Positions 1 to 64,000 of a stretch of 64,000 nt of DNA are shown in pieces (position 1 is the stretch's first letter; each line of letters starts with the position of its first letter). Position numbers and translations under genes: made by a program. The notes under the pieces are model-generated. The model worked only from the letters and a program-made list of their open reading frames with translations, searched no databases and was not told where the DNA came from. This stretch comes from Candidatus Peribacter sp. (GTDB lineage: Bacteria; Patescibacteriota; Gracilibacteria; Peribacterales; Peribacteraceae). The DNA lies in contig JABIBA010000001.1 in assembly GCA_018652955.1 (NCBI GenBank), positions 28,751 to 92,750 of the forward strand, written 5' to 3'.

Positions 1-422
1 TCTAACTTTAGGAGGCTATGAACTAAAACTGACGAATCTTCATATAAGGGCCCCACTCGGGCTAGTAAGCTTAGATTTGGCTCTTTGTAACCTACGTCAT
101 AAAAGTCGAAGAAAATAGGAATACTATCAACAAATGAGACAAGAAGTGGCGTAAGCCTCTCTTCAAGTATCGAATTTGCTTGAGTAAAACAAGTCGTTGC
201 ATTTTTACATCCTAGATCTATTGTACCTACTGCCTCATTGGTTCGTTGGCTACTTTTACAGCTGAGATATCCAATTGATCCATAGGACATTGGCCCAGAG
301 CTGTCTTGACTATAGGCAAACTGATTGGCTGCAGCTGCACCGACCGCAAAAATACCACCAGTGCAGAGAGAGGAATTTAATCCAATACACAGAGCGGTGA
401 TAAGAAGCGTGCGCAAGTACAT
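1..422 (-). CDS. Secreted hypothetical protein, truncated by left window edge
   Basis: Manual minus-strand reading: ATG at 422-420, frame open to position 1; N-terminus MYLRTLLITALCIGLNSSLCTGG is signal-peptide-like. Absent from the ORF track because it runs off the edge. Confidence 0.65.
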   Translation of the reverse strand, partial: MYLRTLLITALCIGLNSSLCTGGIFAVGAAAANQFAYSQDSSGPMSYGSIGYLSCKSSQRTNEAVGTIDLGCKNATTCFTQANSILEERLTPLLVSFVDSIPIFFDFYDVGYKEPNLSLLARVGPLYEDSSVLVHSLLKL

Positions 423-438
423 CGCTCCAAGTCTATGT

Positions 439-1860
439 CTACTCTCCTAGTTGAGCAAGTGGAGCTGATGTGTGGATAATTTGTTCTGGTTCATACTCTC
501 TTGCAAGTGACTGCGGAAGAGTTTTGTACCGAGATCCAATCTGGTACTCCCTACTTTCACCATCGGGGTAGTCTACTCGTTGTACCCATACAATTTCATT
601 TGTTTTAATTTTACGACCTTTATATGAAAGGCTTTCTGGTGCAGTGGAAGTAAAGTACGGTCCTGCAAGTGCTACTGCACGTCCATCAGGCGTTCCGTAA
701 ATATTCACGAATGCTTCAGATCCATCGTTGTAAGACTGAATGACTAGATAGTTATCGGAGTCATTTACAAATGAAAGGTCCTGACTACCAGGGTAGATCG
801 TTGCATCGATACCAACACCATGTTTCTTGTAGTAGCTTACATAAAGACTATGTGCTCTGCGGTCTTCTATAGGGAACCCCGCGTTAACAATAGCTCTAAA
901 CACCGTAGTAGATGCTTGGCAGATTCCACCACCTGGAGCAGGTTCTAAGTCTCCACCATTAAAGATAACTTTCGCCATTGCCCATCCATTGGCAACACTC
1001 ACTGGTCCGTCAAGTGTTGAGTTAAATGAGTACGTGTCACCAGGCGCAACTACAGTATTTTGTACGTGCTCATTCAATGCCTTTTGCACGTTGTGTGACC
1101 TTGCATATGTAGAACCGGTGTAATCAGATCGTCCAGATGCCCATAACTTTAGGTCACCCAAATCAATATCTGTCATGTTTACAATGCGACCCTCTTCTTT
1201 TTCTAGAGGTATAGAAATCTCTTCAAGATCTGAGTGGAACGCTTTTGCAATGGACCCAGCAATCAGATCTTCATTAGGGAGATATCCGTGCTTAGCTGTC
1301 CCTTCAATGACTGCTCTCGAAACAGATTTATCGTTCTCTTTGGCAATAATCTCGCGCAAGATAGCATGCACGGGAGGCTCTACAGTTAGAACACTCTCAT
1401 CAACGAAAACTTTTTTGATTTGATCAGGATTCAAAACGAACTTGGCCTCGCTCATAGTAAACGAAGGTGTGATCCATAGTGGATACTTAGATGCTGATAC
1501 TTCCCAGACCGCATGGTCAGGATTTTCTTCTGTCGCAAAGTGTACTGAGATATTCCTCTTCAGCAGATTCTGGCGAGACTCGACAGCCCCTGCAAGAACT
1601 CCAATACTAGGAACTGCTCTGCTCCCTCTACGACGAAGTCGATTCTGAAGTCTTTGTGCAATACGGTGTGTAGGAGATGCTGCGTATTTCTGACGTTGCA
1701 TTCTACTGAATGAATGGGAGTTTGACGTCCTCGCGAGCCAACCTTCATTAAGGTCCATCGAAAGAGCAGCGGTGTTACTGTGGGCAACTAGAGAGACTAT
1801 TGCCAACACCCCTGTAAGAGTTGCTATACTGCGTTTGTGATCTTTAAAGTGTTGATTCAT
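439..1860 (-). CDS. VanW family protein, secreted/membrane-anchored
   Basis: Motifs VAPGDTYSFNSTL...GGGICQASTTVFRAIVNAGFPIEDRRAHS characteristic of VanW domain; hydrophobic N-terminus; start chosen at MNQHFKDHK rather than upstream Met. Confidence 0.85.
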   Translation of the reverse strand: MNQHFKDHKRSIATLTGVLAIVSLVAHSNTAALSMDLNEGWLARTSNSHSFSRMQRQKYAASPTHRIAQRLQNRLRRRGSRAVPSIGVLAGAVESRQNLLKRNISVHFATEENPDHAVWEVSASKYPLWITPSFTMSEAKFVLNPDQIKKVFVDESVLTVEPPVHAILREIIAKENDKSVSRAVIEGTAKHGYLPNEDLIAGSIAKAFHSDLEEISIPLEKEEGRIVNMTDIDLGDLKLWASGRSDYTGSTYARSHNVQKALNEHVQNTVVAPGDTYSFNSTLDGPVSVANGWAMAKVIFNGGDLEPAPGGGICQASTTVFRAIVNAGFPIEDRRAHSLYVSYYKKHGVGIDATIYPGSQDLSFVNDSDNYLVIQSYNDGSEAFVNIYGTPDGRAVALAGPYFTSTAPESLSYKGRKIKTNEIVWVQRVDYPDGESREYQIGSRYKTLPQSLAREYEPEQIIHTSAPLAQLGE

Positions 1861-1932
1861 ATTTGTTGTTTGTTTCTTTAGTATTATACAACAATTTGAC
1901 ATAATTAGCAATACTTACATAACTATATTTTT

Positions 1933-3027
1933 ATGACTACAGTGTGTGAAAAAGAAGAGTTACTAAACTTGTTAAAAGTCTTCATAAGCTTTAAATCTGT
2001 TGACGGAGAGGGGATTTATAAAACAGAGTGTTTGGACTGGATCCAGACTGCGTTTTTAGGGAGTACAAAAAGTGCTGTGCAAAGAGGGGATTTTGAAGGT
2101 TCACCGTGGCTGTACATGCCTTCAGGCGACTGTAAGTTATTGGTGTTTGCTCACTGCGACGTCGTCCCAGCGAGTGATGAAATGTTCGAACTATCAATAG
2201 AAGGCGACAGTGCAAAAGGTCGCGGGACGAGTGATATGAAAGGAAACATTCTCCCATTTCTTATGGCCTATAGAGATGCCATAGAAGAGGGGACTCAGCC
2301 TCCCATAAGTATCCTGATTACTACTGACGAAGAGGTCGCAGGAAATACGATTCCTCACTTAATAGACACGGGAGTAGTAACGGCACCAGTAGCGTTCACT
2401 CCAGATAGCAATGACCTAGGAATAGTCTGCCAGCACAAAGGCGTCGTATGGTCTGAGCTTATATGCAGTGGTAAAGGGGGGCATGGTGCATACCCGTGGG
2501 ATACTGATAATCCTGCGTGGCTTTTGGTAGAAGCTCTCGCAAAGATTAAAGAAGCCTTCCCACCAGGAGAACATGACGACTGGCAGATAACTGTCTCGCC
2601 GACTATGCTTCAAGGAAGTAGCGCACGCAATCAAGTAGATGCGAAGGTCACCTGTGGACTCGATATCAGATTTCCCCCAGAGACTTGTAGCTCTCCTAAG
2701 GAAGCTCTGGAAAAAGTCTCAGCAATACTCCCAGAAGGATGTGAGATACGAGAAGTACTTTCTGCATCTCCATTGAGCACACCAGAAAATCACCCGATGG
2801 TTGAGATGTTTAAAGAAGTAGCAGAAGAAGTACTAGATACATCTATAGGATTTAAAAGAGAGCATGGCGGAACGGATGCTCGGTATTTTTCAGAGAAGGG
2901 GATTCCAGCATTCTTGTATGGCCCGAAAGGTGCAGGGCTCCACAGCAAAGATGAATGGGTAAGTGTGAGCTCACTGCAAAAACATTACAAGATGTATTGG
3001 GGTTTGTTTAACAAGATACTAGCCTAA
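1933..3027 (+). CDS. M20 family metallopeptidase (succinyl-diaminopimelate desuccinylase/acetylornithine deacetylase-like)
   Basis: LLVFAHCDVVP, GRGTSDMKG, TTDEEVAG, GGTDARYFSEKGIPAFLYGP motifs of M20 peptidases. Confidence 0.85.
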   Translation: MTTVCEKEELLNLLKVFISFKSVDGEGIYKTECLDWIQTAFLGSTKSAVQRGDFEGSPWLYMPSGDCKLLVFAHCDVVPASDEMFELSIEGDSAKGRGTSDMKGNILPFLMAYRDAIEEGTQPPISILITTDEEVAGNTIPHLIDTGVVTAPVAFTPDSNDLGIVCQHKGVVWSELICSGKGGHGAYPWDTDNPAWLLVEALAKIKEAFPPGEHDDWQITVSPTMLQGSSARNQVDAKVTCGLDIRFPPETCSSPKEALEKVSAILPEGCEIREVLSASPLSTPENHPMVEMFKEVAEEVLDTSIGFKREHGGTDARYFSEKGIPAFLYGPKGAGLHSKDEWVSVSSLQKHYKMYWGLFNKILA

Positions 3028-3395
3028 AAAACTAAACTCAGTAGAGATCTAAATCTCGATTGCTTCTCCTCAACCTCCTCGGAAGGTCTATATTCTTTTG
3101 GCCAGAACGCTTTGTCTACATCCATCAATATTCCAGCTTCTGGGAACATATACTCATACACAGCCTCGTCTCCGCCTTCGGCCCTGATACGATCATACTT
3201 TTCACTTATCAAACGAAGGCTATTGGCGAGATTTGAGGACGGTTCAGCGAGTATCTTTCTTCGAGCGATTTTTTTGGGCATACAACATGCACCACCAAGC
3301 GCTGCACGGCAACCACCACATCGAGCGTATATCTCATCAGATGATGAAGTATTGTGAGTTTCAACTGCCTCTGGGTGACAACTAGTCTCAGACAT
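3024..3395 (-). CDS. Hypothetical protein with N-terminal Cys cluster (CGGCRAALGGACC)
   Basis: Complete ORF with promoter-like AT-rich upstream region; no family recognised. Confidence 0.55.
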   Translation of the reverse strand: MSETSCHPEAVETHNTSSSDEIYARCGGCRAALGGACCMPKKIARRKILAEPSSNLANSLRLISEKYDRIRAEGGDEAVYEYMFPEAGILMDVDKAFWPKEYRPSEEVEEKQSRFRSLLSLVF

Positions 3396-3480
3396 GGTGT
3401 AATATAATACAATATATTACAAATACGTCAATACGCTAAAATGCGCTTATTTGAAAAATAAGGCTTAGTTTAAGTTTATA

Positions 3481-3600
3481 TGGTGGCCCAGATTAGGGTT
3501 CGGAACTTCTGACACTTCTCGAGCTTCAATCGAGTGCGCTGCGCGCAGGGTTCATAATATCGTGCACAGCAAAGCTGTGCAGCAACTGAGCTACCGAGCT
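3481..3600 (-). pseudogene. Degenerate tRNA-Phe-like copy with hairpin insertion in the D-loop
   Basis: Reverse complement has GGTAGCTCAGTTG ... GCACTCGATTGAAGCTCGAG ... CTGGGCCACCA, matching the adjacent tRNA-Phe, but with about 44 nt replacing the D-loop/3' D-stem and a broken acceptor and T-stem. Confidence 0.7.
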
Positions 3601-3607
3601 TTTAAAG

Positions 3608-3683
3608 TGGTGGCCCAGATCAGGGTCGAACTGATGACACCTCGAGCTTCAATCGAGTGCTCTACCAACTGAGCTACCGGGCC
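3608..3683 (-). tRNA. tRNA-Phe (GAA), CCA encoded
   Basis: Reverse complement GGCCCGGTAGCTCAGTTGGTAGAGCACTCGATTGAAGCTCGAGGTGTCATCAGTTCGACCCTGATCTGGGCCACCA folds as a cloverleaf; anticodon loop TTGAAGC. Confidence 0.95.
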
Positions 3684-3754
3684 ACGGTCTTTCAGCCGGA
3701 AAACTATATCAATTAAGAAGCCATAGGAGAAGTAAATTTCACCAAGTTTCGCAT

Positions 3755-4099
3755 TTATGCCACAGAGAGACCATAACGAGATGTATCAGGTGGAGTATTT
3801 GATTTGAATGGATCTGAGTGTTCTGCAGCTTCGACAGGTTCCTGCTCTGGTACAGCTCTCTTTATAACTGAATCTCTCTCTATCAGTATTTTGAGATGAT
3901 CTACTCTACTTGAAAGATTTACCCAGTACATATCGTTATCATCAATTCCTTGCTCTGAACCATCTTCTATTACATCAAAATACTTCTCGTGCTGGTATTT
4001 TCGCATTTGATCAAAGGCCACTCCCACATGTAGGAGTTTTCGCTCAAATTCCTCTCGAGAATTTAACGTTTCACTAGAATGTTCTGCACGTAGAATCAT
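3755..4099 (-). CDS. Hypothetical protein (114 aa)
   Basis: Complete ORF upstream-adjacent to obg; no family recognised. Confidence 0.5.
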   Translation of the reverse strand: MILRAEHSSETLNSREEFERKLLHVGVAFDQMRKYQHEKYFDVIEDGSEQGIDDNDMYWVNLSSRVDHLKILIERDSVIKRAVPEQEPVEAAEHSDPFKSNTPPDTSRYGLSVA

Positions 4100-4117
4100 A
4101 CTCTGATCCTATCAGTA

Positions 4118-5410
4118 TTAGATATGTGAATCCACCTGTACATTTCCAATAAATACGTCTGCCTTAGAGTCGCCACGCTCTCTAGCAATAGCTTTACCGA
4201 GACCAATCTTCTCAAGGACATCTTTAAATCGTAAAATTGCCCCCTCGCTTCCAAAGTCTGTCATCACCGTAAACTGCTCAATACGCTTACCAGTGACACG
4301 AATAGTTCTGTCGTCTTCGCGTGTGATTTTATACGAAGCCATTTTGCCTGAGTCTGTATCTGGAGAGAGTACTACTTCAGCAGGTTCTGCTTCTGGGACA
4401 TTCTCTCGTTCTTTAAGAGCTATAGGAAGAAGGTGTTTCATCAAGTCTTCTGTTCCAATGTGTGCAGCAGCAGAGATCGGAGAGAATACTTGTATACCTG
4501 CAGCGGCAAGTTCATCTAGTACAGGCTTAAGGTCATCTGTTGTCAGGTCTGCTTTATTCAAAACGACGATCTCTTGCTTAGCACCAAGAGTTTCAGAGTA
4601 GAGCTCAAGTTCTTTCCTGATAGCTTTGTAGTCATTTATAAGTAACGAGGCATCTATAGATCCATCAACCATTGCACGAGAAAGGTCCAGTAGATGCAGC
4701 AATACTCCACAGCGTTCTATGTGCTTTAGGAACTGGTGTCCTAAACCTTTTCCTTCTGATGCCTTCTCGATAAGACCTGGTACATCACACACAACAAACG
4801 AACGGTCGGCTACCGTAACCACTCCAAGATTCGGGACCAGCGTTGTAAATTCATACGCTGCAATCTTTGGTTTAGCAGCTGAGATTACAGAGATCAGTGT
4901 AGATTTTCCCACACTTGGATATCCAATGATTCCAACATCTGCTACGAGCTTGAGTTCGAGAGTAACCTCTCTTGTACCACCGGGTTCACCTTTTTCGGCA
5001 AAATCAGGCTTCTGTCTGGTAGGTCCCTTAAAGTGCGCATTTCCGTAACCTCCTCTTCCTCCAGTGATAATTACTATTTCTTCTCCAGTTTTTTTTAAAT
5101 CAGCAATAATATTCTCTCCTTCTTTTACTAAGGTTCCTGGAGGAACAACCAGCAAGAGGTCATCTCCACTTTTACCATGTTTATTCTGGCCTTCGCCATA
5201 GCTTCCTTTTTGAGCCTTAAAGTTCTTTACTGATCGGAAATCAGACAGAGTATCCGTATTTGGATCTGCCTGAATATAGATAGCTCCGCCATTTCCACCA
5301 TCTCCACCATCTGGCCCTCCTTTGGCTATGTACTTCTCCTGACGCCAAGAGACGCAGCCATCACCACCAGCACCGCCAGTTACCGTTATTGTCGCTTCAT
5401 CTAAAAACAT
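4118..5410 (-). CDS. obg: GTPase Obg/CgtA
   Basis: N-terminal Gly-rich Obg fold (MFLDEATITVTGGAGGDGCVSWRQEKYIAKGGPDGGDGGNGG), GYPSVGKSTL P-loop, NKAD, C-terminal OCT-like domain. Confidence 0.97.
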   Translation of the reverse strand: MFLDEATITVTGGAGGDGCVSWRQEKYIAKGGPDGGDGGNGGAIYIQADPNTDTLSDFRSVKNFKAQKGSYGEGQNKHGKSGDDLLLVVPPGTLVKEGENIIADLKKTGEEIVIITGGRGGYGNAHFKGPTRQKPDFAEKGEPGGTREVTLELKLVADVGIIGYPSVGKSTLISVISAAKPKIAAYEFTTLVPNLGVVTVADRSFVVCDVPGLIEKASEGKGLGHQFLKHIERCGVLLHLLDLSRAMVDGSIDASLLINDYKAIRKELELYSETLGAKQEIVVLNKADLTTDDLKPVLDELAAAGIQVFSPISAAAHIGTEDLMKHLLPIALKERENVPEAEPAEVVLSPDTDSGKMASYKITREDDRTIRVTGKRIEQFTVMTDFGSEGAILRFKDVLEKIGLGKAIARERGDSKADVFIGNVQVDSHI

Positions 5411-5453
5411 GGGCGCAGTATAGGGAAATGGACTAATTTTCGCTAAAATTCCG

Positions 5454-5482
5454 TTGACCTCTTGGAGTTGGCACTCTAAAAT
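5454..5482 (+). promoter_or_regulatory. Predicted sigma-70-type promoter of dnaK
   Basis: TTGACC - 17 nt - TAAAAT; the -10 lies inside the CIRCE spacer. Confidence 0.65.
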
Positions 5483-5494
5483 CCCGAGTGCTAA
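5468..5494 (+). promoter_or_regulatory. CIRCE operator (HrcA binding site)
   Basis: TTGGCACTC-TAAAATCCC-GAGTGCTAA; consensus is TTAGCACTC-N9-GAGTGCTAA (one mismatch); located 23 nt upstream of dnaK. Confidence 0.93.
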
Positions 5495-5516
5495 TTTATA
5501 CTTTCAAACCTTAAAT

Positions 5517-7436
5517 ATGTCTAAGATTATTGGAATCGACCTCGGAACGACAAACAGCTGTATGGCTGTAATAGAAGGTGGTGAACCTGTTGTAATCCCA
5601 AATGCTGAAGGAAACCGTACGACGCCATCTGTTGTAGGGTACAAAGACGATGAAGTGCTCGTAGGAGTCGCCGCTAAAAGGCAGGCAGTAACGAACCACG
5701 ATAAGACGATCTTCTCTGCAAAGAGGTTTATTGGTCGTCGTTATAAAGAGCTTCAAAAAGAAGCTGAGCAGATGCCTTTCACTGTAAAAGCAGGAAAAGG
5801 AGAAAGAGCGGTAATCGTCGTAAATGATAAAGAAATGCTACCGCAAGAAGTAAGTGCAAAAGTCCTACAGAAGATGAAGAAAGACGCAGAGGCATATCTC
5901 GGAACTACTGTAACCAAAGCGGTAATTACTGTTCCTGCATATTTTGATGACTCCCAGAGACAAGCTACCAAAGAAGCAGGAAAGATCGCAGGTCTCGAAG
6001 TAGAAAGAATCATTAACGAGCCTACTGCAGCATCGCTTGCCTATGGTCTTGATAAAGGAGGTGAGCAAAAAGTAGCAGTATACGACCTTGGAGGTGGAAC
6101 ATTCGATGTTTCGATTCTTGACCTTGCAGATGGAGTATTTGAAGTACTCTCTACAAATGGTGATACACAACTTGGTGGAGATGACTTCGACTCAGAAATT
6201 ATCGCCTGGCTCCTCGAAGAATTTAAGAAAGACCAAGGAATTGATCTGAGTAAAGACAATATTGCTCTTCAGCGTCTAAAAGAGGCTGCAGAAAAAGCAA
6301 AGATCGAGCTTAGCTCACAAACAGAGACAGAAATTAGTCTTCCATTTATTACAGCAGACGATACAGGTCCTAAACACCTTACTATTAAACTTAGTCGTGC
6401 AAAGCTAGAGGCTCTTGTAGAAAAACTCGTAGAGCGAACTCTCAAGCCTTGTGAAAATGCTCTCAAGGATGCAGGACTTTCAAAGAGTGATATCTCTGAA
6501 GTAGTCCTCGTAGGAGGAATGACACGTATGCCTTCTGTACAAGCAAAGGTTAAAGAGATGTTTGGTAAAGACCCACACCAAGGAGTAAACCCAGATGAAG
6601 TTGTAGCAATTGGTGCTGCTATCCAAGCTGGTGTTATGGGAGGAGATATCGACAAAGATATCGTTCTTGTTGATGTTACTCCATTGAGCTTCGGTCTAGA
6701 AACACTCGGAGGTGTTGGGACTAAGCTTATCGAGCGTAATGCAAAGATCCCTACAACAAAGAGTCAGATCTTCTCAACTGCAGCAGATAACCAGCCATCA
6801 GTAGAAATTCACGTTGTACAGGGAGAGCGAGAGATGGCAGCTGATAACAAATCTCTAGGACGATTTATCCTTGATGGAATTGCTCCTGCACCTCGTGGAC
6901 TTCCACAAATAGAAGTATCTTTTGATATTGATACCAACGGTATCTTGTCCGTAAAGGCTTCTGATAAAGGAACAGGTAAAGAGCAGCACATTACGATTCA
7001 AGGATCTACAGGTCTTACTGACGAAGAGATTGAAAACATGAAGAAAGACGCAGAAGTACATGCAGAAGAAGACAAGCAAAAGAAAGAGCTTGTCGATGCA
7101 CGGAACAATGCTGATGGACTCGTCTTTAACCTTGAAAAGCAAATGCGTGAGCACGATGCAAAGATCGGTGATGACTTAAAAAAGAAGATCAACCTGAAGA
7201 TCTCAGATCTTAAAGATCTCATGGGTAAAGAAGACGCATCTGCTGAGGAGCTGAAGACTGCTACAGAAGCACTTGCTACAGAGTCTCAAGAGATCGGGAA
7301 GATCGTCTACGAAGCGGCTCAAGAGAAAGAAGCACCTTCAAACGAAGCAGCGGACGACGCAGGCGAAAAGGTGGTTGATGCTGAGGTCGTCGACGAAAAA
7401 GAAGAGGAGAAGAGCGAAGAGAAGAAAGAAGACTAA
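5517..7436 (+). CDS. dnaK: Molecular chaperone DnaK (Hsp70)
   Basis: [57 protein letters not shown]; start at [10 protein letters not shown] rather than the ORF-track Met. Confidence 0.98.
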
Positions 7437-8449
7437 AGCTTCGATCCCATAAGTTGAGCCAGCTCTACAAGGCGATTGCTGTACCCCCACTCATTGTCGT
7501 ACCAAGAGAGGACCTTCACCATCGTCTCTCCATCTTGCTTGTGAACCTTAGTGTTCTGAGCATCGATAATCGAACTACGAGGATCTCCAACATAGTCTTT
7601 CAAGACTAGAGGCCTCTCTTCGTATCCGAGAATGCCCTTCATGTTGCTTTCTGATGCCTTGCTAAATGCAGCGTTGATAGCATCTGCATCCGCATCTTTT
7701 TCGATAGTACACACTAGGTCAGTAACACTTCCTGTAGGGGTTGGAACACGGATAGAAATTCCATCGAGCTTACCCTCTAATTGTGGCAAAACAAGGGAGA
7801 CAGCCTTAGCAGCTCCTGTAGTTGTCGGGATGATGTTTTCCGCAGCAGCTCGGGCTCTTCGCAAATCCTTATGCGGAAGATCTAGTAGTCTTTGGTCGTT
7901 TGTGTAGCTGTGAATAGTTGTCATAAATCCATGCTTGATACCAAAGGTGTCATCGAGGACTTTTGTCAGTGGAGCGATACAGTTTGTCGTACAAGAAGCA
8001 TTGGAAACGACGTGGTGATTCGCAGCGTCATATGTATCTTCATTTACACCGATAACAAATGTAGCATCTGGATCGTCTTTACATGGAGCTGAGATAATTA
8101 CTTTCTTGGCACCTGCTTTGAGGTGAGCAGCAGCAGCATCGCGAGTTCTAAATACTCCAGTACATTCAAGTACTACATCTACTCCCAGTTCTTTGTGCGG
8201 AAGAGTTGCAGGATCTTTAGAAGCAGTAACACGAATCTGTCCGTGCTCAGTTGTCAGCATTCCATCTTTGTAGCACGCATCTCCACACTCATGGTGTCCG
8301 TAGGTACTGTCCCACTCAAAGAGATGTGCGAGAGTTTCTGCATCCGTTAAGTCATTGATCAGTACGACATTGATATCGAGATTGTTTTCTTGAATGATGC
8401 GAAGCGCTTGGCGTCCAATGCGTCCGAATCCGTTTATTGCGAGGTTCAT
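7433..8449 (-). CDS. gap: Glyceraldehyde-3-phosphate dehydrogenase, type I (NAD-type fingerprint)
   Basis: [42 protein letters not shown]; residues [13 protein letters not shown] at the cofactor loop. Confidence 0.96.
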
Positions 8450-8700
8450 AAAGTTTTTTAGAAGCAGTAAGTGTGTTGAGTATATCAATCTAAAGTGGAT
8501 TGCACATCTGTAGTTGCATTTCTTTTTGTGAGGGATATAGTCAGTCCCTGGTCTTTCGACCACCGCGTCTTCCTCAACATTGTCTTGCTATGCCATCACT
8601 CGTCGTGATTGCGGTAAGATTCCCAAGAATGCAACACGCCTTTTGATGTGTTGGCAGGACTTCCTTGGGGAAGAATTTCTCAAATGCGAAGGAGTAGGAC

Positions 8701-9225
8701 ATGCGACTATTTGCAACGATGTGCACCCTTCTTGCGCTCTGCGGAGGTGCAAGCGGTCAAGACCTGGAGGTCAAAATCCGCATCCGATTCGATACGGATA
8801 AAGACAAATTCACTGTCCAGATGCAGAAGGGAAAGGAGTGGAAAGAAGTCATCAACCATCAGATGGCCAAGTTACCATCGTACAGAACAGATTCGGTGAT
8901 TGTGCTGTTTGAGCACAAGAAGCATGACGAGTTCTTTCCGAAAAAGATGCGCGGAGAACTAAAGGACCAAGCTCTTCTAATCGTAGTACAGCAGCAACGT
9001 CCAATTGGATTAGAGATCGACCCCAACAAAAAGAAAGTCGTTGGTGTCGTTATCGACGTCCACTCCTACCAATTCGTTGTATCAACTGACGGTAAGGTGC
9101 TCAAGCAAGCATCAAGCCGTGACAGACACATCGAAAAAGCGAAGGACGAGAAAAAGCCCAAAAAGCCGGATGCAAAACCGAGGCCTCGAAACCAAGGCCC
9201 AGTGGACATTCGAAAAGTGGCTTAG
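8701..9225 (+). CDS. Secreted hypothetical protein (174 aa)
   Basis: Good RBS (aaggag) upstream; N-terminal signal sequence MRLFATMCTLLALCGGASG; followed by a terminator; no family recognised. Confidence 0.6.
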   Translation: MRLFATMCTLLALCGGASGQDLEVKIRIRFDTDKDKFTVQMQKGKEWKEVINHQMAKLPSYRTDSVIVLFEHKKHDEFFPKKMRGELKDQALLIVVQQQRPIGLEIDPNKKKVVGVVIDVHSYQFVVSTDGKVLKQASSRDRHIEKAKDEKKPKKPDAKPRPRNQGPVDIRKVA

Positions 9226-9244
9226 TAAAACCCGAGGAATTAGG

Positions 9245-9277
9245 CCCGCCGACGCATGTCGTTAGCGGGTTTTTTTA
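9245..9277 (+). terminator. Rho-independent terminator
   Basis: CCCGC-CGACGCATGTCGTTA-GCGGG followed by TTTTTTTT. Confidence 0.75.
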
Positions 9278-10102
9278 TTGTAATTTTGAATACGTCTTTT
9301 GCATGAGCTGAGTATCATCTTCCTGGATAGGGGATTCACAGACAAGTGTTCCTTCAATTTCTCTGTCCTTGAGCACTTGAATAAAGTCTTTCCAGCGTGC
9401 GTCACTCTTCTTTAGCGGTAAATGCTTTCGCTCTCCTTTTTCTGTGTATTCGATACCGCTGTAGTGCATGTGCATAGACTTGAGGGACTTTTTGCCTAAG
9501 TACTTTTCGTACATATCAAACAGTACGTTCCATTCCTCTGTGGTGTTCCATTCCCCGTTAGTTCGTGCATGCATATGAGCAGAGTCCACAGTCGGGTAAA
9601 TCCCAAATTCTTTAGAGAGTTTGAGTACCTCCTCTAAAGATCCAAACTGTGTCACTTTCCCCATCGTTTCAAACCCAAGATTAATAGTCAGTCCTTTTTT
9701 GTTGGCTCTCTTCATAATGTCATCAGTAGCTCGGTATACGTTGTCGTAAACTTCTTCTGGGTCCATCTTTAGATAAAACGCAGGGTGAACACACACAGAA
9801 TGCGCCCCTGCAAGCTGTCCCATTTCCATGGCATCTAAGATTCGAATTTTTGAAGCTTCGAGCTTTTCTTCTTCTATAGCATTAAGATTTATAAAGTACG
9901 GTGCGTGCACAGTAAGGTAGATACCAAGCTCTTTTGCCTTATCGCGAATATTTGCAATGTGCTCTTCATTTTTTGGTACTCGCTGTACCCATTCCATTTC
10001 CATGGCAGTAATCCCTAAGGAGTGCGCATGGTCTAGGCCTTCTAATGTCCCACCTTTTCCAGGAGTTGAGTACGGGACACCGGCGACAGCAAAGTGTAAC
10101 AT
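9275..10102 (-). CDS. Endonuclease IV / xylose-isomerase-like TIM-barrel protein
   Basis: LTVHAPYFINLNA, AGAHSVCVHPAF, LGFETMGK, PTVDSAHMHAR, MHMHYSGIEY, VCESP: AP endonuclease family 2 metal-binding pattern. Confidence 0.82.
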   Translation of the reverse strand: MLHFAVAGVPYSTPGKGGTLEGLDHAHSLGITAMEMEWVQRVPKNEEHIANIRDKAKELGIYLTVHAPYFINLNAIEEEKLEASKIRILDAMEMGQLAGAHSVCVHPAFYLKMDPEEVYDNVYRATDDIMKRANKKGLTINLGFETMGKVTQFGSLEEVLKLSKEFGIYPTVDSAHMHARTNGEWNTTEEWNVLFDMYEKYLGKKSLKSMHMHYSGIEYTEKGERKHLPLKKSDARWKDFIQVLKDREIEGTLVCESPIQEDDTQLMQKTYSKLQ

Positions 10103-10116
10103 GTCAGTATTCTACC

Positions 10117-11472
10117 ATGCCCATTGCAAAAGATATCATCGATCGAACGCTTGGTTCCCCTCACGGAGCGCAAGGGTATACCGTCTGTGAAATTCTCCTA
10201 GATGCAGGCTTTGAAGCGTGGTGGGTAGGAGGATGTGTACGCGATATGTTTCGAGGAGTTATCCCTGATGATATTGATATCGCAACAAATGCAAAGCCCG
10301 AAAACCTGACAAAACTCTTTGAGAGGTTTGATGACTCAGCGGCAGCTCTTGGCGCAGTTGTTGTCTCTTTAGAAGGACACGCATTTGAAATAACGACCTT
10401 CAGGAAAGATCATGAGCTCAGCGATGGAAGATTCCCCGAATCAGTAGAATTTACTGATAGAAATTCAGATGCTGAGAGGCGAGATATCACAATTAATGCT
10501 CTCTACTGGAATCCGATTAGCTCAGAAGTCTTTGATCCGTTTGAGGGAGAGAAAGACCTACAAGAGGGTCTTGTACGCTTTATAGGAGACGCAGAGGACC
10601 GCATTCAACATGATGCGCTCAGGCTCCTTCGAGTTATTCGCTTTAGAGCACTTATCGATGGTCAGTACCATCCAGATACATTTAAAGCACTACATAATAA
10701 GGCGAAGCAAGTCAGTGTTCTGTCTGGAACACGCAGATATAGAGAGCTTGAAAAGATACTCCTAGGACCAACCCCTCAACGAGCATTCGAAGACCTGTGG
10801 GAAACAGACGTTATAGAGACGCTCTTACCCGAATTGCATGCATGTAAAGGCGTAGCACAGCCTTCTAAGGCTCATAACGAAGGTGATGTGTGGAATCATA
10901 CCTTGCAGGTGATATCCTCATTTACAGATGATCATAAAGCAGATACTCGGTGGGCAGCACTGCTTCATGACATTGGAAAGCCTGTCACATTCTCTATCGA
11001 TGAAGAGCGCATCAAATTTAATGAGCACGCAAAACAAGGAGGTAAGATCGCAAAAGATGTCTTAGATCGTTTGCAGTTTCCAGCGGCAAGACGCGATAAG
11101 ATCTGCTGGATTATAGAACATCATATGATGATGGGTACGTTTGCAGACCTCGATGTCAGCAGAAAACATCACTGGTACTACCACCCTTGGTTTATAGAAC
11201 TGCTCCAAGTATTCTGGTTGGATATTGCAGGAACCACACCGTCCGATTTTGATTTATATGACTCAATTATCTCAGATTACAATGCTTTCTTAGACAGTAA
11301 TCCTAGACCAAAAAAAGCGCTGCTCTCGGGAGAAGAGGTAATGGGTATATTAAATATTGAGCAAGGTGAGCAAGTTGGAAAAGCTCTTCGAGCCCTAGAT
11401 GAAGCGCAAAAGTCTGGTGAGGTATCTACAAAGAAAGATGCTCTGGAATTTATAGAGAAGACGAGCCTATAA
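10117..11472 (+). CDS. cca: CCA tRNA nucleotidyltransferase / poly(A) polymerase family with HD domain
   Basis: AWWVGGCVRDMFRGVIPDDIDIATNA; RRDITINALYWNP; HD motif ALLHDIGKP. Confidence 0.9.
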   Translation: MPIAKDIIDRTLGSPHGAQGYTVCEILLDAGFEAWWVGGCVRDMFRGVIPDDIDIATNAKPENLTKLFERFDDSAAALGAVVVSLEGHAFEITTFRKDHELSDGRFPESVEFTDRNSDAERRDITINALYWNPISSEVFDPFEGEKDLQEGLVRFIGDAEDRIQHDALRLLRVIRFRALIDGQYHPDTFKALHNKAKQVSVLSGTRRYRELEKILLGPTPQRAFEDLWETDVIETLLPELHACKGVAQPSKAHNEGDVWNHTLQVISSFTDDHKADTRWAALLHDIGKPVTFSIDEERIKFNEHAKQGGKIAKDVLDRLQFPAARRDKICWIIEHHMMMGTFADLDVSRKHHWYYHPWFIELLQVFWLDIAGTTPSDFDLYDSIISDYNAFLDSNPRPKKALLSGEEVMGILNIEQGEQVGKALRALDEAQKSGEVSTKKDALEFIEKTSL

Positions 11473-11499
11473 TAAGGTAATTCTTACCCACCTTATTTT

Positions 11500-11883
11500 A
11501 TGGAACTAGCAACATTTGCGTACACCATCGGAGTTATAGAACTCATCGTTGGTCTACCACTACTATTTTATTCGAAGTCTACATTAAAAGTATTTGATAA
11601 ATTCTTTAAAGATGATTTTCAGATGCGATTTACAGGAACACTCATGGCCGTTCTCGGTTCACTTGTTCTTGTAGAGTCATACGAAGTCAGTCTCGATCCA
11701 GAAGGACTTATTATCCTTATGGCGTGGCTCGTCTTTGTAAAAGGTCTCATGTATGCATGGTGGCCACAGACCGCTGTGAACATGAAGAAGAAATTTATGA
11801 AGAGCGAAGCCGCTCTTACATTCGGAGGTATTGCAGCTTCAGTCATTGGAGTACTGCTTGTCTACGGAGCATCTATAGTTTAA
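11500..11883 (+). CDS. Integral membrane protein, hypothetical (127 aa)
   Basis: Several hydrophobic segments; complete ORF followed by a terminator. Confidence 0.6.
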   Translation: MELATFAYTIGVIELIVGLPLLFYSKSTLKVFDKFFKDDFQMRFTGTLMAVLGSLVLVESYEVSLDPEGLIILMAWLVFVKGLMYAWWPQTAVNMKKKFMKSEAALTFGGIAASVIGVLLVYGASIV

Positions 11884-11891
11884 CTATATGT

Positions 11892-11920
11892 AAAAGGCCT
11901 TCTGCAGTAGGAGGTCTTTT
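11892..11920. terminator. Bidirectional terminator between convergent genes
   Basis: AAAAGGCCT-N11-AGGTCTTTT hairpin with flanking A/T tracts. Confidence 0.7.
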
Positions 11921-11922
11921 TC

Positions 11923-12741
11923 TTATTGTGAATCCTTCGTAAGGACTAATGTTGAATGTCCAATTGAATTAGTAAATCCACCCAAGCCTCTTGGTTCATA
12001 TATATCTACATTATAACTATCTGCAATTGCTTTAGAAATCTGAGGGACATCAAATAGCGATCTTCCAGTTCTGTGTTGACTCGCACAAAAACGCATCTGT
12101 CCTTCGGGCTGCAGTACTCTATCGAATTCATTAAATATCTTTGCAGCGTCCTCAGTGCTATCAATCCAATACGGAAAGCAGAACATGGAAAGTATCTGCT
12201 TAAAAGAGGCATCATCATACGGAATTTCTCTAAGGTCTGCACCTAAGGCAGTGTTGGTAGTAGAGAAGTCTCTCTTTGGAGCATTACCGGTTAGCACTCT
12301 TTTCATGTCTTTGTAGGCAATCATAATTCTATTAGCAAAAAGATCCTGTGCTGGAAAATTATCAGCTTCTGAATCTGAATTCGATATTCTTTGGTCTATG
12401 GAAACCATCTTTCCAGAAGCTCTCTGATGATTAAATAATGAGTAAGGATTTTTATGGGTGACACCACTTCCAGCATCAAGTGTATCTCCTTGCCCTAGAA
12501 GTTCATGCATCTGATCTTCAGATTCGCAGTCAGGAAACAGTGAGCTCTTGTACTGCTTCACCGTACGACTTGTTGATGGCATGGGTAGATTCAATCTACT
12601 AAACAAAAGATCATTAGTTCTTCTTGCACCTTCAGCTACTCTTGAATAAACAGCTGAACGGACAGTTGAGCTATTCTTATGTTCGGTAATCCTGCTAGAG
12701 AGTCGTGAGTAGTCTTCCATGTGTTGCGTATAAATAGACAA
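11923..12741 (-). CDS. SAM-dependent methyltransferase-like protein
   Basis: LDAGSG motif, DLREIPYDDASFKQILSMFCFPY and EFDRVLQPEGQMRF resemble class I methyltransferase motifs. Confidence 0.55.
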   Translation of the reverse strand: MSIYTQHMEDYSRLSSRITEHKNSSTVRSAVYSRVAEGARRTNDLLFSRLNLPMPSTSRTVKQYKSSLFPDCESEDQMHELLGQGDTLDAGSGVTHKNPYSLFNHQRASGKMVSIDQRISNSDSEADNFPAQDLFANRIMIAYKDMKRVLTGNAPKRDFSTTNTALGADLREIPYDDASFKQILSMFCFPYWIDSTEDAAKIFNEFDRVLQPEGQMRFCASQHRTGRSLFDVPQISKAIADSYNVDIYEPRGLGGFTNSIGHSTLVLTKDSQ

Positions 12742-12774
12742 CTATATTATGCAACAATGCGATAATTGTCAATG

Positions 12775-12851
12775 TGGTGGGCCAGGGTAGACTTGAACTA
12801 CCGACCTCCAGTTTATAAGTCTGGGGCTCTAACCACCTGAGCTACTGGCCC
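12775..12851 (-). tRNA. tRNA-Ile (UAU), CCA encoded
   Basis: Reverse complement GGGCCAGTAGCTCAGGTGGTTAGAGCCCCAGACTTATAAACTGGAGGTCGGTAGTTCAAGTCTACCCTGGCCCACCA; anticodon loop CTTATAA. Confidence 0.88.
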
Positions 12852-12886
12852 ATGTAAGAAGTATACTATGATATGAATATAACGAA

Positions 12887-12957
12887 ATGGTTAGAGCAAC
12901 TCATTATATGGCTCGTAAGCTTACAGCTTACTCGACCCACCTGAGCTACTGGACCAC
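12887..12957 (-). pseudogene. Rearranged/partial tRNA-Ile-like fragment
   Basis: Reverse complement starts GGTCCAGTAGCTCAGGTGG (5' half of the neighbouring tRNA-Ile), then a GTAAGC-TTACA-GCTTAC hairpin; a D-arm-like GGTTAGAGC follows in the opposite orientation. Confidence 0.5.
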
Positions 12958-13046
12958 ACCTCTAGTCTACAATGTTTTGAGTATTTCGAAATACCCATCT
13001 ACATAAAAAAGAATGTATTAACAGAAACGTAACCTCAAAATTCTAA

Positions 13047-13493
13047 CTACGCTTCTTGATCGATAACAACAGTCAGATCTTCTTTGCGACCAGCAACTTC
13101 AACAGAAGCTGTGTGCTCACCAAGAGCCTTGATCTGTTCTCCTAGAGAGATAGCAGACTCTTCGATTTCGATCTTGTGTTGCTCCATAAGAGCATCAGCA
13201 ATAATCTTTTCTGTAATAGCTCCGTAAAGCTTTCCAGTCTTCGTTGCTTTTCGAGTGAAGCTGATCTTCTTACCAGCAACAGCTGCGGCAGCACTCTGCT
13301 TGTTCTCGATCTCTGACTGACGCTCGATAGCACGCTTCTTAATGATCTCAGCGTAACGCTTACGAACTGTAGGAGTAGCGATAAGAGCCTGTCTGCGAGG
13401 CAGAAGGCAGTTAAGAGCATACCCATCACCGACGAGTAGTAGGTCGTTTTTCTTACCAATGCCGGGGATGTCTTCGAGTAGTAGTACTTCCAT
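13047..13493 (-). CDS. rplI: 50S ribosomal protein L9
   Basis: MEVLLLEDIPGIGKKNDLLLVGDGYALNCLLPRRQA signature. Confidence 0.95.
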   Translation of the reverse strand: MEVLLLEDIPGIGKKNDLLLVGDGYALNCLLPRRQALIATPTVRKRYAEIIKKRAIERQSEIENKQSAAAAVAGKKISFTRKATKTGKLYGAITEKIIADALMEQHKIEIEESAISLGEQIKALGEHTASVEVAGRKEDLTVVIDQEA

Positions 13494-13613
13494 AGGGTGT
13501 TTAAAAATTGCCGGTGGATCTTAAACAATCAAACGGGTTTCGTCAAGAGTAAAGTTTTATCAACAATCTCCAGACCAAATGTTGCTCGATATGGCAATAA
13601 ATGGCAATAAGGG

Positions 13614-15824
13614 CTAAATCAGTGTAAATAGCCACGGGAAGAAGGACCACCAGCTCTTTCCTGGCTTAAAGATGAGTTCTTCCTTGAGGAACCAGTCATG
13701 AAGCGTTGTAAAGCGATCTGAGTGCAACGAGAGGGCTCCTAGCTCTATTCCCTTTACCTCTTCGTGATAAGCAAAAGCGTAGTACGGTGAGTAGAGGAAA
13801 ATCGCTGGTACATCGTTTTTAAGAGTCTCTTGGAGCTCTGTCAGAGCGTCATTGCGCTCTTTGTCATCTCCTGTCTGACGAATAACTTCTAGCAGTCCAT
13901 CAGCAGCAATCGAGGTGTATTGAGAGAGGTTGTAGGCATCTATACGAAGATCAAACTTACTATCAGTGAGCTTCTGCATTCCAGAGCTATGCCAGTACGG
14001 ATACGCATCAAGGTTATCCAGAAGAGACTGGCCAAAGAGGAACACGTCATACTCGCGTGCAAGAAGCTTATCTTCAAACTCTTGCTTAGTCTCAGGAACA
14101 ATCACACCAACATGTACACCAAGCTCTGCCCATTGAGCTGCAATACCTTCTGCAATAACTCGATACTGTGGAGGTGAAGGGCTTGTGAGAAGTGTAAGCG
14201 ATAAGCGATCTCCTACATCGTTAACACGAATGTCTTGTGGATCTGTCGAAAGCCTTTTGCGAATCATTCCTTTTTCTAAGAACAAATCTGCAATAGTAAT
14301 GCGCTCATCTTCACTAAGTACATCAGACCGTGTACGAGTCGTAATAAACTTTTCAACGAGATCTTGCTCTACAGACGCAAGTTTATACATACGGCCGTTT
14401 GCTGTGCGCCATACATAAAATGAATCTACAGGGTCTCCATTTTCATCAAAGAGTCTTACAAGATTATTTCCAAGTGTCAGCGCTCCCGTTCCGCCATGGG
14501 TTGGAAGACCGACTATCCAAGAGCCAGTACTTGTTGGGTGCTGCTCTACTGGTAGTCCATTTATAGTAGAACCAATAGGCGCATCTACAAGTGAACCTGT
14601 TACCGTAAGAATGGCACCAGTATCAAGTAGTACAATCGGAGCAATTTGCAACGGACCTACGCTATTTGCTTCATGAATTTCTAACAGTCGTTGCAGTCGT
14701 ACTTTTTCTGGTAGGTGCCAGTTGGATTCAAAGAATGCACCTTGGGCCGCTGCTGGATCGTATGTGTATCTCCAGTCAGCAGAGTCGAGCTCCATAAGAG
14801 GGGTATCAACAATAAGTGATTCATTAATACTTTCTGTGAGCTTCTCTTTATTCGTTCCAAGCTGAAGTCCGATACGCAATTTAGGATCTTCGAGAATTGC
14901 ATGGTCTAAATTAAAGAAGAGAGCCACATACTGTGGGAGTGAATACTGCACCGCTTCAAATCTTCTTGGTACCATGTGTTGACCACTATCATTACGAGGT
15001 ACATGGCGAATACCATCTAGGTTACGGATGTCTGCAAGGAGTGTTGAGTAATCTGGGAAGATACGAAGAATAATTTGCTCTAGTCTATAGTCAGGTTTTA
15101 TAGGTCTGTTAAATCGCTCAAGAGTAATTTCTGTAGAGAGCTCTGTCTGCACTAAGCTCTTAAACTCATAGGGCCCTGCACCAACTGGGTGAAAGCCAAA
15201 GTCTAGTGCTTGCTCTAATTTGGCAATAGGGACTCCTGCGAAGCTGTTTTGCGGTACTAGTCCTAATGTTAGGTTACTGGCGAAGAAGCTGTAGGGTTCT
15301 TCGAGTCTAAATTGAACTGTGCGAGTATCCATTTTCTGAATGTCTACTCCTAAGAAGTTTTGCTGCAAGATCGGATTTGGAAATTCAGGATCTTGGATAG
15401 TCTGGAATGTGTACAACACATCATCTGCTGTTACAGGATGTGGATTTTCTTTTGTGCTGTCGTGCCACACGATTCCTTCTTTAAGTTTTACAGTGTAAAT
15501 ACGACCTTCGTTACTGACTAGAAGAGATGCGAGATCATCTTTTATATTTTTGCTCTCTGGGTCATATTTTAAAAGCCCTGGTGTTACGAGTGACAAAATA
15601 TCTTTATTTACATCGTTTTGAACGGTAAACCATGGGATGAGCGGTTGAAGCTCTCCAACTGATCCTTCTATATACGTACCTCCTGCGGTTGGAACGGTTA
15701 CGGTATTGGATGCATGGAATTTACGAAGCAAAAAGAGCAGCATAAAGAAGAACACCACAGCAAATATTCCAAGGAGTGTCCTTTGATTGAAAGCAGCCGA
15801 TTTGCGAAAATCACCATTATCCAT
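13614..15824 (-). CDS. ABC transporter substrate-binding protein, family 5 (peptide/dipeptide type), with N-terminal membrane anchor
   Basis: LKYDPESKNIKDDLA, YTVKLKEGIVWHD, PVTADDVLYTFQTIQDPEF, VGAGPYEFK motifs of SBP_bac_5; N-terminal TM. Confidence 0.88.
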   Translation of the reverse strand: MDNGDFRKSAAFNQRTLLGIFAVVFFFMLLFLLRKFHASNTVTVPTAGGTYIEGSVGELQPLIPWFTVQNDVNKDILSLVTPGLLKYDPESKNIKDDLASLLVSNEGRIYTVKLKEGIVWHDSTKENPHPVTADDVLYTFQTIQDPEFPNPILQQNFLGVDIQKMDTRTVQFRLEEPYSFFASNLTLGLVPQNSFAGVPIAKLEQALDFGFHPVGAGPYEFKSLVQTELSTEITLERFNRPIKPDYRLEQIILRIFPDYSTLLADIRNLDGIRHVPRNDSGQHMVPRRFEAVQYSLPQYVALFFNLDHAILEDPKLRIGLQLGTNKEKLTESINESLIVDTPLMELDSADWRYTYDPAAAQGAFFESNWHLPEKVRLQRLLEIHEANSVGPLQIAPIVLLDTGAILTVTGSLVDAPIGSTINGLPVEQHPTSTGSWIVGLPTHGGTGALTLGNNLVRLFDENGDPVDSFYVWRTANGRMYKLASVEQDLVEKFITTRTRSDVLSEDERITIADLFLEKGMIRKRLSTDPQDIRVNDVGDRLSLTLLTSPSPPQYRVIAEGIAAQWAELGVHVGVIVPETKQEFEDKLLAREYDVFLFGQSLLDNLDAYPYWHSSGMQKLTDSKFDLRIDAYNLSQYTSIAADGLLEVIRQTGDDKERNDALTELQETLKNDVPAIFLYSPYYAFAYHEEVKGIELGALSLHSDRFTTLHDWFLKEELIFKPGKSWWSFFPWLFTLI

Positions 15825-15839
15825 AAAAAAGACTAACCC

Positions 15840-16052
15840 TTAATACACGTACCAACGAATTATAGAGAGCGAGAAGAATACCACGCTCAAGTAGATACTT
15901 GCCTTAAAGATAAGCTTTTCAGCTCCTCGACGCTGTACAACATTTGCAGCACCTGAACCACCAAAGGTAGCAGAGAGTCCTGATGACCTTGTTTGTACAG
16001 TAATAAATATAGCAAGGAGGATAGAGACGATGACGTGGATGATTTCTAACAT
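15840..16052 (-). CDS. secG: Preprotein translocase subunit SecG
   Basis: 70 aa, two TM segments, VQTRSSGLSATFGGSGAANVVQRRGAEK signature. Confidence 0.92.
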   Translation of the reverse strand: MLEIIHVIVSILLAIFITVQTRSSGLSATFGGSGAANVVQRRGAEKLIFKASIYLSVVFFSLSIIRWYVY

Positions 16053-16075
16053 GATAGGAGTATACAGGAATGTAA

Positions 16076-16153
16076 TGGTGGGCGCAGAGGGAGTCGAACC
16101 CCCGACCCTCTCGGTGTAAACGAGATGCTCTAGACCAACTGAGCTATGCGCCC
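16076..16153 (-). tRNA. tRNA-Val (UAC), CCA encoded
   Basis: Reverse complement GGGCGCATAGCTCAGTTGGTCTAGAGCATCTCGTTTACACCGAGAGGGTCGGGGGTTCGACTCCCTCTGCGCCCACCA. Confidence 0.96.
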
Positions 16154-16206
16154 TTTAAGCTGACCTATCATACTAATATCTGGCTAAAACTCAATAAATA
16201 ACATGA

Positions 16207-16237
16207 AAAGACGGTCTGCGATGTGCAAACCGTCTTT
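16207..16237 (-). terminator. Rho-independent terminator
   Basis: AAAGACGGT ... ACCGTCTTT perfect 9-bp stem downstream of the minus-strand gene 16262..16717. Confidence 0.75.
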
Positions 16238-16261
16238 CCCTTTCTGCTTCCAGTCATCGAT

Positions 16262-16717
16262 TCACACAGCAACTTCAAGGTGTGCTTTGGAAAGAGGGAA
16301 GGCTCGCATTCGATCTTGCGTCATGTCTGTAGGCAAGCCTGGCATCTTTTGATGCTTGATCGTCAATTCGACGATAGTCACTGCTTTTGGTGTGACAACA
16401 GCTGTGCACCGCTTTGCTTCGAATGGCTGTACACCATCTTCGGAGCGGTCGAGCTCGACTAAGTCGTCTCCAATAGGAGCAAACGCTGCTTTTAACTCTT
16501 CTGTGGTCGCCTCGATCAAGTTGCTACACACAACCGTCGCCTTTCCTCCACAGGGTTTGTTTTCGTAGAGAACAAGTCTCTTTCCTGCTTCTTCACAGTG
16601 TGCAGCAATAAAGTGGTTGTTTGGCGACTTACTGCTTGTCGTCCAGATGATGACTGCTACGCCTGGATCATCTCCAGGGATTTCATCAAAATGCGGGTAT
16701 TCAGGAATGTCGGACAT
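16262..16717 (-). CDS. Hypothetical protein (151 aa)
   Basis: AAGGAGTC ribosome-binding site upstream, dedicated terminator downstream; no family recognised. Confidence 0.6.
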   Translation of the reverse strand: MSDIPEYPHFDEIPGDDPGVAVIIWTTSSKSPNNHFIAAHCEEAGKRLVLYENKPCGGKATVVCSNLIEATTEELKAAFAPIGDDLVELDRSEDGVQPFEAKRCTAVVTPKAVTIVELTIKHQKMPGLPTDMTQDRMRAFPLSKAHLEVAV

Positions 16718-16875
16718 AAGACTCCTTCTTTCTGTAGTTGACTAGATGTGCAGAGAGGGGAGCCATTCCCCACTCATATCTAATCGTGGTGAGAAATAGC
16801 TGTCTCTCTACAAATACGGTGATTTCAAAGGGCTAAATGCGTTATTCTGACTAACCTTAGAGGTGTTTAGGATAC

Positions 16876-16904
16876 TTGACAATAGTATTTAAAGTCATTA
16901 TAGT
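16876..16904 (+). promoter_or_regulatory. Consensus sigma-70-type promoter
   Basis: TTGACA - 17 nt - TATAGT upstream of the DUF11 surface protein. Confidence 0.75.
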
Positions 16905-16937
16905 AATCGACCTTTTGGACATATTCTCTCCGAAATT

Positions 16938-18725
16938 ATGAAAACTTGTCGTCTTAACCGCAGCAAAACTATCGCATCAGTGTCACTGATGGGAATGCTC
17001 GTAATTACACTTCACAGTACTGTATCTGGACTTCCAGCAGCTCAAGTTAGCGCTGTATTTACAGAGTGTGCTGATGGAATCGACAACGATCATGATGGAC
17101 GAACAGACTATCCTCAAGATCCACAGTGCCTCTCACTTCACGATGATTCAGAAGGACCTACAGGACGTGGTCTTTTTGTTTCAGTATCTGACTGGAAAGA
17201 TACTATCCATGCAGGTGGAAGTTTGACGTACATCATCTCTCTAAGAACAGAGCGAGAAGAAGTAATGCTTGCAGATGTATTTTTACAAATGCCTCACCAG
17301 ACAAACCTCATCGGAACTTCTGATGCAGGATCTCGTAACGAAGAACTTATCCGTTGGGAAAACGTATCTGTGTACCCAGGAAGAGTTCGTAAGATTACTG
17401 TTACTGTAGAAGTTGACCCAGATGCTCAGAACGACCTTCTTCTAATTGCAGAGGTTGCAGCTGAAGGAGAAAAAGATACGGACACTACAAGAGTAGAAGA
17501 AGAGGACGATGCAGAAATTCGCCAATCAACTCAGATGAATGTATCCGTTACTGATGGTAAGAAGTACGCACAGCCAGGTGAAACACTCGACTACCTTGTT
17601 GCTGTTCGTAACCCTTCTAACCGTGAACGTGAATATGACCTTCGATTTCAGATTCCAACAGATACAACTGTTGAGTACGTTGGAGGAGATCACTCAAGTA
17701 ACCGCAAGGCAATCTCATGGAACGATCAGAAAATCGGACCTCACGGAGCTCGTGAATACAAAGTTACTCTTCGTATCAAGCATGATGCTAAAGAGTTCTT
17801 TACTATTCGCACACACGCTTCTGTAGGAGCAGCATTAGCTGCAGATACAACTACTGTACACACAGGAGTTCTTCCTAACGCCATTATCGCTACAACAACA
17901 GATGGACTTGAGCAGATTGTTCCAGGTGCACTTGTTACATACGACATTGGACTACAAAACGGTACAAACCAACTCGCTACAGAAGTAGATCTTGCAAACG
18001 CTCTTCCTAGCTATTTGGAATTCGTTGATGCATCCGAAGGAGGATACTGGACAGGAACAAATGTACGCTGGGAAAACCTTACAGTTGCTCCTAGTGGACA
18101 GAGAAGCCTAAGAGTAACAGGTCGTGTCCGAAGCGATGCACCTATTGGTGAGCGCCTTCGAAACCGTGTATCTGTTAACGGATATGAATCTGTCGATACT
18201 ACAATTGTTTCAGATCAGATTGCTGGATACGGACTAGAAAAGCGAAGCGATGTACTAGTATCTAAGAATGCAGACCGTGGCGAAGTACGCCCAGGTGAAA
18301 GAGTTGGATACAAAGTATCAGTAGCAAACACTACAGATCAACCACTCTACAATGTTCGTGTGCAGGATCGAATGGAGTCAAATCACATCAGAGTGCTAAA
18401 CGCTGATAACGGTCAGCTCCAAGGAGATAGCATTACATGGAACATTCCAGTTCTAGAACCAGGTCAGCACTGGGACACACAGTACACAGCACAGATCGAT
18501 TACAGAGCTCCACACGGAGTAACTATCCCTAACGTAGTAACTGTTAGTGGAAAGGGAATGAACACTGTATCTCTTGAAGACAGAATCTACACATCAGAAA
18601 TTGGTGTGATCTCTAACTTACCACCAACAGGAGCAGCATTCGATGCACTATTCCTAGGAATGACAGGATTAGCAGGTGCAGCTCAGACTATGATGCAACG
18701 CAGAAAGCTACTCAAGAGAGCTTAA
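16938..18725 (+). CDS. Surface protein with DUF11-type repeats and LPxTG-like C-terminal signal
   Basis: Signal peptide; CADGIDNDHDGRTDYPQDPQC motif; repeated DUF11-like segments (YAQPGETLDYLVAVRNPSNREREYDLRFQIPTDTTVEYV etc.); C-terminus NLPPTGAAFDALFLGMTGLAGAAQTMMQRRKLLKRA. Confidence 0.8.
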   Translation: MKTCRLNRSKTIASVSLMGMLVITLHSTVSGLPAAQVSAVFTECADGIDNDHDGRTDYPQDPQCLSLHDDSEGPTGRGLFVSVSDWKDTIHAGGSLTYIISLRTEREEVMLADVFLQMPHQTNLIGTSDAGSRNEELIRWENVSVYPGRVRKITVTVEVDPDAQNDLLLIAEVAAEGEKDTDTTRVEEEDDAEIRQSTQMNVSVTDGKKYAQPGETLDYLVAVRNPSNREREYDLRFQIPTDTTVEYVGGDHSSNRKAISWNDQKIGPHGAREYKVTLRIKHDAKEFFTIRTHASVGAALAADTTTVHTGVLPNAIIATTTDGLEQIVPGALVTYDIGLQNGTNQLATEVDLANALPSYLEFVDASEGGYWTGTNVRWENLTVAPSGQRSLRVTGRVRSDAPIGERLRNRVSVNGYESVDTTIVSDQIAGYGLEKRSDVLVSKNADRGEVRPGERVGYKVSVANTTDQPLYNVRVQDRMESNHIRVLNADNGQLQGDSITWNIPVLEPGQHWDTQYTAQIDYRAPHGVTIPNVVTVSGKGMNTVSLEDRIYTSEIGVISNLPPTGAAFDALFLGMTGLAGAAQTMMQRRKLLKRA

Positions 18726-19025
18726 TATCTCACTCATAAGATCTACGATAAGCGAGAAGTTGAGATCAAATGGGATATCGAGAAGTCGTGCAAGGAATGC
18801 AACGATAAAGAATGCGAGGAACGCAACGAATAATCCAATGATGGAGAATCGAATTGTGTGAACTGCTTTCTTAATTTTCTCTTCGTTTCCTGCAGAGAGG
18901 ATGAATGTAATACCTCCGATGATGATGTACACCAAGCAAAGGATAGATGCGACAATAAGGCCTAGGGCTACAAAGGTTGCAACAATTTCTAGGATACTTG
19001 CGTTTTCAAGAAGATCTCTTAGCAT
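18708..19025 (-). CDS. Small two-TM membrane protein, possibly pilin-like (TrbC/VirB2 or Mbov_0395-like)
   Basis: IIGGITFILSAGNEEKIKKAVHTIRFSIIGLFVAFLAFFIV resembles pilin-like conjugal transfer proteins. Confidence 0.6.
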   Translation of the reverse strand: MLRDLLENASILEIVATFVALGLIVASILCLVYIIIGGITFILSAGNEEKIKKAVHTIRFSIIGLFVAFLAFFIVAFLARLLDIPFDLNFSLIVDLMSEILSSLE

Positions 19026-19046
19026 GAGTGAAGGGGGAATGAGCTC

Positions 19047-19316
19047 TTAAGCAGGCTCGAGTACTTTTAGATTAACACGTTTGTCAGCATTACCGCCAAC
19101 AATACGAAGTAGCGTTCGAAGTGCTTTGATGGTTTGTCCGCTTTTCCCAATCAACTTTCCCATATCACTATCACTAACAGAAACCGTTAGCAGAATGCCC
19201 AAATCGTCTTCCTGTTGCTCTATAACGAGCTGGTCTTTATCTTCGATAATCTGCTCTAGGACATAGCGAAGAAACGCATATCCTGGGTAATCCGTTGTGG
19301 TCGTTTCGTCTGTCAT
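19047..19316 (-). CDS. khpA: KH-domain RNA-binding protein KhpA
   Basis: DMGKLIGKSGQTIKALRTLLRIVGG KH core; adjacent to rpsP. Confidence 0.88.
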   Translation of the reverse strand: MTDETTTTDYPGYAFLRYVLEQIIEDKDQLVIEQQEDDLGILLTVSVSDSDMGKLIGKSGQTIKALRTLLRIVGGNADKRVNLKVLEPA

Positions 19317-19328
19317 AACAGTGGTAGT

Positions 19329-19814
19329 TTAGGAGTCTCCTTCTTTTTTGTCATCCTCTTTTTCTTCTGCTGGTGCCTCTTTCGCAGGCTCTTCTTTCTT
19401 CTCTTCTTCCTTTACCTCCTCTTTCTTTTCCTCTTCAGCCGGTTTCTCCTCTTCTTTAGGCGCTTCTTCAGCTGCTGGTGCCTCTGGGGCAGGGGCAGGA
19501 GCTGCGGGAGCTGACTCTTCCTCTACTTCTTTCTTCTTTTTCTTCTTAAAGTACTTCTCCTGGTACTTTTCCATTCCCTTTACGTCTTTCTTAGAAAGAA
19601 GACGCGCTACAGTGTCTGTAGGAATAGCACCATGCTTGATCCAGTGCTCAATACGCGGAAGATCAAATTCAAATACTACAGGGTCTCTAGTAGGCAGGTA
19701 GTGCCCTAGAAACTCGAGAGACTTACCCTTTGCAGCGTTTGTCCTTTCAGTCACCACAAGTCTAAATGTGGGATTGTTCTTGTTACCGGTGCGTTGTAGT
19801 CGAATTCGAAGCAT
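19329..19814 (-). CDS. rpsP: 30S ribosomal protein S16 with long charged C-terminal extension
   Basis: MLRIRLQRTGNKNNPTFRLVVTERTNAAKGKSLEFLGHYLPTRDP; Lys/Glu/Ala/Pro-rich tail. Confidence 0.94.
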   Translation of the reverse strand: MLRIRLQRTGNKNNPTFRLVVTERTNAAKGKSLEFLGHYLPTRDPVVFEFDLPRIEHWIKHGAIPTDTVARLLSKKDVKGMEKYQEKYFKKKKKKEVEEESAPAAPAPAPEAPAAEEAPKEEEKPAEEEKKEEVKEEEKKEEPAKEAPAEEKEDDKKEGDS

Positions 19815-19873
19815 ATAAATATTAAGCCAGCAGAGTTTAGGTTCTCTAGAGGCCCTTAGCAAGAGAAAGAGTC

Positions 19874-20176
19874 TTAATTTGCAGTATTCCCAGACCTTGT
19901 AATGAAGATATCATCAATATTTATGCCCTCATGAGTGTTGATATACCCCAAAAGCACCTCTTTTACCTGAGAAAGCTCCTGAGAGGCAATTGCATGATCT
20001 GATTCAATGACTATTGTCGTATCTGACTTCTTAGAGACTGAAAGATATGACGTGTATTCAGGAAGATTTTCTTCAATCCACTGAGCAGTAAGAAATGTGA
20101 CATAGGAAGCCCCAGCCTCATCTTTGAGACCGCGTTTATTGAGTACCCGAGGAATGAGGTTCGAGAGTTTATCCAT
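19874..20176 (-). CDS. DUF721/DciA-like protein
   Basis: Short protein with MDKLSNLIPRVLNKRGL N-terminus and TIVIESDHAIASQELSQVKEVLLGYIN C-terminal pattern as in DUF721/DciA. Confidence 0.6.
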   Translation of the reverse strand: MDKLSNLIPRVLNKRGLKDEAGASYVTFLTAQWIEENLPEYTSYLSVSKKSDTTIVIESDHAIASQELSQVKEVLLGYINTHEGINIDDIFITRSGNTAN

Positions 20177-21200
20177 GGAGAGCGCTTTGAAGTATAGCAG
20201 AAATTTGATCTGCAGACTTTTCCCAATCATACTTTTGCTCAGGTATGTCTGATTGCTTCGGCGGATTTCTAAAAGCCATAATTAGTGACTCGTGAGATTC
20301 ATCTATTAACAGAGCATGATCTCCAGCAACTTCTGGGATTGCAGAAGCATTCCTTGCGATAACAGGACATCCGCAAGCTCGAGCTTCAAGAATCGGCAAA
20401 CAGAATCCTTCATACTCAGAAGCTGTTACAAAACAAGCTGCTGAAGTATAAAGTGCAGAGAGTTCTTCATGTTCGACACCTAAGAGAATCCGAGTAGTAT
20501 CACAGATTTGTAATCTATCAACTTCTTTACCATTGGTCACAATAATTAACGGAGATGTAACACCGCTCATTATATGAGCATCTATAAGCTTTTGTACGTT
20601 CTTATGCTGCTTTGCAGCACCTACGTATAAAAAGTATCCAGGTGTAAGGTCGTAAAAATCAAGAATATCTTTATCTTCAGTTTTACGAAAAGCTTTATCA
20701 AACCCCTCTGTCACTACCGTGGCTTTTGAGGAGTGACTATTTCCGTACTCAGATAACACTTCAGATTTCGTAAATTCACTAACACAAATAATGTGAGACG
20801 ATTTTGCGACTGCTCGTCTCATCAGTGACCTATAGGCGACTTGTTTGAGCTTAGAGGTGTTATTTGGAAACCTGTGCAAAATAAGATCATGAATAGTGAC
20901 AACATAAGGAACAGGGCACACATACGGAACATTAAAATGCGGAGAGTAGAGAAGATCGATACCAGAACGTTTAATTGTAGCTGGAAATTGTACCTGTTCA
21001 GCAACTGAGTAATGCGGATACGCTGTTTCTACAAGTTCGAATTGCCCAGATAACTCTTTAATCCAATCTTCTGAAGTAGATCGAACAAACAAAACATAAG
21101 GAGAGCCTGAGCTAAGAAGGCCTTTAACAATATTTCGCGTATACGTACCGAGACCAATGGACTCAGAAGCAAACCGACAATCGATTCCAATACGCGTCAT
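20169..21200 (-). CDS. Glycosyltransferase family 4-type
   Basis: SIGLGTYTRNIVKGL, YSPHFNVPYVCPVPYVVTIHDL, FLYVGAAKQHKN, SEYEGFCLPILEARACGCPVIARNASAIPEV. Confidence 0.9.
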   Translation of the reverse strand: MTRIGIDCRFASESIGLGTYTRNIVKGLLSSGSPYVLFVRSTSEDWIKELSGQFELVETAYPHYSVAEQVQFPATIKRSGIDLLYSPHFNVPYVCPVPYVVTIHDLILHRFPNNTSKLKQVAYRSLMRRAVAKSSHIICVSEFTKSEVLSEYGNSHSSKATVVTEGFDKAFRKTEDKDILDFYDLTPGYFLYVGAAKQHKNVQKLIDAHIMSGVTSPLIIVTNGKEVDRLQICDTTRILLGVEHEELSALYTSAACFVTASEYEGFCLPILEARACGCPVIARNASAIPEVAGDHALLIDESHESLIMAFRNPPKQSDIPEQKYDWEKSADQISAILQSALHG

Positions 21201-21218
21201 CTCCAGTATGATACCTGC

Positions 21219-21998
21219 ATGGACGTTAAAGAAGCACTCAAGTCATCGGGAATTGATGGGCTAGAAGCAGAAGTGCTCCTAGCACATGCTCTAGGCAAAA
21301 ATAGAGAATGGCTAATGGCGCACCCAGAAGAAGAAATTGACCAAGCTGAGTACGAAGTTCTTCTAGAACGCAGAAAGACGAATGAGCCAGTTGCGTATAT
21401 CACAGAAAGCCAGGACTTCTATGGCAGGGATTATTTTGTCGATAACCGTGTACTTATTCCAAGAGATTCAACAGAGCGAATCGTAGATCTTGCGCTAGAC
21501 CTTCTAAAAGATCGTGAGGATTGCGTACGGCAAGTTGACCTTGGAGTCGTTGGTTTTGCGAAAGTATTCGGTAACGTATCAGATGTCCACACCGTAGTAG
21601 ACATTTGCACTGGCAGCGGATGTATCGCAATTACCTTAGCGCTAGAGACAGATATGAATATTATTGCTACTGATATTTCTCAAGATGCACTCGATGTCGC
21701 GAAACGTAATGCAAAGACACACGGAGTAGAAGATCGAATAGATTTTCGACTAGGCAATTTAACAGAACCAATACAAGATCTTGAAGAACCGTTTCTTGTC
21801 GTTACCAATCCACCATATGTTCCAGACGAAGATGAGCTCATGGAAGATGTAAAAGATTTCGAGCCTCACCTCGCTTTATTTGGAGGTCCTACAGGTAGTG
21901 ATCTTGTTGTTCAAATTTACAACAGTTTGCAACAAAACAACGCATGCAAAGGCTGTGTTATAGAGTGCAGAACTACTCATCTTGATTTTCTTGCATAA
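21219..21998 (+). CDS. prmC: Peptide chain release factor N5-glutamine methyltransferase
   Basis: VDICTGSGCIAITLALE, NPPYVPDEDEL motifs of PrmC/HemK. Confidence 0.9.
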   Translation: MDVKEALKSSGIDGLEAEVLLAHALGKNREWLMAHPEEEIDQAEYEVLLERRKTNEPVAYITESQDFYGRDYFVDNRVLIPRDSTERIVDLALDLLKDREDCVRQVDLGVVGFAKVFGNVSDVHTVVDICTGSGCIAITLALETDMNIIATDISQDALDVAKRNAKTHGVEDRIDFRLGNLTEPIQDLEEPFLVVTNPPYVPDEDELMEDVKDFEPHLALFGGPTGSDLVVQIYNSLQQNNACKGCVIECRTTHLDFLA

Positions 21999-22028
21999 AG
22001 TTAAAAAGTAGAGAAGAGTATACGGTCT

Positions 22029-22442
22029 ATGCAGGTTGCCCAACCAGTTAAGTGTCCTTTGGATAGGCTTGAAGGAGTCCTTACTTCTGAAGAAGGTACT
22101 GCCTTACGAAGATTTGAAGCTGTGGTGCGGCACAAGAGGGCAACCCGAGAGCAAATTGATAGAGCGGTACAGTGGATAATTGCTAGGCCAAACTGTGACG
22201 AGATAATGCAATTAGCATCAAAGATTGCTGTTCATGATAGAAAATTACGCGCTGTCTTAGAGCTCGTCTATGACCAATTGATTGCCGTACAATTTGGTGA
22301 CCTTTTGGCAGAAAGGATAGGGGTAGTAGATGATCTAGCTGAATTGGCGCATTACAATGAAGTTGGTGATAGAGATGCTATTAATGCCATAGTAAAGCTT
22401 AGGGCAGAAAGAAATGTTGAGAGTTCCACTTCCATCGCGTAA
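22029..22442 (+). CDS. Hypothetical protein (137 aa)
   Basis: Complete ORF between prmC and purA; no family recognised. Confidence 0.5.
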   Translation: MQVAQPVKCPLDRLEGVLTSEEGTALRRFEAVVRHKRATREQIDRAVQWIIARPNCDEIMQLASKIAVHDRKLRAVLELVYDQLIAVQFGDLLAERIGVVDDLAELAHYNEVGDRDAINAIVKLRAERNVESSTSIA

Positions 22443-22464
22443 TAAGATTCCATACAATAGGGAC

Positions 22465-23676
22465 GTGAGTTCAATACAAAATACTCTTGGCCCCGTCACT
22501 TCTGTAATAGGAGCGCAGTGGGGTGATGAGGGAAAGGGGAAGATCGTAGATATACTTGCTTCAGAGTATGACGTTATTGCTCGTGCTTGTGGTGGTGCAA
22601 ATGCAGGACACACGATTGTTGTAGAAGGAGAGAAACACGTATTTCACCTTATGCCATCTGGATGTTTGCATGCTGGTAAAGATATCGTACTTGGCTCAGG
22701 CCTTGTTATTCACTTGCCAACACTACTCAAAGAAATCGCCACATTAGAAGAACATGGTATTTCTATTATTGATCGTCTCCATATTTCTAAGGCTGCACAC
22801 ATTGTGTTTGATTATCACAAAGAAGTAGACGGAGTCCTTGAAGACCAAAGAGAGGAGCCTATTGGGACTACCAAGAGGGGAATCGGACCTGCATACATGG
22901 ACAAAGCTGCACGTACTGGTGTTCGTATGGAACGACTTGGAGAAGACCTCTCATCTGTAATTACAAACAGAGTAGACCCAATCAAAAAAAATTACGGAGT
23001 AGACGTCGATGCTGCAACTGAAATCCAAAACCTAAAAGATGCTCATGCAAAAATTGGAAGTTGCATCTGTGACACTGTTGAATTTCTTGCAAAAGCGAGG
23101 TCAGCAGGGAAAACAATTCTTGTAGAAGGTGCCCAAGCTGTACTGCTTGATATTGATCACGGAACATATCCATTCGTAACAAGTTCATCGACAACTCTTG
23201 CGGGAGCCTTGCAGGGTCTTGGTCTCCCACCAATGGCTGTCACTTCATGTATTGGAGTTGCCAAAGCATACTGCACACGTGTTGGAGAAGGGGATTTTGC
23301 TACAGAGGCAGAAGGTGATGCCGAGGAGAGACTTCGAGAGCGTGGTGGTGAATACGGATCAACTACAGGTCGCCCACGCAGAACTGGTTGGCTGAATATA
23401 GATCAACTAAACGAAACACAAGCGCTCAATGGATTTACAGGGTGGAACGTTACAAAGCTTGATGTGCTCGACGAAGAAGAAGTTATTCCTGTTATGATTA
23501 ACAGCAAACTCGAAGAACTTCCAGGCTGGAAGTCTTCTACAGCAGGGCTAACAAGCTTCGAAGAACTGCCAGAAAATGCTCAAAAGTACATCAAGAGAAT
23601 AGAAGAAGAGACAGGAGTTCCCGCTACGTTTATCGGAACCGGCCCTGGAAGAGAGGAGATGATCACCAAGACTTGA
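22465..23676 (+). CDS. purA: Adenylosuccinate synthetase
   Basis: VIGAQWGDEGKGKIVDILA, GANAGHTIVV, GTTKRGIGPAYMDKAAR; GTG start at 22465 proposed because the track Met at 22414 overlaps the upstream gene. Confidence 0.95.
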   Translation: MSSIQNTLGPVTSVIGAQWGDEGKGKIVDILASEYDVIARACGGANAGHTIVVEGEKHVFHLMPSGCLHAGKDIVLGSGLVIHLPTLLKEIATLEEHGISIIDRLHISKAAHIVFDYHKEVDGVLEDQREEPIGTTKRGIGPAYMDKAARTGVRMERLGEDLSSVITNRVDPIKKNYGVDVDAATEIQNLKDAHAKIGSCICDTVEFLAKARSAGKTILVEGAQAVLLDIDHGTYPFVTSSSTTLAGALQGLGLPPMAVTSCIGVAKAYCTRVGEGDFATEAEGDAEERLRERGGEYGSTTGRPRRTGWLNIDQLNETQALNGFTGWNVTKLDVLDEEEVIPVMINSKLEELPGWKSSTAGLTSFEELPENAQKYIKRIEEETGVPATFIGTGPGREEMITKT

Positions 23677-23707
23677 TTTTAAGCTTAGCATAGCGAAGAA
23701 TGATCAT

Positions 23708-24139
23708 ATGAATGAAAACGAGCAGATATTTGAACGCCTTCTAAAAGAGGCAATGGCAGCTGAAGGTAATCCCACACCACCTCAATCTAATCCCTCAGAA
23801 CAGGAGCATTGGCTTACAAAAAACTTTAGAAAAAGAGTAATGGCTCTCGACGACAAATTAGTAGTTAATCAACTTCATGGGTTCTCTCTTCCTGATAGAA
23901 ATATTGCTGATGGAAATATTGTAAAAAGTCACAGGAATAGGATTATTGAGGCTGGGAGCGGACAACAAATATTCAGAGGTGCCGAAAGAGAGATACATGT
24001 ATGTAGATTTACACTGAATACAGCGTTAAGCCCAGGTATTGAATTTTCTGACATGCACCCTGAAGCTCATCAGCTACTTCACCCACTAATGCAAAAGTGT
24101 CTAGAAGAACGAGAAGAAATATTTGCAGAGGCAAATTAA
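23708..24139 (+). CDS. Hypothetical protein (143 aa)
   Basis: Complete ORF; no family recognised. Confidence 0.5.
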   Translation: MNENEQIFERLLKEAMAAEGNPTPPQSNPSEQEHWLTKNFRKRVMALDDKLVVNQLHGFSLPDRNIADGNIVKSHRNRIIEAGSGQQIFRGAEREIHVCRFTLNTALSPGIEFSDMHPEAHQLLHPLMQKCLEEREEIFAEAN

Positions 24140-25020
24140 TCCACTCTCTCGCCCCACTTCAGCTTATTACGAAGTGTACTGAAGAACGTATCTTTCGAGC
24201 GCCTAAGAAATTTTATGCTACGCGTTTCTTGAGTAATCGTAATTACATCCTCTCCTTCAAGTCCTACGTACACCTGACCATCAAGAGTTAAGACTACTTC
24301 TGTATCTTTATATTTTTTCTGCTTAGTTTTCACTGTGATTTGTACCTCAGCATCAGAGCGAAGCACTACGGGCTTTTGTGAAAAACTGTGAGGACTAATT
24401 GGAGTTAAAATCATCGCATCGAGTGTTGGATGCACTATCGGCCCGCCAGAAGAAAGATTGTATGCAGTAGAACCTGTAGGAGTAGAGATGATCAAGCCGT
24501 CAGCATGAAACGTAGTAAGAGGCTCTCCATTTACAGATGTTTCTAGGTCAACAAGTCTAGCGATTGTCCCTTGAGCAATGACAGCTTCGTTAAGAGCAAA
24601 CCCAGAAATAATTTCTTTATCTCCACGCATGGCAATCACATTTATCAGCCTTCGCTCATCTAGAATCCCTTCACCGGCTATAAATTTTGGAATGAGCACA
24701 GCAGCTTCATCAAATTCTGTTTCTGCTAAAAATCCAACACGACCTCTGTTAACACTGAGGATTGGAGTACTGCAGTCAGAAAGTTCTCGGACAGCACGCA
24801 AAATTGTACCGTCTCCACCAATAACAAGAAGAAGATCTATTTCGTCTTCACTTTTATATTCTGGATGATCCGTAGCACAATCTATTCCTCCTACTCTTTT
24901 TGGATCCATGAATACGGTAGCACCTGCTCCTTCAACAATGGATACAATCGTATCCACAGTTTTGCACTTGTCTTCAAGTCCAGATTTTACGGTAATGCCG
25001 ACGCGGTTATATTTTGCCAT
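24136..25020 (-). CDS. nadK: NAD kinase
   Basis: LLVIGGDGTILRAVRE, SVNRGRVGFLAE, DGLIISTPTGSTAYNLSSGGPIVHP. Confidence 0.95.
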   Translation of the reverse strand: MAKYNRVGITVKSGLEDKCKTVDTIVSIVEGAGATVFMDPKRVGGIDCATDHPEYKSEDEIDLLLVIGGDGTILRAVRELSDCSTPILSVNRGRVGFLAETEFDEAAVLIPKFIAGEGILDERRLINVIAMRGDKEIISGFALNEAVIAQGTIARLVDLETSVNGEPLTTFHADGLIISTPTGSTAYNLSSGGPIVHPTLDAMILTPISPHSFSQKPVVLRSDAEVQITVKTKQKKYKDTEVVLTLDGQVYVGLEGEDVITITQETRSIKFLRRSKDTFFSTLRNKLKWGERVD

Positions 25021-25025
25021 TGGTG

Positions 25026-26066
25026 CTAGTATACGGCGGATTCAATCGCTTCTAAGAAAAGATCGACAGTTCTTTTCCAGGTGAATATTTCTGCTTGAAT
25101 AGGCCCTTTTGAGGCATATTCTGATCGTAGACTCGCACTCTCAAGTAATGTCTGAAGTCCTGTAGTAATAGACTGAACGCTTTCTGGCTCTACGACCACT
25201 GCCGCATTTCCTGTGACTTCTTTTAGGCTTCCTCTGTTAGATGTCAGTATTGGAATACCACGTTGGAGTGCATCGAGTATTTGCATTCCAAAACCTTCAT
25301 ACAAAGATGGATACGCAAACACCGTTGCAGTCGAAAGTAATAATTGATACTCCTCATCAGATACATAATCTTTCCATTCAACACCTTCTGTAATACGAGA
25401 AAGTCGCAAAATCTCTGCATCATCCCAACCACGAGCTCCTACTAACACTAATCTATATTGAGATTTAAGATGTTGTGGTAATGCGGCATATGCTTTAATT
25501 AGTCTTTCTTGATTTTTACGCGGGCAGAGAGTTCCAACACAAAGAATTGTTTTTTGGTCAGGAACAGCCTGCGGCATTTGCACAAACATCGGACCTGCGA
25601 ATATCGAAGTAACAGAGCTTGGCGAAAGGTTCGGGAACTTTTTGAGTAGATCCTGGCGAGTAGATTCGGACGCAGTACAAATATGCTTCGCATTCATCAC
25701 CGTCTTATTAATAAGAAGGCGTTCAATAAACTTTGCTCTTCTCTCATGTGGTTCATCGGAAAATGCAATGAGATCATGAATGATTGGAACGGTGTTTACT
25801 TTCTTCTTTAAAAGATATGGAGCAATAAAGCTCGTAGGACTGATATAGAAATCACACTGAGATATCTTCGCAAATTTACTCGCTGCTAAGTGCCAAAGTA
25901 ATTTTCCAGAAAATGCGACTGTACTCTCTACATTCTGCGATGTGTGCGTAAGAACGGTTAAATCTATATCTCTTGTGGTAAGTTCATCAAGAAATCCTTT
26001 TGTCCACTGGCCTTTTCCAGCTTTCTTTTGGGTAAAAGCTTCTCTGGCATCAATTACAAGTTTCAC
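25026..26066 (-). CDS. Glycosyltransferase family 4-type
   Basis: ILCVGTLCPRKNQERLIKAYA, PSLYEGFGMQILDALQRGIPILTSNRGSLKEV. Confidence 0.88.
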   Translation of the reverse strand: MKLVIDAREAFTQKKAGKGQWTKGFLDELTTRDIDLTVLTHTSQNVESTVAFSGKLLWHLAASKFAKISQCDFYISPTSFIAPYLLKKKVNTVPIIHDLIAFSDEPHERRAKFIERLLINKTVMNAKHICTASESTRQDLLKKFPNLSPSSVTSIFAGPMFVQMPQAVPDQKTILCVGTLCPRKNQERLIKAYAALPQHLKSQYRLVLVGARGWDDAEILRLSRITEGVEWKDYVSDEEYQLLLSTATVFAYPSLYEGFGMQILDALQRGIPILTSNRGSLKEVTGNAAVVVEPESVQSITTGLQTLLESASLRSEYASKGPIQAEIFTWKRTVDLFLEAIESAVY

Positions 26067-26095
26067 GAAAACAAGTGTAATGCTATGATTTCCTT

Positions 26096-26641
26096 ATGCC
26101 AAATAGAGCATTCAGTAAGTTTAAGGCGTTACCTCTAGAAGAGCAGATACTTAATGGTGCTTCGATAGCAGCATTTGTATCAGTGTTCTTTCCGTGGGTA
26201 GGAGGAGAATGGCTTGGTGGAAAGGTTATAACCTATACGGGCCTCGGGTTCTTCACCTCATTTATTGGCCTTACGGTATTACTTTTGAATGCTTACATCA
26301 TCCTTATTACTCTGGTTCCTCTTACTGGTGGACCTCAGATAGTGAAGCGTGGCAATAAAGACCTCGTACGGCTATTGGCAGCACTTCTTTCAAGTCTTCT
26401 TACTGTGGCAATATGGTCTGTCCTCACCAAGTTTACCTTTGAATTTAGCCGTCTACAGATACACTTTGGGCTCTATGGCACATTGGTAGGAAGTATTATT
26501 TGTAGCCTGTATTCATTACTTCTGTACAAAGAAGCAGGTAAATCGGCTGTTAAGGACATCTTTGATCACTCAGAACCTCAGAGTAGTAGTATTCCACCTC
26601 CACCATCTTCTCAGCCAGAAGACCACAATATATATAAATAA
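26096..26641 (+). CDS. Integral membrane protein, hypothetical (181 aa)
   Basis: Four hydrophobic stretches; complete ORF. Confidence 0.6.
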   Translation: MPNRAFSKFKALPLEEQILNGASIAAFVSVFFPWVGGEWLGGKVITYTGLGFFTSFIGLTVLLLNAYIILITLVPLTGGPQIVKRGNKDLVRLLAALLSSLLTVAIWSVLTKFTFEFSRLQIHFGLYGTLVGSIICSLYSLLLYKEAGKSAVKDIFDHSEPQSSSIPPPPSSQPEDHNIYK

Positions 26642-26678
26642 AGAAGCAATATCCCTTCAGACTCTGTAGTATACCTTT

Positions 26679-26999
26679 ATGAGCGATCAAGAATTCAGCA
26701 ACGAAGATTTTGTCTATGTCGACCCAGACTTAAAGCAGGCTGTTGCTCTCGTTGATTGGGATAAGGATGGAAATGCTCTACCTAAAGAATGGCCAAGGGT
26801 TGAAAAGAAACTCGCAGAAGGTGAAGAGCCACGCAAGCCATTTAGAAAACCAAGAATTCGTTACTACCCATGGGGGAGCTATAAAACAATGTGCAAGATT
26901 TACAAACTCAAAGGAAAGGTAAAAGACAAAGACACAGAAGACTACATCAAACTCGATGTCGCTATAGATAAGCTGCAGCAGGAACCGTACTGGAACTAG
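26679..26999 (+). CDS. Hypothetical protein (106 aa)
   Basis: Complete ORF; no family recognised. Confidence 0.5.
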   Translation: MSDQEFSNEDFVYVDPDLKQAVALVDWDKDGNALPKEWPRVEKKLAEGEEPRKPFRKPRIRYYPWGSYKTMCKIYKLKGKVKDKDTEDYIKLDVAIDKLQQEPYWN

Positions 27000-27952
27000 C
27001 TGACAAGCGAAGCCACCGATTCAACATCGTTTTTTGATCCAATAATTATTTGTGTGCGCTGATCTACAGACGTAATTTCTTTGTCGAGAATTGCCATAGT
27101 TCCATCAGATGCTGCACCTCCTGCTTCTTCCGCAAGGAAGGCGAATGGTCCACATTCAAAGACATGACGAAGTTTTCCATCAGGGTACTTAGACCCTTCA
27201 CCACCACCAATGTTACTAAACACTCCTTGGCCCTTACTAAGGATATGGTGAATATCTGCAACCATACAACCTGAGTATCGGAGAGTTTTCTCTTCTTCCT
27301 GCCAACTATCAATCGCCTTTTTGTATCCAGGATTCGTAGTAATTGCTCGCAGGTTTCCTGGGCTGTAGTTTTTTGCGTCGTCTCCTATACCAAGGTGATC
27401 ACGCAAAAGTACAAATTCTCCAACGTCATTCAAGATAAACTCGTGCACACCTTTGCCATTTCCAAGAGACACAACAAGAAGAGTTCGTGGTCCGTACAGT
27501 ACATACATAGCAGCTACTTGCTCACGTGGTGTAGCGCCAATAACATTACCGTCCTTGTAGATACCAAATATTGAACCAATTGCGAAGTTTGCATCGACAA
27601 GTGAACTGCCGTCGAGAGGGTCAAATACAACACTGTATTGACCTTCAGGATCCAATTCTACGATATCTGGTTGCTCTTCTGAGATATAACAACAGACAAG
27701 ACCAGATTCACAAAGAAATTCTCGAATCAAATTGTCAGCCAATACATCCAAGGCTAGTTGGTCTTCTCCAAATTCATTTTTTGTTCCAGCTAGACCTGCT
27801 TCTGTTGTTTGAATAGCATAACTGATGTACTTACAGGCGCGTGATAAGTCGACAATGAGGTGTCTTAGGTCGTGATCTGCCTTACTGTGATTAATAAGGT
27901 GCCAGTTTAGGTTTGGCTTAGTTGGTGCCGGACAAGAATCTGCTTTACCCAT
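26996..27952 (-). CDS. fbp: Fructose-1,6-bisphosphatase class I
   Basis: VVFDPLDGSSLVDANFAIGSIFGIY, YSGCMVADIHHILSKGQGVFSNIGG; start at MGKADSC. Confidence 0.93.
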   Translation of the reverse strand: MGKADSCPAPTKPNLNWHLINHSKADHDLRHLIVDLSRACKYISYAIQTTEAGLAGTKNEFGEDQLALDVLADNLIREFLCESGLVCCYISEEQPDIVELDPEGQYSVVFDPLDGSSLVDANFAIGSIFGIYKDGNVIGATPREQVAAMYVLYGPRTLLVVSLGNGKGVHEFILNDVGEFVLLRDHLGIGDDAKNYSPGNLRAITTNPGYKKAIDSWQEEEKTLRYSGCMVADIHHILSKGQGVFSNIGGGEGSKYPDGKLRHVFECGPFAFLAEEAGGAASDGTMAILDKEITSVDQRTQIIIGSKNDVESVASLVS

Positions 27953-28968
27953 TATTTCATAAAGGAAATTACTTTCTGGAGGAGTTCTGTGACACGCATC
28001 GCGTAACCCCACTCGTTGTCGTACCAGGCAAGAAGTTGAACAGTTTTGCCGTCAACTACCTTGGTGAACGTCGAATCTACTATTGATGAATGAGGGTCTG
28101 TCATGAAATCGATAGAAACACACTGCTCATCACATACTGCGAGAACATTTTTAAGCTCACCTTTAGCTTCTTTTTTGAGTACTGCGTTAATCTCTTCTAC
28201 TGAGGCATCTTTTTCTAGAACAAACGCCATATAGGAACAACTTACCGTAGGTACTGGTACACGGAATGCCATTCCATCAATTTTACCATCAAGCTCTGGG
28301 AAGATCTTTGCACAGGCTTTAACAGCACCAGTTTTTGTCGGGATAATCGAAAGTGTTGCAGCTCGAGCTCTGCGGAGGTCGTTTCCGTCTCCTTTGTTAT
28401 CTAATAGATTTTGTGTAGCTGTAAATGCATGCACAGAATTTACGAGAAGATTGGCAACACCAAAGTTTTCGTGCATTACCTTAATAACAGGGGCAATACA
28501 GTTTGTCGTACAAGAAGCATTAGAGATAATCGGCATTTCGCCAGTCAGTCCCTCATCATTTACCCCTAATACAAATGTAGGAGTGTCATCTTTCATTGGC
28601 GCAGTGACTATTACACGACTTGCACCTGCCTTAATGTGTCCAGATGCTTTCTCGGTCGTTGTAAAGTGACCAGTGGACTCTATAACTATATCTACCTTCA
28701 ATTCTTTCCACGGACACTTAGCGGGGTCCTTTTCTTTAACGATTCGAACTTCTTGTCCATTCACAATCATATGCTCTTCATCCTTTACTTCTACATCTCC
28801 AGTAAATTTTCCGTGCAAAGAGTCATACTTTAATAAGTACGCGCGCATCTCTGAAGTAGAGGATGCGTTTACACCAACAACCACCACGCTGTCACCGTAG
28901 TGCTCAAGTAACTGACGATGCACATTTCGGCCGATTCGACCGTAGCCATTAATGGCAATGCGTTTCAT
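27952..28968 (-). CDS. Glyceraldehyde-3-phosphate dehydrogenase paralog (GapB-like cofactor loop)
   Basis: [44 protein letters not shown]; cofactor loop VNASSTSEM. Confidence 0.93.
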   Translation of the reverse strand: MKRIAINGYGRIGRNVHRQLLEHYGDSVVVVGVNASSTSEMRAYLLKYDSLHGKFTGDVEVKDEEHMIVNGQEVRIVKEKDPAKCPWKELKVDIVIESTGHFTTTEKASGHIKAGASRVIVTAPMKDDTPTFVLGVNDEGLTGEMPIISNASCTTNCIAPVIKVMHENFGVANLLVNSVHAFTATQNLLDNKGDGNDLRRARAATLSIIPTKTGAVKACAKIFPELDGKIDGMAFRVPVPTVSCSYMAFVLEKDASVEEINAVLKKEAKGELKNVLAVCDEQCVSIDFMTDPHSSIVDSTFTKVVDGKTVQLLAWYDNEWGYAMRVTELLQKVISFMK

Positions 28969-29042
28969 GTGCGGACATAATAGGGGATCATTCGCGCTAT
29001 GCAACCCATTCCTCTTGAACACTGTCTAATAGATTACAATCC

Positions 29043-29813
29043 CTATTTCTTGAACAAATCCTTAATCAGAGCAATCATTTTAGATACTTCAGCCCTATTG
29101 ATCGTGTCATCTGGACGAACTGTACCAAGAGGATTCCCCTCGGAATCGGTGTCACCTGTCATAATTCCATATAAATATGCAGTAGAGATAGATTTTGCAT
29201 ATTTGTGGCCTGCAGGAAGATCTGTAAATGGAGAACTGCTATTTGGAGCAACAGGAAGGCCTAGAACCTGCAAAATAGTATGTACAACTTCGGATCTCGT
29301 CGCTGCTTCATGAACATTACGATCAGGGGTAAACACATCAAGCTTCATTGATTCTGCCTGAGCAACAAAGCTACTTGCCCACGATCCTTCTGCACTGATG
29401 TTTCTTGGGGTACCTGCTGTTAGTTCTAATGATGCAGCCTGTAATGACATCTTGAGGCTTTCTGCTAGAGTTACAGGATTTATAGCACCGAACTGGCCAG
29501 TAGGGTTTCCCTGCTCGTCCTCGTACCCTGTAGCAATTTCTTCAGAAATTACAGAAGAGACAAATGGTGCAAACCAACTATCTACAGGTACGTCTGCAAA
29601 TACCACTTGTTCGGATTTAACAGTAGCAACAAGAAGGCCTCTGCGTTCACCAATGGCAGACGCTGTAAGTAGTTCTGCAAATCGCTCAGCGCGTTGTGGG
29701 TTATCAGAATTTTTCGGAGCGGCTGTTTTGTAGGCTGTAGCAGCTTCGTTTTGAGCAGTTCTAAATTCAATGATTCCCTGATTAAACCTTCTAGTCAGAG
29801 CATCAAAACTTCT
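29043..29813 (-). CDS. SLH-domain C-terminal region, open in -1 frame relative to upstream LamG protein
   Basis: Two SLH-like repeats (FADVPVDSWFAPFVSSVISEEIATGY..., FTDLPAGHKYAKSISTAYLYGIMTGD...). The frame is open from 29813 with no start until 29606 and overlaps the end of the LamG ORF. Confidence 0.75.
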   Translation of the reverse strand, partial: RSFDALTRRFNQGIIEFRTAQNEAATAYKTAAPKNSDNPQRAERFAELLTASAIGERRGLLVATVKSEQVVFADVPVDSWFAPFVSSVISEEIATGYEDEQGNPTGQFGAINPVTLAESLKMSLQAASLELTAGTPRNISAEGSWASSFVAQAESMKLDVFTPDRNVHEAATRSEVVHTILQVLGLPVAPNSSSPFTDLPAGHKYAKSISTAYLYGIMTGDTDSEGNPLGTVRPDDTINRAEVSKMIALIKDLFKK

Positions 29814-32800
29814 TTAACACGACGGGAAGGATCTTCGACGATATAGGTACGCATAGAAGGATCGAGTATGCCACCTATAAAGTTTTTAGTTCCTTCTGTG
29901 ACGTCATCTGCAATTCCAACTGCTGCAAGCGTAGGAGCTTCTATAGATGAAAATCGTGTTCCTACTTCACTGCCACCTTGTGATTTAGATATAGCCTGTT
30001 TGTTACTACGCCAACCACCATTTCCAGAAGTAGATGTAGTTGATGATCCAAAATTCCAATTTGTAGTATTGCCTCCATCTGTACTTGTTCCATCAGAGGC
30101 ATCGATCTCTTCACCTTCTGATGCGTCACTGTAGCTAACACTAAGATAAGAGATGGATTGTGTAGCACTTGCTCCAAGATCAATAAGCCATTCAATAGCT
30201 GTAGTAAGAGGTGCTAGAGTAAGAAGATTACTTGCTTGACCTGTAAGCGTCAGGAGATTTGAAATGAATTGCGTTGTACCAGATCCAAAGTTGATCGTTT
30301 GTGTAGACGTCGTCGAGGCCTCTAAATTGTAAAACTCAGTAGAACCCCGGACATTTTGGGTTGAAGATCCATCAAAATCTACAGTTGAGGTTCCCTCCGT
30401 AAAACTGCCAGATCCTGCGTAGTTATTCCAGTCACCAGAGACATCTAGAGTTCTAGATGCTGCACCAGCTACTCCAGATAAAATAGTCATCGTATCAAGA
30501 TCGAGATTTCCACCTAGTGTAAATGTAGCAGTGCTAAGTGCTCCATTTGCATATTGTCCGTTTGCAAGTCGACGAACTTCTATAGGAGTAAGAGAGCGAT
30601 TGTATATTCTTAGATCATCAATCGTTCCATCGAGTTCAAGTGCTGCCTGATCTCTTTGTCCAAGTGTTACAGGTGTTGAAACATTCTTAGGCGACTTTAC
30701 TGAAGTAAAAGTACCATCAAGTACACCATCGACATACAAATCGAGTGTGTCGTCTGCATTACGCACTCCCGCTAAGTGATACCATACATTTGCTACAAGT
30801 GTTGTATTTGCGCTGTATTCTGCCCATGAACCATCATTAATAGCGACGTATAACTTCTGAAGTCGAGCTCCGAATGCATAGGTATCATCAGAGTTAGTTG
30901 CTCCATCTTTCGAAATTAAGAACATATAGGTCTCATCAAAGTCATCAAACTTCGCCCATCCAGATAGAGTAAACTCATCTCCAAGATCTAAAGTATTGTC
31001 ATCAGGAATTTCTACTACTCTATCTTCCGCATCAAAATTAAGTGCGCATGGATTATCAAAAGAAATTGCAGTAGGCAAACCAGAACCAGACCAAGCAGGT
31101 GGACCAGCTGTACCTGCAAGTGTTCCATCATTTCCAGTACCAGAAGAATCTATAACACTATTACCCTGACACTCGTCCAACTTCCAGTAACCGACTAGTC
31201 CGTCTTCTGTAGGATCTTCAATTTGTAATTCGTTCAGAGTAGAAGTAAAAGTAAACGTCACATTAGAAGAGCCATTAAGCACAACCAGTCCAGATCTAGG
31301 AGTAACCGTTCCACTGGCTTGGTCGAAGTCGTGTGCGTGAATAGAATAGCTGTCTGTCGATGCATCTATAGTCGCAGATGAAAGAGTAATGACACCATCA
31401 ACGTCAAGAAGATCTCTTAAGGTCCACGTTGAAGAATTTGTAAAAGTAAGATTATTGAAAGCCTGTCCTCCAGAGCGAATCTCTTCATCTGAATCACCTG
31501 ACCCTTCTAGGGTAACTGTTCCTGACTGCGGGCTAAATTGTCCTCCGTAATTAAGCCATGATCCTGAGGCGGTAACTGCATAGTCTGTTCCAGATACATC
31601 AAGGTCTCCAGAGGCTAGAATTAGATTATTTGCAATTGCAAGATTGGCATCGAGTGTGAATGTGCCAGATGCAGTAGCTGGCATATGTCCTGCAGAGAGA
31701 GCTGATACTTCTTCTGCGCGCAGAGGTCTATCGTAGATGCGAACATCATCAATAAAGCCATCTAAGTATGCGCTGACAGTATCACTATCAGTTTTTGCAC
31801 CAATAAGAAGAGGTTCAGTATTATTTGTGACACTATTTGCATTGGCATCGCTATCAGCTAAAAAACCATCGTGGTACAAAAGCTGAGTAGTAGAGGTCTT
31901 TACAAATGTAACATGGTGCCACTGATTTGCAGTTGTGGATGTTGATGAAGTAACACTGGAAGTTCCTGGCCCAAAACCTCGCAAGTTTCCACCGGAAACA
32001 TCAATCAGAAAGTTTCTCGCATTCCCAAGGGACCCATCAACCCATTTAGCAGCTATAGCATACTGCCCACTTGTATCTGGAACATGGTACCAAGCGGAGA
32101 CAGAAAACTCTGAAAGACCATCTAAAAACGTAACATCTCCAAGGGTGATGTAGTCATTCCCATCAAATTCCATTGAGTATCTATTGAAGTAATCTGTGGG
32201 AGCAGTAGTTGAAGAAATTGAAGGATCATTTGGTGAATCAACTCTTGTTGCATCACGATCATACCCACTACTATCTGGTAGATAACTCCCTTCCAAGGCA
32301 TCAAAATTCCAGTAGCCAAGTAACCCGTCATTAATGAATAAATCATTATAGCTATCTCCAGCAGCCAGGCCTGTATAGCTGCCTGTTCCATAATAGAGAA
32401 CTGATCCAGTAGAAGCTGTGCCGAGATTAGCAATATTCATACTTTCTGACCCTAGAAGCCGTAACGTACCACCACCATGTAATTCACCACCTTCAACAAG
32501 TTCAAAATCAAATCCATGAAGATCAACGTACGATCCTGTAAAACCATTTGCTTCAATGGTGAGTGATGCTCCAGATGCACGTTCACCTAGTACAGGCCCA
32601 GAAAGAGTGTCTGGAATAAAGATGTGGTTGAAGGGATCTGGAACTGAGCCTATGTCCCAGTTGGCATCTGTTTCCCAGTCTGTATCAGTAGAGCCATCCC
32701 ATGTTGCTGCTGTGTGATTTCCTCCTGCAAGCACAGAAATTTCTGAGTCAGAGAGTGCACGCGTATAGATACGGACATCATCTACCTGGCCATCATAGTA

Positions 32801-33475
32801 CTGGTCCAATCCATTTTTCTGCAAAGCTCCAATAACTACGGAGTTAAAGGTGGTCGCACCTAGAGATGTCGTATCCGTATCGACAGACGTACCGTCTACA
32901 AATAATTCATGACTATTTCCAGCACTGCTAACAAGTGCGATGTGATGCCAAGCGCCATCATTAAATGCAGTACTTGAACATAGTTGAGCATTGTTATTAG
33001 CGTCATCAGAGATGTATGCCTTAAACGAATCATCTGTTGTACAGGTGGCATCACTATCTTCTACAAGCTGAAGATGAACAGAGGGGTTAGCACTGCCGGA
33101 ATTACCTTCGCTCAAAAATGTTCGATAAGTAGAACCGACAGCATCAGAGGTATTTATCCAAACACTATACGTTCTAGGAAATGCACCAGAGGTAGCTGTG
33201 GATCCAATATTTACATACTCAGAACTTGCCTTATTAAAACTTAAACCATACGGGTCGGTGAAAGTTATAGTAGGGGATGATGGAACTGCCCAAGTGGGAG
33301 TATTAGTTAGCGTTCCAGTTCTACTATGCCCTGATGAATCTATAGCACTAGTGCCCGAACCATCATCAAGTTTCCAATAACCCTCAAGGCTATCTGTTGA
33401 TACTGAAGCCTGTGCAATTGGTGATACACACAGTATTGCGAAGCCGGTGAGCACAAAAATTGTTCTTAGACGCAT
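29795..33475 (-). CDS. Secreted multi-LamG (concanavalin A-like) surface protein
   Basis: Signal peptide; three LamG-like domains (EGYWKLDDGSGTSAIDSSGHSRTGTL, GYWNFDALEGSYLPDSSGYDRDAT, GYWKLDECQGNSVIDSSGTGNDGTL, each with VDDVRIYxRxLxxxE). Confidence 0.88.
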   Translation of the reverse strand: MRLRTIFVLTGFAILCVSPIAQASVSTDSLEGYWKLDDGSGTSAIDSSGHSRTGTLTNTPTWAVPSSPTITFTDPYGLSFNKASSEYVNIGSTATSGAFPRTYSVWINTSDAVGSTYRTFLSEGNSGSANPSVHLQLVEDSDATCTTDDSFKAYISDDANNNAQLCSSTAFNDGAWHHIALVSSAGNSHELFVDGTSVDTDTTSLGATTFNSVVIGALQKNGLDQYYDGQVDDVRIYTRALSDSEISVLAGGNHTAATWDGSTDTDWETDANWDIGSVPDPFNHIFIPDTLSGPVLGERASGASLTIEANGFTGSYVDLHGFDFELVEGGELHGGGTLRLLGSESMNIANLGTASTGSVLYYGTGSYTGLAAGDSYNDLFINDGLLGYWNFDALEGSYLPDSSGYDRDATRVDSPNDPSISSTTAPTDYFNRYSMEFDGNDYITLGDVTFLDGLSEFSVSAWYHVPDTSGQYAIAAKWVDGSLGNARNFLIDVSGGNLRGFGPGTSSVTSSTSTTANQWHHVTFVKTSTTQLLYHDGFLADSDANANSVTNNTEPLLIGAKTDSDTVSAYLDGFIDDVRIYDRPLRAEEVSALSAGHMPATASGTFTLDANLAIANNLILASGDLDVSGTDYAVTASGSWLNYGGQFSPQSGTVTLEGSGDSDEEIRSGGQAFNNLTFTNSSTWTLRDLLDVDGVITLSSATIDASTDSYSIHAHDFDQASGTVTPRSGLVVLNGSSNVTFTFTSTLNELQIEDPTEDGLVGYWKLDECQGNSVIDSSGTGNDGTLAGTAGPPAWSGSGLPTAISFDNPCALNFDAEDRVVEIPDDNTLDLGDEFTLSGWAKFDDFDETYMFLISKDGATNSDDTYAFGARLQKLYVAINDGSWAEYSANTTLVANVWYHLAGVRNADDTLDLYVDGVLDGTFTSVKSPKNVSTPVTLGQRDQAALELDGTIDDLRIYNRSLTPIEVRRLANGQYANGALSTATFTLGGNLDLDTMTILSGVAGAASRTLDVSGDWNNYAGSGSFTEGTSTVDFDGSSTQNVRGSTEFYNLEASTTSTQTINFGSGTTQFISNLLTLTGQASNLLTLAPLTTAIEWLIDLGASATQSISYLSVSYSDASEGEEIDASDGTSTDGGNTTNWNFGSSTTSTSGNGGWRSNKQAISKSQGGSEVGTRFSSIEAPTLAAVGIADDVTEGTKNFIGGILDPSMRTYIVEDPSRRVKEVLML

Positions 33476-33560
33476 CTTACCCTTAACTATATCAAATCAA
33501 GCAATCCTATCCTATTGCGTAAAAACAGTATCCCTTCTTATATAGAAGTGAGAAGTTTAC

Positions 33561-34622
33561 TTAACCAAACACTGAAACTACCACACCTGCAAACGCCATA
33601 AACGATCCAACGATCCAAAGTCGCATTGTTACTTTGCTTTCACCCCACTCAAGTGCCTCAAAGTGATGGTGAATAGGAGCTGCTTTAAATATTTTCTTTC
33701 CTCCTCTAAATTTCTTACTTGTAAGCTGAATGATTACAGAAAGCATCTCGATAACAAAGATAAACCCAACAAGCGGCAATACAAGAATATGATCCGTCAT
33801 CATCGCAATGACTCCAAGAGTTCCACCAAGTGCCAGTGACCCTGTATCTCCCATAAAGAAGAGAGCAGGTGGGACGTTATGCCACAAGAACGCAGCAATT
33901 GCGCCTGCGACAACGAAGCAAAACGCTGCGAGCACATCGAGACCTTCGATGTAACCGAGTAATCCAAATGAACCAAAGGCAATAATAAGAAGTCCTGCAG
34001 CAAGGCCATCAAGACCATCGGTAACATTTACTGCATTAGCAGTCCCTACAATAATAAACATGCAGATTGGAATATAGAGTAGTCCTACATGCCATGGACC
34101 AGAGAAGGGGACATAGATCTGGTCATATCCCAACTTAAAGTAAAACCAAAGTGCTGCAATACCACTAATAATGAGAAGTGACGTAAGTTTTGGTAACCAA
34201 TCGAGGCCTTTCTTCTTTCCTGATCCTATAATATTCAGATAATCGTCCACTCCACCCAAAATTCCAAGAGATACCAAGATAAAGAGTGGTAGGTATACCT
34301 GACCTCGTTGCAACAAACTGTGTTCTACAAGTCCTGTGAGTGAAAGTACTCGAGAAAGTAAAACCGTTAAGAGAATAGACCCCCAAATTAAGAGTCCTCC
34401 CATCGTAGGAGTACCAAACTTATGTTTGTGATACGTACGAAATACCGTTGCCTCTCTACTATCAACAGTTTCAACTCGCAGTTGCTTCCCCATCTTGTTT
34501 TTGCGCAAAAAAGCTATAAACCACGGCGTAAGTGCTAGGCCAAGTATAAAGGCAAAGGCACCGTAGATAAGTGTTTCGGGGATCGTGATTTCTGGCCGAA
34601 CAGGTATGAAAGCAACTTGCAT
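33561..34622 (-). CDS. mraY: Phospho-N-acetylmuramoyl-pentapeptide-transferase
   Basis: GTPTMGGLLIW, NAVNVTDGLDGLAAG, FMGDTGSLALGG, PIHHHFE motifs. Confidence 0.96.
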   Translation of the reverse strand: MQVAFIPVRPEITIPETLIYGAFAFILGLALTPWFIAFLRKNKMGKQLRVETVDSREATVFRTYHKHKFGTPTMGGLLIWGSILLTVLLSRVLSLTGLVEHSLLQRGQVYLPLFILVSLGILGGVDDYLNIIGSGKKKGLDWLPKLTSLLIISGIAALWFYFKLGYDQIYVPFSGPWHVGLLYIPICMFIIVGTANAVNVTDGLDGLAAGLLIIAFGSFGLLGYIEGLDVLAAFCFVVAGAIAAFLWHNVPPALFFMGDTGSLALGGTLGVIAMMTDHILVLPLVGFIFVIEMLSVIIQLTSKKFRGGKKIFKAAPIHHHFEALEWGESKVTMRLWIVGSFMAFAGVVVSVFG

Positions 34623-34644
34623 AGGCGCTGAAGCATACCACTAA

Positions 34645-36015
34645 TTATTGCATTTGCGAATGCGCTTTATCGACATCATAAAAGCGTAGATGGTCTTTCT
34701 TAAACATGAGTTCTACACGACCAATTGGTCCATTACGGTGCTTCCTGATATACACGTCTGTTAGACCTGGCCTGTCGGAGTCTTCCTCGTAGTAATCCTC
34801 TCTGTACATCATCATTACGACATCGGCATCTTGCTCGATAGAACCTGAATCTCGAAGGTCAGAAAGTTGTGGAATGTTACCCGGCCTACTTTCTACAGCA
34901 CGAGAGAGCTGTGACAGAGCAAGAACCGGTATATGCATTTCTCGACCAATTTGCTTAAGTGCTCGGGAGATCTCTGAGATTTCTTGTACACGGTTACCAG
35001 CATAAGAAGCGTTTCCTGTACTCATGAGCTGCAAGTAATCGATGACTAGCATATCAAGACCGTGCTCCATCTGTAGACGCCTCGCCTTTGCACGAAGCTC
35101 TGGAATAGAAGAGGCAACTGAGTCGTCGATGAAGATATTTGCTTTGTTAAGCTCATCCATAATCGGTCCCATGTTTTGGAAGTCCGTGTCTTCAAGTTTC
35201 CCTTTTTGAAGTTTCCAGCTATCAACTCCAAGCATGGAGGCGAATAGACGGTCAACAAGCTGTTCTTTACTCATTTCCAGTGAAAAGATCCCGACACTTT
35301 TGCCTTCTCTGATAGCTGCATGCTGAGCAATGTTTAGTGCGAGAGCTGTTTTTCCCATAGAAGGACGAGCAGCAAGAATAATGAGGTCACTCGGTTGAAA
35401 TCCGGATAGCTTTCCATCAAGACCTGTAAACCCTGTCGACACTCCTTTTGTTTGGTCATCATCAGATTCGTGCATTTCTGCAAAACGTTCGTAACGCTCT
35501 TCCAGAATCTGCTTAATGTGAACGAACTTATCTTTAAGAAATGTATTACTAATTTCAAATACTGTTTTCTCTACCTCATCCAAGAGTTCTGTTACCGGTT
35601 TGTCTTCTGTGAATCCAAGCCCTGCAATCTTTTGCCCTGCTTTAATAATTCGACGGTGAACAGCTTTAGTTTTTACAATCTGTCCGTACTGATAGATATG
35701 AGAGGAAGTCGGTACTTCAGATGTCAGTTGTGCCAAAAATGCTGATCCTCCAATTTCTTGGAGCTTTTTGTTATCAGACAGTTTCGACGTAACCGTTACA
35801 AAGTCCACTGGTTCATGGCTGCTATACAGACCCATTATCGCGCCATAAATGTCGCGGTAGATCGGGTCGTAGAAATCCTCGGTCTTGAGAAAATCAGATA
35901 TCTTAATGATTGCCTCAGGATCGAGGAGTAAAGCACCAATCACCGTTCTTTCCGCTTCCGTGCTATGAGGTTGCGTTTGAACTAAGGGCTCTGTGGTGGA
36001 CTTTGCAGACGGCAT
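34645..36015 (-). CDS. dnaB: Replicative DNA helicase DnaB
   Basis: STEAERTVIGALLLDPEAI, LAARPSMGKTALALNIA, VIDYLQLMS, RDSGSIEQDADVVMMMYR. Confidence 0.96.
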   Translation of the reverse strand: MPSAKSTTEPLVQTQPHSTEAERTVIGALLLDPEAIIKISDFLKTEDFYDPIYRDIYGAIMGLYSSHEPVDFVTVTSKLSDNKKLQEIGGSAFLAQLTSEVPTSSHIYQYGQIVKTKAVHRRIIKAGQKIAGLGFTEDKPVTELLDEVEKTVFEISNTFLKDKFVHIKQILEERYERFAEMHESDDDQTKGVSTGFTGLDGKLSGFQPSDLIILAARPSMGKTALALNIAQHAAIREGKSVGIFSLEMSKEQLVDRLFASMLGVDSWKLQKGKLEDTDFQNMGPIMDELNKANIFIDDSVASSIPELRAKARRLQMEHGLDMLVIDYLQLMSTGNASYAGNRVQEISEISRALKQIGREMHIPVLALSQLSRAVESRPGNIPQLSDLRDSGSIEQDADVVMMMYREDYYEEDSDRPGLTDVYIRKHRNGPIGRVELMFKKDHLRFYDVDKAHSQMQ

Positions 36016-36135
36016 ACGAGGAGACTGATTCTAAGCTAAATGTACTAACTTACAACTAAAGGGTCTTGCGTGATCTCCACTTGATAGGCGGCGTTGCAAA
36101 ACCCTGTGAGTGCACTGTGGATAACCTGTGGAAAA

Positions 36136-37266
36136 TTACAGGTCTGCTGCTTTACGAATCTCTTTTTCAAGCTTGTTTGAAAGTGTCTTGTTTTCTTTAA
36201 GGAAGATACGAGCTTGCTCTTTACCCTGTCCAATCGTGTCTTCACCGTGACGGTAGTACGCTCCGGACCTCTCCAAGATACCGTACTTGACACCAAGCTC
36301 TAGAATGTCGCCTTCTTTAGAAATTCCCTGAGCGTAGAGAATATCGAATTCTGCTTGGCGGAAAGGAGGGGCTACTTTGTTTTTAACAACTTTGACTCGG
36401 GTTTTATTCCCCACAATCTCTTGCGAGGCTTTGCCTTCTTCTCCGGGTATCTTCTCGAGGATCTTATCTACGCGGCGAACATCTAAGCGGATAGAACTGT
36501 AGAACTTAAGAGCTTGTCCTCCTGCAGTTGTTTCTGGGCTACCAAACATCACACCAATCTTCATACGGATCTGGTTGATGAAGATCACAGACGTTCCGCT
36601 CTTAGAAACAATCGCAGTGAGCTTACGGAGAGCTTGGCTCATGAGACGAGCTTGAAGTCCCATTTGTGCGTCACCCATGTTTCCTTCAATTTCAGCCCTT
36701 GGTGTAAGCGCTGCTACAGAGTCGATAACAACAATATCTATAGCTCCACTACGAACGAGTGTCTCGCAAATTTCTAGTGCCTGCTCTCCACAGTCAGGCT
36801 GCGACACCAAGAGTGCATCGATATCAACACCGATCTTCTTAGCGTACTGCACATCAAGTGCGTGCTCTGCGTCGATAAATGCAGCGCGTCCACCCTTCTT
36901 TTGCACCTCTGCAATAGCGTGGAGTGACAACGTAGTCTTACCAGAACTTTCTGGTCCGTAGATCTCGATAATACGTCCTTCTGGGATTCCTCCTCCAAGA
37001 GCGAGGTCGAGTGTAAGAGAACCAGATGGGTAACGCTTTATGTGACGATGCGTGTTCTCATCCATTTTCATAATGGCTCCTTCACCGTATTCTTTTTCTA
37101 TGTGAGAGAGTGCAGCTGAAATCGCATCATCTTTAGCAGCTTCTAGTGGATCTACCTTCTTGGCAGGCTTCTCTTTTGCCTTCTCTTTGATAGCTGCTTC
37201 GATGATTGATGGTTCAGTTGCTTTAGGGTCAGTCATGGTTGGAGTTGCGGAAGTAGTTTTCGTCAT
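36136..37266 (-). CDS. recA: Recombinase RecA
   Basis: [51 protein letters not shown]; start at MTKTTS. Confidence 0.97.
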
Positions 37267-37456
37267 AATAGTAATGGGAAGTGGGGGATTAGGGAATATG
37301 GAATTTTTGGAGCAACACTTCCGAAGCCCGTCGACTCGGGAAGGTGTATGCTTGTCCACCACAATAATTAGATATGCTTACAGCGTCAATAAACTGCACT
37401 TGTCAGACGTACACCTTTGGGTTGGTGTGTGTTTGTACACCTGCTACAATTTGACT

Positions 37457-38080
37457 ATGCCCTCACTCAACCAAAAACTCTTCGCGTGGTTCACTGAAAA
37501 TACAGAAGAGAGGCGAGACAAAATACTCGGAGAAACTAAACAGCACTTGTTTGCTCGGGCGAATGGTACTGTTGCAGAAATAGGAATGGGAACCGGAAGC
37601 AACATGCAATACTATCCCGACGGAGTTAAAGTAATTGCTGTAGAGCCAAATGAAGCAATGGAAAGATATATCTTAGAGAATGCAGCTGAGCTTGGTATAG
37701 AAATTGATATTCGAAGAAGTAGTGCCGAGGAGCTGCCTCTCGATGATGAAAGTGTCGATACAGTCATCACAACACATGTGCTGTGCTCTGTCGCAGATGT
37801 ACAACAGTCTCTCAGGGAAATTCTAAGAGTACTAAAGCCCGAAGGGCAGTATCTTTTTCTGGAACACGTAGCAGCAGAGCAAGGAACGACACTTCGAGTT
37901 ATGCAAAATATAGTCAGAAGATTGCACGCTGCAGCATTTAATGGCTGCCAGTGCAACCGCGAGATAGGAGGAGTAAACATGAAAAATGCTGGATTTGAGT
38001 CTGTTGCATACAGAAAAAAGAATCTCGGAGGATATCTTTCGCACATCAAACCTCATATTATAGGCGCTGCGACGAAATAA
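37457..38080 (+). CDS. Class I SAM-dependent methyltransferase
   Basis: VAEIGMGTGSNMQYYP, VIAVEPNEAM, ELPLDDESVDTVITTHVLCSV, ILRVLKPEGQYLFLEHV; start at MPSLNQK. Confidence 0.88.
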   Translation: MPSLNQKLFAWFTENTEERRDKILGETKQHLFARANGTVAEIGMGTGSNMQYYPDGVKVIAVEPNEAMERYILENAAELGIEIDIRRSSAEELPLDDESVDTVITTHVLCSVADVQQSLREILRVLKPEGQYLFLEHVAAEQGTTLRVMQNIVRRLHAAAFNGCQCNREIGGVNMKNAGFESVAYRKKNLGGYLSHIKPHIIGAATK

Positions 38081-38102
38081 CTGTTGTAAAAATTAACAAC
38101 AG
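38081..38102. repeat. Inverted repeat CTGTTGT-N8-ACAACAG
   Basis: CTGTTGTAAAAATTAACAACAG immediately after the methyltransferase stop codon; same arms and spacer length as 57401..57422. Confidence 0.8.
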
Positions 38103-38104
38103 AA

Positions 38105-38392
38105 TTACCCCTGATACTGCCTTGATGTCACCGTGCAACCAAGAGCCTGAAGCTGACGCATAAGCATGCGGTCTCCATGGAAAGAAACATTCCCAAGATA
38201 GATGTGCACATCATCTCTGGAAGGAAAGCTTTGCACCCAAGTAAGCAACGATGCGGAGTCATACTTCTTTTGCATGTTGTCCTTGCTCCAATCTATAACC
38301 ACAGAGCTGGACTTGAATGTTGGTGGTGCGAGTCGGTCTTGTGTGATCATGATAGAAGAAGGAAGAGGGCGGAAGGGTGACGCGTCGGCCAT
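38105..38392 (-). CDS. Small hypothetical protein (95 aa)
   Basis: Open frame with initiator; coding status uncertain. Confidence 0.35.
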   Translation of the reverse strand: MADASPFRPLPSSIMITQDRLAPPTFKSSSVVIDWSKDNMQKKYDSASLLTWVQSFPSRDDVHIYLGNVSFHGDRMLMRQLQALGCTVTSRQYQG

Positions 38393-38493
38393 AGCGCCGT
38401 AGGTGCGTCGGCTGATGGTTCACGAAGTGTACACCCGTACACCCAAGAATCAAGCAAGTGATATTGCGAGACGTACACCTTCGGGTTGTAAGA

Positions 38494-41400
38494 TTATTTT
38501 CGTTTGCGCCTTATCCACGAGAATCCCGCAGCAGCTCCCGCACCAATCACTGCAACGGCAGCAGGCCCCGTATCTCCAATAGGAGCTTGCGACTGAACTA
38601 GTGGTTGCAACTGCGCAAGAGGTAGCTGGTAGGGGAGTTGTTGAAAGTTTGCTTGTCCTGGGAATTGAATGTTGGATCCAAACTGTGCATAGTACTGCGC
38701 CAAAAGTTGTTGCTGCTGTGTTTGATACTGGAAGTTTTGTCCTGCAACTTGTGTCTGCAGAGAAGAAGAGGAAGATGATTCGTCCGTTTCTATCCTGCAG
38801 AATCTATCACAACCATCTCCGTTTATACGACCGCTGTCATCACATTGCTCCGCAGAGTCTAGGACACCGTCACCACAGCGAGAGAGTGAACAGTCTGGGC
38901 GGCAAGCAGCATCTGGAGAAGAGGAGTTAAGAGCTCCTTTGTCACACTCTTCACCTGCATCAAGATTCCCATCACCACAACGAGTGGAGAAGAATCGGCA
39001 GTTGCGACATTGATATTCAAGAGAAGGGCTATGCGTGGATGGTTCACACTGTTCTCCAAGCATCGTTTGAATGCGACCATCGCCACAGATTCCAATCTCC
39101 AATAAGCACGTTGAGCTACAACCGTCGTTATCTCGTCGGTTTCTATCATCGCATTCTTCTCTGCCGGCTAAAATACCATCACCACAGATCGATGCTGAGG
39201 CTACAAGTGTTTGGGAGCGCTCTTCAAGAACACACTTAAAGCACCCATCTCCAGAGAATATATTGCCATCTTCACATTCCTCACCACGTTCTAAGAAGCC
39301 ATTACCGCAATAGGTACTATCAAGTAATTCTTGCCTACAAAGACCGCTGCATCCATCACCATTAATACTATTGCGATCATCACACTCTTCGGGTGGCTCA
39401 GTTATACCATTTCCACAGATCGCCACTGGTGTTTTATCATCAAGAACACGGATAATCTCTTCCTCAGCAAGAACTTGAGAAGGGGGATCTTTTCTGAAGA
39501 AACAATCTCGAACAGAGAAGCATTCACTCTCGCCTTTACCTGCAACAACAACACACGCAAGGCCTTGGCAGATACTGTGTTCATTACAGCCAATATCATC
39601 TGAGCATTCATTACCACCAGACCCTGGAACTTCTGTACAAGCACCTCTTTTACATTCTAAGTGCGTTCCAACGCCACAATTCATAGCAATGTTACATTCA
39701 TCCTCATCTACCCCTGATACCTGAATACACTGATCTTCAAAACAGACGCCTTGTGTTTGAGATGGTGGAGGTGGGGGATTGCGACCCCTACGAACAACAA
39801 TAACAGTGCTGCCGCCATCGTCGTCATCGAAGTCATTATCAGAATCACCATCGTCACCGTCACCATCGCCATCGTCGTTATCATCATTATCGATGATACT
39901 ATCATCGTCATCTCCATCTCCATCGTCGTCATCTTCATCAAAATTGGAACGCTGAGATGAGAATGGATTACTCATACCAGAAGAAAGTGACAGAGAGATA
40001 TCCGAAGAAGAAATAGAAGAATCGGAAGATGTGCTATCGGATTCGGATGAAGAGCTACTTGATGAACTAGTAGAAGGAAGAGAAAGAAAAAGGCTTAAAT
40101 TAGAAGATGAAGAACTTGAGCTTGAGGAACTAGAGGAGCTGGATGAAATTGAAGAACTCGACAAAGAGAAGGCGACCAGAGAAGAGGAAGATGCTTCCGA
40201 TGAGACCTCTGAAGTAGTTGAAGATAGAGAAAAAGAAATCTGTGAATCCAATGAAGAGTTTACAAGCGAGAACTGAGAGAAGGAAAATGAGAAAGCGAAA
40301 GAGTTTTCAGAGAACTCTGATGATAAGAGCTCGGAAGAGAACGCTAGTGAGCTTGTAACAGAAGAGGATGAAGAAGAATTTCCTAGTGAAGAAGAGGATG
40401 AAGACACTGAATTTGTAGAAGAACTAGAAGAAGAGGAGGAGCTTGAGCTCACGGCAGAGCTAGAAGCTTCACTATTCGGAGGAGGTGTAACAGGAGGACC
40501 ACACTGGCAAGTTGTTGCATTGCAAGAAAGTCCATCCAGGCAAATATTATTAGTCGGCTCACACTGTTCACCAGGATCTATCTCCCCATTGCCGCATAAA
40601 TTAGAAGAGGTAGAAGATGTCGATGAGGTAGAGGCGATGCTATTAGAAGGGCCGTTACATGCTGCATCACACTGCTGCTGTGTTTGAACACCATTACAGT
40701 TACTTGTTACACCAACTGCAATGCACGAACCGGTATTACTATTACACACGAGAATAGGACATGAGGCATTATCATCGTCATCATCTCCACCCCCAGATTG
40801 CCCACCGCCAGCTGCACCACCGTTGCCTGAATTTTGGCAGCCTACAATCGGAACAATCCATGGCTGATGAATACACACACCTGTTCCGGAATTACAGTAA
40901 TCCTGTGTGCACTGTGTATTATCTTCACAGACAAAGATGTTTCCTCTACAGATTTCAGCTGCACATCCGGGGAGGCTATCACAATTAGGTCCTCCAACAG
41001 TACCACCATTCCCGTCGTCATCATCATCAGATGTGCTACATCTCCATGTATTAGTTGTAGCACATCCATTAGTGCAATTTTGATAGGTCTGATTTGCTGC
41101 ATCATAGCAATCCTGTAAATCTTGTGCATTCGTGGAATTCACATTGCAAGCACTGTACTCATTTGTATACGTTGCATAACACTGATTCCAGCACGTTTGA
41201 TTTATGTTGGCTGTACATCGACCAATAGCGCAGCAAATTGGGTCACCACTTCCATCTGCACCTGGACACTGCTCTTGTGTAGAAGGAGATCTACATGGTG
41301 TGCATGCACCAGTAGAGACGTTACAATATCGATTTGGCGCACTGCATTGAGAGTCGTTTGTACAGGGAAGATTTACACACTGCCCAGAGGAACAGGTCGT

Positions 41401-42492
41401 ATGCCCTGTGCATGCATTTGCATAGGTACAAAAGTTATTTGCACAAGAGGAAGTCTTACACTCAGCAGCTCTACTAGGACAGTCCCTTGCTCTATCACAT
41501 ACAAAACAATCTGGATTGTGCGTGACTTGCCCATCTCCATTTCTATCGGTATCAGCGATGCCACAACCACATATACCTGGATTATCTTTAGTATCATCAT
41601 CAGGACAATAATCTATACCGCAATCTACTCTACAAACATTGGGTGGTTCCTGGCGACCACATGGAATACCTGGAATGCAAACCGATTGCACTTCACCATT
41701 ATCACAGATTCCATTTCCACAGTACGTGCACTCACTCGAACATTGATCCGGATTTACTCGCAAATCATTTGAACCATTAAATTGAGAATGGTTATCACAA
41801 AGCTCACCATTTTCTGCTTGAACTACACCATCACCACATGCTGTACAATCATTTCGACAATCTGCATTCGCGTTAATAAGATCATTGCGACCAGGCTCAC
41901 ACGTTTCGCCATCTGCATAATCTACTGTGCCATCGCCGCATCGCTTGCAATTGGATCTACAAACAGCAGTACGAAAGTCCACTCCGGTACCACTGACATT
42001 ATTTCCTCCTTCATCACAGTTCTCTGGAGTTTGTGTAGCACCATCTCCACAGTAAGCGCATCCTGTAATACCCGATCCTGGAGCTCTGCAGGCATTTCCT
42101 GCAGGATTATTATTACCTGTACCTGCGTAGTCACACGTCTCTCCGCTCTCAAGGATTCCATTTCCACAAACTGGCAAGCCTCCTCCGCTCGTTGGAATAC
42201 ATTCACATGCAATAGAACTTATAGCGCTGCAGACAGTATTAACAGGACAAGTTGGGCATATGGTATCTACAGAATCACTTATACAAATACCTTCGCTGCA
42301 TGTACCACTTCTACATTCGTATGTGTTAATACATGCCGCACCATTGGTCATACTTATGCAAACCCCAGATTGAGCAATGAGATAAGCTTGAGACCCATCT
42401 CTCTTAGAATTTACTAGTACAGCACTTAGAATAAGTAGTGCGCAAAGTGAAAACCAACGTAAAGATACAAGTAATTTCATATTACCGTCCAC
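38494..42492 (-). CDS. Giant surface protein: Cys-rich repeats, poly-Ser region, Asp-rich region, DUF4215-type repeats, GDTGP C-terminal signal
   Basis: 1332 aa; N-terminal hydrophobic segment; many CGNGxxExGExCD repeats; long Ser tract; C-terminus IGDTGPAAVAVIGAGAAAGFSWIRRKRK; AAGGAGGT upstream. Confidence 0.88.
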   Translation of the reverse strand: MDGNMKLLVSLRWFSLCALLILSAVLVNSKRDGSQAYLIAQSGVCISMTNGAACINTYECRSGTCSEGICISDSVDTICPTCPVNTVCSAISSIACECIPTSGGGLPVCGNGILESGETCDYAGTGNNNPAGNACRAPGSGITGCAYCGDGATQTPENCDEGGNNVSGTGVDFRTAVCRSNCKRCGDGTVDYADGETCEPGRNDLINANADCRNDCTACGDGVVQAENGELCDNHSQFNGSNDLRVNPDQCSSECTYCGNGICDNGEVQSVCIPGIPCGRQEPPNVCRVDCGIDYCPDDDTKDNPGICGCGIADTDRNGDGQVTHNPDCFVCDRARDCPSRAAECKTSSCANNFCTYANACTGHTTCSSGQCVNLPCTNDSQCSAPNRYCNVSTGACTPCRSPSTQEQCPGADGSGDPICCAIGRCTANINQTCWNQCYATYTNEYSACNVNSTNAQDLQDCYDAANQTYQNCTNGCATTNTWRCSTSDDDDDGNGGTVGGPNCDSLPGCAAEICRGNIFVCEDNTQCTQDYCNSGTGVCIHQPWIVPIVGCQNSGNGGAAGGGQSGGGDDDDDNASCPILVCNSNTGSCIAVGVTSNCNGVQTQQQCDAACNGPSNSIASTSSTSSTSSNLCGNGEIDPGEQCEPTNNICLDGLSCNATTCQCGPPVTPPPNSEASSSAVSSSSSSSSSSSTNSVSSSSSSLGNSSSSSSVTSSLAFSSELLSSEFSENSFAFSFSFSQFSLVNSSLDSQISFSLSSTTSEVSSEASSSSLVAFSLSSSSISSSSSSSSSSSSSSSNLSLFLSLPSTSSSSSSSSESDSTSSDSSISSSDISLSLSSGMSNPFSSQRSNFDEDDDDGDGDDDDSIIDNDDNDDGDGDGDDGDSDNDFDDDDGGSTVIVVRRGRNPPPPPSQTQGVCFEDQCIQVSGVDEDECNIAMNCGVGTHLECKRGACTEVPGSGGNECSDDIGCNEHSICQGLACVVVAGKGESECFSVRDCFFRKDPPSQVLAEEEIIRVLDDKTPVAICGNGITEPPEECDDRNSINGDGCSGLCRQELLDSTYCGNGFLERGEECEDGNIFSGDGCFKCVLEERSQTLVASASICGDGILAGREECDDRNRRDNDGCSSTCLLEIGICGDGRIQTMLGEQCEPSTHSPSLEYQCRNCRFFSTRCGDGNLDAGEECDKGALNSSSPDAACRPDCSLSRCGDGVLDSAEQCDDSGRINGDGCDRFCRIETDESSSSSSLQTQVAGQNFQYQTQQQQLLAQYYAQFGSNIQFPGQANFQQLPYQLPLAQLQPLVQSQAPIGDTGPAAVAVIGAGAAAGFSWIRRKRK

Positions 42493-42547
42493 TATACCAA
42501 ATGCACCTCCTTATATGGAAATTAGTAAACTTGCATTAACTCGTAAA

Positions 42548-43366
42548 TTACAACTTCCTACATTTACCGACATTATCCTCAAAACTTTGCACATCACAGA
42601 AGGAACCTTCCGGACAGAGAATTCCTGCAGACCCTCCACATGGAGTACCTAAAGAACCCGTTCCAAACGATGGATTTGAGCCAGATGACCCTGTTGATTT
42701 TAATTCAATAGAATTTAATACTTCAATAAAGTCCTCACGAAGGCGATCGGCATTTGCCCTTGTGCCAGGGCTAAACCGAAGATGAAGTATTTTCCCTTCT
42801 CTCTTAACCGCAACAATGTGTGTTCCTGATAAGTCATCTATCAGACGTGTGGCACGCGTTGCATCAACCACAATAGGAACTCCACCATCAGGAAGTAAGG
42901 TACCTACCTCTTGCCACACTGTTAGCAGTGCGCCGTCATCTTCTTCCTCTAGATGGAACTGATATTTTCCCTCGCGCTTAACCAGTCTCCACTGCACAGG
43001 GGTAGTAAGTGTTACTCCGATAACAGACAGGACATGTTCCTCCGAAGTTTCTTCGACATCGACAACAGACTCCGCAACGAGCACGGGGAGATCTTCTGGG
43101 TTGGTGTTGTGTTCAAAGTTCCCTCGAAGTGTGACACGCTTTGTCTGGTACTCTCGCAAATTTATGAGCGAACTTTCTGCGTAATACACATCAACACCTT
43201 CTTGCTCAATAATATGTGAACCTCTGCGAACAGCAGAAAGCTCTGCGGCTTTTAAAATACCGGTCACTGTTTGTTCACCACCGGGGAGGGGAGGAAGAAC
43301 AGTTCCACCACACGACGAAAGGAGTGTTACCGAAAGAACCGATAGTAGGAACGTTGAGGACTTCAT
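42548..43366 (-). CDS. Lipoprotein, hypothetical
   Basis: Lipobox-like LLSSC at the N-terminus; C-terminal Cys-containing tail. Confidence 0.7.
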   Translation of the reverse strand: MKSSTFLLSVLSVTLLSSCGGTVLPPLPGGEQTVTGILKAAELSAVRRGSHIIEQEGVDVYYAESSLINLREYQTKRVTLRGNFEHNTNPEDLPVLVAESVVDVEETSEEHVLSVIGVTLTTPVQWRLVKREGKYQFHLEEEDDGALLTVWQEVGTLLPDGGVPIVVDATRATRLIDDLSGTHIVAVKREGKILHLRFSPGTRANADRLREDFIEVLNSIELKSTGSSGSNPSFGTGSLGTPCGGSAGILCPEGSFCDVQSFEDNVGKCRKL

Positions 43367-43368
43367 GA

Positions 43369-44466
43369 TTATTTCTTCAACTCTTGGTCAAAGGCGTATA
43401 CAGCACGACCAACACGCTTGAAGTATGGCATTTTCTGGAGGTTCAAGCTGATGGTGCCCACCTTAACGGTGCGCTGTTTAGCAACTTCTGAAATAATTTC
43501 TTTTTTGCTGAGTGGTCCTTTTTCGATGAGTATCTTCTCGATAACATCTGCAACTGTTCCAGGCTCGTATCCCCATTCTTTAAGGGCATAAAGTCCACGA
43601 CCAATAAGCACAAACTGCGGATAGCGGATGAGCTCATTGTGGACTGCCTGTACTGTTACGTTTTTGTGATCGAATGCTGCGTCTTTGATGCGGTTTGCAA
43701 TATCCATAAAGTGGAGAGGCTCACCAGTCTTTCTTAGGATAATCTCAACTTTGTCACGAATAGAACGAGGACGAACAAAACGCCACTCGGTAAGTCCCCA
43801 TCCTTCGGAGATCTCACGGAGTCTTTCGTCAATTTCTAGACAACTTGCAATAAGCTCTCTGCTTGGTACACGACCATCAAAGAGGTTAAGTGCTTGGATT
43901 GCTGAGACGATTTCACCTGTTTGCATACAGTTCTTTCTTTTCTTAAGGATCTTTACAATGCTATTAACGATTACGGAGACATCATCCATTGCAAGGCTCT
44001 CAATTCTCCAGAAGGAGATAAAGCTATTTGCCCTGCTACCAGAGATCATATCAGGATCGATAGAGAAGCTTAGGCGAAGCACAGCTCCGTCTACATCTTT
44101 AGCTCCAACGATTCTTTTAAGGCATTCAGTAATAAGCCTGTCCTCACGAAGAAGACCTCCATTGTTACGTAGTATTTCTTTCGCTAGTCCGTTTACCTCG
44201 TCGAGACGGGTAGTTCTTACAGTCCTCTTAAGCTTAGAAAGAGCAATGCTCTCGATCTGACGAATACGCTCACGTGTGACATTAAAATGCTTACCAATCT
44301 TCTCGAGTGTCTGCTTCTGTTCACCATTTAAGGCGAACCTCTTTTGGATGACCATGGACTCCTTATCGGTGAGAACCATGAACAAACTATCGAGTAATTC
44401 TTGGAGATCCACTTGAATTTGTGGACCTGCATTTTTCTGTGCGGTGGCAGTAGCTTGGTCAGACAT
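43369..44466 (-). CDS. Sigma-70 region 4-like HTH protein fused to HARE-HTH-like domains
   Basis: N-terminal ALNGEQKQTLEKIGKHFNVTRERIRQIESIALSKLKR (sigma region 4.2); C-terminal IRDKVEIILRKTGEPLHFMDIANRI...VQAVHNELIRYPQFVLIGRGLYALKEWGYEPGTVADVI (HARE-HTH/RpoE-delta-like). Confidence 0.82.
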   Translation of the reverse strand: MSDQATATAQKNAGPQIQVDLQELLDSLFMVLTDKESMVIQKRFALNGEQKQTLEKIGKHFNVTRERIRQIESIALSKLKRTVRTTRLDEVNGLAKEILRNNGGLLREDRLITECLKRIVGAKDVDGAVLRLSFSIDPDMISGSRANSFISFWRIESLAMDDVSVIVNSIVKILKKRKNCMQTGEIVSAIQALNLFDGRVPSRELIASCLEIDERLREISEGWGLTEWRFVRPRSIRDKVEIILRKTGEPLHFMDIANRIKDAAFDHKNVTVQAVHNELIRYPQFVLIGRGLYALKEWGYEPGTVADVIEKILIEKGPLSKKEIISEVAKQRTVKVGTISLNLQKMPYFKRVGRAVYAFDQELKK

Positions 44467-44655
44467 TGAGTGCTTAGGGGAGGAACAACCCTCGTTTTAC
44501 CATAATATTGACAAGATTGAAAGATTTCACGCAAGCTCGTGTAGACGGATAGTTATAGTTATTGCGAACGTGCATTTGGTAAACGAAGATGTCCAATGAA
44601 CAGGTAAAGGGATTTATTTTAAAGCATTTCCTATGAATGTCAACATTCATTATAT

Positions 44656-45021
44656 TTATTTTCTCTGAAGCCATAGGGCAAGGATTTCGCATGCTGAAGC
44701 AGCATCTTTGTCCATATCACCCGCTTTTGGCGTTGTATAGCGCTCATCGAGTACTGAGCACGAAATTCCTTCATTTTTGAGCTTTTCCTGGATGTTCACA
44801 ACGATTTTTGCCTGAGATCCTTCTTCACCAGAAAGAAGAAGGGGAAGGCCCAAAACTACTTCCTCTATAGACTTCTCAGCGACAATGTTCTGTATTGCCT
44901 CAATAAGCTCTTCTTCTGACTTATGTTGAATAGTTTCTAAAGAAAAAAGAATGTCATCCGTACTATCGGCAAATGCAACTCCTGTACGCCGAAGACCAAT
45001 GTCTAAACCTAAGATTCGCAT
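44656..45021 (-). CDS. ruvX: Putative Holliday junction resolvase RuvX/YqgF
   Basis: MRILGLDIGLRRTGVAFAD, VLGLPLLLSGEEG, LDERYTT. Confidence 0.92.
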   Translation of the reverse strand: MRILGLDIGLRRTGVAFADSTDDILFSLETIQHKSEEELIEAIQNIVAEKSIEEVVLGLPLLLSGEEGSQAKIVVNIQEKLKNEGISCSVLDERYTTPKAGDMDKDAASACEILALWLQRK

Positions 45022-45038
45022 ACTTAGAGTATAGGGAC

Positions 45039-45299
45039 TTATTTCGTTGCTACCAGCTTTGCCATAGAAGACTTCTTTCGCGCAGCGGTGTTTTTGTGCA
45101 AGATGTTGATCTTTGCTGCCATATCAATAGCTTTGTATGTCTCAGAGAGCATTTTAAGTGCCTCATCCTTCTTTCCTGCTTTTACAGCATCCTCCATCTT
45201 CTTCATCATGGTTTTCATGTAGGTTTTGACAGGCTTACGACGATCCTGACGGACCGTGTTCTGTCTTGCGCGCTTAATTGCTGATTTGATCAATGGCAT
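45039..45299 (-). CDS. rpsT: 30S ribosomal protein S20
   Basis: MPLIKSAIKRARQNTVRQDRRKPVKTYMKTMMKKM ... INILHKNTAARKKSSMAKLV. Confidence 0.95.
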   Translation of the reverse strand: MPLIKSAIKRARQNTVRQDRRKPVKTYMKTMMKKMEDAVKAGKKDEALKMLSETYKAIDMAAKINILHKNTAARKKSSMAKLVATK

Positions 45300-45437
45300 A
45301 ACGGCGAAAGGTTAGAGAAAGCTAGGTTACAGGTCAAATAAATACTAGAAGGATTAATATACATAGAGCTGCTGGGTACTCAATCTTCCATTGACTATTA
45401 ACACAAAATCAGTAGTATATCCGCATTCTTAAGCCAT

Positions 45438-47210
45438 ATGTGCGGAATATTTGGATATGTCGGCTCCCGGAATAACGCAGGACAACTTGTGGTGAAGGGG
45501 TTGAAGAATTTGGAGTACAGAGGGTATGACAGCTGGGGTGTTGCTTGCAAAGTAGGAGACGCCGTTCTTGTCGAAAAAGACATCGGTAAAATCAGCGCCG
45601 TAAACGAATCTGAGTTTGCACACGATTGTGGCATGGCGATTTCTCACACACGCTGGGCAACCCACGGAGGCGTTACTGCAATGAATGCTCACCCGCACCT
45701 CAACGAAGCAGGTACGATCGCTGTCGTGCATAACGGTATCATCGAAAACTTTCAGAGCCTTCGCAATGAACTCAAAGAGAAGGGGTACACCTTTAAGAGT
45801 GAGACAGATACTGAAGTGATTCCTTATATAATAGAAGAGGAGATGAAGACCACACCAGACTTCGCATCAGCCGTACGTAAGGCCTGTGCAAAGTTTGATG
45901 GTCGCTACGGAATCCTCGCATTCCACACAGAAAGCAACACACTGGTCGCTACACGAACAGGAAGCCCGCTCATTGTTGGAGTAGGGGAGGATGGCTACTT
46001 TATCGCTTCTGATATTCCTGCCTTCATGGAGCACACCAAGACTGTGCAGTATCTCGATGATGGAGAAATGCTCGTTACCGATGGGAAATCAATTCTATTT
46101 ACAGACCTAGAAACTGGAGAGGAGCACCCAAAGAGAGAGATCGAAATTACATGGTCAGTAGAAGAGGCACAAAAAGGAGAATATGCACACTTCATGCTGA
46201 AAGAAATCATGGAGCAAAAAGACAGTATCGCTAGAGCGGTTAACCAAGACGACGATCAAATTAAAGTCATTGCTGATGCGATCAAGAATGCTCAAGGAAC
46301 ATTCCTTGTCGGTTCAGGAACAGCACACAAAGCATGTATGGCTGCGGAGTATTTCTTCTCTGTTATTGCAAAGCACCACGTAAACGTAACATCCGGCGGA
46401 GAGTTTAAAGTACATCACCATTTTCTTAAGCCCGAGAGCTTGATGATCGTCGTGTCTCAAAGTGGAGAAACCGCAGATACTCTAGAAGCGATGAAGGTTG
46501 CAAAGTCTAAAGGTGCCAAAGTACTGGCGATCGTAAACGCTGAAGGTTCTACTATCGATAGAGAAGCAGACTACACTCTACTGATTAATGCGGGTCCAGA
46601 ACGCGCGGTAGCATCAACGAAGGCTCTTACAGGACAGATGGCAGTACTCATGATGATTGCTCATGCGATGAACGACAAATTGCACGAAGGAAAGACTCTT
46701 CTCCTTAATACCGTATCCAGTATTAACGACATGTTAAACCCACGCTACATCGACTTCCTAGAAGAAGTAGCGCAGGAAATTCAGCACCACGAAGATCTGT
46801 ATATCATTGGAAAGAGTTGGAACTATCCTATAGCTCTCGAGAGTGCGATTAAGATCCAAGAGGTAAGCTACATTCACGCAGAAGGGTTTGCAGCATCAGA
46901 ACTAAAGCACGGACCTATCGCCCTTATAGAGGAGGGGACTCCATGCATTGCACTCCTTGGAAACGACGAAGTTACTCCTGATATCATCAGTAATACTATC
47001 GAACTTAAAGCGAGAGGAGCACAGACTATCGCCATTGCCCCAGAGAATAACGAAGCATTTGATACATGGATTAAAGTTCCAGATGTAGGAGTTGCTCAAG
47101 CAATTGTAAATGTGATCCCTATCCAAGTACTTGCGTACTTCCTTGCAGTAAAAAGAGGAAAAGATCCTGATATGCCACGCAATTTGGCAAAATCCGTTAC
47201 CGTTAAATAA
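45438..47210 (+). CDS. glmS: Glutamine-fructose-6-phosphate aminotransferase (isomerizing)
   Basis: MCGIFGYVGSRNNAGQLVVKGLKNLEYRGYDSWG, SHTRWATHGGVT, SQSGETADTLEAM, RNLAKSVTVK terminus. Confidence 0.97.
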   Translation: MCGIFGYVGSRNNAGQLVVKGLKNLEYRGYDSWGVACKVGDAVLVEKDIGKISAVNESEFAHDCGMAISHTRWATHGGVTAMNAHPHLNEAGTIAVVHNGIIENFQSLRNELKEKGYTFKSETDTEVIPYIIEEEMKTTPDFASAVRKACAKFDGRYGILAFHTESNTLVATRTGSPLIVGVGEDGYFIASDIPAFMEHTKTVQYLDDGEMLVTDGKSILFTDLETGEEHPKREIEITWSVEEAQKGEYAHFMLKEIMEQKDSIARAVNQDDDQIKVIADAIKNAQGTFLVGSGTAHKACMAAEYFFSVIAKHHVNVTSGGEFKVHHHFLKPESLMIVVSQSGETADTLEAMKVAKSKGAKVLAIVNAEGSTIDREADYTLLINAGPERAVASTKALTGQMAVLMMIAHAMNDKLHEGKTLLLNTVSSINDMLNPRYIDFLEEVAQEIQHHEDLYIIGKSWNYPIALESAIKIQEVSYIHAEGFAASELKHGPIALIEEGTPCIALLGNDEVTPDIISNTIELKARGAQTIAIAPENNEAFDTWIKVPDVGVAQAIVNVIPIQVLAYFLAVKRGKDPDMPRNLAKSVTVK

Positions 47211-47212
47211 CT

Positions 47213-47419
47213 ATGGCACTCAAAACTATTACATTTACATATGAAGGAGAAGCTCTGGAAGTTGGCGGAGTAATAGCAATGAACGGTATTGCAGCTCAAT
47301 ATGACAGTAGTACTATGACTGGTCAGTTTAGTGTTTTTGAGGAAGAAGCAGAGACAACAAAAAAGAAACTTGAAGCTCTAGGAGTTGTAACAGACATAGA
47401 AATAAAGCCATTTATGTAA
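47213..47419 (+). CDS. Small hypothetical protein (68 aa)
   Basis: ORF immediately downstream of glmS, probably same transcript. Confidence 0.5.
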   Translation: MALKTITFTYEGEALEVGGVIAMNGIAAQYDSSTMTGQFSVFEEEAETTKKKLEALGVVTDIEIKPFM

Positions 47420-47422
47420 AGG

Positions 47423-49951
47423 CTACTCCTCACTCGGTGCAATCCCGTAGTAATCAAACAGGAACGTAGCAATATCTCCAAATATAGGAGCCGCAGACTG
47501 CGAACCAAACTCAATGTCTTTTGCTTTCGGCCTATCAAATTTTACAAGCATCACAAACTTTGGATTGTCGATAGGACCATAGCCTGCGAACGATGTGATG
47601 TTTGCACCAGTACCTGCTTCGTATTTTCCACCAGGTCCCGCAATCTGCGATGTACCTGTTTTACCAGCGATGAGATATCCATCGACACTCGCACTGCGAC
47701 CGAACCCTTGGTTAACTACAGAGGTAAGCATCGCGGTAATCGTATCGGATGTTTCTGCAGTGATGACTTGATCTACTACGTATGGCTTAGAGATATCGAA
47801 CGTACCATCGCTATGTTCAATTGTATCGATGATAGAGGGACGCATAAGCTTTCCCCCGTTAGCAAGGGCTGACCACGCCGTAACAACTTGTAGGGGAGTA
47901 GCAGAAATTCCCTGACCGTACGCAGCAGTAGCAAGCAGTGCCTGAGACCACTTTTTCCACGGCAAGATTTCTCCTGGAAGTTCATCTTCCAATTCTATCC
48001 CTGTAATTTTACCGAAACCAAATCGATTGATCATACGGTGAAACAGTTTTTTACCAAGCTTCATCGACACAGAAGTCATGCACGTGTTAACAGAGAACTC
48101 TAGGCAATTAACCATCGTGACTTCTCCATAGACAGACTCCAACGCGTTTTTGATTTTATATTCATCCACTTCCACTACTCCTTCATCTAAGTAGGTGTCT
48201 TCTGGGGAAATTTCTCCTTGGTCAATAGCAATAGCCATAGTCACTGGCTTAAACACAGACCCAGGCTCATAGATTTCTTGCACAGCTCTATTGAGGTACG
48301 CACCAACACCAATATTATTTTTATATTTTAGCCAAAAGTCTGGCCTGCTCGTCGGGAAAATCTCTCGACGGTTATTCTCACCAACATAGAGATAGTAACG
48401 AACCATGTCTTCAAGTGGATACAACTCCTCAATGTCTTCTAGCGTATCTCGCGTCTTCTCTGTAAGACTGAGACGCCCCTCTGGTGTTAGGACATCATCG
48501 ATGTAGGCCTTTACGACAAATTGATTAGTCACTGGGTGATACACCTCAGCAACAATCTCCGCTCGTTTTCTTTCGTCGAGATACCAGGGCTCTTTCTCGT
48601 ACACGAGTCCGTAGTTATTACTATCAAATGTAGGGGCGTTGACCATGGCAACTATCCTCCCGGTAAAGGGATCCATAATAATGGCCTGTCCACTGTCAGC
48701 TTCGAATTCAACAACAGCTTCGTCCATAATCTGCTCTACCTTTTTTTGCACAAAGCGATCTAATGTCAAAATAATAGTATCTCCATCTTTCGGGTTAACA
48801 ATAGATTGATCCCCCGTAAGAATCTGCCCCCCAGAAGGATCGGAAACTGTGGAGATCAAACCTTCTTGTCCTCGAAGTTCCAAGTTAAACGTTCGCTCTA
48901 TTCCATACTGTGCCTCTTGAACAGTATTCAAAAACCCAACAACGTGTGAGCCAACCTTTCCATCGGGGTAGTAACGCCAATGCTCAGGTATCAATGCAAC
49001 TGATCGCATCGGGTCATTGATTTGCTGAGCTGCCTCTCTGTTCACCGAATCACTTTTTAACTGGATCATTTCTCGATAGGACTGCAATTTCTTTTCACGA
49101 ACTTTCAAAGCGAGATCCGGAGGAAGTTTTCGCATCACTGGAATATAACGAAGCGGACGAGACCGCATGATTCGTTTTATAGTGTCGCTATCCATATCTA
49201 CAACATCAGAAAGGTCACGCGAATATCCAGGAATTTTTAACTGCGGTACATCTTCTGGATTCGCAAAAATTATTTTGGTATCACGCACCATATACACTCC
49301 CGGAATATTTAACTCAGACACTTCATCCATCTGCACTTTAGTAGCGCCATACACCAGAGGAACAAACGTCACACGTTTTTCACTTATGCGCTCTTCAATG
49401 TCTTTACGAAAAAGACTTTTCACTTCTTCAAAATCTGGAAGCTCATCCGAAGTCCCCACAGGAAGCCCTCCAACAATTGGCTCGAGAACAGCACCTGTCT
49501 GTAGTTTTTGGATTTGTAAAATAGGATCAAACGATGCGCTATAAAAGTCTGCAAGTTCAGTAGGACATTCTTTGCTCCCTTCTGTACACAGTCTATGAAA
49601 CTCCTGTGTTACCAGTACATCCGAGAGTTGAGATGCTACAAAAAATGGGTCATCCGTAATAAGCGGATCTACATACACAAGGTCTAGTGTCGTATTGGTT
49701 GCAAAGATACTTTTCTCTCCAGTCTTACTATTTCGCGAAAGCACCTCTCCACGTTTGGCAGGAAGCACTACACCTCCGTAGTGTTGACTTTCGGCTAGTG
49801 TCCTATAGTCACTACCCTTAATAACCTGTAATTCAAGAAGTCTTGCTACGACAACTAGCAACAGAACAAGTAGAGCTGCATGCACAGTGACCATCCGCTG
49901 GTGGGCAGATCGCTTCCGTTGAGTCTCTGATAGAGTGCGATATCTTGGCAT
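47423..49951 (-). CDS. Penicillin-binding protein 2 / FtsI-type transpeptidase
   Basis: TM anchor; YEPGSVFKPVTMAIAIDQG (SxxK), SVNTCMTSV (SxN), GKTGTSQIAGPGG (KTG); start at MPRYRTLSE. Confidence 0.92.
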   Translation of the reverse strand: MPRYRTLSETQRKRSAHQRMVTVHAALLVLLLVVVARLLELQVIKGSDYRTLAESQHYGGVVLPAKRGEVLSRNSKTGEKSIFATNTTLDLVYVDPLITDDPFFVASQLSDVLVTQEFHRLCTEGSKECPTELADFYSASFDPILQIQKLQTGAVLEPIVGGLPVGTSDELPDFEEVKSLFRKDIEERISEKRVTFVPLVYGATKVQMDEVSELNIPGVYMVRDTKIIFANPEDVPQLKIPGYSRDLSDVVDMDSDTIKRIMRSRPLRYIPVMRKLPPDLALKVREKKLQSYREMIQLKSDSVNREAAQQINDPMRSVALIPEHWRYYPDGKVGSHVVGFLNTVQEAQYGIERTFNLELRGQEGLISTVSDPSGGQILTGDQSIVNPKDGDTIILTLDRFVQKKVEQIMDEAVVEFEADSGQAIIMDPFTGRIVAMVNAPTFDSNNYGLVYEKEPWYLDERKRAEIVAEVYHPVTNQFVVKAYIDDVLTPEGRLSLTEKTRDTLEDIEELYPLEDMVRYYLYVGENNRREIFPTSRPDFWLKYKNNIGVGAYLNRAVQEIYEPGSVFKPVTMAIAIDQGEISPEDTYLDEGVVEVDEYKIKNALESVYGEVTMVNCLEFSVNTCMTSVSMKLGKKLFHRMINRFGFGKITGIELEDELPGEILPWKKWSQALLATAAYGQGISATPLQVVTAWSALANGGKLMRPSIIDTIEHSDGTFDISKPYVVDQVITAETSDTITAMLTSVVNQGFGRSASVDGYLIAGKTGTSQIAGPGGKYEAGTGANITSFAGYGPIDNPKFVMLVKFDRPKAKDIEFGSQSAAPIFGDIATFLFDYYGIAPSEE

Positions 49952-50029
49952 GTGGAGTGCGATAATAGCAGTTCTAGAGGCAAATACGGGCATAGTAATA
50001 AAACCCAAAATATGCTATAATATATAGAT

Positions 50030-51130
50030 ATGGAAACTGGTATAGATTGGAACAATTTAGGTGGCCCAGAGCTTCAAAAGAAGCTTGAGGAATACTGCAC
50101 AGCAGAGGGTATTTCGGATATTCACTTCGCACCAGAAAAGGAGGATGTTCGCCTCGAAGTACGACTACACGGAATACTTGAGGAAATTTCTCGTCTTAGC
50201 CATAAAACCTATGAAGACTACGTCAGACAGATCAAATTCCTGAGTAAGCTTAAGCTCAACGTCACGAATATTCCTCAGGATGGACATTACACATTTGCAC
50301 AAGGAGATCGCCGCGTGAACGTTCGTGTAGCTTCTATTCCATCTCGATTTGGAGAAAAGTTCACACTGCGTCTATTGGACCCAGATCGTGGAATCGTTCC
50401 TCTTGAGCAACTCGGTTTTGATGAAGAGATTTACAAGAAACTCAGTGATATTGTTCAGCTTCCAAACGGAATCTTCCTTATAACAGGTCCAACAGGATCT
50501 GGTAAAACCACAACACTGTACGCATTGCTTCAGACCATTGTTGGTAAAGACCGAAACATTATTACACTGGAAGATCCTGTTGAGTACGAGCTTAATGGAA
50601 TCGTACAAAGTCAGATCGATTCCGAGCACGACTACACCTTTTCCTCTGGTCTTCGATCTATTTTACGACACGACCCCGATGTTATTTTGATTGGTGAGAT
50701 CCGTGACTACGAAACAGCACAAACAGCTATCGATGCAGCCCTTACAGGTCACCTTGTTCTCTCTACACTGCACACGAACTCAGCAGTAGAAGCGATCCCT
50801 CGTCTGCTTGCTATGGGAGTAAGCCCATACACATTTGCACCTGCTCTTCGAGCAGTGCTTGCACAGAGGCTTGTACGAACACTCAAACCTGAATGTAAAG
50901 ATGGAAAATGCGACCCAAGTAACAACAATAGCTATAGCGGGCGAACATCGCTTCCAGAACTTCTTGTAGCAACCCCTGCTATTCGTGAACTGATTATCGA
51001 AAATGAAACAGCAGAAACAATTCTCGCAAAAGCTAAAGAGGAAGGATACAAAACCATGAGTGACTGGGGAGAGATACTCGTCGAAAGACAGACTACAACA
51101 GAATCTGAAGTTAAACGTGTAACCATGTAA
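50030..51130 (+). CDS. Type IV pilus / type II secretion ATPase (PilB/GspE family)
   Basis: GIFLITGPTGSGKTTTLYALL, ITLEDPVEYEL, LRSILRHDPDVILIGEIRDYETAQTAIDAALTGHLVLSTLHTNSA. Confidence 0.93.
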   Translation: METGIDWNNLGGPELQKKLEEYCTAEGISDIHFAPEKEDVRLEVRLHGILEEISRLSHKTYEDYVRQIKFLSKLKLNVTNIPQDGHYTFAQGDRRVNVRVASIPSRFGEKFTLRLLDPDRGIVPLEQLGFDEEIYKKLSDIVQLPNGIFLITGPTGSGKTTTLYALLQTIVGKDRNIITLEDPVEYELNGIVQSQIDSEHDYTFSSGLRSILRHDPDVILIGEIRDYETAQTAIDAALTGHLVLSTLHTNSAVEAIPRLLAMGVSPYTFAPALRAVLAQRLVRTLKPECKDGKCDPSNNNSYSGRTSLPELLVATPAIRELIIENETAETILAKAKEEGYKTMSDWGEILVERQTTTESEVKRVTM

Positions 51131-51133
51131 GCC

Positions 51134-51538
51134 ATGACTGAAGATGAATCATCAGACTGGGAAAATAATCACATCTTTAGTGACCTAAACGAGCAACCGG
51201 CAACTAATCCCGATACAGACACTCCACTGCTAGATATAGTTCCAGTTACGAAAGGACCGTACAATAGTGCAGAGTGTTGCCTAGGAGAAGTCTTGAGATT
51301 AATGGATCCTGAAGAAAGTAACGAAGATAGCAATTTGCCGAAAATTTTAAAATTAGGAGCTCCCATAACTTCAGAAACTATTGGGGCAAGTCTTCCTGGT
51401 GGGTTATCTGGCACGATTGTTGAGCTAAAAAACCCAGATGATGTAGAGGATGAGGCATTCGTAGGTGCGATTTTTGATCATAAGGATGAGATATTCATCA
51501 GATGGCTAACACCAAAACAGTTTAAAGTTGTTGAGTAA
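51134..51538 (+). CDS. Hypothetical protein (134 aa)
   Basis: ORF 3 nt after the PilB-like gene; no family recognised. Confidence 0.55.
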   Translation: MTEDESSDWENNHIFSDLNEQPATNPDTDTPLLDIVPVTKGPYNSAECCLGEVLRLMDPEESNEDSNLPKILKLGAPITSETIGASLPGGLSGTIVELKNPDDVEDEAFVGAIFDHKDEIFIRWLTPKQFKVVE

Positions 51539-51579
51539 TCACTGAACACAAGGAGTCGACAACACTGCCTTGCAGGTTT

Positions 51580-53343
51580 TTGATGTTGCAGTATCATGTT
51601 TCTCCTATGAGACAAAGCAGACACCCACGGCGCAGACGTTACGGAGCAGAGCCAAAGCAAAATGTAAAACTGCGTAAGACGATTGTATTTGGAGCGTTGG
51701 TCTTCGTTATTCTCCTTCTTGGAGACAAGACACTCTCATTCTTTGGAGTAGGAAACACCATGCGTGCAACTGCTGCTGTACTTACCGTAGAAGATCGTGG
51801 CATCGTAAATGTTTCAGTGGATAGTGGCCCTCTTAAAAGAGCAGAGAACGACCTCAAGCTTTACGCAGGAGACACCGTCGTCTCTAGTCCAAGAAATTAT
51901 GCAACGGTTGCATTTTACGATGGTAGCCAAGTGCGTCTCGACGAAAGTACACACATCAAGATTGCCGAAAGTTATAAGGGAAGAGAGGCAAGTAAGCTCA
52001 CTGTCGAACTTGAAGAAGGAACACTTTGGATGGCTTCGCCGACACTTGATACATTCTCAGGTTCTATTGCACGCATAATCGTCAGTCCATTTATCAGTGC
52101 ACAGATTCCTTCACAGGCAGAAGTGGTAATGACTCCACGCAGCGTCTCGGTATTTTCTTCGGATGGCTTGGGACTAGAAATTACTATTGCTGGAAGTGAC
52201 CAGAAGGTAGTTATCGGAGAAGGGCAGCAATTCACACTTCCCGTTGGTGGTGAACAGGTTGCAGATCTGTACGAGCACCGAAACCCACTAGACCCTCAGC
52301 AACTGCTCTCTGACTTTGTAGAGAAGAGCCGTACACGATATGCCGCAACGGAAACACCAGATGAGCTTGTCGTAACAGGAACAGAGGAAGAGGCAGGGTC
52401 TGATATTCCGCTTACAGTAAACACTCCAGTAGATGGAACAACTGTAGAAACAGCTACAGTAAAAGTATCTGGCCGCATTGGGGAAGACGTCGAGAAAGTG
52501 CGTATTAGTGGATACCTCGCACAGGTAGATAAAGAGAGTGGAACCTTCGAGCAAGAGTTAACCCTTGCAGATGAAGATGAAGTTTCTATTACTATAGAAG
52601 CTGTAAATGATGCAGGAATAGTTATTGCAGAAGCCATTCGTACTGTAAATCGAAACCGTAAACCACCAGAAGCTCCTACCATCTTAAAGCCAGCTGCATC
52701 AGGAGAAACCTATCGCACAGCAAACCCAGAAATTGAGATCTCTGGAAAAGCTCCTCAAGGGGCAATCGGAATTCTGGTAAACGATTACAGACTACAACTC
52801 TTCTCACCTGGAAATACCGAATGGTCCTACCTCGCAAACGTGAAGTTTAATAACTTCCAATACGGAAAAAATGTCTTTGAGGTTATCGCTATTAACCGTG
52901 GAGGATACCGATCTGAAGCCGGAAAGATTATTGTTATTCTCGAAGAAGGAGCAGAGGAAGGAATAGTAGGTGACAACGAAGCAGAAGATACTGAAGAGGG
53001 GAGCACCAGAAGGCCTCGAACAGTAGAAGAGGCAGATCTCCCTAACAATCTTCCACTGATGCCGGGAAGCGTAACGATCTTCGGACCAACCAAAGGAACA
53101 CCACACACAACATCAAGCCTCGAAACTCTTATTGAGGGAAACGTTCCACCAGAAGCTACTTCTGTCTGGGTAAATGGTTACAGATTACGACTCTTCGAGC
53201 AGGGCAAAGGATTCTTCAACTACATCGCCTCAGCAGAAATGAATACGCTAAAGAGAGGGGATAATGTCTACGACATTGTTGTGCGGTCAGAAGATGGATA
53301 CATCCTCGATACCATCGAGTATAAAATAACGTTTACACCGTAA
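51580..53343 (+). CDS. FecR-domain protein with Ig-like/bacterial big domains, N-terminal TM
   Basis: LKLYAGDTVVSSPRNYATVAFYDGSQVRLDESTHIKI (FecR-like), repeated Ig-like segments PEIEISGKAPQGAIGILVNDYRLQL. Confidence 0.8.
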   Translation: MMLQYHVSPMRQSRHPRRRRYGAEPKQNVKLRKTIVFGALVFVILLLGDKTLSFFGVGNTMRATAAVLTVEDRGIVNVSVDSGPLKRAENDLKLYAGDTVVSSPRNYATVAFYDGSQVRLDESTHIKIAESYKGREASKLTVELEEGTLWMASPTLDTFSGSIARIIVSPFISAQIPSQAEVVMTPRSVSVFSSDGLGLEITIAGSDQKVVIGEGQQFTLPVGGEQVADLYEHRNPLDPQQLLSDFVEKSRTRYAATETPDELVVTGTEEEAGSDIPLTVNTPVDGTTVETATVKVSGRIGEDVEKVRISGYLAQVDKESGTFEQELTLADEDEVSITIEAVNDAGIVIAEAIRTVNRNRKPPEAPTILKPAASGETYRTANPEIEISGKAPQGAIGILVNDYRLQLFSPGNTEWSYLANVKFNNFQYGKNVFEVIAINRGGYRSEAGKIIVILEEGAEEGIVGDNEAEDTEEGSTRRPRTVEEADLPNNLPLMPGSVTIFGPTKGTPHTTSSLETLIEGNVPPEATSVWVNGYRLRLFEQGKGFFNYIASAEMNTLKRGDNVYDIVVRSEDGYILDTIEYKITFTP

Positions 53344-54268
53344 GACCTGTTTCTGAAAGTGCCTTGTTTATGGTTTCAGGCAGTGGCGCCTCTACCCTAT
53401 GTGTTTTGTTGTCTGCTGGAGAGACAAAGCTAATTTCTCGAGCATGTAAGCAGAGCCCTTCAACCTTGTAAGTTTCAGTAACTTTTTTATTTGTAGGAGA
53501 ACCATAGGGCAAATCTCCAAGAATTGGATGACCTATAGATGCCAAGTGCACTCTTATTTGATGCGTACGACCGGTGTGCAAGTCACACTCGAGAAGAGCG
53601 GTATCATTTGTGGAGTCGAGTACTCTGTAGGTAGTTTTTGCATCACGTGATACAGACGTTTTAAGTACAGACATCTTTGTACGATCTGTTAAATTTCGAC
53701 CAATAGGTGCATCGATAGTCGCTTCTTTGTGCTCTGGAACGCCAGAGACAATCGCAAGGTACTTTTTGTCGGTAGTTCTCTCTTCGAATTGCTTCTGAAG
53801 GGCGGCGAAGCTGTCGTTATCTTTAGCGACGACCAAACACCCTGTAGTAGGTTTATCCAAACGGTGTACCAATGTGGAATCTGGAGAGAAGGGGATTTTA
53901 CGCTCGGTAAAAAGGTGAGCTATTCCGTGTAATATTGTCGTCTCATCTTCTTCCATAGAATGCCCAGGGTGAACGGCGTAGCCTTCGGGTTTATTAATAA
54001 CAATTACAGAATCATCTTCAAATAAGACTTCGAGCTTCAGATCTACTGGGTTGATATGTGATTCAAGATTAATGATTTGAGATTCAGATCCGTCATAGGC
54101 AACCGTGTCACCCTCTTGTAACTTATGTGATGTTTTCTTAAGAACTTTCCCGTTTACTGTTACAGATCCATCTTTAATAGCCTTCTGAATCTTCGACCGC
54201 GAAAGACTACTATCTTGAGCAGCAATAATAGCATCGAGCCGGCCAGAGGCATCTGAAGTGAATTCCAT
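53333..54268 (-). CDS. rluD: RluA/RluD family 23S rRNA pseudouridine synthase with S4 domain
   Basis: VIVINKPEGYAVHPG, LVHRLDKPTTGCLVVAK, LLECDLHTGRTHQIRVHLASIGHPILGDLPYG. Confidence 0.93.
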   Translation of the reverse strand: MEFTSDASGRLDAIIAAQDSSLSRSKIQKAIKDGSVTVNGKVLKKTSHKLQEGDTVAYDGSESQIINLESHINPVDLKLEVLFEDDSVIVINKPEGYAVHPGHSMEEDETTILHGIAHLFTERKIPFSPDSTLVHRLDKPTTGCLVVAKDNDSFAALQKQFEERTTDKKYLAIVSGVPEHKEATIDAPIGRNLTDRTKMSVLKTSVSRDAKTTYRVLDSTNDTALLECDLHTGRTHQIRVHLASIGHPILGDLPYGSPTNKKVTETYKVEGLCLHAREISFVSPADNKTHRVEAPLPETINKALSETGLTV

Positions 54269-54315
54269 GCCGATATAGTGTATTAGAACGCTTATTTAAG
54301 CAACTATTCCATCTA

Positions 54316-54747
54316 TTGACATATTATTACAATAGTATATTGTACTCTAACCGTTTTTTAGAAACACCGAGTATCCTTCATCCACCCTGCATTTTGCATG
54401 GGAACGTGTTTTTCTTTGTATTCACGGGCCTAGCTAAAGAATGCGGGTGCCGTGGAGGAAAATGTAGCGATGAAGTGAACGTAGTAGTGAGTGTTACGGG
54501 GTCATGTCCCCGACAATGGCAGCACCCATACTTTGAGCTCAGCCAAAGTAAACCACTACAATTGCCACCACAAGGAATGGCAGTGGATGAGGTTTGCATA
54601 AACAAAGTGCACCTCAATATGTTTAGTGGAAAACTCACTGTTGTCGTAAAAACGAGTAACAATAGTGAGGAATCTGTATTTGTGATGGTGCCTTCAAAGG
54701 GGAACCTCGTAAATATCAGCACTTTCGATGTTCGTATCGAAGAGTAG
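54316..54747 (+). CDS. Hypothetical protein (start uncertain)
   Basis: ORF followed by a strong terminator; the true start may be an internal GTG near 54415. Confidence 0.5.
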   Translation: MTYYYNSILYSNRFLETPSILHPPCILHGNVFFFVFTGLAKECGCRGGKCSDEVNVVVSVTGSCPRQWQHPYFELSQSKPLQLPPQGMAVDEVCINKVHLNMFSGKLTVVVKTSNNSEESVFVMVPSKGNLVNISTFDVRIEE

Positions 54748-54774
54748 CTAACTCTCTACATACTCGCGGAACCT

Positions 54775-54804
54775 GCAGGTGATCTCCGGATCGCCTGCTT
54801 TTTT
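54775..54804 (+). terminator. Rho-independent terminator
   Basis: GCAGGTGATC-TCCG-GATCGCCTGC followed by TTTTTT. Confidence 0.85.
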
Positions 54805-54841
54805 ACTTTCTCTTCGTACGCTGCAAACGTACACTGCGTAT

Positions 54842-55984
54842 ATGTCCGAACTACTTACCAGAGGCGTCACGAACGTTACCCCGAAAGATCTTGCCGAAAA
54901 AAAGCTAAAAGCTGGTAAGCCCATTCGTGTATACCTAGGAATCGACCCAACAGGAGCTCATTTGCACCTTGGGCACAGTGTCCCTCTACGGAAGCTTCAG
55001 GCATTTGCAGAAGCTGGGAACGAAGTGGTTTTTCTGATCGGAAGCTTTACCGCAATGATAGGGGACCCATCCGGACAAGATAAAATGCGAGTAGCACTTA
55101 CAAAAGAAGATGTAGAAAAGAACTTTGAGGAGTACAAGAAGCAAGCTGAGAAAGTATTGGATTTCTCAAAAATTGAAATTCGCTACAACCACGAGTGGCT
55201 CGAAAAGCTTGGCTTTGAAGACATAGCAAAACTCGGTAGCCATATCACAGTACAGCAAATGCTTGAGCGCGATATGTTTGCAAAGCGTATCAAAGAAGGA
55301 AATTCGATAGCGATCTCTGAGTTTCTCTACCCGCTAATGGTGGGATACGATTCTGTTGAACTGGACGTCGACTGCGAACTTGGAGGAAACGACCAGTACT
55401 TTAATATGCTCGCAGGTCGCACATTGCAAAAGGCATTGGGGAAGAGAGAGAAATTCGTACTAACTACAAAGCTTATCGAAGGAACAGATGGCCGCAAAAT
55501 GAGTAAGACGTACGATAACTGTATTTACTTAGATGACAGTGCAAATGACATGTTTGGAAAGACAATGTCTGTTAACGATGATCTTATGGAAGTGTACTTC
55601 GAGTGTTGTACGGATGTTCCTATGGACGAGGTCAAGAAGATCCTATCTGGAAGTCCTCGTGATGCCAAAGTTCGCCTCGCAAAAGAAATTGTCACGTTAT
55701 ACCACAGCGCAGAGGAGGCAGAAGCTGCAGTTGCCAACTTCGATACTGTTTTTAAAGATGGGGGAGTTCCAGACGATATGCCAGAGGCGAAGGTAAAAAA
55801 AGGAAGCACGGTAATTGATGTATTAGTAGATAATGGATTAATCGCTTCTAAGTCCGAAGCCCGCAGACTTATCGAGCAAGGTGGTATCAAAAAAGATGAC
55901 GTCGCCATCGACTCTATCGACGCTTCTGCCGAACCAGGAGTTTATAAAGTAGGGAAGAGGAAGTTTATAAAGATTTCTATATAA
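54842..55984 (+). CDS. tyrS: Tyrosine-tRNA ligase
   Basis: VYLGIDPTGAHLHLGHSVPLRKLQAF, KMSKTYDN (KMSKS-like), C-terminal S4 domain; start at MSELLTRG. Confidence 0.96.
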   Translation: MSELLTRGVTNVTPKDLAEKKLKAGKPIRVYLGIDPTGAHLHLGHSVPLRKLQAFAEAGNEVVFLIGSFTAMIGDPSGQDKMRVALTKEDVEKNFEEYKKQAEKVLDFSKIEIRYNHEWLEKLGFEDIAKLGSHITVQQMLERDMFAKRIKEGNSIAISEFLYPLMVGYDSVELDVDCELGGNDQYFNMLAGRTLQKALGKREKFVLTTKLIEGTDGRKMSKTYDNCIYLDDSANDMFGKTMSVNDDLMEVYFECCTDVPMDEVKKILSGSPRDAKVRLAKEIVTLYHSAEEAEAAVANFDTVFKDGGVPDDMPEAKVKKGSTVIDVLVDNGLIASKSEARRLIEQGGIKKDDVAIDSIDASAEPGVYKVGKRKFIKISI

Positions 55985-55986
55985 AC

Positions 55987-56274
55987 ATGACAACCCCAAT
56001 CTCAAAAGAACAGGCAGAAGAACTCATGCACGACATTGTCCAATGGCAAGTCGGTGACGAGGGAAAGGTCATTGCAAAGACCTTTGACTGTAAAGATTTC
56101 CAGAATGCTGTGGTACTAGTAAACCAAGTGGCAAAGCTTTCAGAAGAGCAGAATCATCATCCTGATATCTTCATTCATAGCTATAACAACGTTACTATCA
56201 GCCTTACAACACACGCAGCAGGTGGCCTTACTGAAGAAGACTTCATCTTAGCTGCAAAGATCGACGAGCTTTAA
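55987..56274 (+). CDS. Pterin-4a-carbinolamine dehydratase family protein
   Basis: FQNAVVLVNQVAKLSEEQNHHPDIFIHSYNNVTISLTTHAAGGLTEEDFILAAKID (PCD/DCoH signature). Confidence 0.9.
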   Translation: MTTPISKEQAEELMHDIVQWQVGDEGKVIAKTFDCKDFQNAVVLVNQVAKLSEEQNHHPDIFIHSYNNVTISLTTHAAGGLTEEDFILAAKIDEL

Positions 56275-56316
56275 AAAAACTTCGCAACCCCGGGTCGGGC
56301 GATTGGGGCTGCGAAG
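56273..56316 (-). terminator. Strong minus-strand rho-independent terminator
   Basis: Minus strand: CTTCGCAGCCCC-N13-GGGGTTGCGAAG followed by TTTTTTT. Confidence 0.85.
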
Positions 56317-56355
56317 CGAGAAGCAGAGAAATCTCTGCAGGACGTTTGCTTTAGG

Positions 56356-56391
56356 CTACGGCGGGTGCCGCTGTTTGACGCACAATTGCAT
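56356..56391 (-). CDS. Micro-ORF (MQLCVKQRHPP) behind near-perfect SD
   Basis: GAAAGGAGGTAACTGATG on minus strand; 11 codons to TAG. Confidence 0.3.
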   Translation of the reverse strand: MQLCVKQRHPP

Positions 56392-56446
56392 CAGTTACCT
56401 CCTTTCAAGTCGTACCGCCTCTTGCGAGGCTAATTTCCGAAGTCGG

Positions 56447-56464
56447 TCAGCAGATTTTTCGCAT
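56447..56464 (-). CDS. Micro-ORF (MRKIC) behind near-perfect SD
   Basis: AGAAAGGAGGTGTTATG on minus strand; 5 codons to TGA. Confidence 0.25.
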   Translation of the reverse strand: MRKIC

Positions 56465-56582
56465 AACACCTCCTTTCTCGTATCTTGGGAGACTGTTCTG
56501 GCACTCAAACCAAACGCTATATGCAGCGTACTGATCTAGCGGTACCCGTCAAGGATCTAGACAAGTTTTATAAACTTTTTGG

Positions 56583-56681
56583 CTACAGGCTAAGCATGTA
56601 GACCGGTACATACGCTGCAATCACGATAAGCACGAGAGAGGTAACGAATGCGTAGCCGACGTTTCTAGTATCACGGGACAT
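56583..56681 (-). CDS. Predicted 32-aa single-TM miniprotein
   Basis: MSRDTRNVGYAFVTSLVLIVIAAYVPVYMLSL* on minus strand; below the ORF-track length cutoff. Confidence 0.5.
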   Translation of the reverse strand: MSRDTRNVGYAFVTSLVLIVIAAYVPVYMLSL

Positions 56682-56750
56682 ACTTACTATGACGAACGAA
56701 CCTGCCAGCTCTTACATAATTCATACACTTTAATGTACAATACTTTTCCT

Positions 56751-57395
56751 ATGACAACTCTTCTCCTTTCATTACTACTAACACCGGCAATTTCTCTAGC
56801 GCAGCAACCAGAAATGACTCTGCGAGATCATGCAGTACTTCGTGCTGTTGAGCGCATTGGTATCGGTACTGACTTCGGTATTCGTACCCAAACCATTCGT
56901 CTTGGACACAATGTCCGCACACGCCGGATGTCTCCACGTCGCACAAGAAGTTCTACAACAGGAAAAGTTCTTTCTGTAGTCGACGGTAGCCTACTAGAAG
57001 TGAGACTTTTCGATGGAAGAACAGTTACAGTACGTACTCTTGGCTCAGAAGCACCACTTCTAACATCTGGAACAGATAAAGAGCAGTGCTTTGCACTTGA
57101 AGCAAAATCTAAGCTTGCTCAAATGGTCCTCGGAAAAAACGTAGAACTCGAGAAAGACAGAAACTATAACGGAGACAATTACGGAAGATGGCTACGGTAT
57201 GTCCGTCTAAACTCTCTCGATATTGGTAACTGGATGATTGGCAACGGTAATGCATTTGCCGATAGTCGCAATGGTCACCGCAGACAAGCGAGCTACCACG
57301 CGTCGCAAGAAGAAGCGATGGATTACGAGCGCGGACTCTGGGGACACATCTGCGAATACAACGACGATCTTGATACTATCGAAGCACTTCAGTAA
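56751..57395 (+). CDS. Secreted thermonuclease (SNase-like) domain protein
   Basis: Signal peptide; GKVLSVVDGSLLEVRLFDGRTVTVRTLGSEAPLL..., NYGRWLRYVRLNSLDIGNWMIGNGNAFA, SNase-like. Confidence 0.8.
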   Translation: MTTLLLSLLLTPAISLAQQPEMTLRDHAVLRAVERIGIGTDFGIRTQTIRLGHNVRTRRMSPRRTRSSTTGKVLSVVDGSLLEVRLFDGRTVTVRTLGSEAPLLTSGTDKEQCFALEAKSKLAQMVLGKNVELEKDRNYNGDNYGRWLRYVRLNSLDIGNWMIGNGNAFADSRNGHRRQASYHASQEEAMDYERGLWGHICEYNDDLDTIEALQ

Positions 57396-57400
57396 TAAAA

Positions 57401-57422
57401 CTGTTGTAATTTTGAACAACAG
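57401..57422. repeat. Inverted repeat CTGTTGT-N8-ACAACAG
   Basis: CTGTTGTAATTTTGAACAACAG between the SNase and TrmB genes; identical arms at 38081..38102. Confidence 0.8.
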
Positions 57423-57440
57423 CTTTATGATAGATCTCCT

Positions 57441-58274
57441 ATGGGAACAGCTGCTTTGCAACATGTCATTCAATCCGTTGGGCTCGATGCCGAAGAGGCG
57501 AAGCTGTATATAGCAGGCTTAAAGCTTGGAACCTCGCCAGCAAGTGCTTACGCAAAAAACACAGGTTTTAATCGTATTACGACGTATAACCAACTCGAAA
57601 AGCTTACCAAACGCGGAATATTTTCTGCTGTACGCAAAAAGAATGCAAAGTGGTACCAACCAATCTCCCCAGAAAAGCTCAGCATAGAAGCCCACAAGAA
57701 TGCAGAGTCTCTAGAGCGTGTACTGCCAGATTTGCGAGGACTTATGGGAAACCATCATAGGACGCCTAGAGTTCGATACTACGAAGGTGCAGAAGGTGTG
57801 CGTGATGTCTATAAAGATACGCTCTCTGCACAAACCGATATTCTCAACTTCGCAAACTCCGATATTATCCGAAGTTTCTGGAAAGGATACGACAAAGAGT
57901 ATGTGGCTCAGCGTGTAAAGAAGGGGATTCACCTCAAGGGTATCGCTCCAGATGACGATGCAGGAAGAAAGGTGCAAGGCAAAGACAAAGAGAGCTTCCG
58001 AGAGATTCGCCTGGTATCTGTTAAGGAATTCCCGATAAATAACGAAATTAACATCTACGACAACAAAGTAGCTATCATCTCGTTTTCAGAAGATGAAACT
58101 GAGGTATTTGGCGTTATTATCGAAAGTAAAGAGGTGGCACAGACACAGAGGCAAATTTTTGAAATGGCATGGCGATTTGCAGCACTCGGAGAAGGCGCCA
58201 GAAGGAAAGAAAAGATCGATGCAAAAGAAGGTGTAGCGAAGATCAGAAAAGATCAGCTCATCATGTTTGAGTAA
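57441..58274 (+). CDS. TrmB-family transcriptional regulator
   Basis: N-terminal winged-HTH (GLDAEEAKLYIAGLKLGTSPASAYAKNTGFNRITTYNQLEKLTKRGIFS) plus C-terminal PLD-like effector region. Confidence 0.85.
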   Translation: MGTAALQHVIQSVGLDAEEAKLYIAGLKLGTSPASAYAKNTGFNRITTYNQLEKLTKRGIFSAVRKKNAKWYQPISPEKLSIEAHKNAESLERVLPDLRGLMGNHHRTPRVRYYEGAEGVRDVYKDTLSAQTDILNFANSDIIRSFWKGYDKEYVAQRVKKGIHLKGIAPDDDAGRKVQGKDKESFREIRLVSVKEFPINNEINIYDNKVAIISFSEDETEVFGVIIESKEVAQTQRQIFEMAWRFAALGEGARRKEKIDAKEGVAKIRKDQLIMFE

Positions 58275-58459
58275 AACTGCAACTGTTAATGTTTTGAACA
58301 GTTTTTGAAGCTCATCCTTACACCCCTTCATAAACAATCCTGATAACTAGATTAGCCTGTTTACTACGTAAACAGCGTTCTCTTTGCATGCAAACACCTA
58401 TTGCGATGTTATTGAAATACACGTACAAATTTATGATATCTATTTTTTACCGCATATCT

Positions 58460-58753
58460 ATGAAATCATTACGCGAGTTACTAAACGGAGGATTACCAAG
58501 TGCAGAAAAAATTACACAATACAGGCAACTGCCAAATTTAGTTGATTCCTTAAAAGGAAAACACTCATCTGCACTTCAAGGTGCACTTGAAAAGCATCCT
58601 GAACTTAGCCAAGCATGGACAGTCATTCAAGACTCTGCACATCCTGACTCGACCACTCCTTTAAATTCAGATTTGTGCCATGCGAGAAGACTTATGGTCG
58701 CAGATCTTATCTCTGCAACAAAAACAGGGGATCTTGTAAATGTAGATGCATAA
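58460..58753 (+). CDS. Hypothetical protein (about 97 aa)
   Basis: Start at MKSLRELL favoured over the upstream Met; no family recognised. Confidence 0.45.
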   Translation: MKSLRELLNGGLPSAEKITQYRQLPNLVDSLKGKHSSALQGALEKHPELSQAWTVIQDSAHPDSTTPLNSDLCHARRLMVADLISATKTGDLVNVDA

Positions 58754-58756
58754 AGC

Positions 58757-61700
58757 CTACTTTCTTCTTCTGCGAATCCAACTAAGTCCACCGGCAGCTC
58801 CAGCACCGACAATTGCAACCGCAGCAGGTCCTGTATCTCCTACAGGTCCTTGTTGCTGTACAATTGGGCGAAGCTGAGCAAGTGGTAGCTGGTATGGAAG
58901 CTGTTGGAAGTTTGGATACTGAGGGAAGCCATACTGCTGAGTATTTTGGAATTGCGGGAACGCAGTGTTTGAACCTAGGGGATACTGTGAATTCTGAAGA
59001 GGATCAGTCGTATCTGAAGCAACCTGTGTAGCACCTCCTTCAGTTTTACAGTACCTATCACATCCATCACCATTGAGACGGTTTCCGTCATCACACAGCT
59101 CTGCAAGGTCTATAGTGCCATCTCCACAACGAGCAGCGCTACATCCAGGCCTACAGAGAGCATTTGGAGCTGCAGAGTTGCGACGGCCATCATCACATTC
59201 TTCTCCAGGGTCAACGTTTCCATCTCCACATGTAGTACTTAAGAAACGGCAGCGAACACACTGGTACGGAAGAGTGGAATCATGTGATGAGTTTTCACAC
59301 TGCTCTCCAAGAAGCGTTTGCACGACACCATCTCCACAAATTCCAATCTCAAGAAGACAGGTAGAACTACAACCATCATTGTCTCGTGCATTGCTATCAT
59401 CACACTCCTCACGGTCTTCAAGTGCTCCATTTCCACAGATACTTGCAGCAGCTACGAGAGGTTCTTCTTTGCAGTTGCTATCACATCCATCGCCATTGTC
59501 TCGGTTGCCATCTTCACATTCTTCACCTGGGTTCTTTATGCCATTTCCACAGAATGTGTCGCGAACAATAGGGGAGAAGCACTTGCCTTCGAGACATATC
59601 TTTTCTCCAGGGCAATCTCCATCGATGTTACAGGAATCTGGAGAAGAAACAGAGAACGCTGATGACGAACTATCCGGATCACACTGAGAATCAATCTTGC
59701 AACCATGTGCTCCAGAGCCTTGGACTTCAAGGCAGCGACCATTTACACACTCAGCATGTGTCCTGATACCACATTCAAAGAATGGGCTACAAGCATCTAT
59801 TCCACCTCCAGGAATAAGTTCACATGCGCTATCTAAACATGCAAGATGGAACTCCGTTCGGAATGATGAGCTTAAGTCCCCAAAGGAGAATGAACTTGAA
59901 GAAGAAGAAATATCAAATGATAAAGAAGACGATGAAGATGAAGATGATACTTCTAAAGAAGAGGAGGATGAGCTAGGCGACACACAATCAAATTCTTCGA
60001 AGAGGCTACATAGGTCTTCTCCCGCTCCCTCGACGAGGGCACAGGCATTGTTCCTACATTCAAGATGGAACTCTGGAATTGGGATACTACTAGATAGACC
60101 AAGCGAACTCGATGAGCTACTTCCGCCGTCACACTCATCATTTCCAGAACATGCATCTTCTCCAAAGATTTGAAGCTCTATGCACTGATTTAAAATACAA
60201 TCAGATCGCAAACTCAAACAATCCTCATTGGCATCACACGTATCTTCCTCGGCCCCAATAGCAACAATACATTGCTCCTCGAAGCACTCAAGGTGAATGT
60301 CGTCTCTACAGTCATCATCATCTGTACAGGTATTTGACCCCGGACCGAAGAAAGACTTGCACTGCTGGTCTTCACATTCTAAGTGTGTTCTCTGCTCACA
60401 TTCAAAGTCGATCGTGCAATCGTCTTCCTGAGCACCAGGCAAGAGTACACAGGCATCGTCTTGACACTCAAGATGGAAATCATCTGTACAGTCAGCCTCA
60501 GATCCACACTCGTCATCACCTGGACCGTCGACATAAATGCACTGCTCTAGTACGCACGAAAGGTGCTCTACTATGCCTTCACAGTCAGCATCTACTACAC
60601 AATCATTCGGTCCTGCTCCAGTAACAAGAGTGCACTGCTCATTCTCACATTCTAGATGCGTATCTCCTCCACACCCAAACCGAACACTACATTCATCGTC
60701 GGCATCTCCAGCGACAAGAACGCACGCATCACCTTCGCACTCAGTGTGGAATAGAGACTCACAATCTGTATCAGTGTCACAGAGATCAACTCCTCTACCA
60801 GACGCTTCTGTGCATTGTAAATTTTCACATTCAAGGTGAGTGCAATCGGAATCAACGAGACAGAGGTTTTGCCCTCCACCCTCTACAAGGATGCAAGCAT
60901 CATCTTGGCAATCCAAGTGAGCACACTCACTATCATCCGCACATTCATCATCTCCGACTCCATAGGTGACAACACATGCAAGGCCGCGACATTCTAGATG
61001 TGTATCAGGATCGACACAGTCTGCAATGTTAAGACACTCATTGTCACCAGGCCCATCAAATAGTACACACTGCTGCTCATCACACTCTGTGTGCTGCCCA
61101 CAATCAATTGTAGAAGAACACTCGTTTTCTCCAGATTCCAGAGAAATCAAACATATGTTTCCCTCGCAAATCGTGCGCCCAGCACTGCATCCAAGGAATG
61201 GATCACAGAGGTCTTCGCCACCACCAGGAACTAGTATGCAACTTTCCAAAACGCAATCTAAGTGGAACTGACCTTCTTCACATTCACTATCGTTATTACA
61301 CTGGTCTAACTCATCACCGGGAACAAGCTGACAAGCATTATCTCTGCATTCAAAGTGGAATTGAGTTTCTGTACAGCTTGCATCATTAGTACATCTATCA
61401 GGTTCGTTACCTGCAACTGGGACACAGGCATTTTCTCTACAATCAAGATACGTATCTGGCGTTCCGCAAATGTCATCTGATGTACACAAGTCCTCTCCGT
61501 CACCTGGGATAAGTGTGCACGCTTCGTCTCGGCATTCGAGGTGGAACAGGCAGTCATCTGTAGTTCCACAATCATTTTCCCCTGGAGTATTTACGATGAC
61601 ACATTGATTAGCCTGACACTCCGTGTGCTGGCCGCAATCAATAGCCGAAGAACATTCATTAGGTCCAGGATCATTAACGATGACACACATATTCAGCACA

Positions 61701-64000
61701 CAAGCGAGACGCTCAGTATTACATCCGAGAATTACATCACATTCATCATCGTCTTCTCCTGCAACAATAACACACGCGTTATCTTGGCACTCTGTATGGA
61801 AACCAGCACAATCTGCATTGGATCCACAGGTATTTGGTCCGGGTCCAGGAACCACAGCGCACATGTTTGAAACACACTCAAAATGTTCTTGAGGTCCAGG
61901 TCCAGGTCCAGGAGTTGGAGCAGGTCCGGGTCCAGGTCCAGGTGGACAAGTAATAACACAATTTATACTGCTTTTTGGGCCACAAATCTTTCCATCATGT
62001 GTTCCACCTTTTTCGAAGCACTCTTCCTTTGGAATACAGAATGTTCCAGGTTCACACGGTCCAGGGCCAGGGCCAGGACTTGGCGGACAACCAATAAGTG
62101 GGTCGCACTGATTAGGTCCTCCACCTGCAACAAGCATACAAGTGTTCCAAATACACTCTAAGTGAACAGGGGGCTTACTTGTAGAAGAGCTAGAAGAAGA
62201 ACTGGAACTGCTTGTTGGTGGTGTACAGTTAGGAAGACATTCCGTTGTAGAGTCATAACACGTCCAGTTTCCCGAAGGACAACAAATTGCTTGCTCTCCA
62301 AGACAGTTCGGATGTGTATTTAGGTCACACGGTATTGAAATTGCAGAACTCGAATAAGAACTAGAACTAGAACTCGATGATGAACTTGGAGGGCATGGAC
62401 ATTCCAAGAAAAACTTGAAATCAACATCTAGTGCTCCACCATTAGGGGCAACACTAATATTAATATCGTGATCTCCAGGAGTTACGGTAAACGAACCAGT
62501 GTCCCATTCTTTTACATATATAGGTCCGTTACAACTAAAGTCATTGTAATTATCATTAATCGCTGCCCTAAAAATACTAGGGAAATTACCAGGATTAGTA
62601 ATGCTGACATTCGCATTGTATGTAATTCCTCGAAACTCCGCAGATATTTTACAACCCGCCATTGGAACATTGATAGTATATGTTCTGGTTCTCGTCCCGC
62701 AGGTAAAGTTCGATGTACTCGGAGGTCCTGAACATCCTCTCTTTCCATTCTCAAGACATTTTGCAGAGTACCTCTCCAAGAGAACTGGAGACTGCCCACA
62801 TGTAAGTGCACTAGAACTCGAACTCGAACTTGGTGAACTAGAACATTTTGGAGGAGGGGCGCACCGGAAAACATGTCCCTTGCCACCCTTAGTACCAACC
62901 ATGACAGCGCCACCGTGTCCGCGTACAGGTTCTACTGCAACAGACACTCGCTCGGTTGGGTCGTAGACAACACGGCTTTCAAAGCCTGGGAAATCAAAAC
63001 TATTTATAAGACCAATAATCTTATTATCCAAACGAACATCAGGCTCACTGAGTGTACGCACAGGAGGAACAGGTGCACAGAAACCACTACGCACTACAGG
63101 TCCTGGGTCTATTTGATGTCGTCTTCCATTTGCCAAACAGCCATAAGTTTTACCTGCACTGTAAGAAATATTTATAAAGTCTAGATTATCTAGATCTCGC
63201 AGTACTTTGCACGTGATAGGGCCAGGTCCACACGCATTAACAACCTGAGCTGTCATCGTTGAAGTATCACTTCCTGAGAAGAAACTGAGTAGACTCCCAA
63301 AGAAATTTTTAAAGTTTGTAATAAATCCTGGGGAATCATCACGCATTGTTACAACAGGAGCGGTAGGAATAGTTCCATCCGGATACGTTCCACTGACACT
63401 TGGATCCCAACAGTTCCAGCTACCATCTGGGCAACACCGCGTATTCGCTCCAGGAACACAGGTTGGAGGAGGGGTAAATGGACACATGTTCGGGAACGAT
63501 GTACTGGAGCTAGAAGACGAACTACTACTTGAACTCGTCGATGGAATCGTAAATGAGAAGGAACTCGAAGAAGACGAGCTGCTACTTGAACTCGTCGATG
63601 GAATCGTAAAGGAGAAAGAGTTTGAAGAAGATGAGCTGCTACTTGAACTCGTCGATGGAATCGTAAAGGAGATAGAGCTTGAAGAAGACGAACTCGTAGG
63701 GCCAGGACCTGGGCCAGGAGTCCCAGGGCCAGGAAGATTCACAGGACAAATACACTGTGTTACTGCTCCAATATCTACACACATATTACTCCAGCAAGAG
63801 ACCTTATCTCGAACACATTTTCCAGCAGGAATACAACGGAAAGATCCATCGCTTTCGAAGAAGCAGTAGTTATTTACCAAAGGTCCTTGGCAAGGATTTG
63901 GATTTGGCGGAGCACACTGATTATCCATTGTACAAAATCCAGTTCCAGGGCCAGGGCCAGAGACTGTACCAGGGCCAGGGCCAGAGACTGTACCGGGGCC
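58757..64000 (-). CDS. Giant Cys/Ser/Gly-Pro-rich surface protein with GDTGP C-terminal signal, truncated by right window edge
   Basis: ORF track starts at an internal Met (63928), but the frame is open to 64000 (GPGTVSGPGPGTVSGPGPGTGFCTMDNQ...). 24 four-Cys repeats, poly-Ser linkers, DUF4215-type repeats, C-terminus VGDTGPAAVAIVGAGAAGGLSWIRRRRK. Confidence 0.9.
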   Translation of the reverse strand, partial: GPGTVSGPGPGTVSGPGPGTGFCTMDNQCAPPNPNPCQGPLVNNYCFFESDGSFRCIPAGKCVRDKVSCWSNMCVDIGAVTQCICPVNLPGPGTPGPGPGPTSSSSSSSISFTIPSTSSSSSSSSSNSFSFTIPSTSSSSSSSSSSSFSFTIPSTSSSSSSSSSSSTSFPNMCPFTPPPTCVPGANTRCCPDGSWNCWDPSVSGTYPDGTIPTAPVVTMRDDSPGFITNFKNFFGSLLSFFSGSDTSTMTAQVVNACGPGPITCKVLRDLDNLDFINISYSAGKTYGCLANGRRHQIDPGPVVRSGFCAPVPPVRTLSEPDVRLDNKIIGLINSFDFPGFESRVVYDPTERVSVAVEPVRGHGGAVMVGTKGGKGHVFRCAPPPKCSSSPSSSSSSSALTCGQSPVLLERYSAKCLENGKRGCSGPPSTSNFTCGTRTRTYTINVPMAGCKISAEFRGITYNANVSITNPGNFPSIFRAAINDNYNDFSCNGPIYVKEWDTGSFTVTPGDHDINISVAPNGGALDVDFKFFLECPCPPSSSSSSSSSSYSSSAISIPCDLNTHPNCLGEQAICCPSGNWTCYDSTTECLPNCTPPTSSSSSSSSSSTSKPPVHLECIWNTCMLVAGGGPNQCDPLIGCPPSPGPGPGPCEPGTFCIPKEECFEKGGTHDGKICGPKSSINCVITCPPGPGPGPAPTPGPGPGPQEHFECVSNMCAVVPGPGPNTCGSNADCAGFHTECQDNACVIVAGEDDDECDVILGCNTERLACVLNMCVIVNDPGPNECSSAIDCGQHTECQANQCVIVNTPGENDCGTTDDCLFHLECRDEACTLIPGDGEDLCTSDDICGTPDTYLDCRENACVPVAGNEPDRCTNDASCTETQFHFECRDNACQLVPGDELDQCNNDSECEEGQFHLDCVLESCILVPGGGEDLCDPFLGCSAGRTICEGNICLISLESGENECSSTIDCGQHTECDEQQCVLFDGPGDNECLNIADCVDPDTHLECRGLACVVTYGVGDDECADDSECAHLDCQDDACILVEGGGQNLCLVDSDCTHLECENLQCTEASGRGVDLCDTDTDCESLFHTECEGDACVLVAGDADDECSVRFGCGGDTHLECENEQCTLVTGAGPNDCVVDADCEGIVEHLSCVLEQCIYVDGPGDDECGSEADCTDDFHLECQDDACVLLPGAQEDDCTIDFECEQRTHLECEDQQCKSFFGPGSNTCTDDDDCRDDIHLECFEEQCIVAIGAEEDTCDANEDCLSLRSDCILNQCIELQIFGEDACSGNDECDGGSSSSSSLGLSSSIPIPEFHLECRNNACALVEGAGEDLCSLFEEFDCVSPSSSSSSLEVSSSSSSSSLSFDISSSSSSFSFGDLSSSFRTEFHLACLDSACELIPGGGIDACSPFFECGIRTHAECVNGRCLEVQGSGAHGCKIDSQCDPDSSSSAFSVSSPDSCNIDGDCPGEKICLEGKCFSPIVRDTFCGNGIKNPGEECEDGNRDNGDGCDSNCKEEPLVAAASICGNGALEDREECDDSNARDNDGCSSTCLLEIGICGDGVVQTLLGEQCENSSHDSTLPYQCVRCRFLSTTCGDGNVDPGEECDDGRRNSAAPNALCRPGCSAARCGDGTIDLAELCDDGNRLNGDGCDRYCKTEGGATQVASDTTDPLQNSQYPLGSNTAFPQFQNTQQYGFPQYPNFQQLPYQLPLAQLRPIVQQQGPVGDTGPAAVAIVGAGAAGGLSWIRRRRK
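63525..63695 (-). repeat. 57-nt tandem repeat, 3 copies (coding)
   Basis: ctacttgaactcgtcgatggaatcgtaaa recurs at 63525, 63582 and 63639 (period 57); encodes SFTIPSTSSSSSSSSSS units. Confidence 0.9.

Follow-up and report, generated by a model that had tools for sequence, protein, structure and literature searches.

The analysed window, a 64,000-nucleotide stretch of a Candidatus Peribacter contig, ends in a gene for a giant protein with a regularly spaced cysteine repeat. This raises the question of whether the repeat belongs to a named family, where else it occurs and what it might do. The open reading frame (W1; 58757-64000, minus strand) encodes an acidic, Cys-rich surface protein of at least 1747 amino acids, 162 of them Cys; its net charge is about -175. 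The length is a minimum value, as the frame is open at its 5' end and overruns the end of contig C8 (92,750 bp), which coincides with window position 64000. The gene neighbours are ordinary: a penicillin-binding protein, a secretion ATPase, a pseudouridine synthase, and a Tyr-tRNA synthetase.

Regular-expression and profile matches located 24 units of the form H-x2-C-x4-C-x10-C-x5-C in W1 (59681-62161, minus strand), the number originally predicted. Twenty-three have the Cys spacing 4-10-5, and the sole variant, LECRNNACALVEGAGEDLCSLFEEFDC (59984-60064, minus strand), has 4-10-7. A leading unit (62087-62161) is followed by a run of 20 (60131-61882) and three trailing units; the array has no higher-order period, and no lag stands out. 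Beside the array lies a different Cys module, CNIDGDCPGEKICLEGKC (59537-59635, minus strand), which is not one of the 24 units. C-terminal to the array, profile matches placed a block of DUF4215/TIGR02232 (myxo_disulf_rpt) repeats with approximate limits 59021-59548 (minus strand). The protein ends in an anchor, PNFQQLPYQLPLAQLRPIVQQQGPVGDTGPAAVAIVGAGAAGGLSWIRRRRK (58760-58915, minus strand), recognised from the translation and a comparison of tails, which consists of a GDTGP motif, a hydrophobic stretch and an Arg/Lys tail (58760-58840). The three further units predicted in a paralog were also recovered by the regular expression, at 39502-39750 (minus strand). This paralog (W2; 38494-42492, minus strand) has 1332 amino acids, with Ser-rich and Asp-rich linkers, a DUF4215 block, and a C-terminal anchor of the W1 type (38494-38652, minus strand).

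The unit comprises about 26 residues with the signature H-x2-C-x4-C-x2-V-x-G-x-G-x-[ND]-x-C-x4-[DG]-C. The Cys pattern of the original prediction held, but the motif proposed there had overlooked a His three residues before Cys1, which is the most distinctive residue and is conserved like the glycines (91%). The length given there, about 25 residues, fits the unit itself, while the repeat period including linkers is 27-31 residues. Across 290 distinct canonical units, drawn from the source genome, its relatives and 97 stretches of public genomes, conservation followed H(91%)-x2-C-x4-C-[VI]-x-V(73%)-x-G(93%)-x-G(92%)-x-[ND](91%)-x-C-x2-[DN]-x-D(66%)-C. The spacing 4-10-5 occurred in 317 of 346 units. 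When the residues of the array region were shuffled 2000 times, the mean number of matches was 0.0185 and the maximum 2, against 23 observed. All four Cys were kept in 404 of 404 distinct full-length profile matches from the source genome and elsewhere, a count in which strongly degenerate copies could be missed by scoring below threshold. As none of these matches lacked a Cys, co-loss was uninformative about disulfide pairing. The boundaries of the unit are fixed by lone copies that lie between Pro/Thr-rich linkers, such as the one in a Micrarchaeota protein (L050), and the occurrence of single, isolated units establishes H-C1-C2-C3-C4 as the true phase. When 44 archaeal and 40 bacterial proteins were aligned over their full length with MAFFT, the conserved block was the unit.

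The source genome contains about 64 units in seven genes. Six of these share a C-terminal block in which DUF4215 repeats are followed by QLPYQLPLAQLQPL and then by PxGDTGPAAVAVIGAGAAAGxSWIRRKRK. A 1154-amino-acid protein with a single unit (L027:3851-7312, plus strand) has no C-terminal anchor. The GDTGP tail terminates 14 proteins of the genome (L153-L166), and it was found in 14 of 16 sampled genomes of the same family but in none of 364 other genomes of the phylum, which identifies it as an inherited family trait. It resembles a sorting signal, one not yet named. In one same-family genome, a 7015-amino-acid open frame has a GDTGP-type tail at its end (G016:C1:135433-135564). The unit itself is patchy (11 of 56 genomes of the family, 14 of 380 of the phylum); as most genomes of both lack it, the lifestyle does not depend on it. 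Copy numbers are lower bounds, because the ends of contigs C8, C2, C14 and C16 (window position 64000; L004, L026, L028) cut genes of the protein family. At the end of C2, a 428-amino-acid frame (L004:6456-7739, plus strand) has a signal-peptide N-terminus and a final module 78% identical at the amino acid level to the first 74 residues of W1. This frame is possibly the missing N-terminus of the W1 gene, with which its orientation and the common module agree; as the overlap is not identical, it may instead be a paralog.

To place the unit among sequenced microbes, we searched one genome per species (84,980 species, 257 billion bases) with a codon-neutral pattern of its core signature. This yielded 97 stretches, which were assigned to taxa by record title. 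CPR bacteria contributed 43 of them (Peribacteria, Peregrinibacteria, WWE3, and many Parcubacteria groups). Archaea contributed 47, of which 43 were titled as DPANN or an allied lineage (Micrarchaeota, Woesearchaeota, Pacearchaeota, Aenigmatarchaeota, Nanoarchaeota, Diapherotrites, and Altiarchaeales) and four merely as "archaeon". Four more were titled merely "bacterium", and two came from other taxa, an Anaerolineales bin and a Methanosarcinales bin, either of which could be mis-binned. A match in Aliiroseovarius (L109) was judged to be a chance match. CPR bacteria and DPANN archaea are a minority of the species in the scanned collection. Three putatively viral IMG/VR contigs match the unit pattern, and two IMG/VR contigs classed as viral (L144, L145) carry an identical 228-amino-acid protein with a hydrophobic N-terminal segment and one unit. 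A tblastn search for phage or plasmid carriage with the array gave no match.

The proteins that bear the unit have hydrophobic N-terminal segments, and their complete C-termini are often LPxTG-like in CPR, of the GDTGP type in Peribacteria, and a TM segment followed by Lys/Arg in DPANN. Their co-domains, which include PKD, CARDB, CarboxypepD_reg, DUF4215, subtilase, and CBM96, are typical of cell surfaces. Three DPANN unit proteins (L051, L054, L080) share a soluble C-terminal motif, xxGxxxxEIKxxLxxxGWP, and have no membrane anchor. Since each domain joins the same module to anchors and partners of its own, movement of the module rather than of whole genes is favoured.

The resemblance between CPR and DPANN units could alternatively reflect convergence on a short disulfide motif rather than common descent or transfer. 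The unit is indeed very short, the closest cross-domain pair has 18 of 26 residues in common, and the differing anchors and co-domains would suit independent origins. However, the two consensus sequences are nearly identical by position (DPANN/CPR: H88/H91, V82/V66, G94/G91, G95/G90), and about ten specific positions, among them the His and the two Gly, agree across domains at identical spacing. Other phyla also have Cys-rich proteins, yet they did not show the motif (a single chance match across 257 billion bases), and the patchiness within the phylum fits transfer. We therefore regard convergence as unlikely, although it is the rival that fares best.

The original prediction also stated that the repeat belonged to no named family, and this held in every comparison made. 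No Pfam or NCBIfam model matched the W1 units above its curated cut-off. DUF4215 and TIGR02232 were not matched within the 24 units, and the isolated array (60128-61885) had no Pfam match at E ≤ 1. The units were thus ruled out as DUF4215 (PF13948), whose matches, like those of TIGR02232, are confined to the C-terminal block, as the predicted distinction from DUF4215 implied. The two kinds of repeat co-occur in W1 and are alike in being acidic, extracellular, disulfide-type repeats of large surface proteins; they differ in Cys spacing and motif, which in DUF4215 is CGNGxxxxGEECDDGN...GDGC. The acid_disulf_rpt model NF033662, likewise a short acidic double-disulfide repeat, matched two archaeal proteins that also bear units (L121 and L138), but there it covers a separate CNDGVDNDCNGLTDC-type segment upstream of the units, and it has no match in W1 at E ≤ 10. 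Membership of EGF, WAP, TIL and similar families was defined by a Pfam match over the cut-off; these have 6, 8 or 10 Cys per domain against four in the unit, and only weak matches with E ≥ 0.005 were obtained (EB 0.011-0.023, WAP 0.13, EGF_PEAR1L 0.0052). A search of PDB sequences returned chance-level matches only, among them Scytovirin (E 0.34 over 14 residues). Foldseek, which is weak for domains so small, found no PDB match for either of the AlphaFold2 models described below. A significant match to a known Cys-rich family, named in advance as the outcome that would count against novelty, did not occur.

The closest approach to a named family was DUF7107 (PF23416), which leads to a second alternative, that the unit is a diverged, phase-shifted form of an already modelled Cys-rich module of the C-x5-C-xn-C-x4-C type (DUF7107, WAP-, Dickkopf/colipase-, or EGF-like). 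Read in the shifted phase C3-x5-C4-x(4-9)-C1'-x4-C2', the 4-Cys pattern of the units resembles that of DUF7107, and triples in some relatives gave weak matches, with 16 of 75 members at E ≤ 1 (best, E 1.3e-5). A real DUF7107-like module adjoins the array; the best match in the source genome falls there, at CNIDGDCPGEKICLEGKC, and not at the units (17.4 bits, E 0.008, below the cut-off). Against this, DUF7107 matched none of the 24 W1 units, its placed matches elsewhere stayed below the 24.6-bit cut-off, and the isolated single units do not follow the shifted phase. The His and VxGxGx[ND] are absent from DUF7107, as from every family matched over its cut-off. These points make descent from such a module improbable. 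We conclude that the unit represents a disulfide-type mini-repeat family which is new and has no name, although its general kind is known, and whose distribution across CPR and DPANN is unusual.

A fold prediction for tandem units, as suggested originally, was run with AlphaFold2 on units 16-18 (60395-60658, minus strand), using a 75-row alignment. The model had a mean pLDDT of 83.8 and predicted a beta-hairpin and a one-turn helix for each unit: Cys1 and Cys2 lie in the two-strand hairpin, a Gly-rich loop follows, and one helical turn lies between Cys3 and Cys4. An independent model from an archaeal-only alignment of 28 rows had a matching layout (pLDDT 84.0). With a pTM of 0.39-0.40 for the three units in both models, the models do not define how successive units are oriented to each other, and a flexible, beads-on-a-string chain is as possible as a rigid rod.

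We also compared W1 with its homologue in a sister species (G003, L030). The dN/dS ratio was 0.14 over 448 aligned codons and 0.23 in the array part. Thus, where a disulfide-bonded rod under selection had been predicted, the disulfide-structure part is supported by the invariant Cys, these ratios and the confident two-strand-plus-helix fold, whereas "rod" is not, given the pTM values. In the alignment with this homologue, a gap takes in the variant unit and parts of the Ser linkers, showing that array and linker lengths differ between species. At the end of contig C14 (L026:1835-4045, minus strand), two near-identical 90-amino-acid superrepeats of three units each have a dN of 0.04 and a dS of 0.85; they have been kept alike as protein while their DNA diverged, mostly synonymously.

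Variation of this kind could suggest that the arrays serve not for attachment but as passive and variable decoys on the surface, or as a shield that keeps off phage, predators or proteases. Copy number and Ser-rich linkers do vary between sister species, and strain variation of such proteins has been noted for Peribacteria (PMC4736985). Selection on the units, however, is purifying and not diversifying, and the unit is common to two domains with different phages. On this evidence a decoy role is doubtful, about as much so as the phase-shifted origin considered above.

Features of an extracellular repeat of the disulfide type were found together: invariant paired Cys, export features, and oxidative folding enzymes. 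The source genome encodes three DsbA-like proteins, with the CxxC sites CPAC, CRYC and CPFC, and three sortases; VKOR was not found in it, which counts against the oxidation step proposed below. Binding or storage of metal in place of a structural role, with the His, Asp/Asn and Cys coordinating one ion per unit, would be suited by the conserved His (91%), Asp/Asn15 (91%), Asp/Asn20 and Asp22 and by the strong acidity of W1. It is nevertheless unlikely, as invariant paired Cys in an exported protein with DsbA-like enzymes fit disulfides better and no metal-binding family was matched over its cut-off.

The reading we lean towards, with moderate confidence, is that the units serve episymbionts as a stalk or adhesion module that is secreted, stapled by disulfides and anchored to the wall, and that has spread between CPR and DPANN as a module. 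Each unit would be a secreted mini-domain held by two disulfides, with a predicted beta-hairpin (Cys1, Cys2) followed by a Gly-turn and one helical turn (Cys3, Cys4). Units occur singly or in tandem, joined by linkers rich in Ser, Pro/Thr or Gly, in proteins with features of export and surface anchoring. After export the chain would be oxidised outside the membrane by the DsbA-like thioredoxins, and a sortase or a related enzyme would then attach it to the envelope. The putative anchor would be the GDTGP motif with its hydrophobic stretch and Arg/Lys tail here, an LPxTG-like signal in other CPR, and a TM segment with a basic tail in DPANN. The array could then provide a protease-resistant, length-adjustable stalk, a sticky surface attaching to host or neighbour cells, or both. 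Transfer of the unit as a module, and not of whole genes, between CPR bacteria and DPANN archaea may account for its distribution.

A bolder proposal, which we put forward tentatively as less probable than the stalk or adhesion module itself, sees in the unit a mobile building block for epibiotic life, exchanged between CPR and DPANN and fused to each domain's own anchors and partners, so that both build attachment or surface stalks with it. Host dependence of most of these lineages, represented only by MAGs, is itself putative. If the proposal is true, two unrelated radiations of nano-sized microbes make attachment or surface stalks from one part. The signature marks a surface module that, as known, is almost confined to CPR and DPANN, which belong to different domains and are small-genome, mostly uncultivated and probably host-dependent. 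Of what goes beyond the original prediction, namely the conserved His, the C-terminal anchor and this distribution, the last is the most interesting part. How CPR and DPANN cells attach to hosts is largely open, and an extracellular part that both share and that is easy to recognise brings this question within reach of tests. The analysis also adds an unannotated repeat for protein family libraries and a tail, GDTGP, by which 14 surface proteins of a single genome can be recognised as a set.

Several elements of this picture have precedents. In DPANN, lineage-specific extracellular families of unknown function have been noted, as have possible bacterial hosts for some Woesearchaeota and Pacearchaeota (PMC8204110). 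For Ca. Peribacter riflensis, large Cys-rich extracellular proteins were described and a role in attachment was proposed (PMC4736985). That organism belongs to the same bacterial class, and its large exported Cys-rich proteins have weak similarity to Myxococcus Cys-rich repeats; the main text of that report defines neither a repeat unit nor a fold, and gives no anchor signature and no link to archaea (PMC4736985). A literature search, with most subscription journals outside its scope, found no paper naming the repeat family or its CPR and DPANN distribution. Large Cys-rich proteins of Peribacteria and the attachment idea were already known, while the repeat family and its distribution appear to be new within the literature searched. 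Repeat-array adhesins and stalk proteins combine a signal peptide, tandem modules, and a sortase-anchored C-terminal tail. Compared with these, the proteins described here differ in module fold and Cys content, have GDTGP in place of LPxTG in the Peribacteria lineage, and are only putative adhesins, but they are alike in their signal peptide, tandem modules and sorting-signal-like tail.
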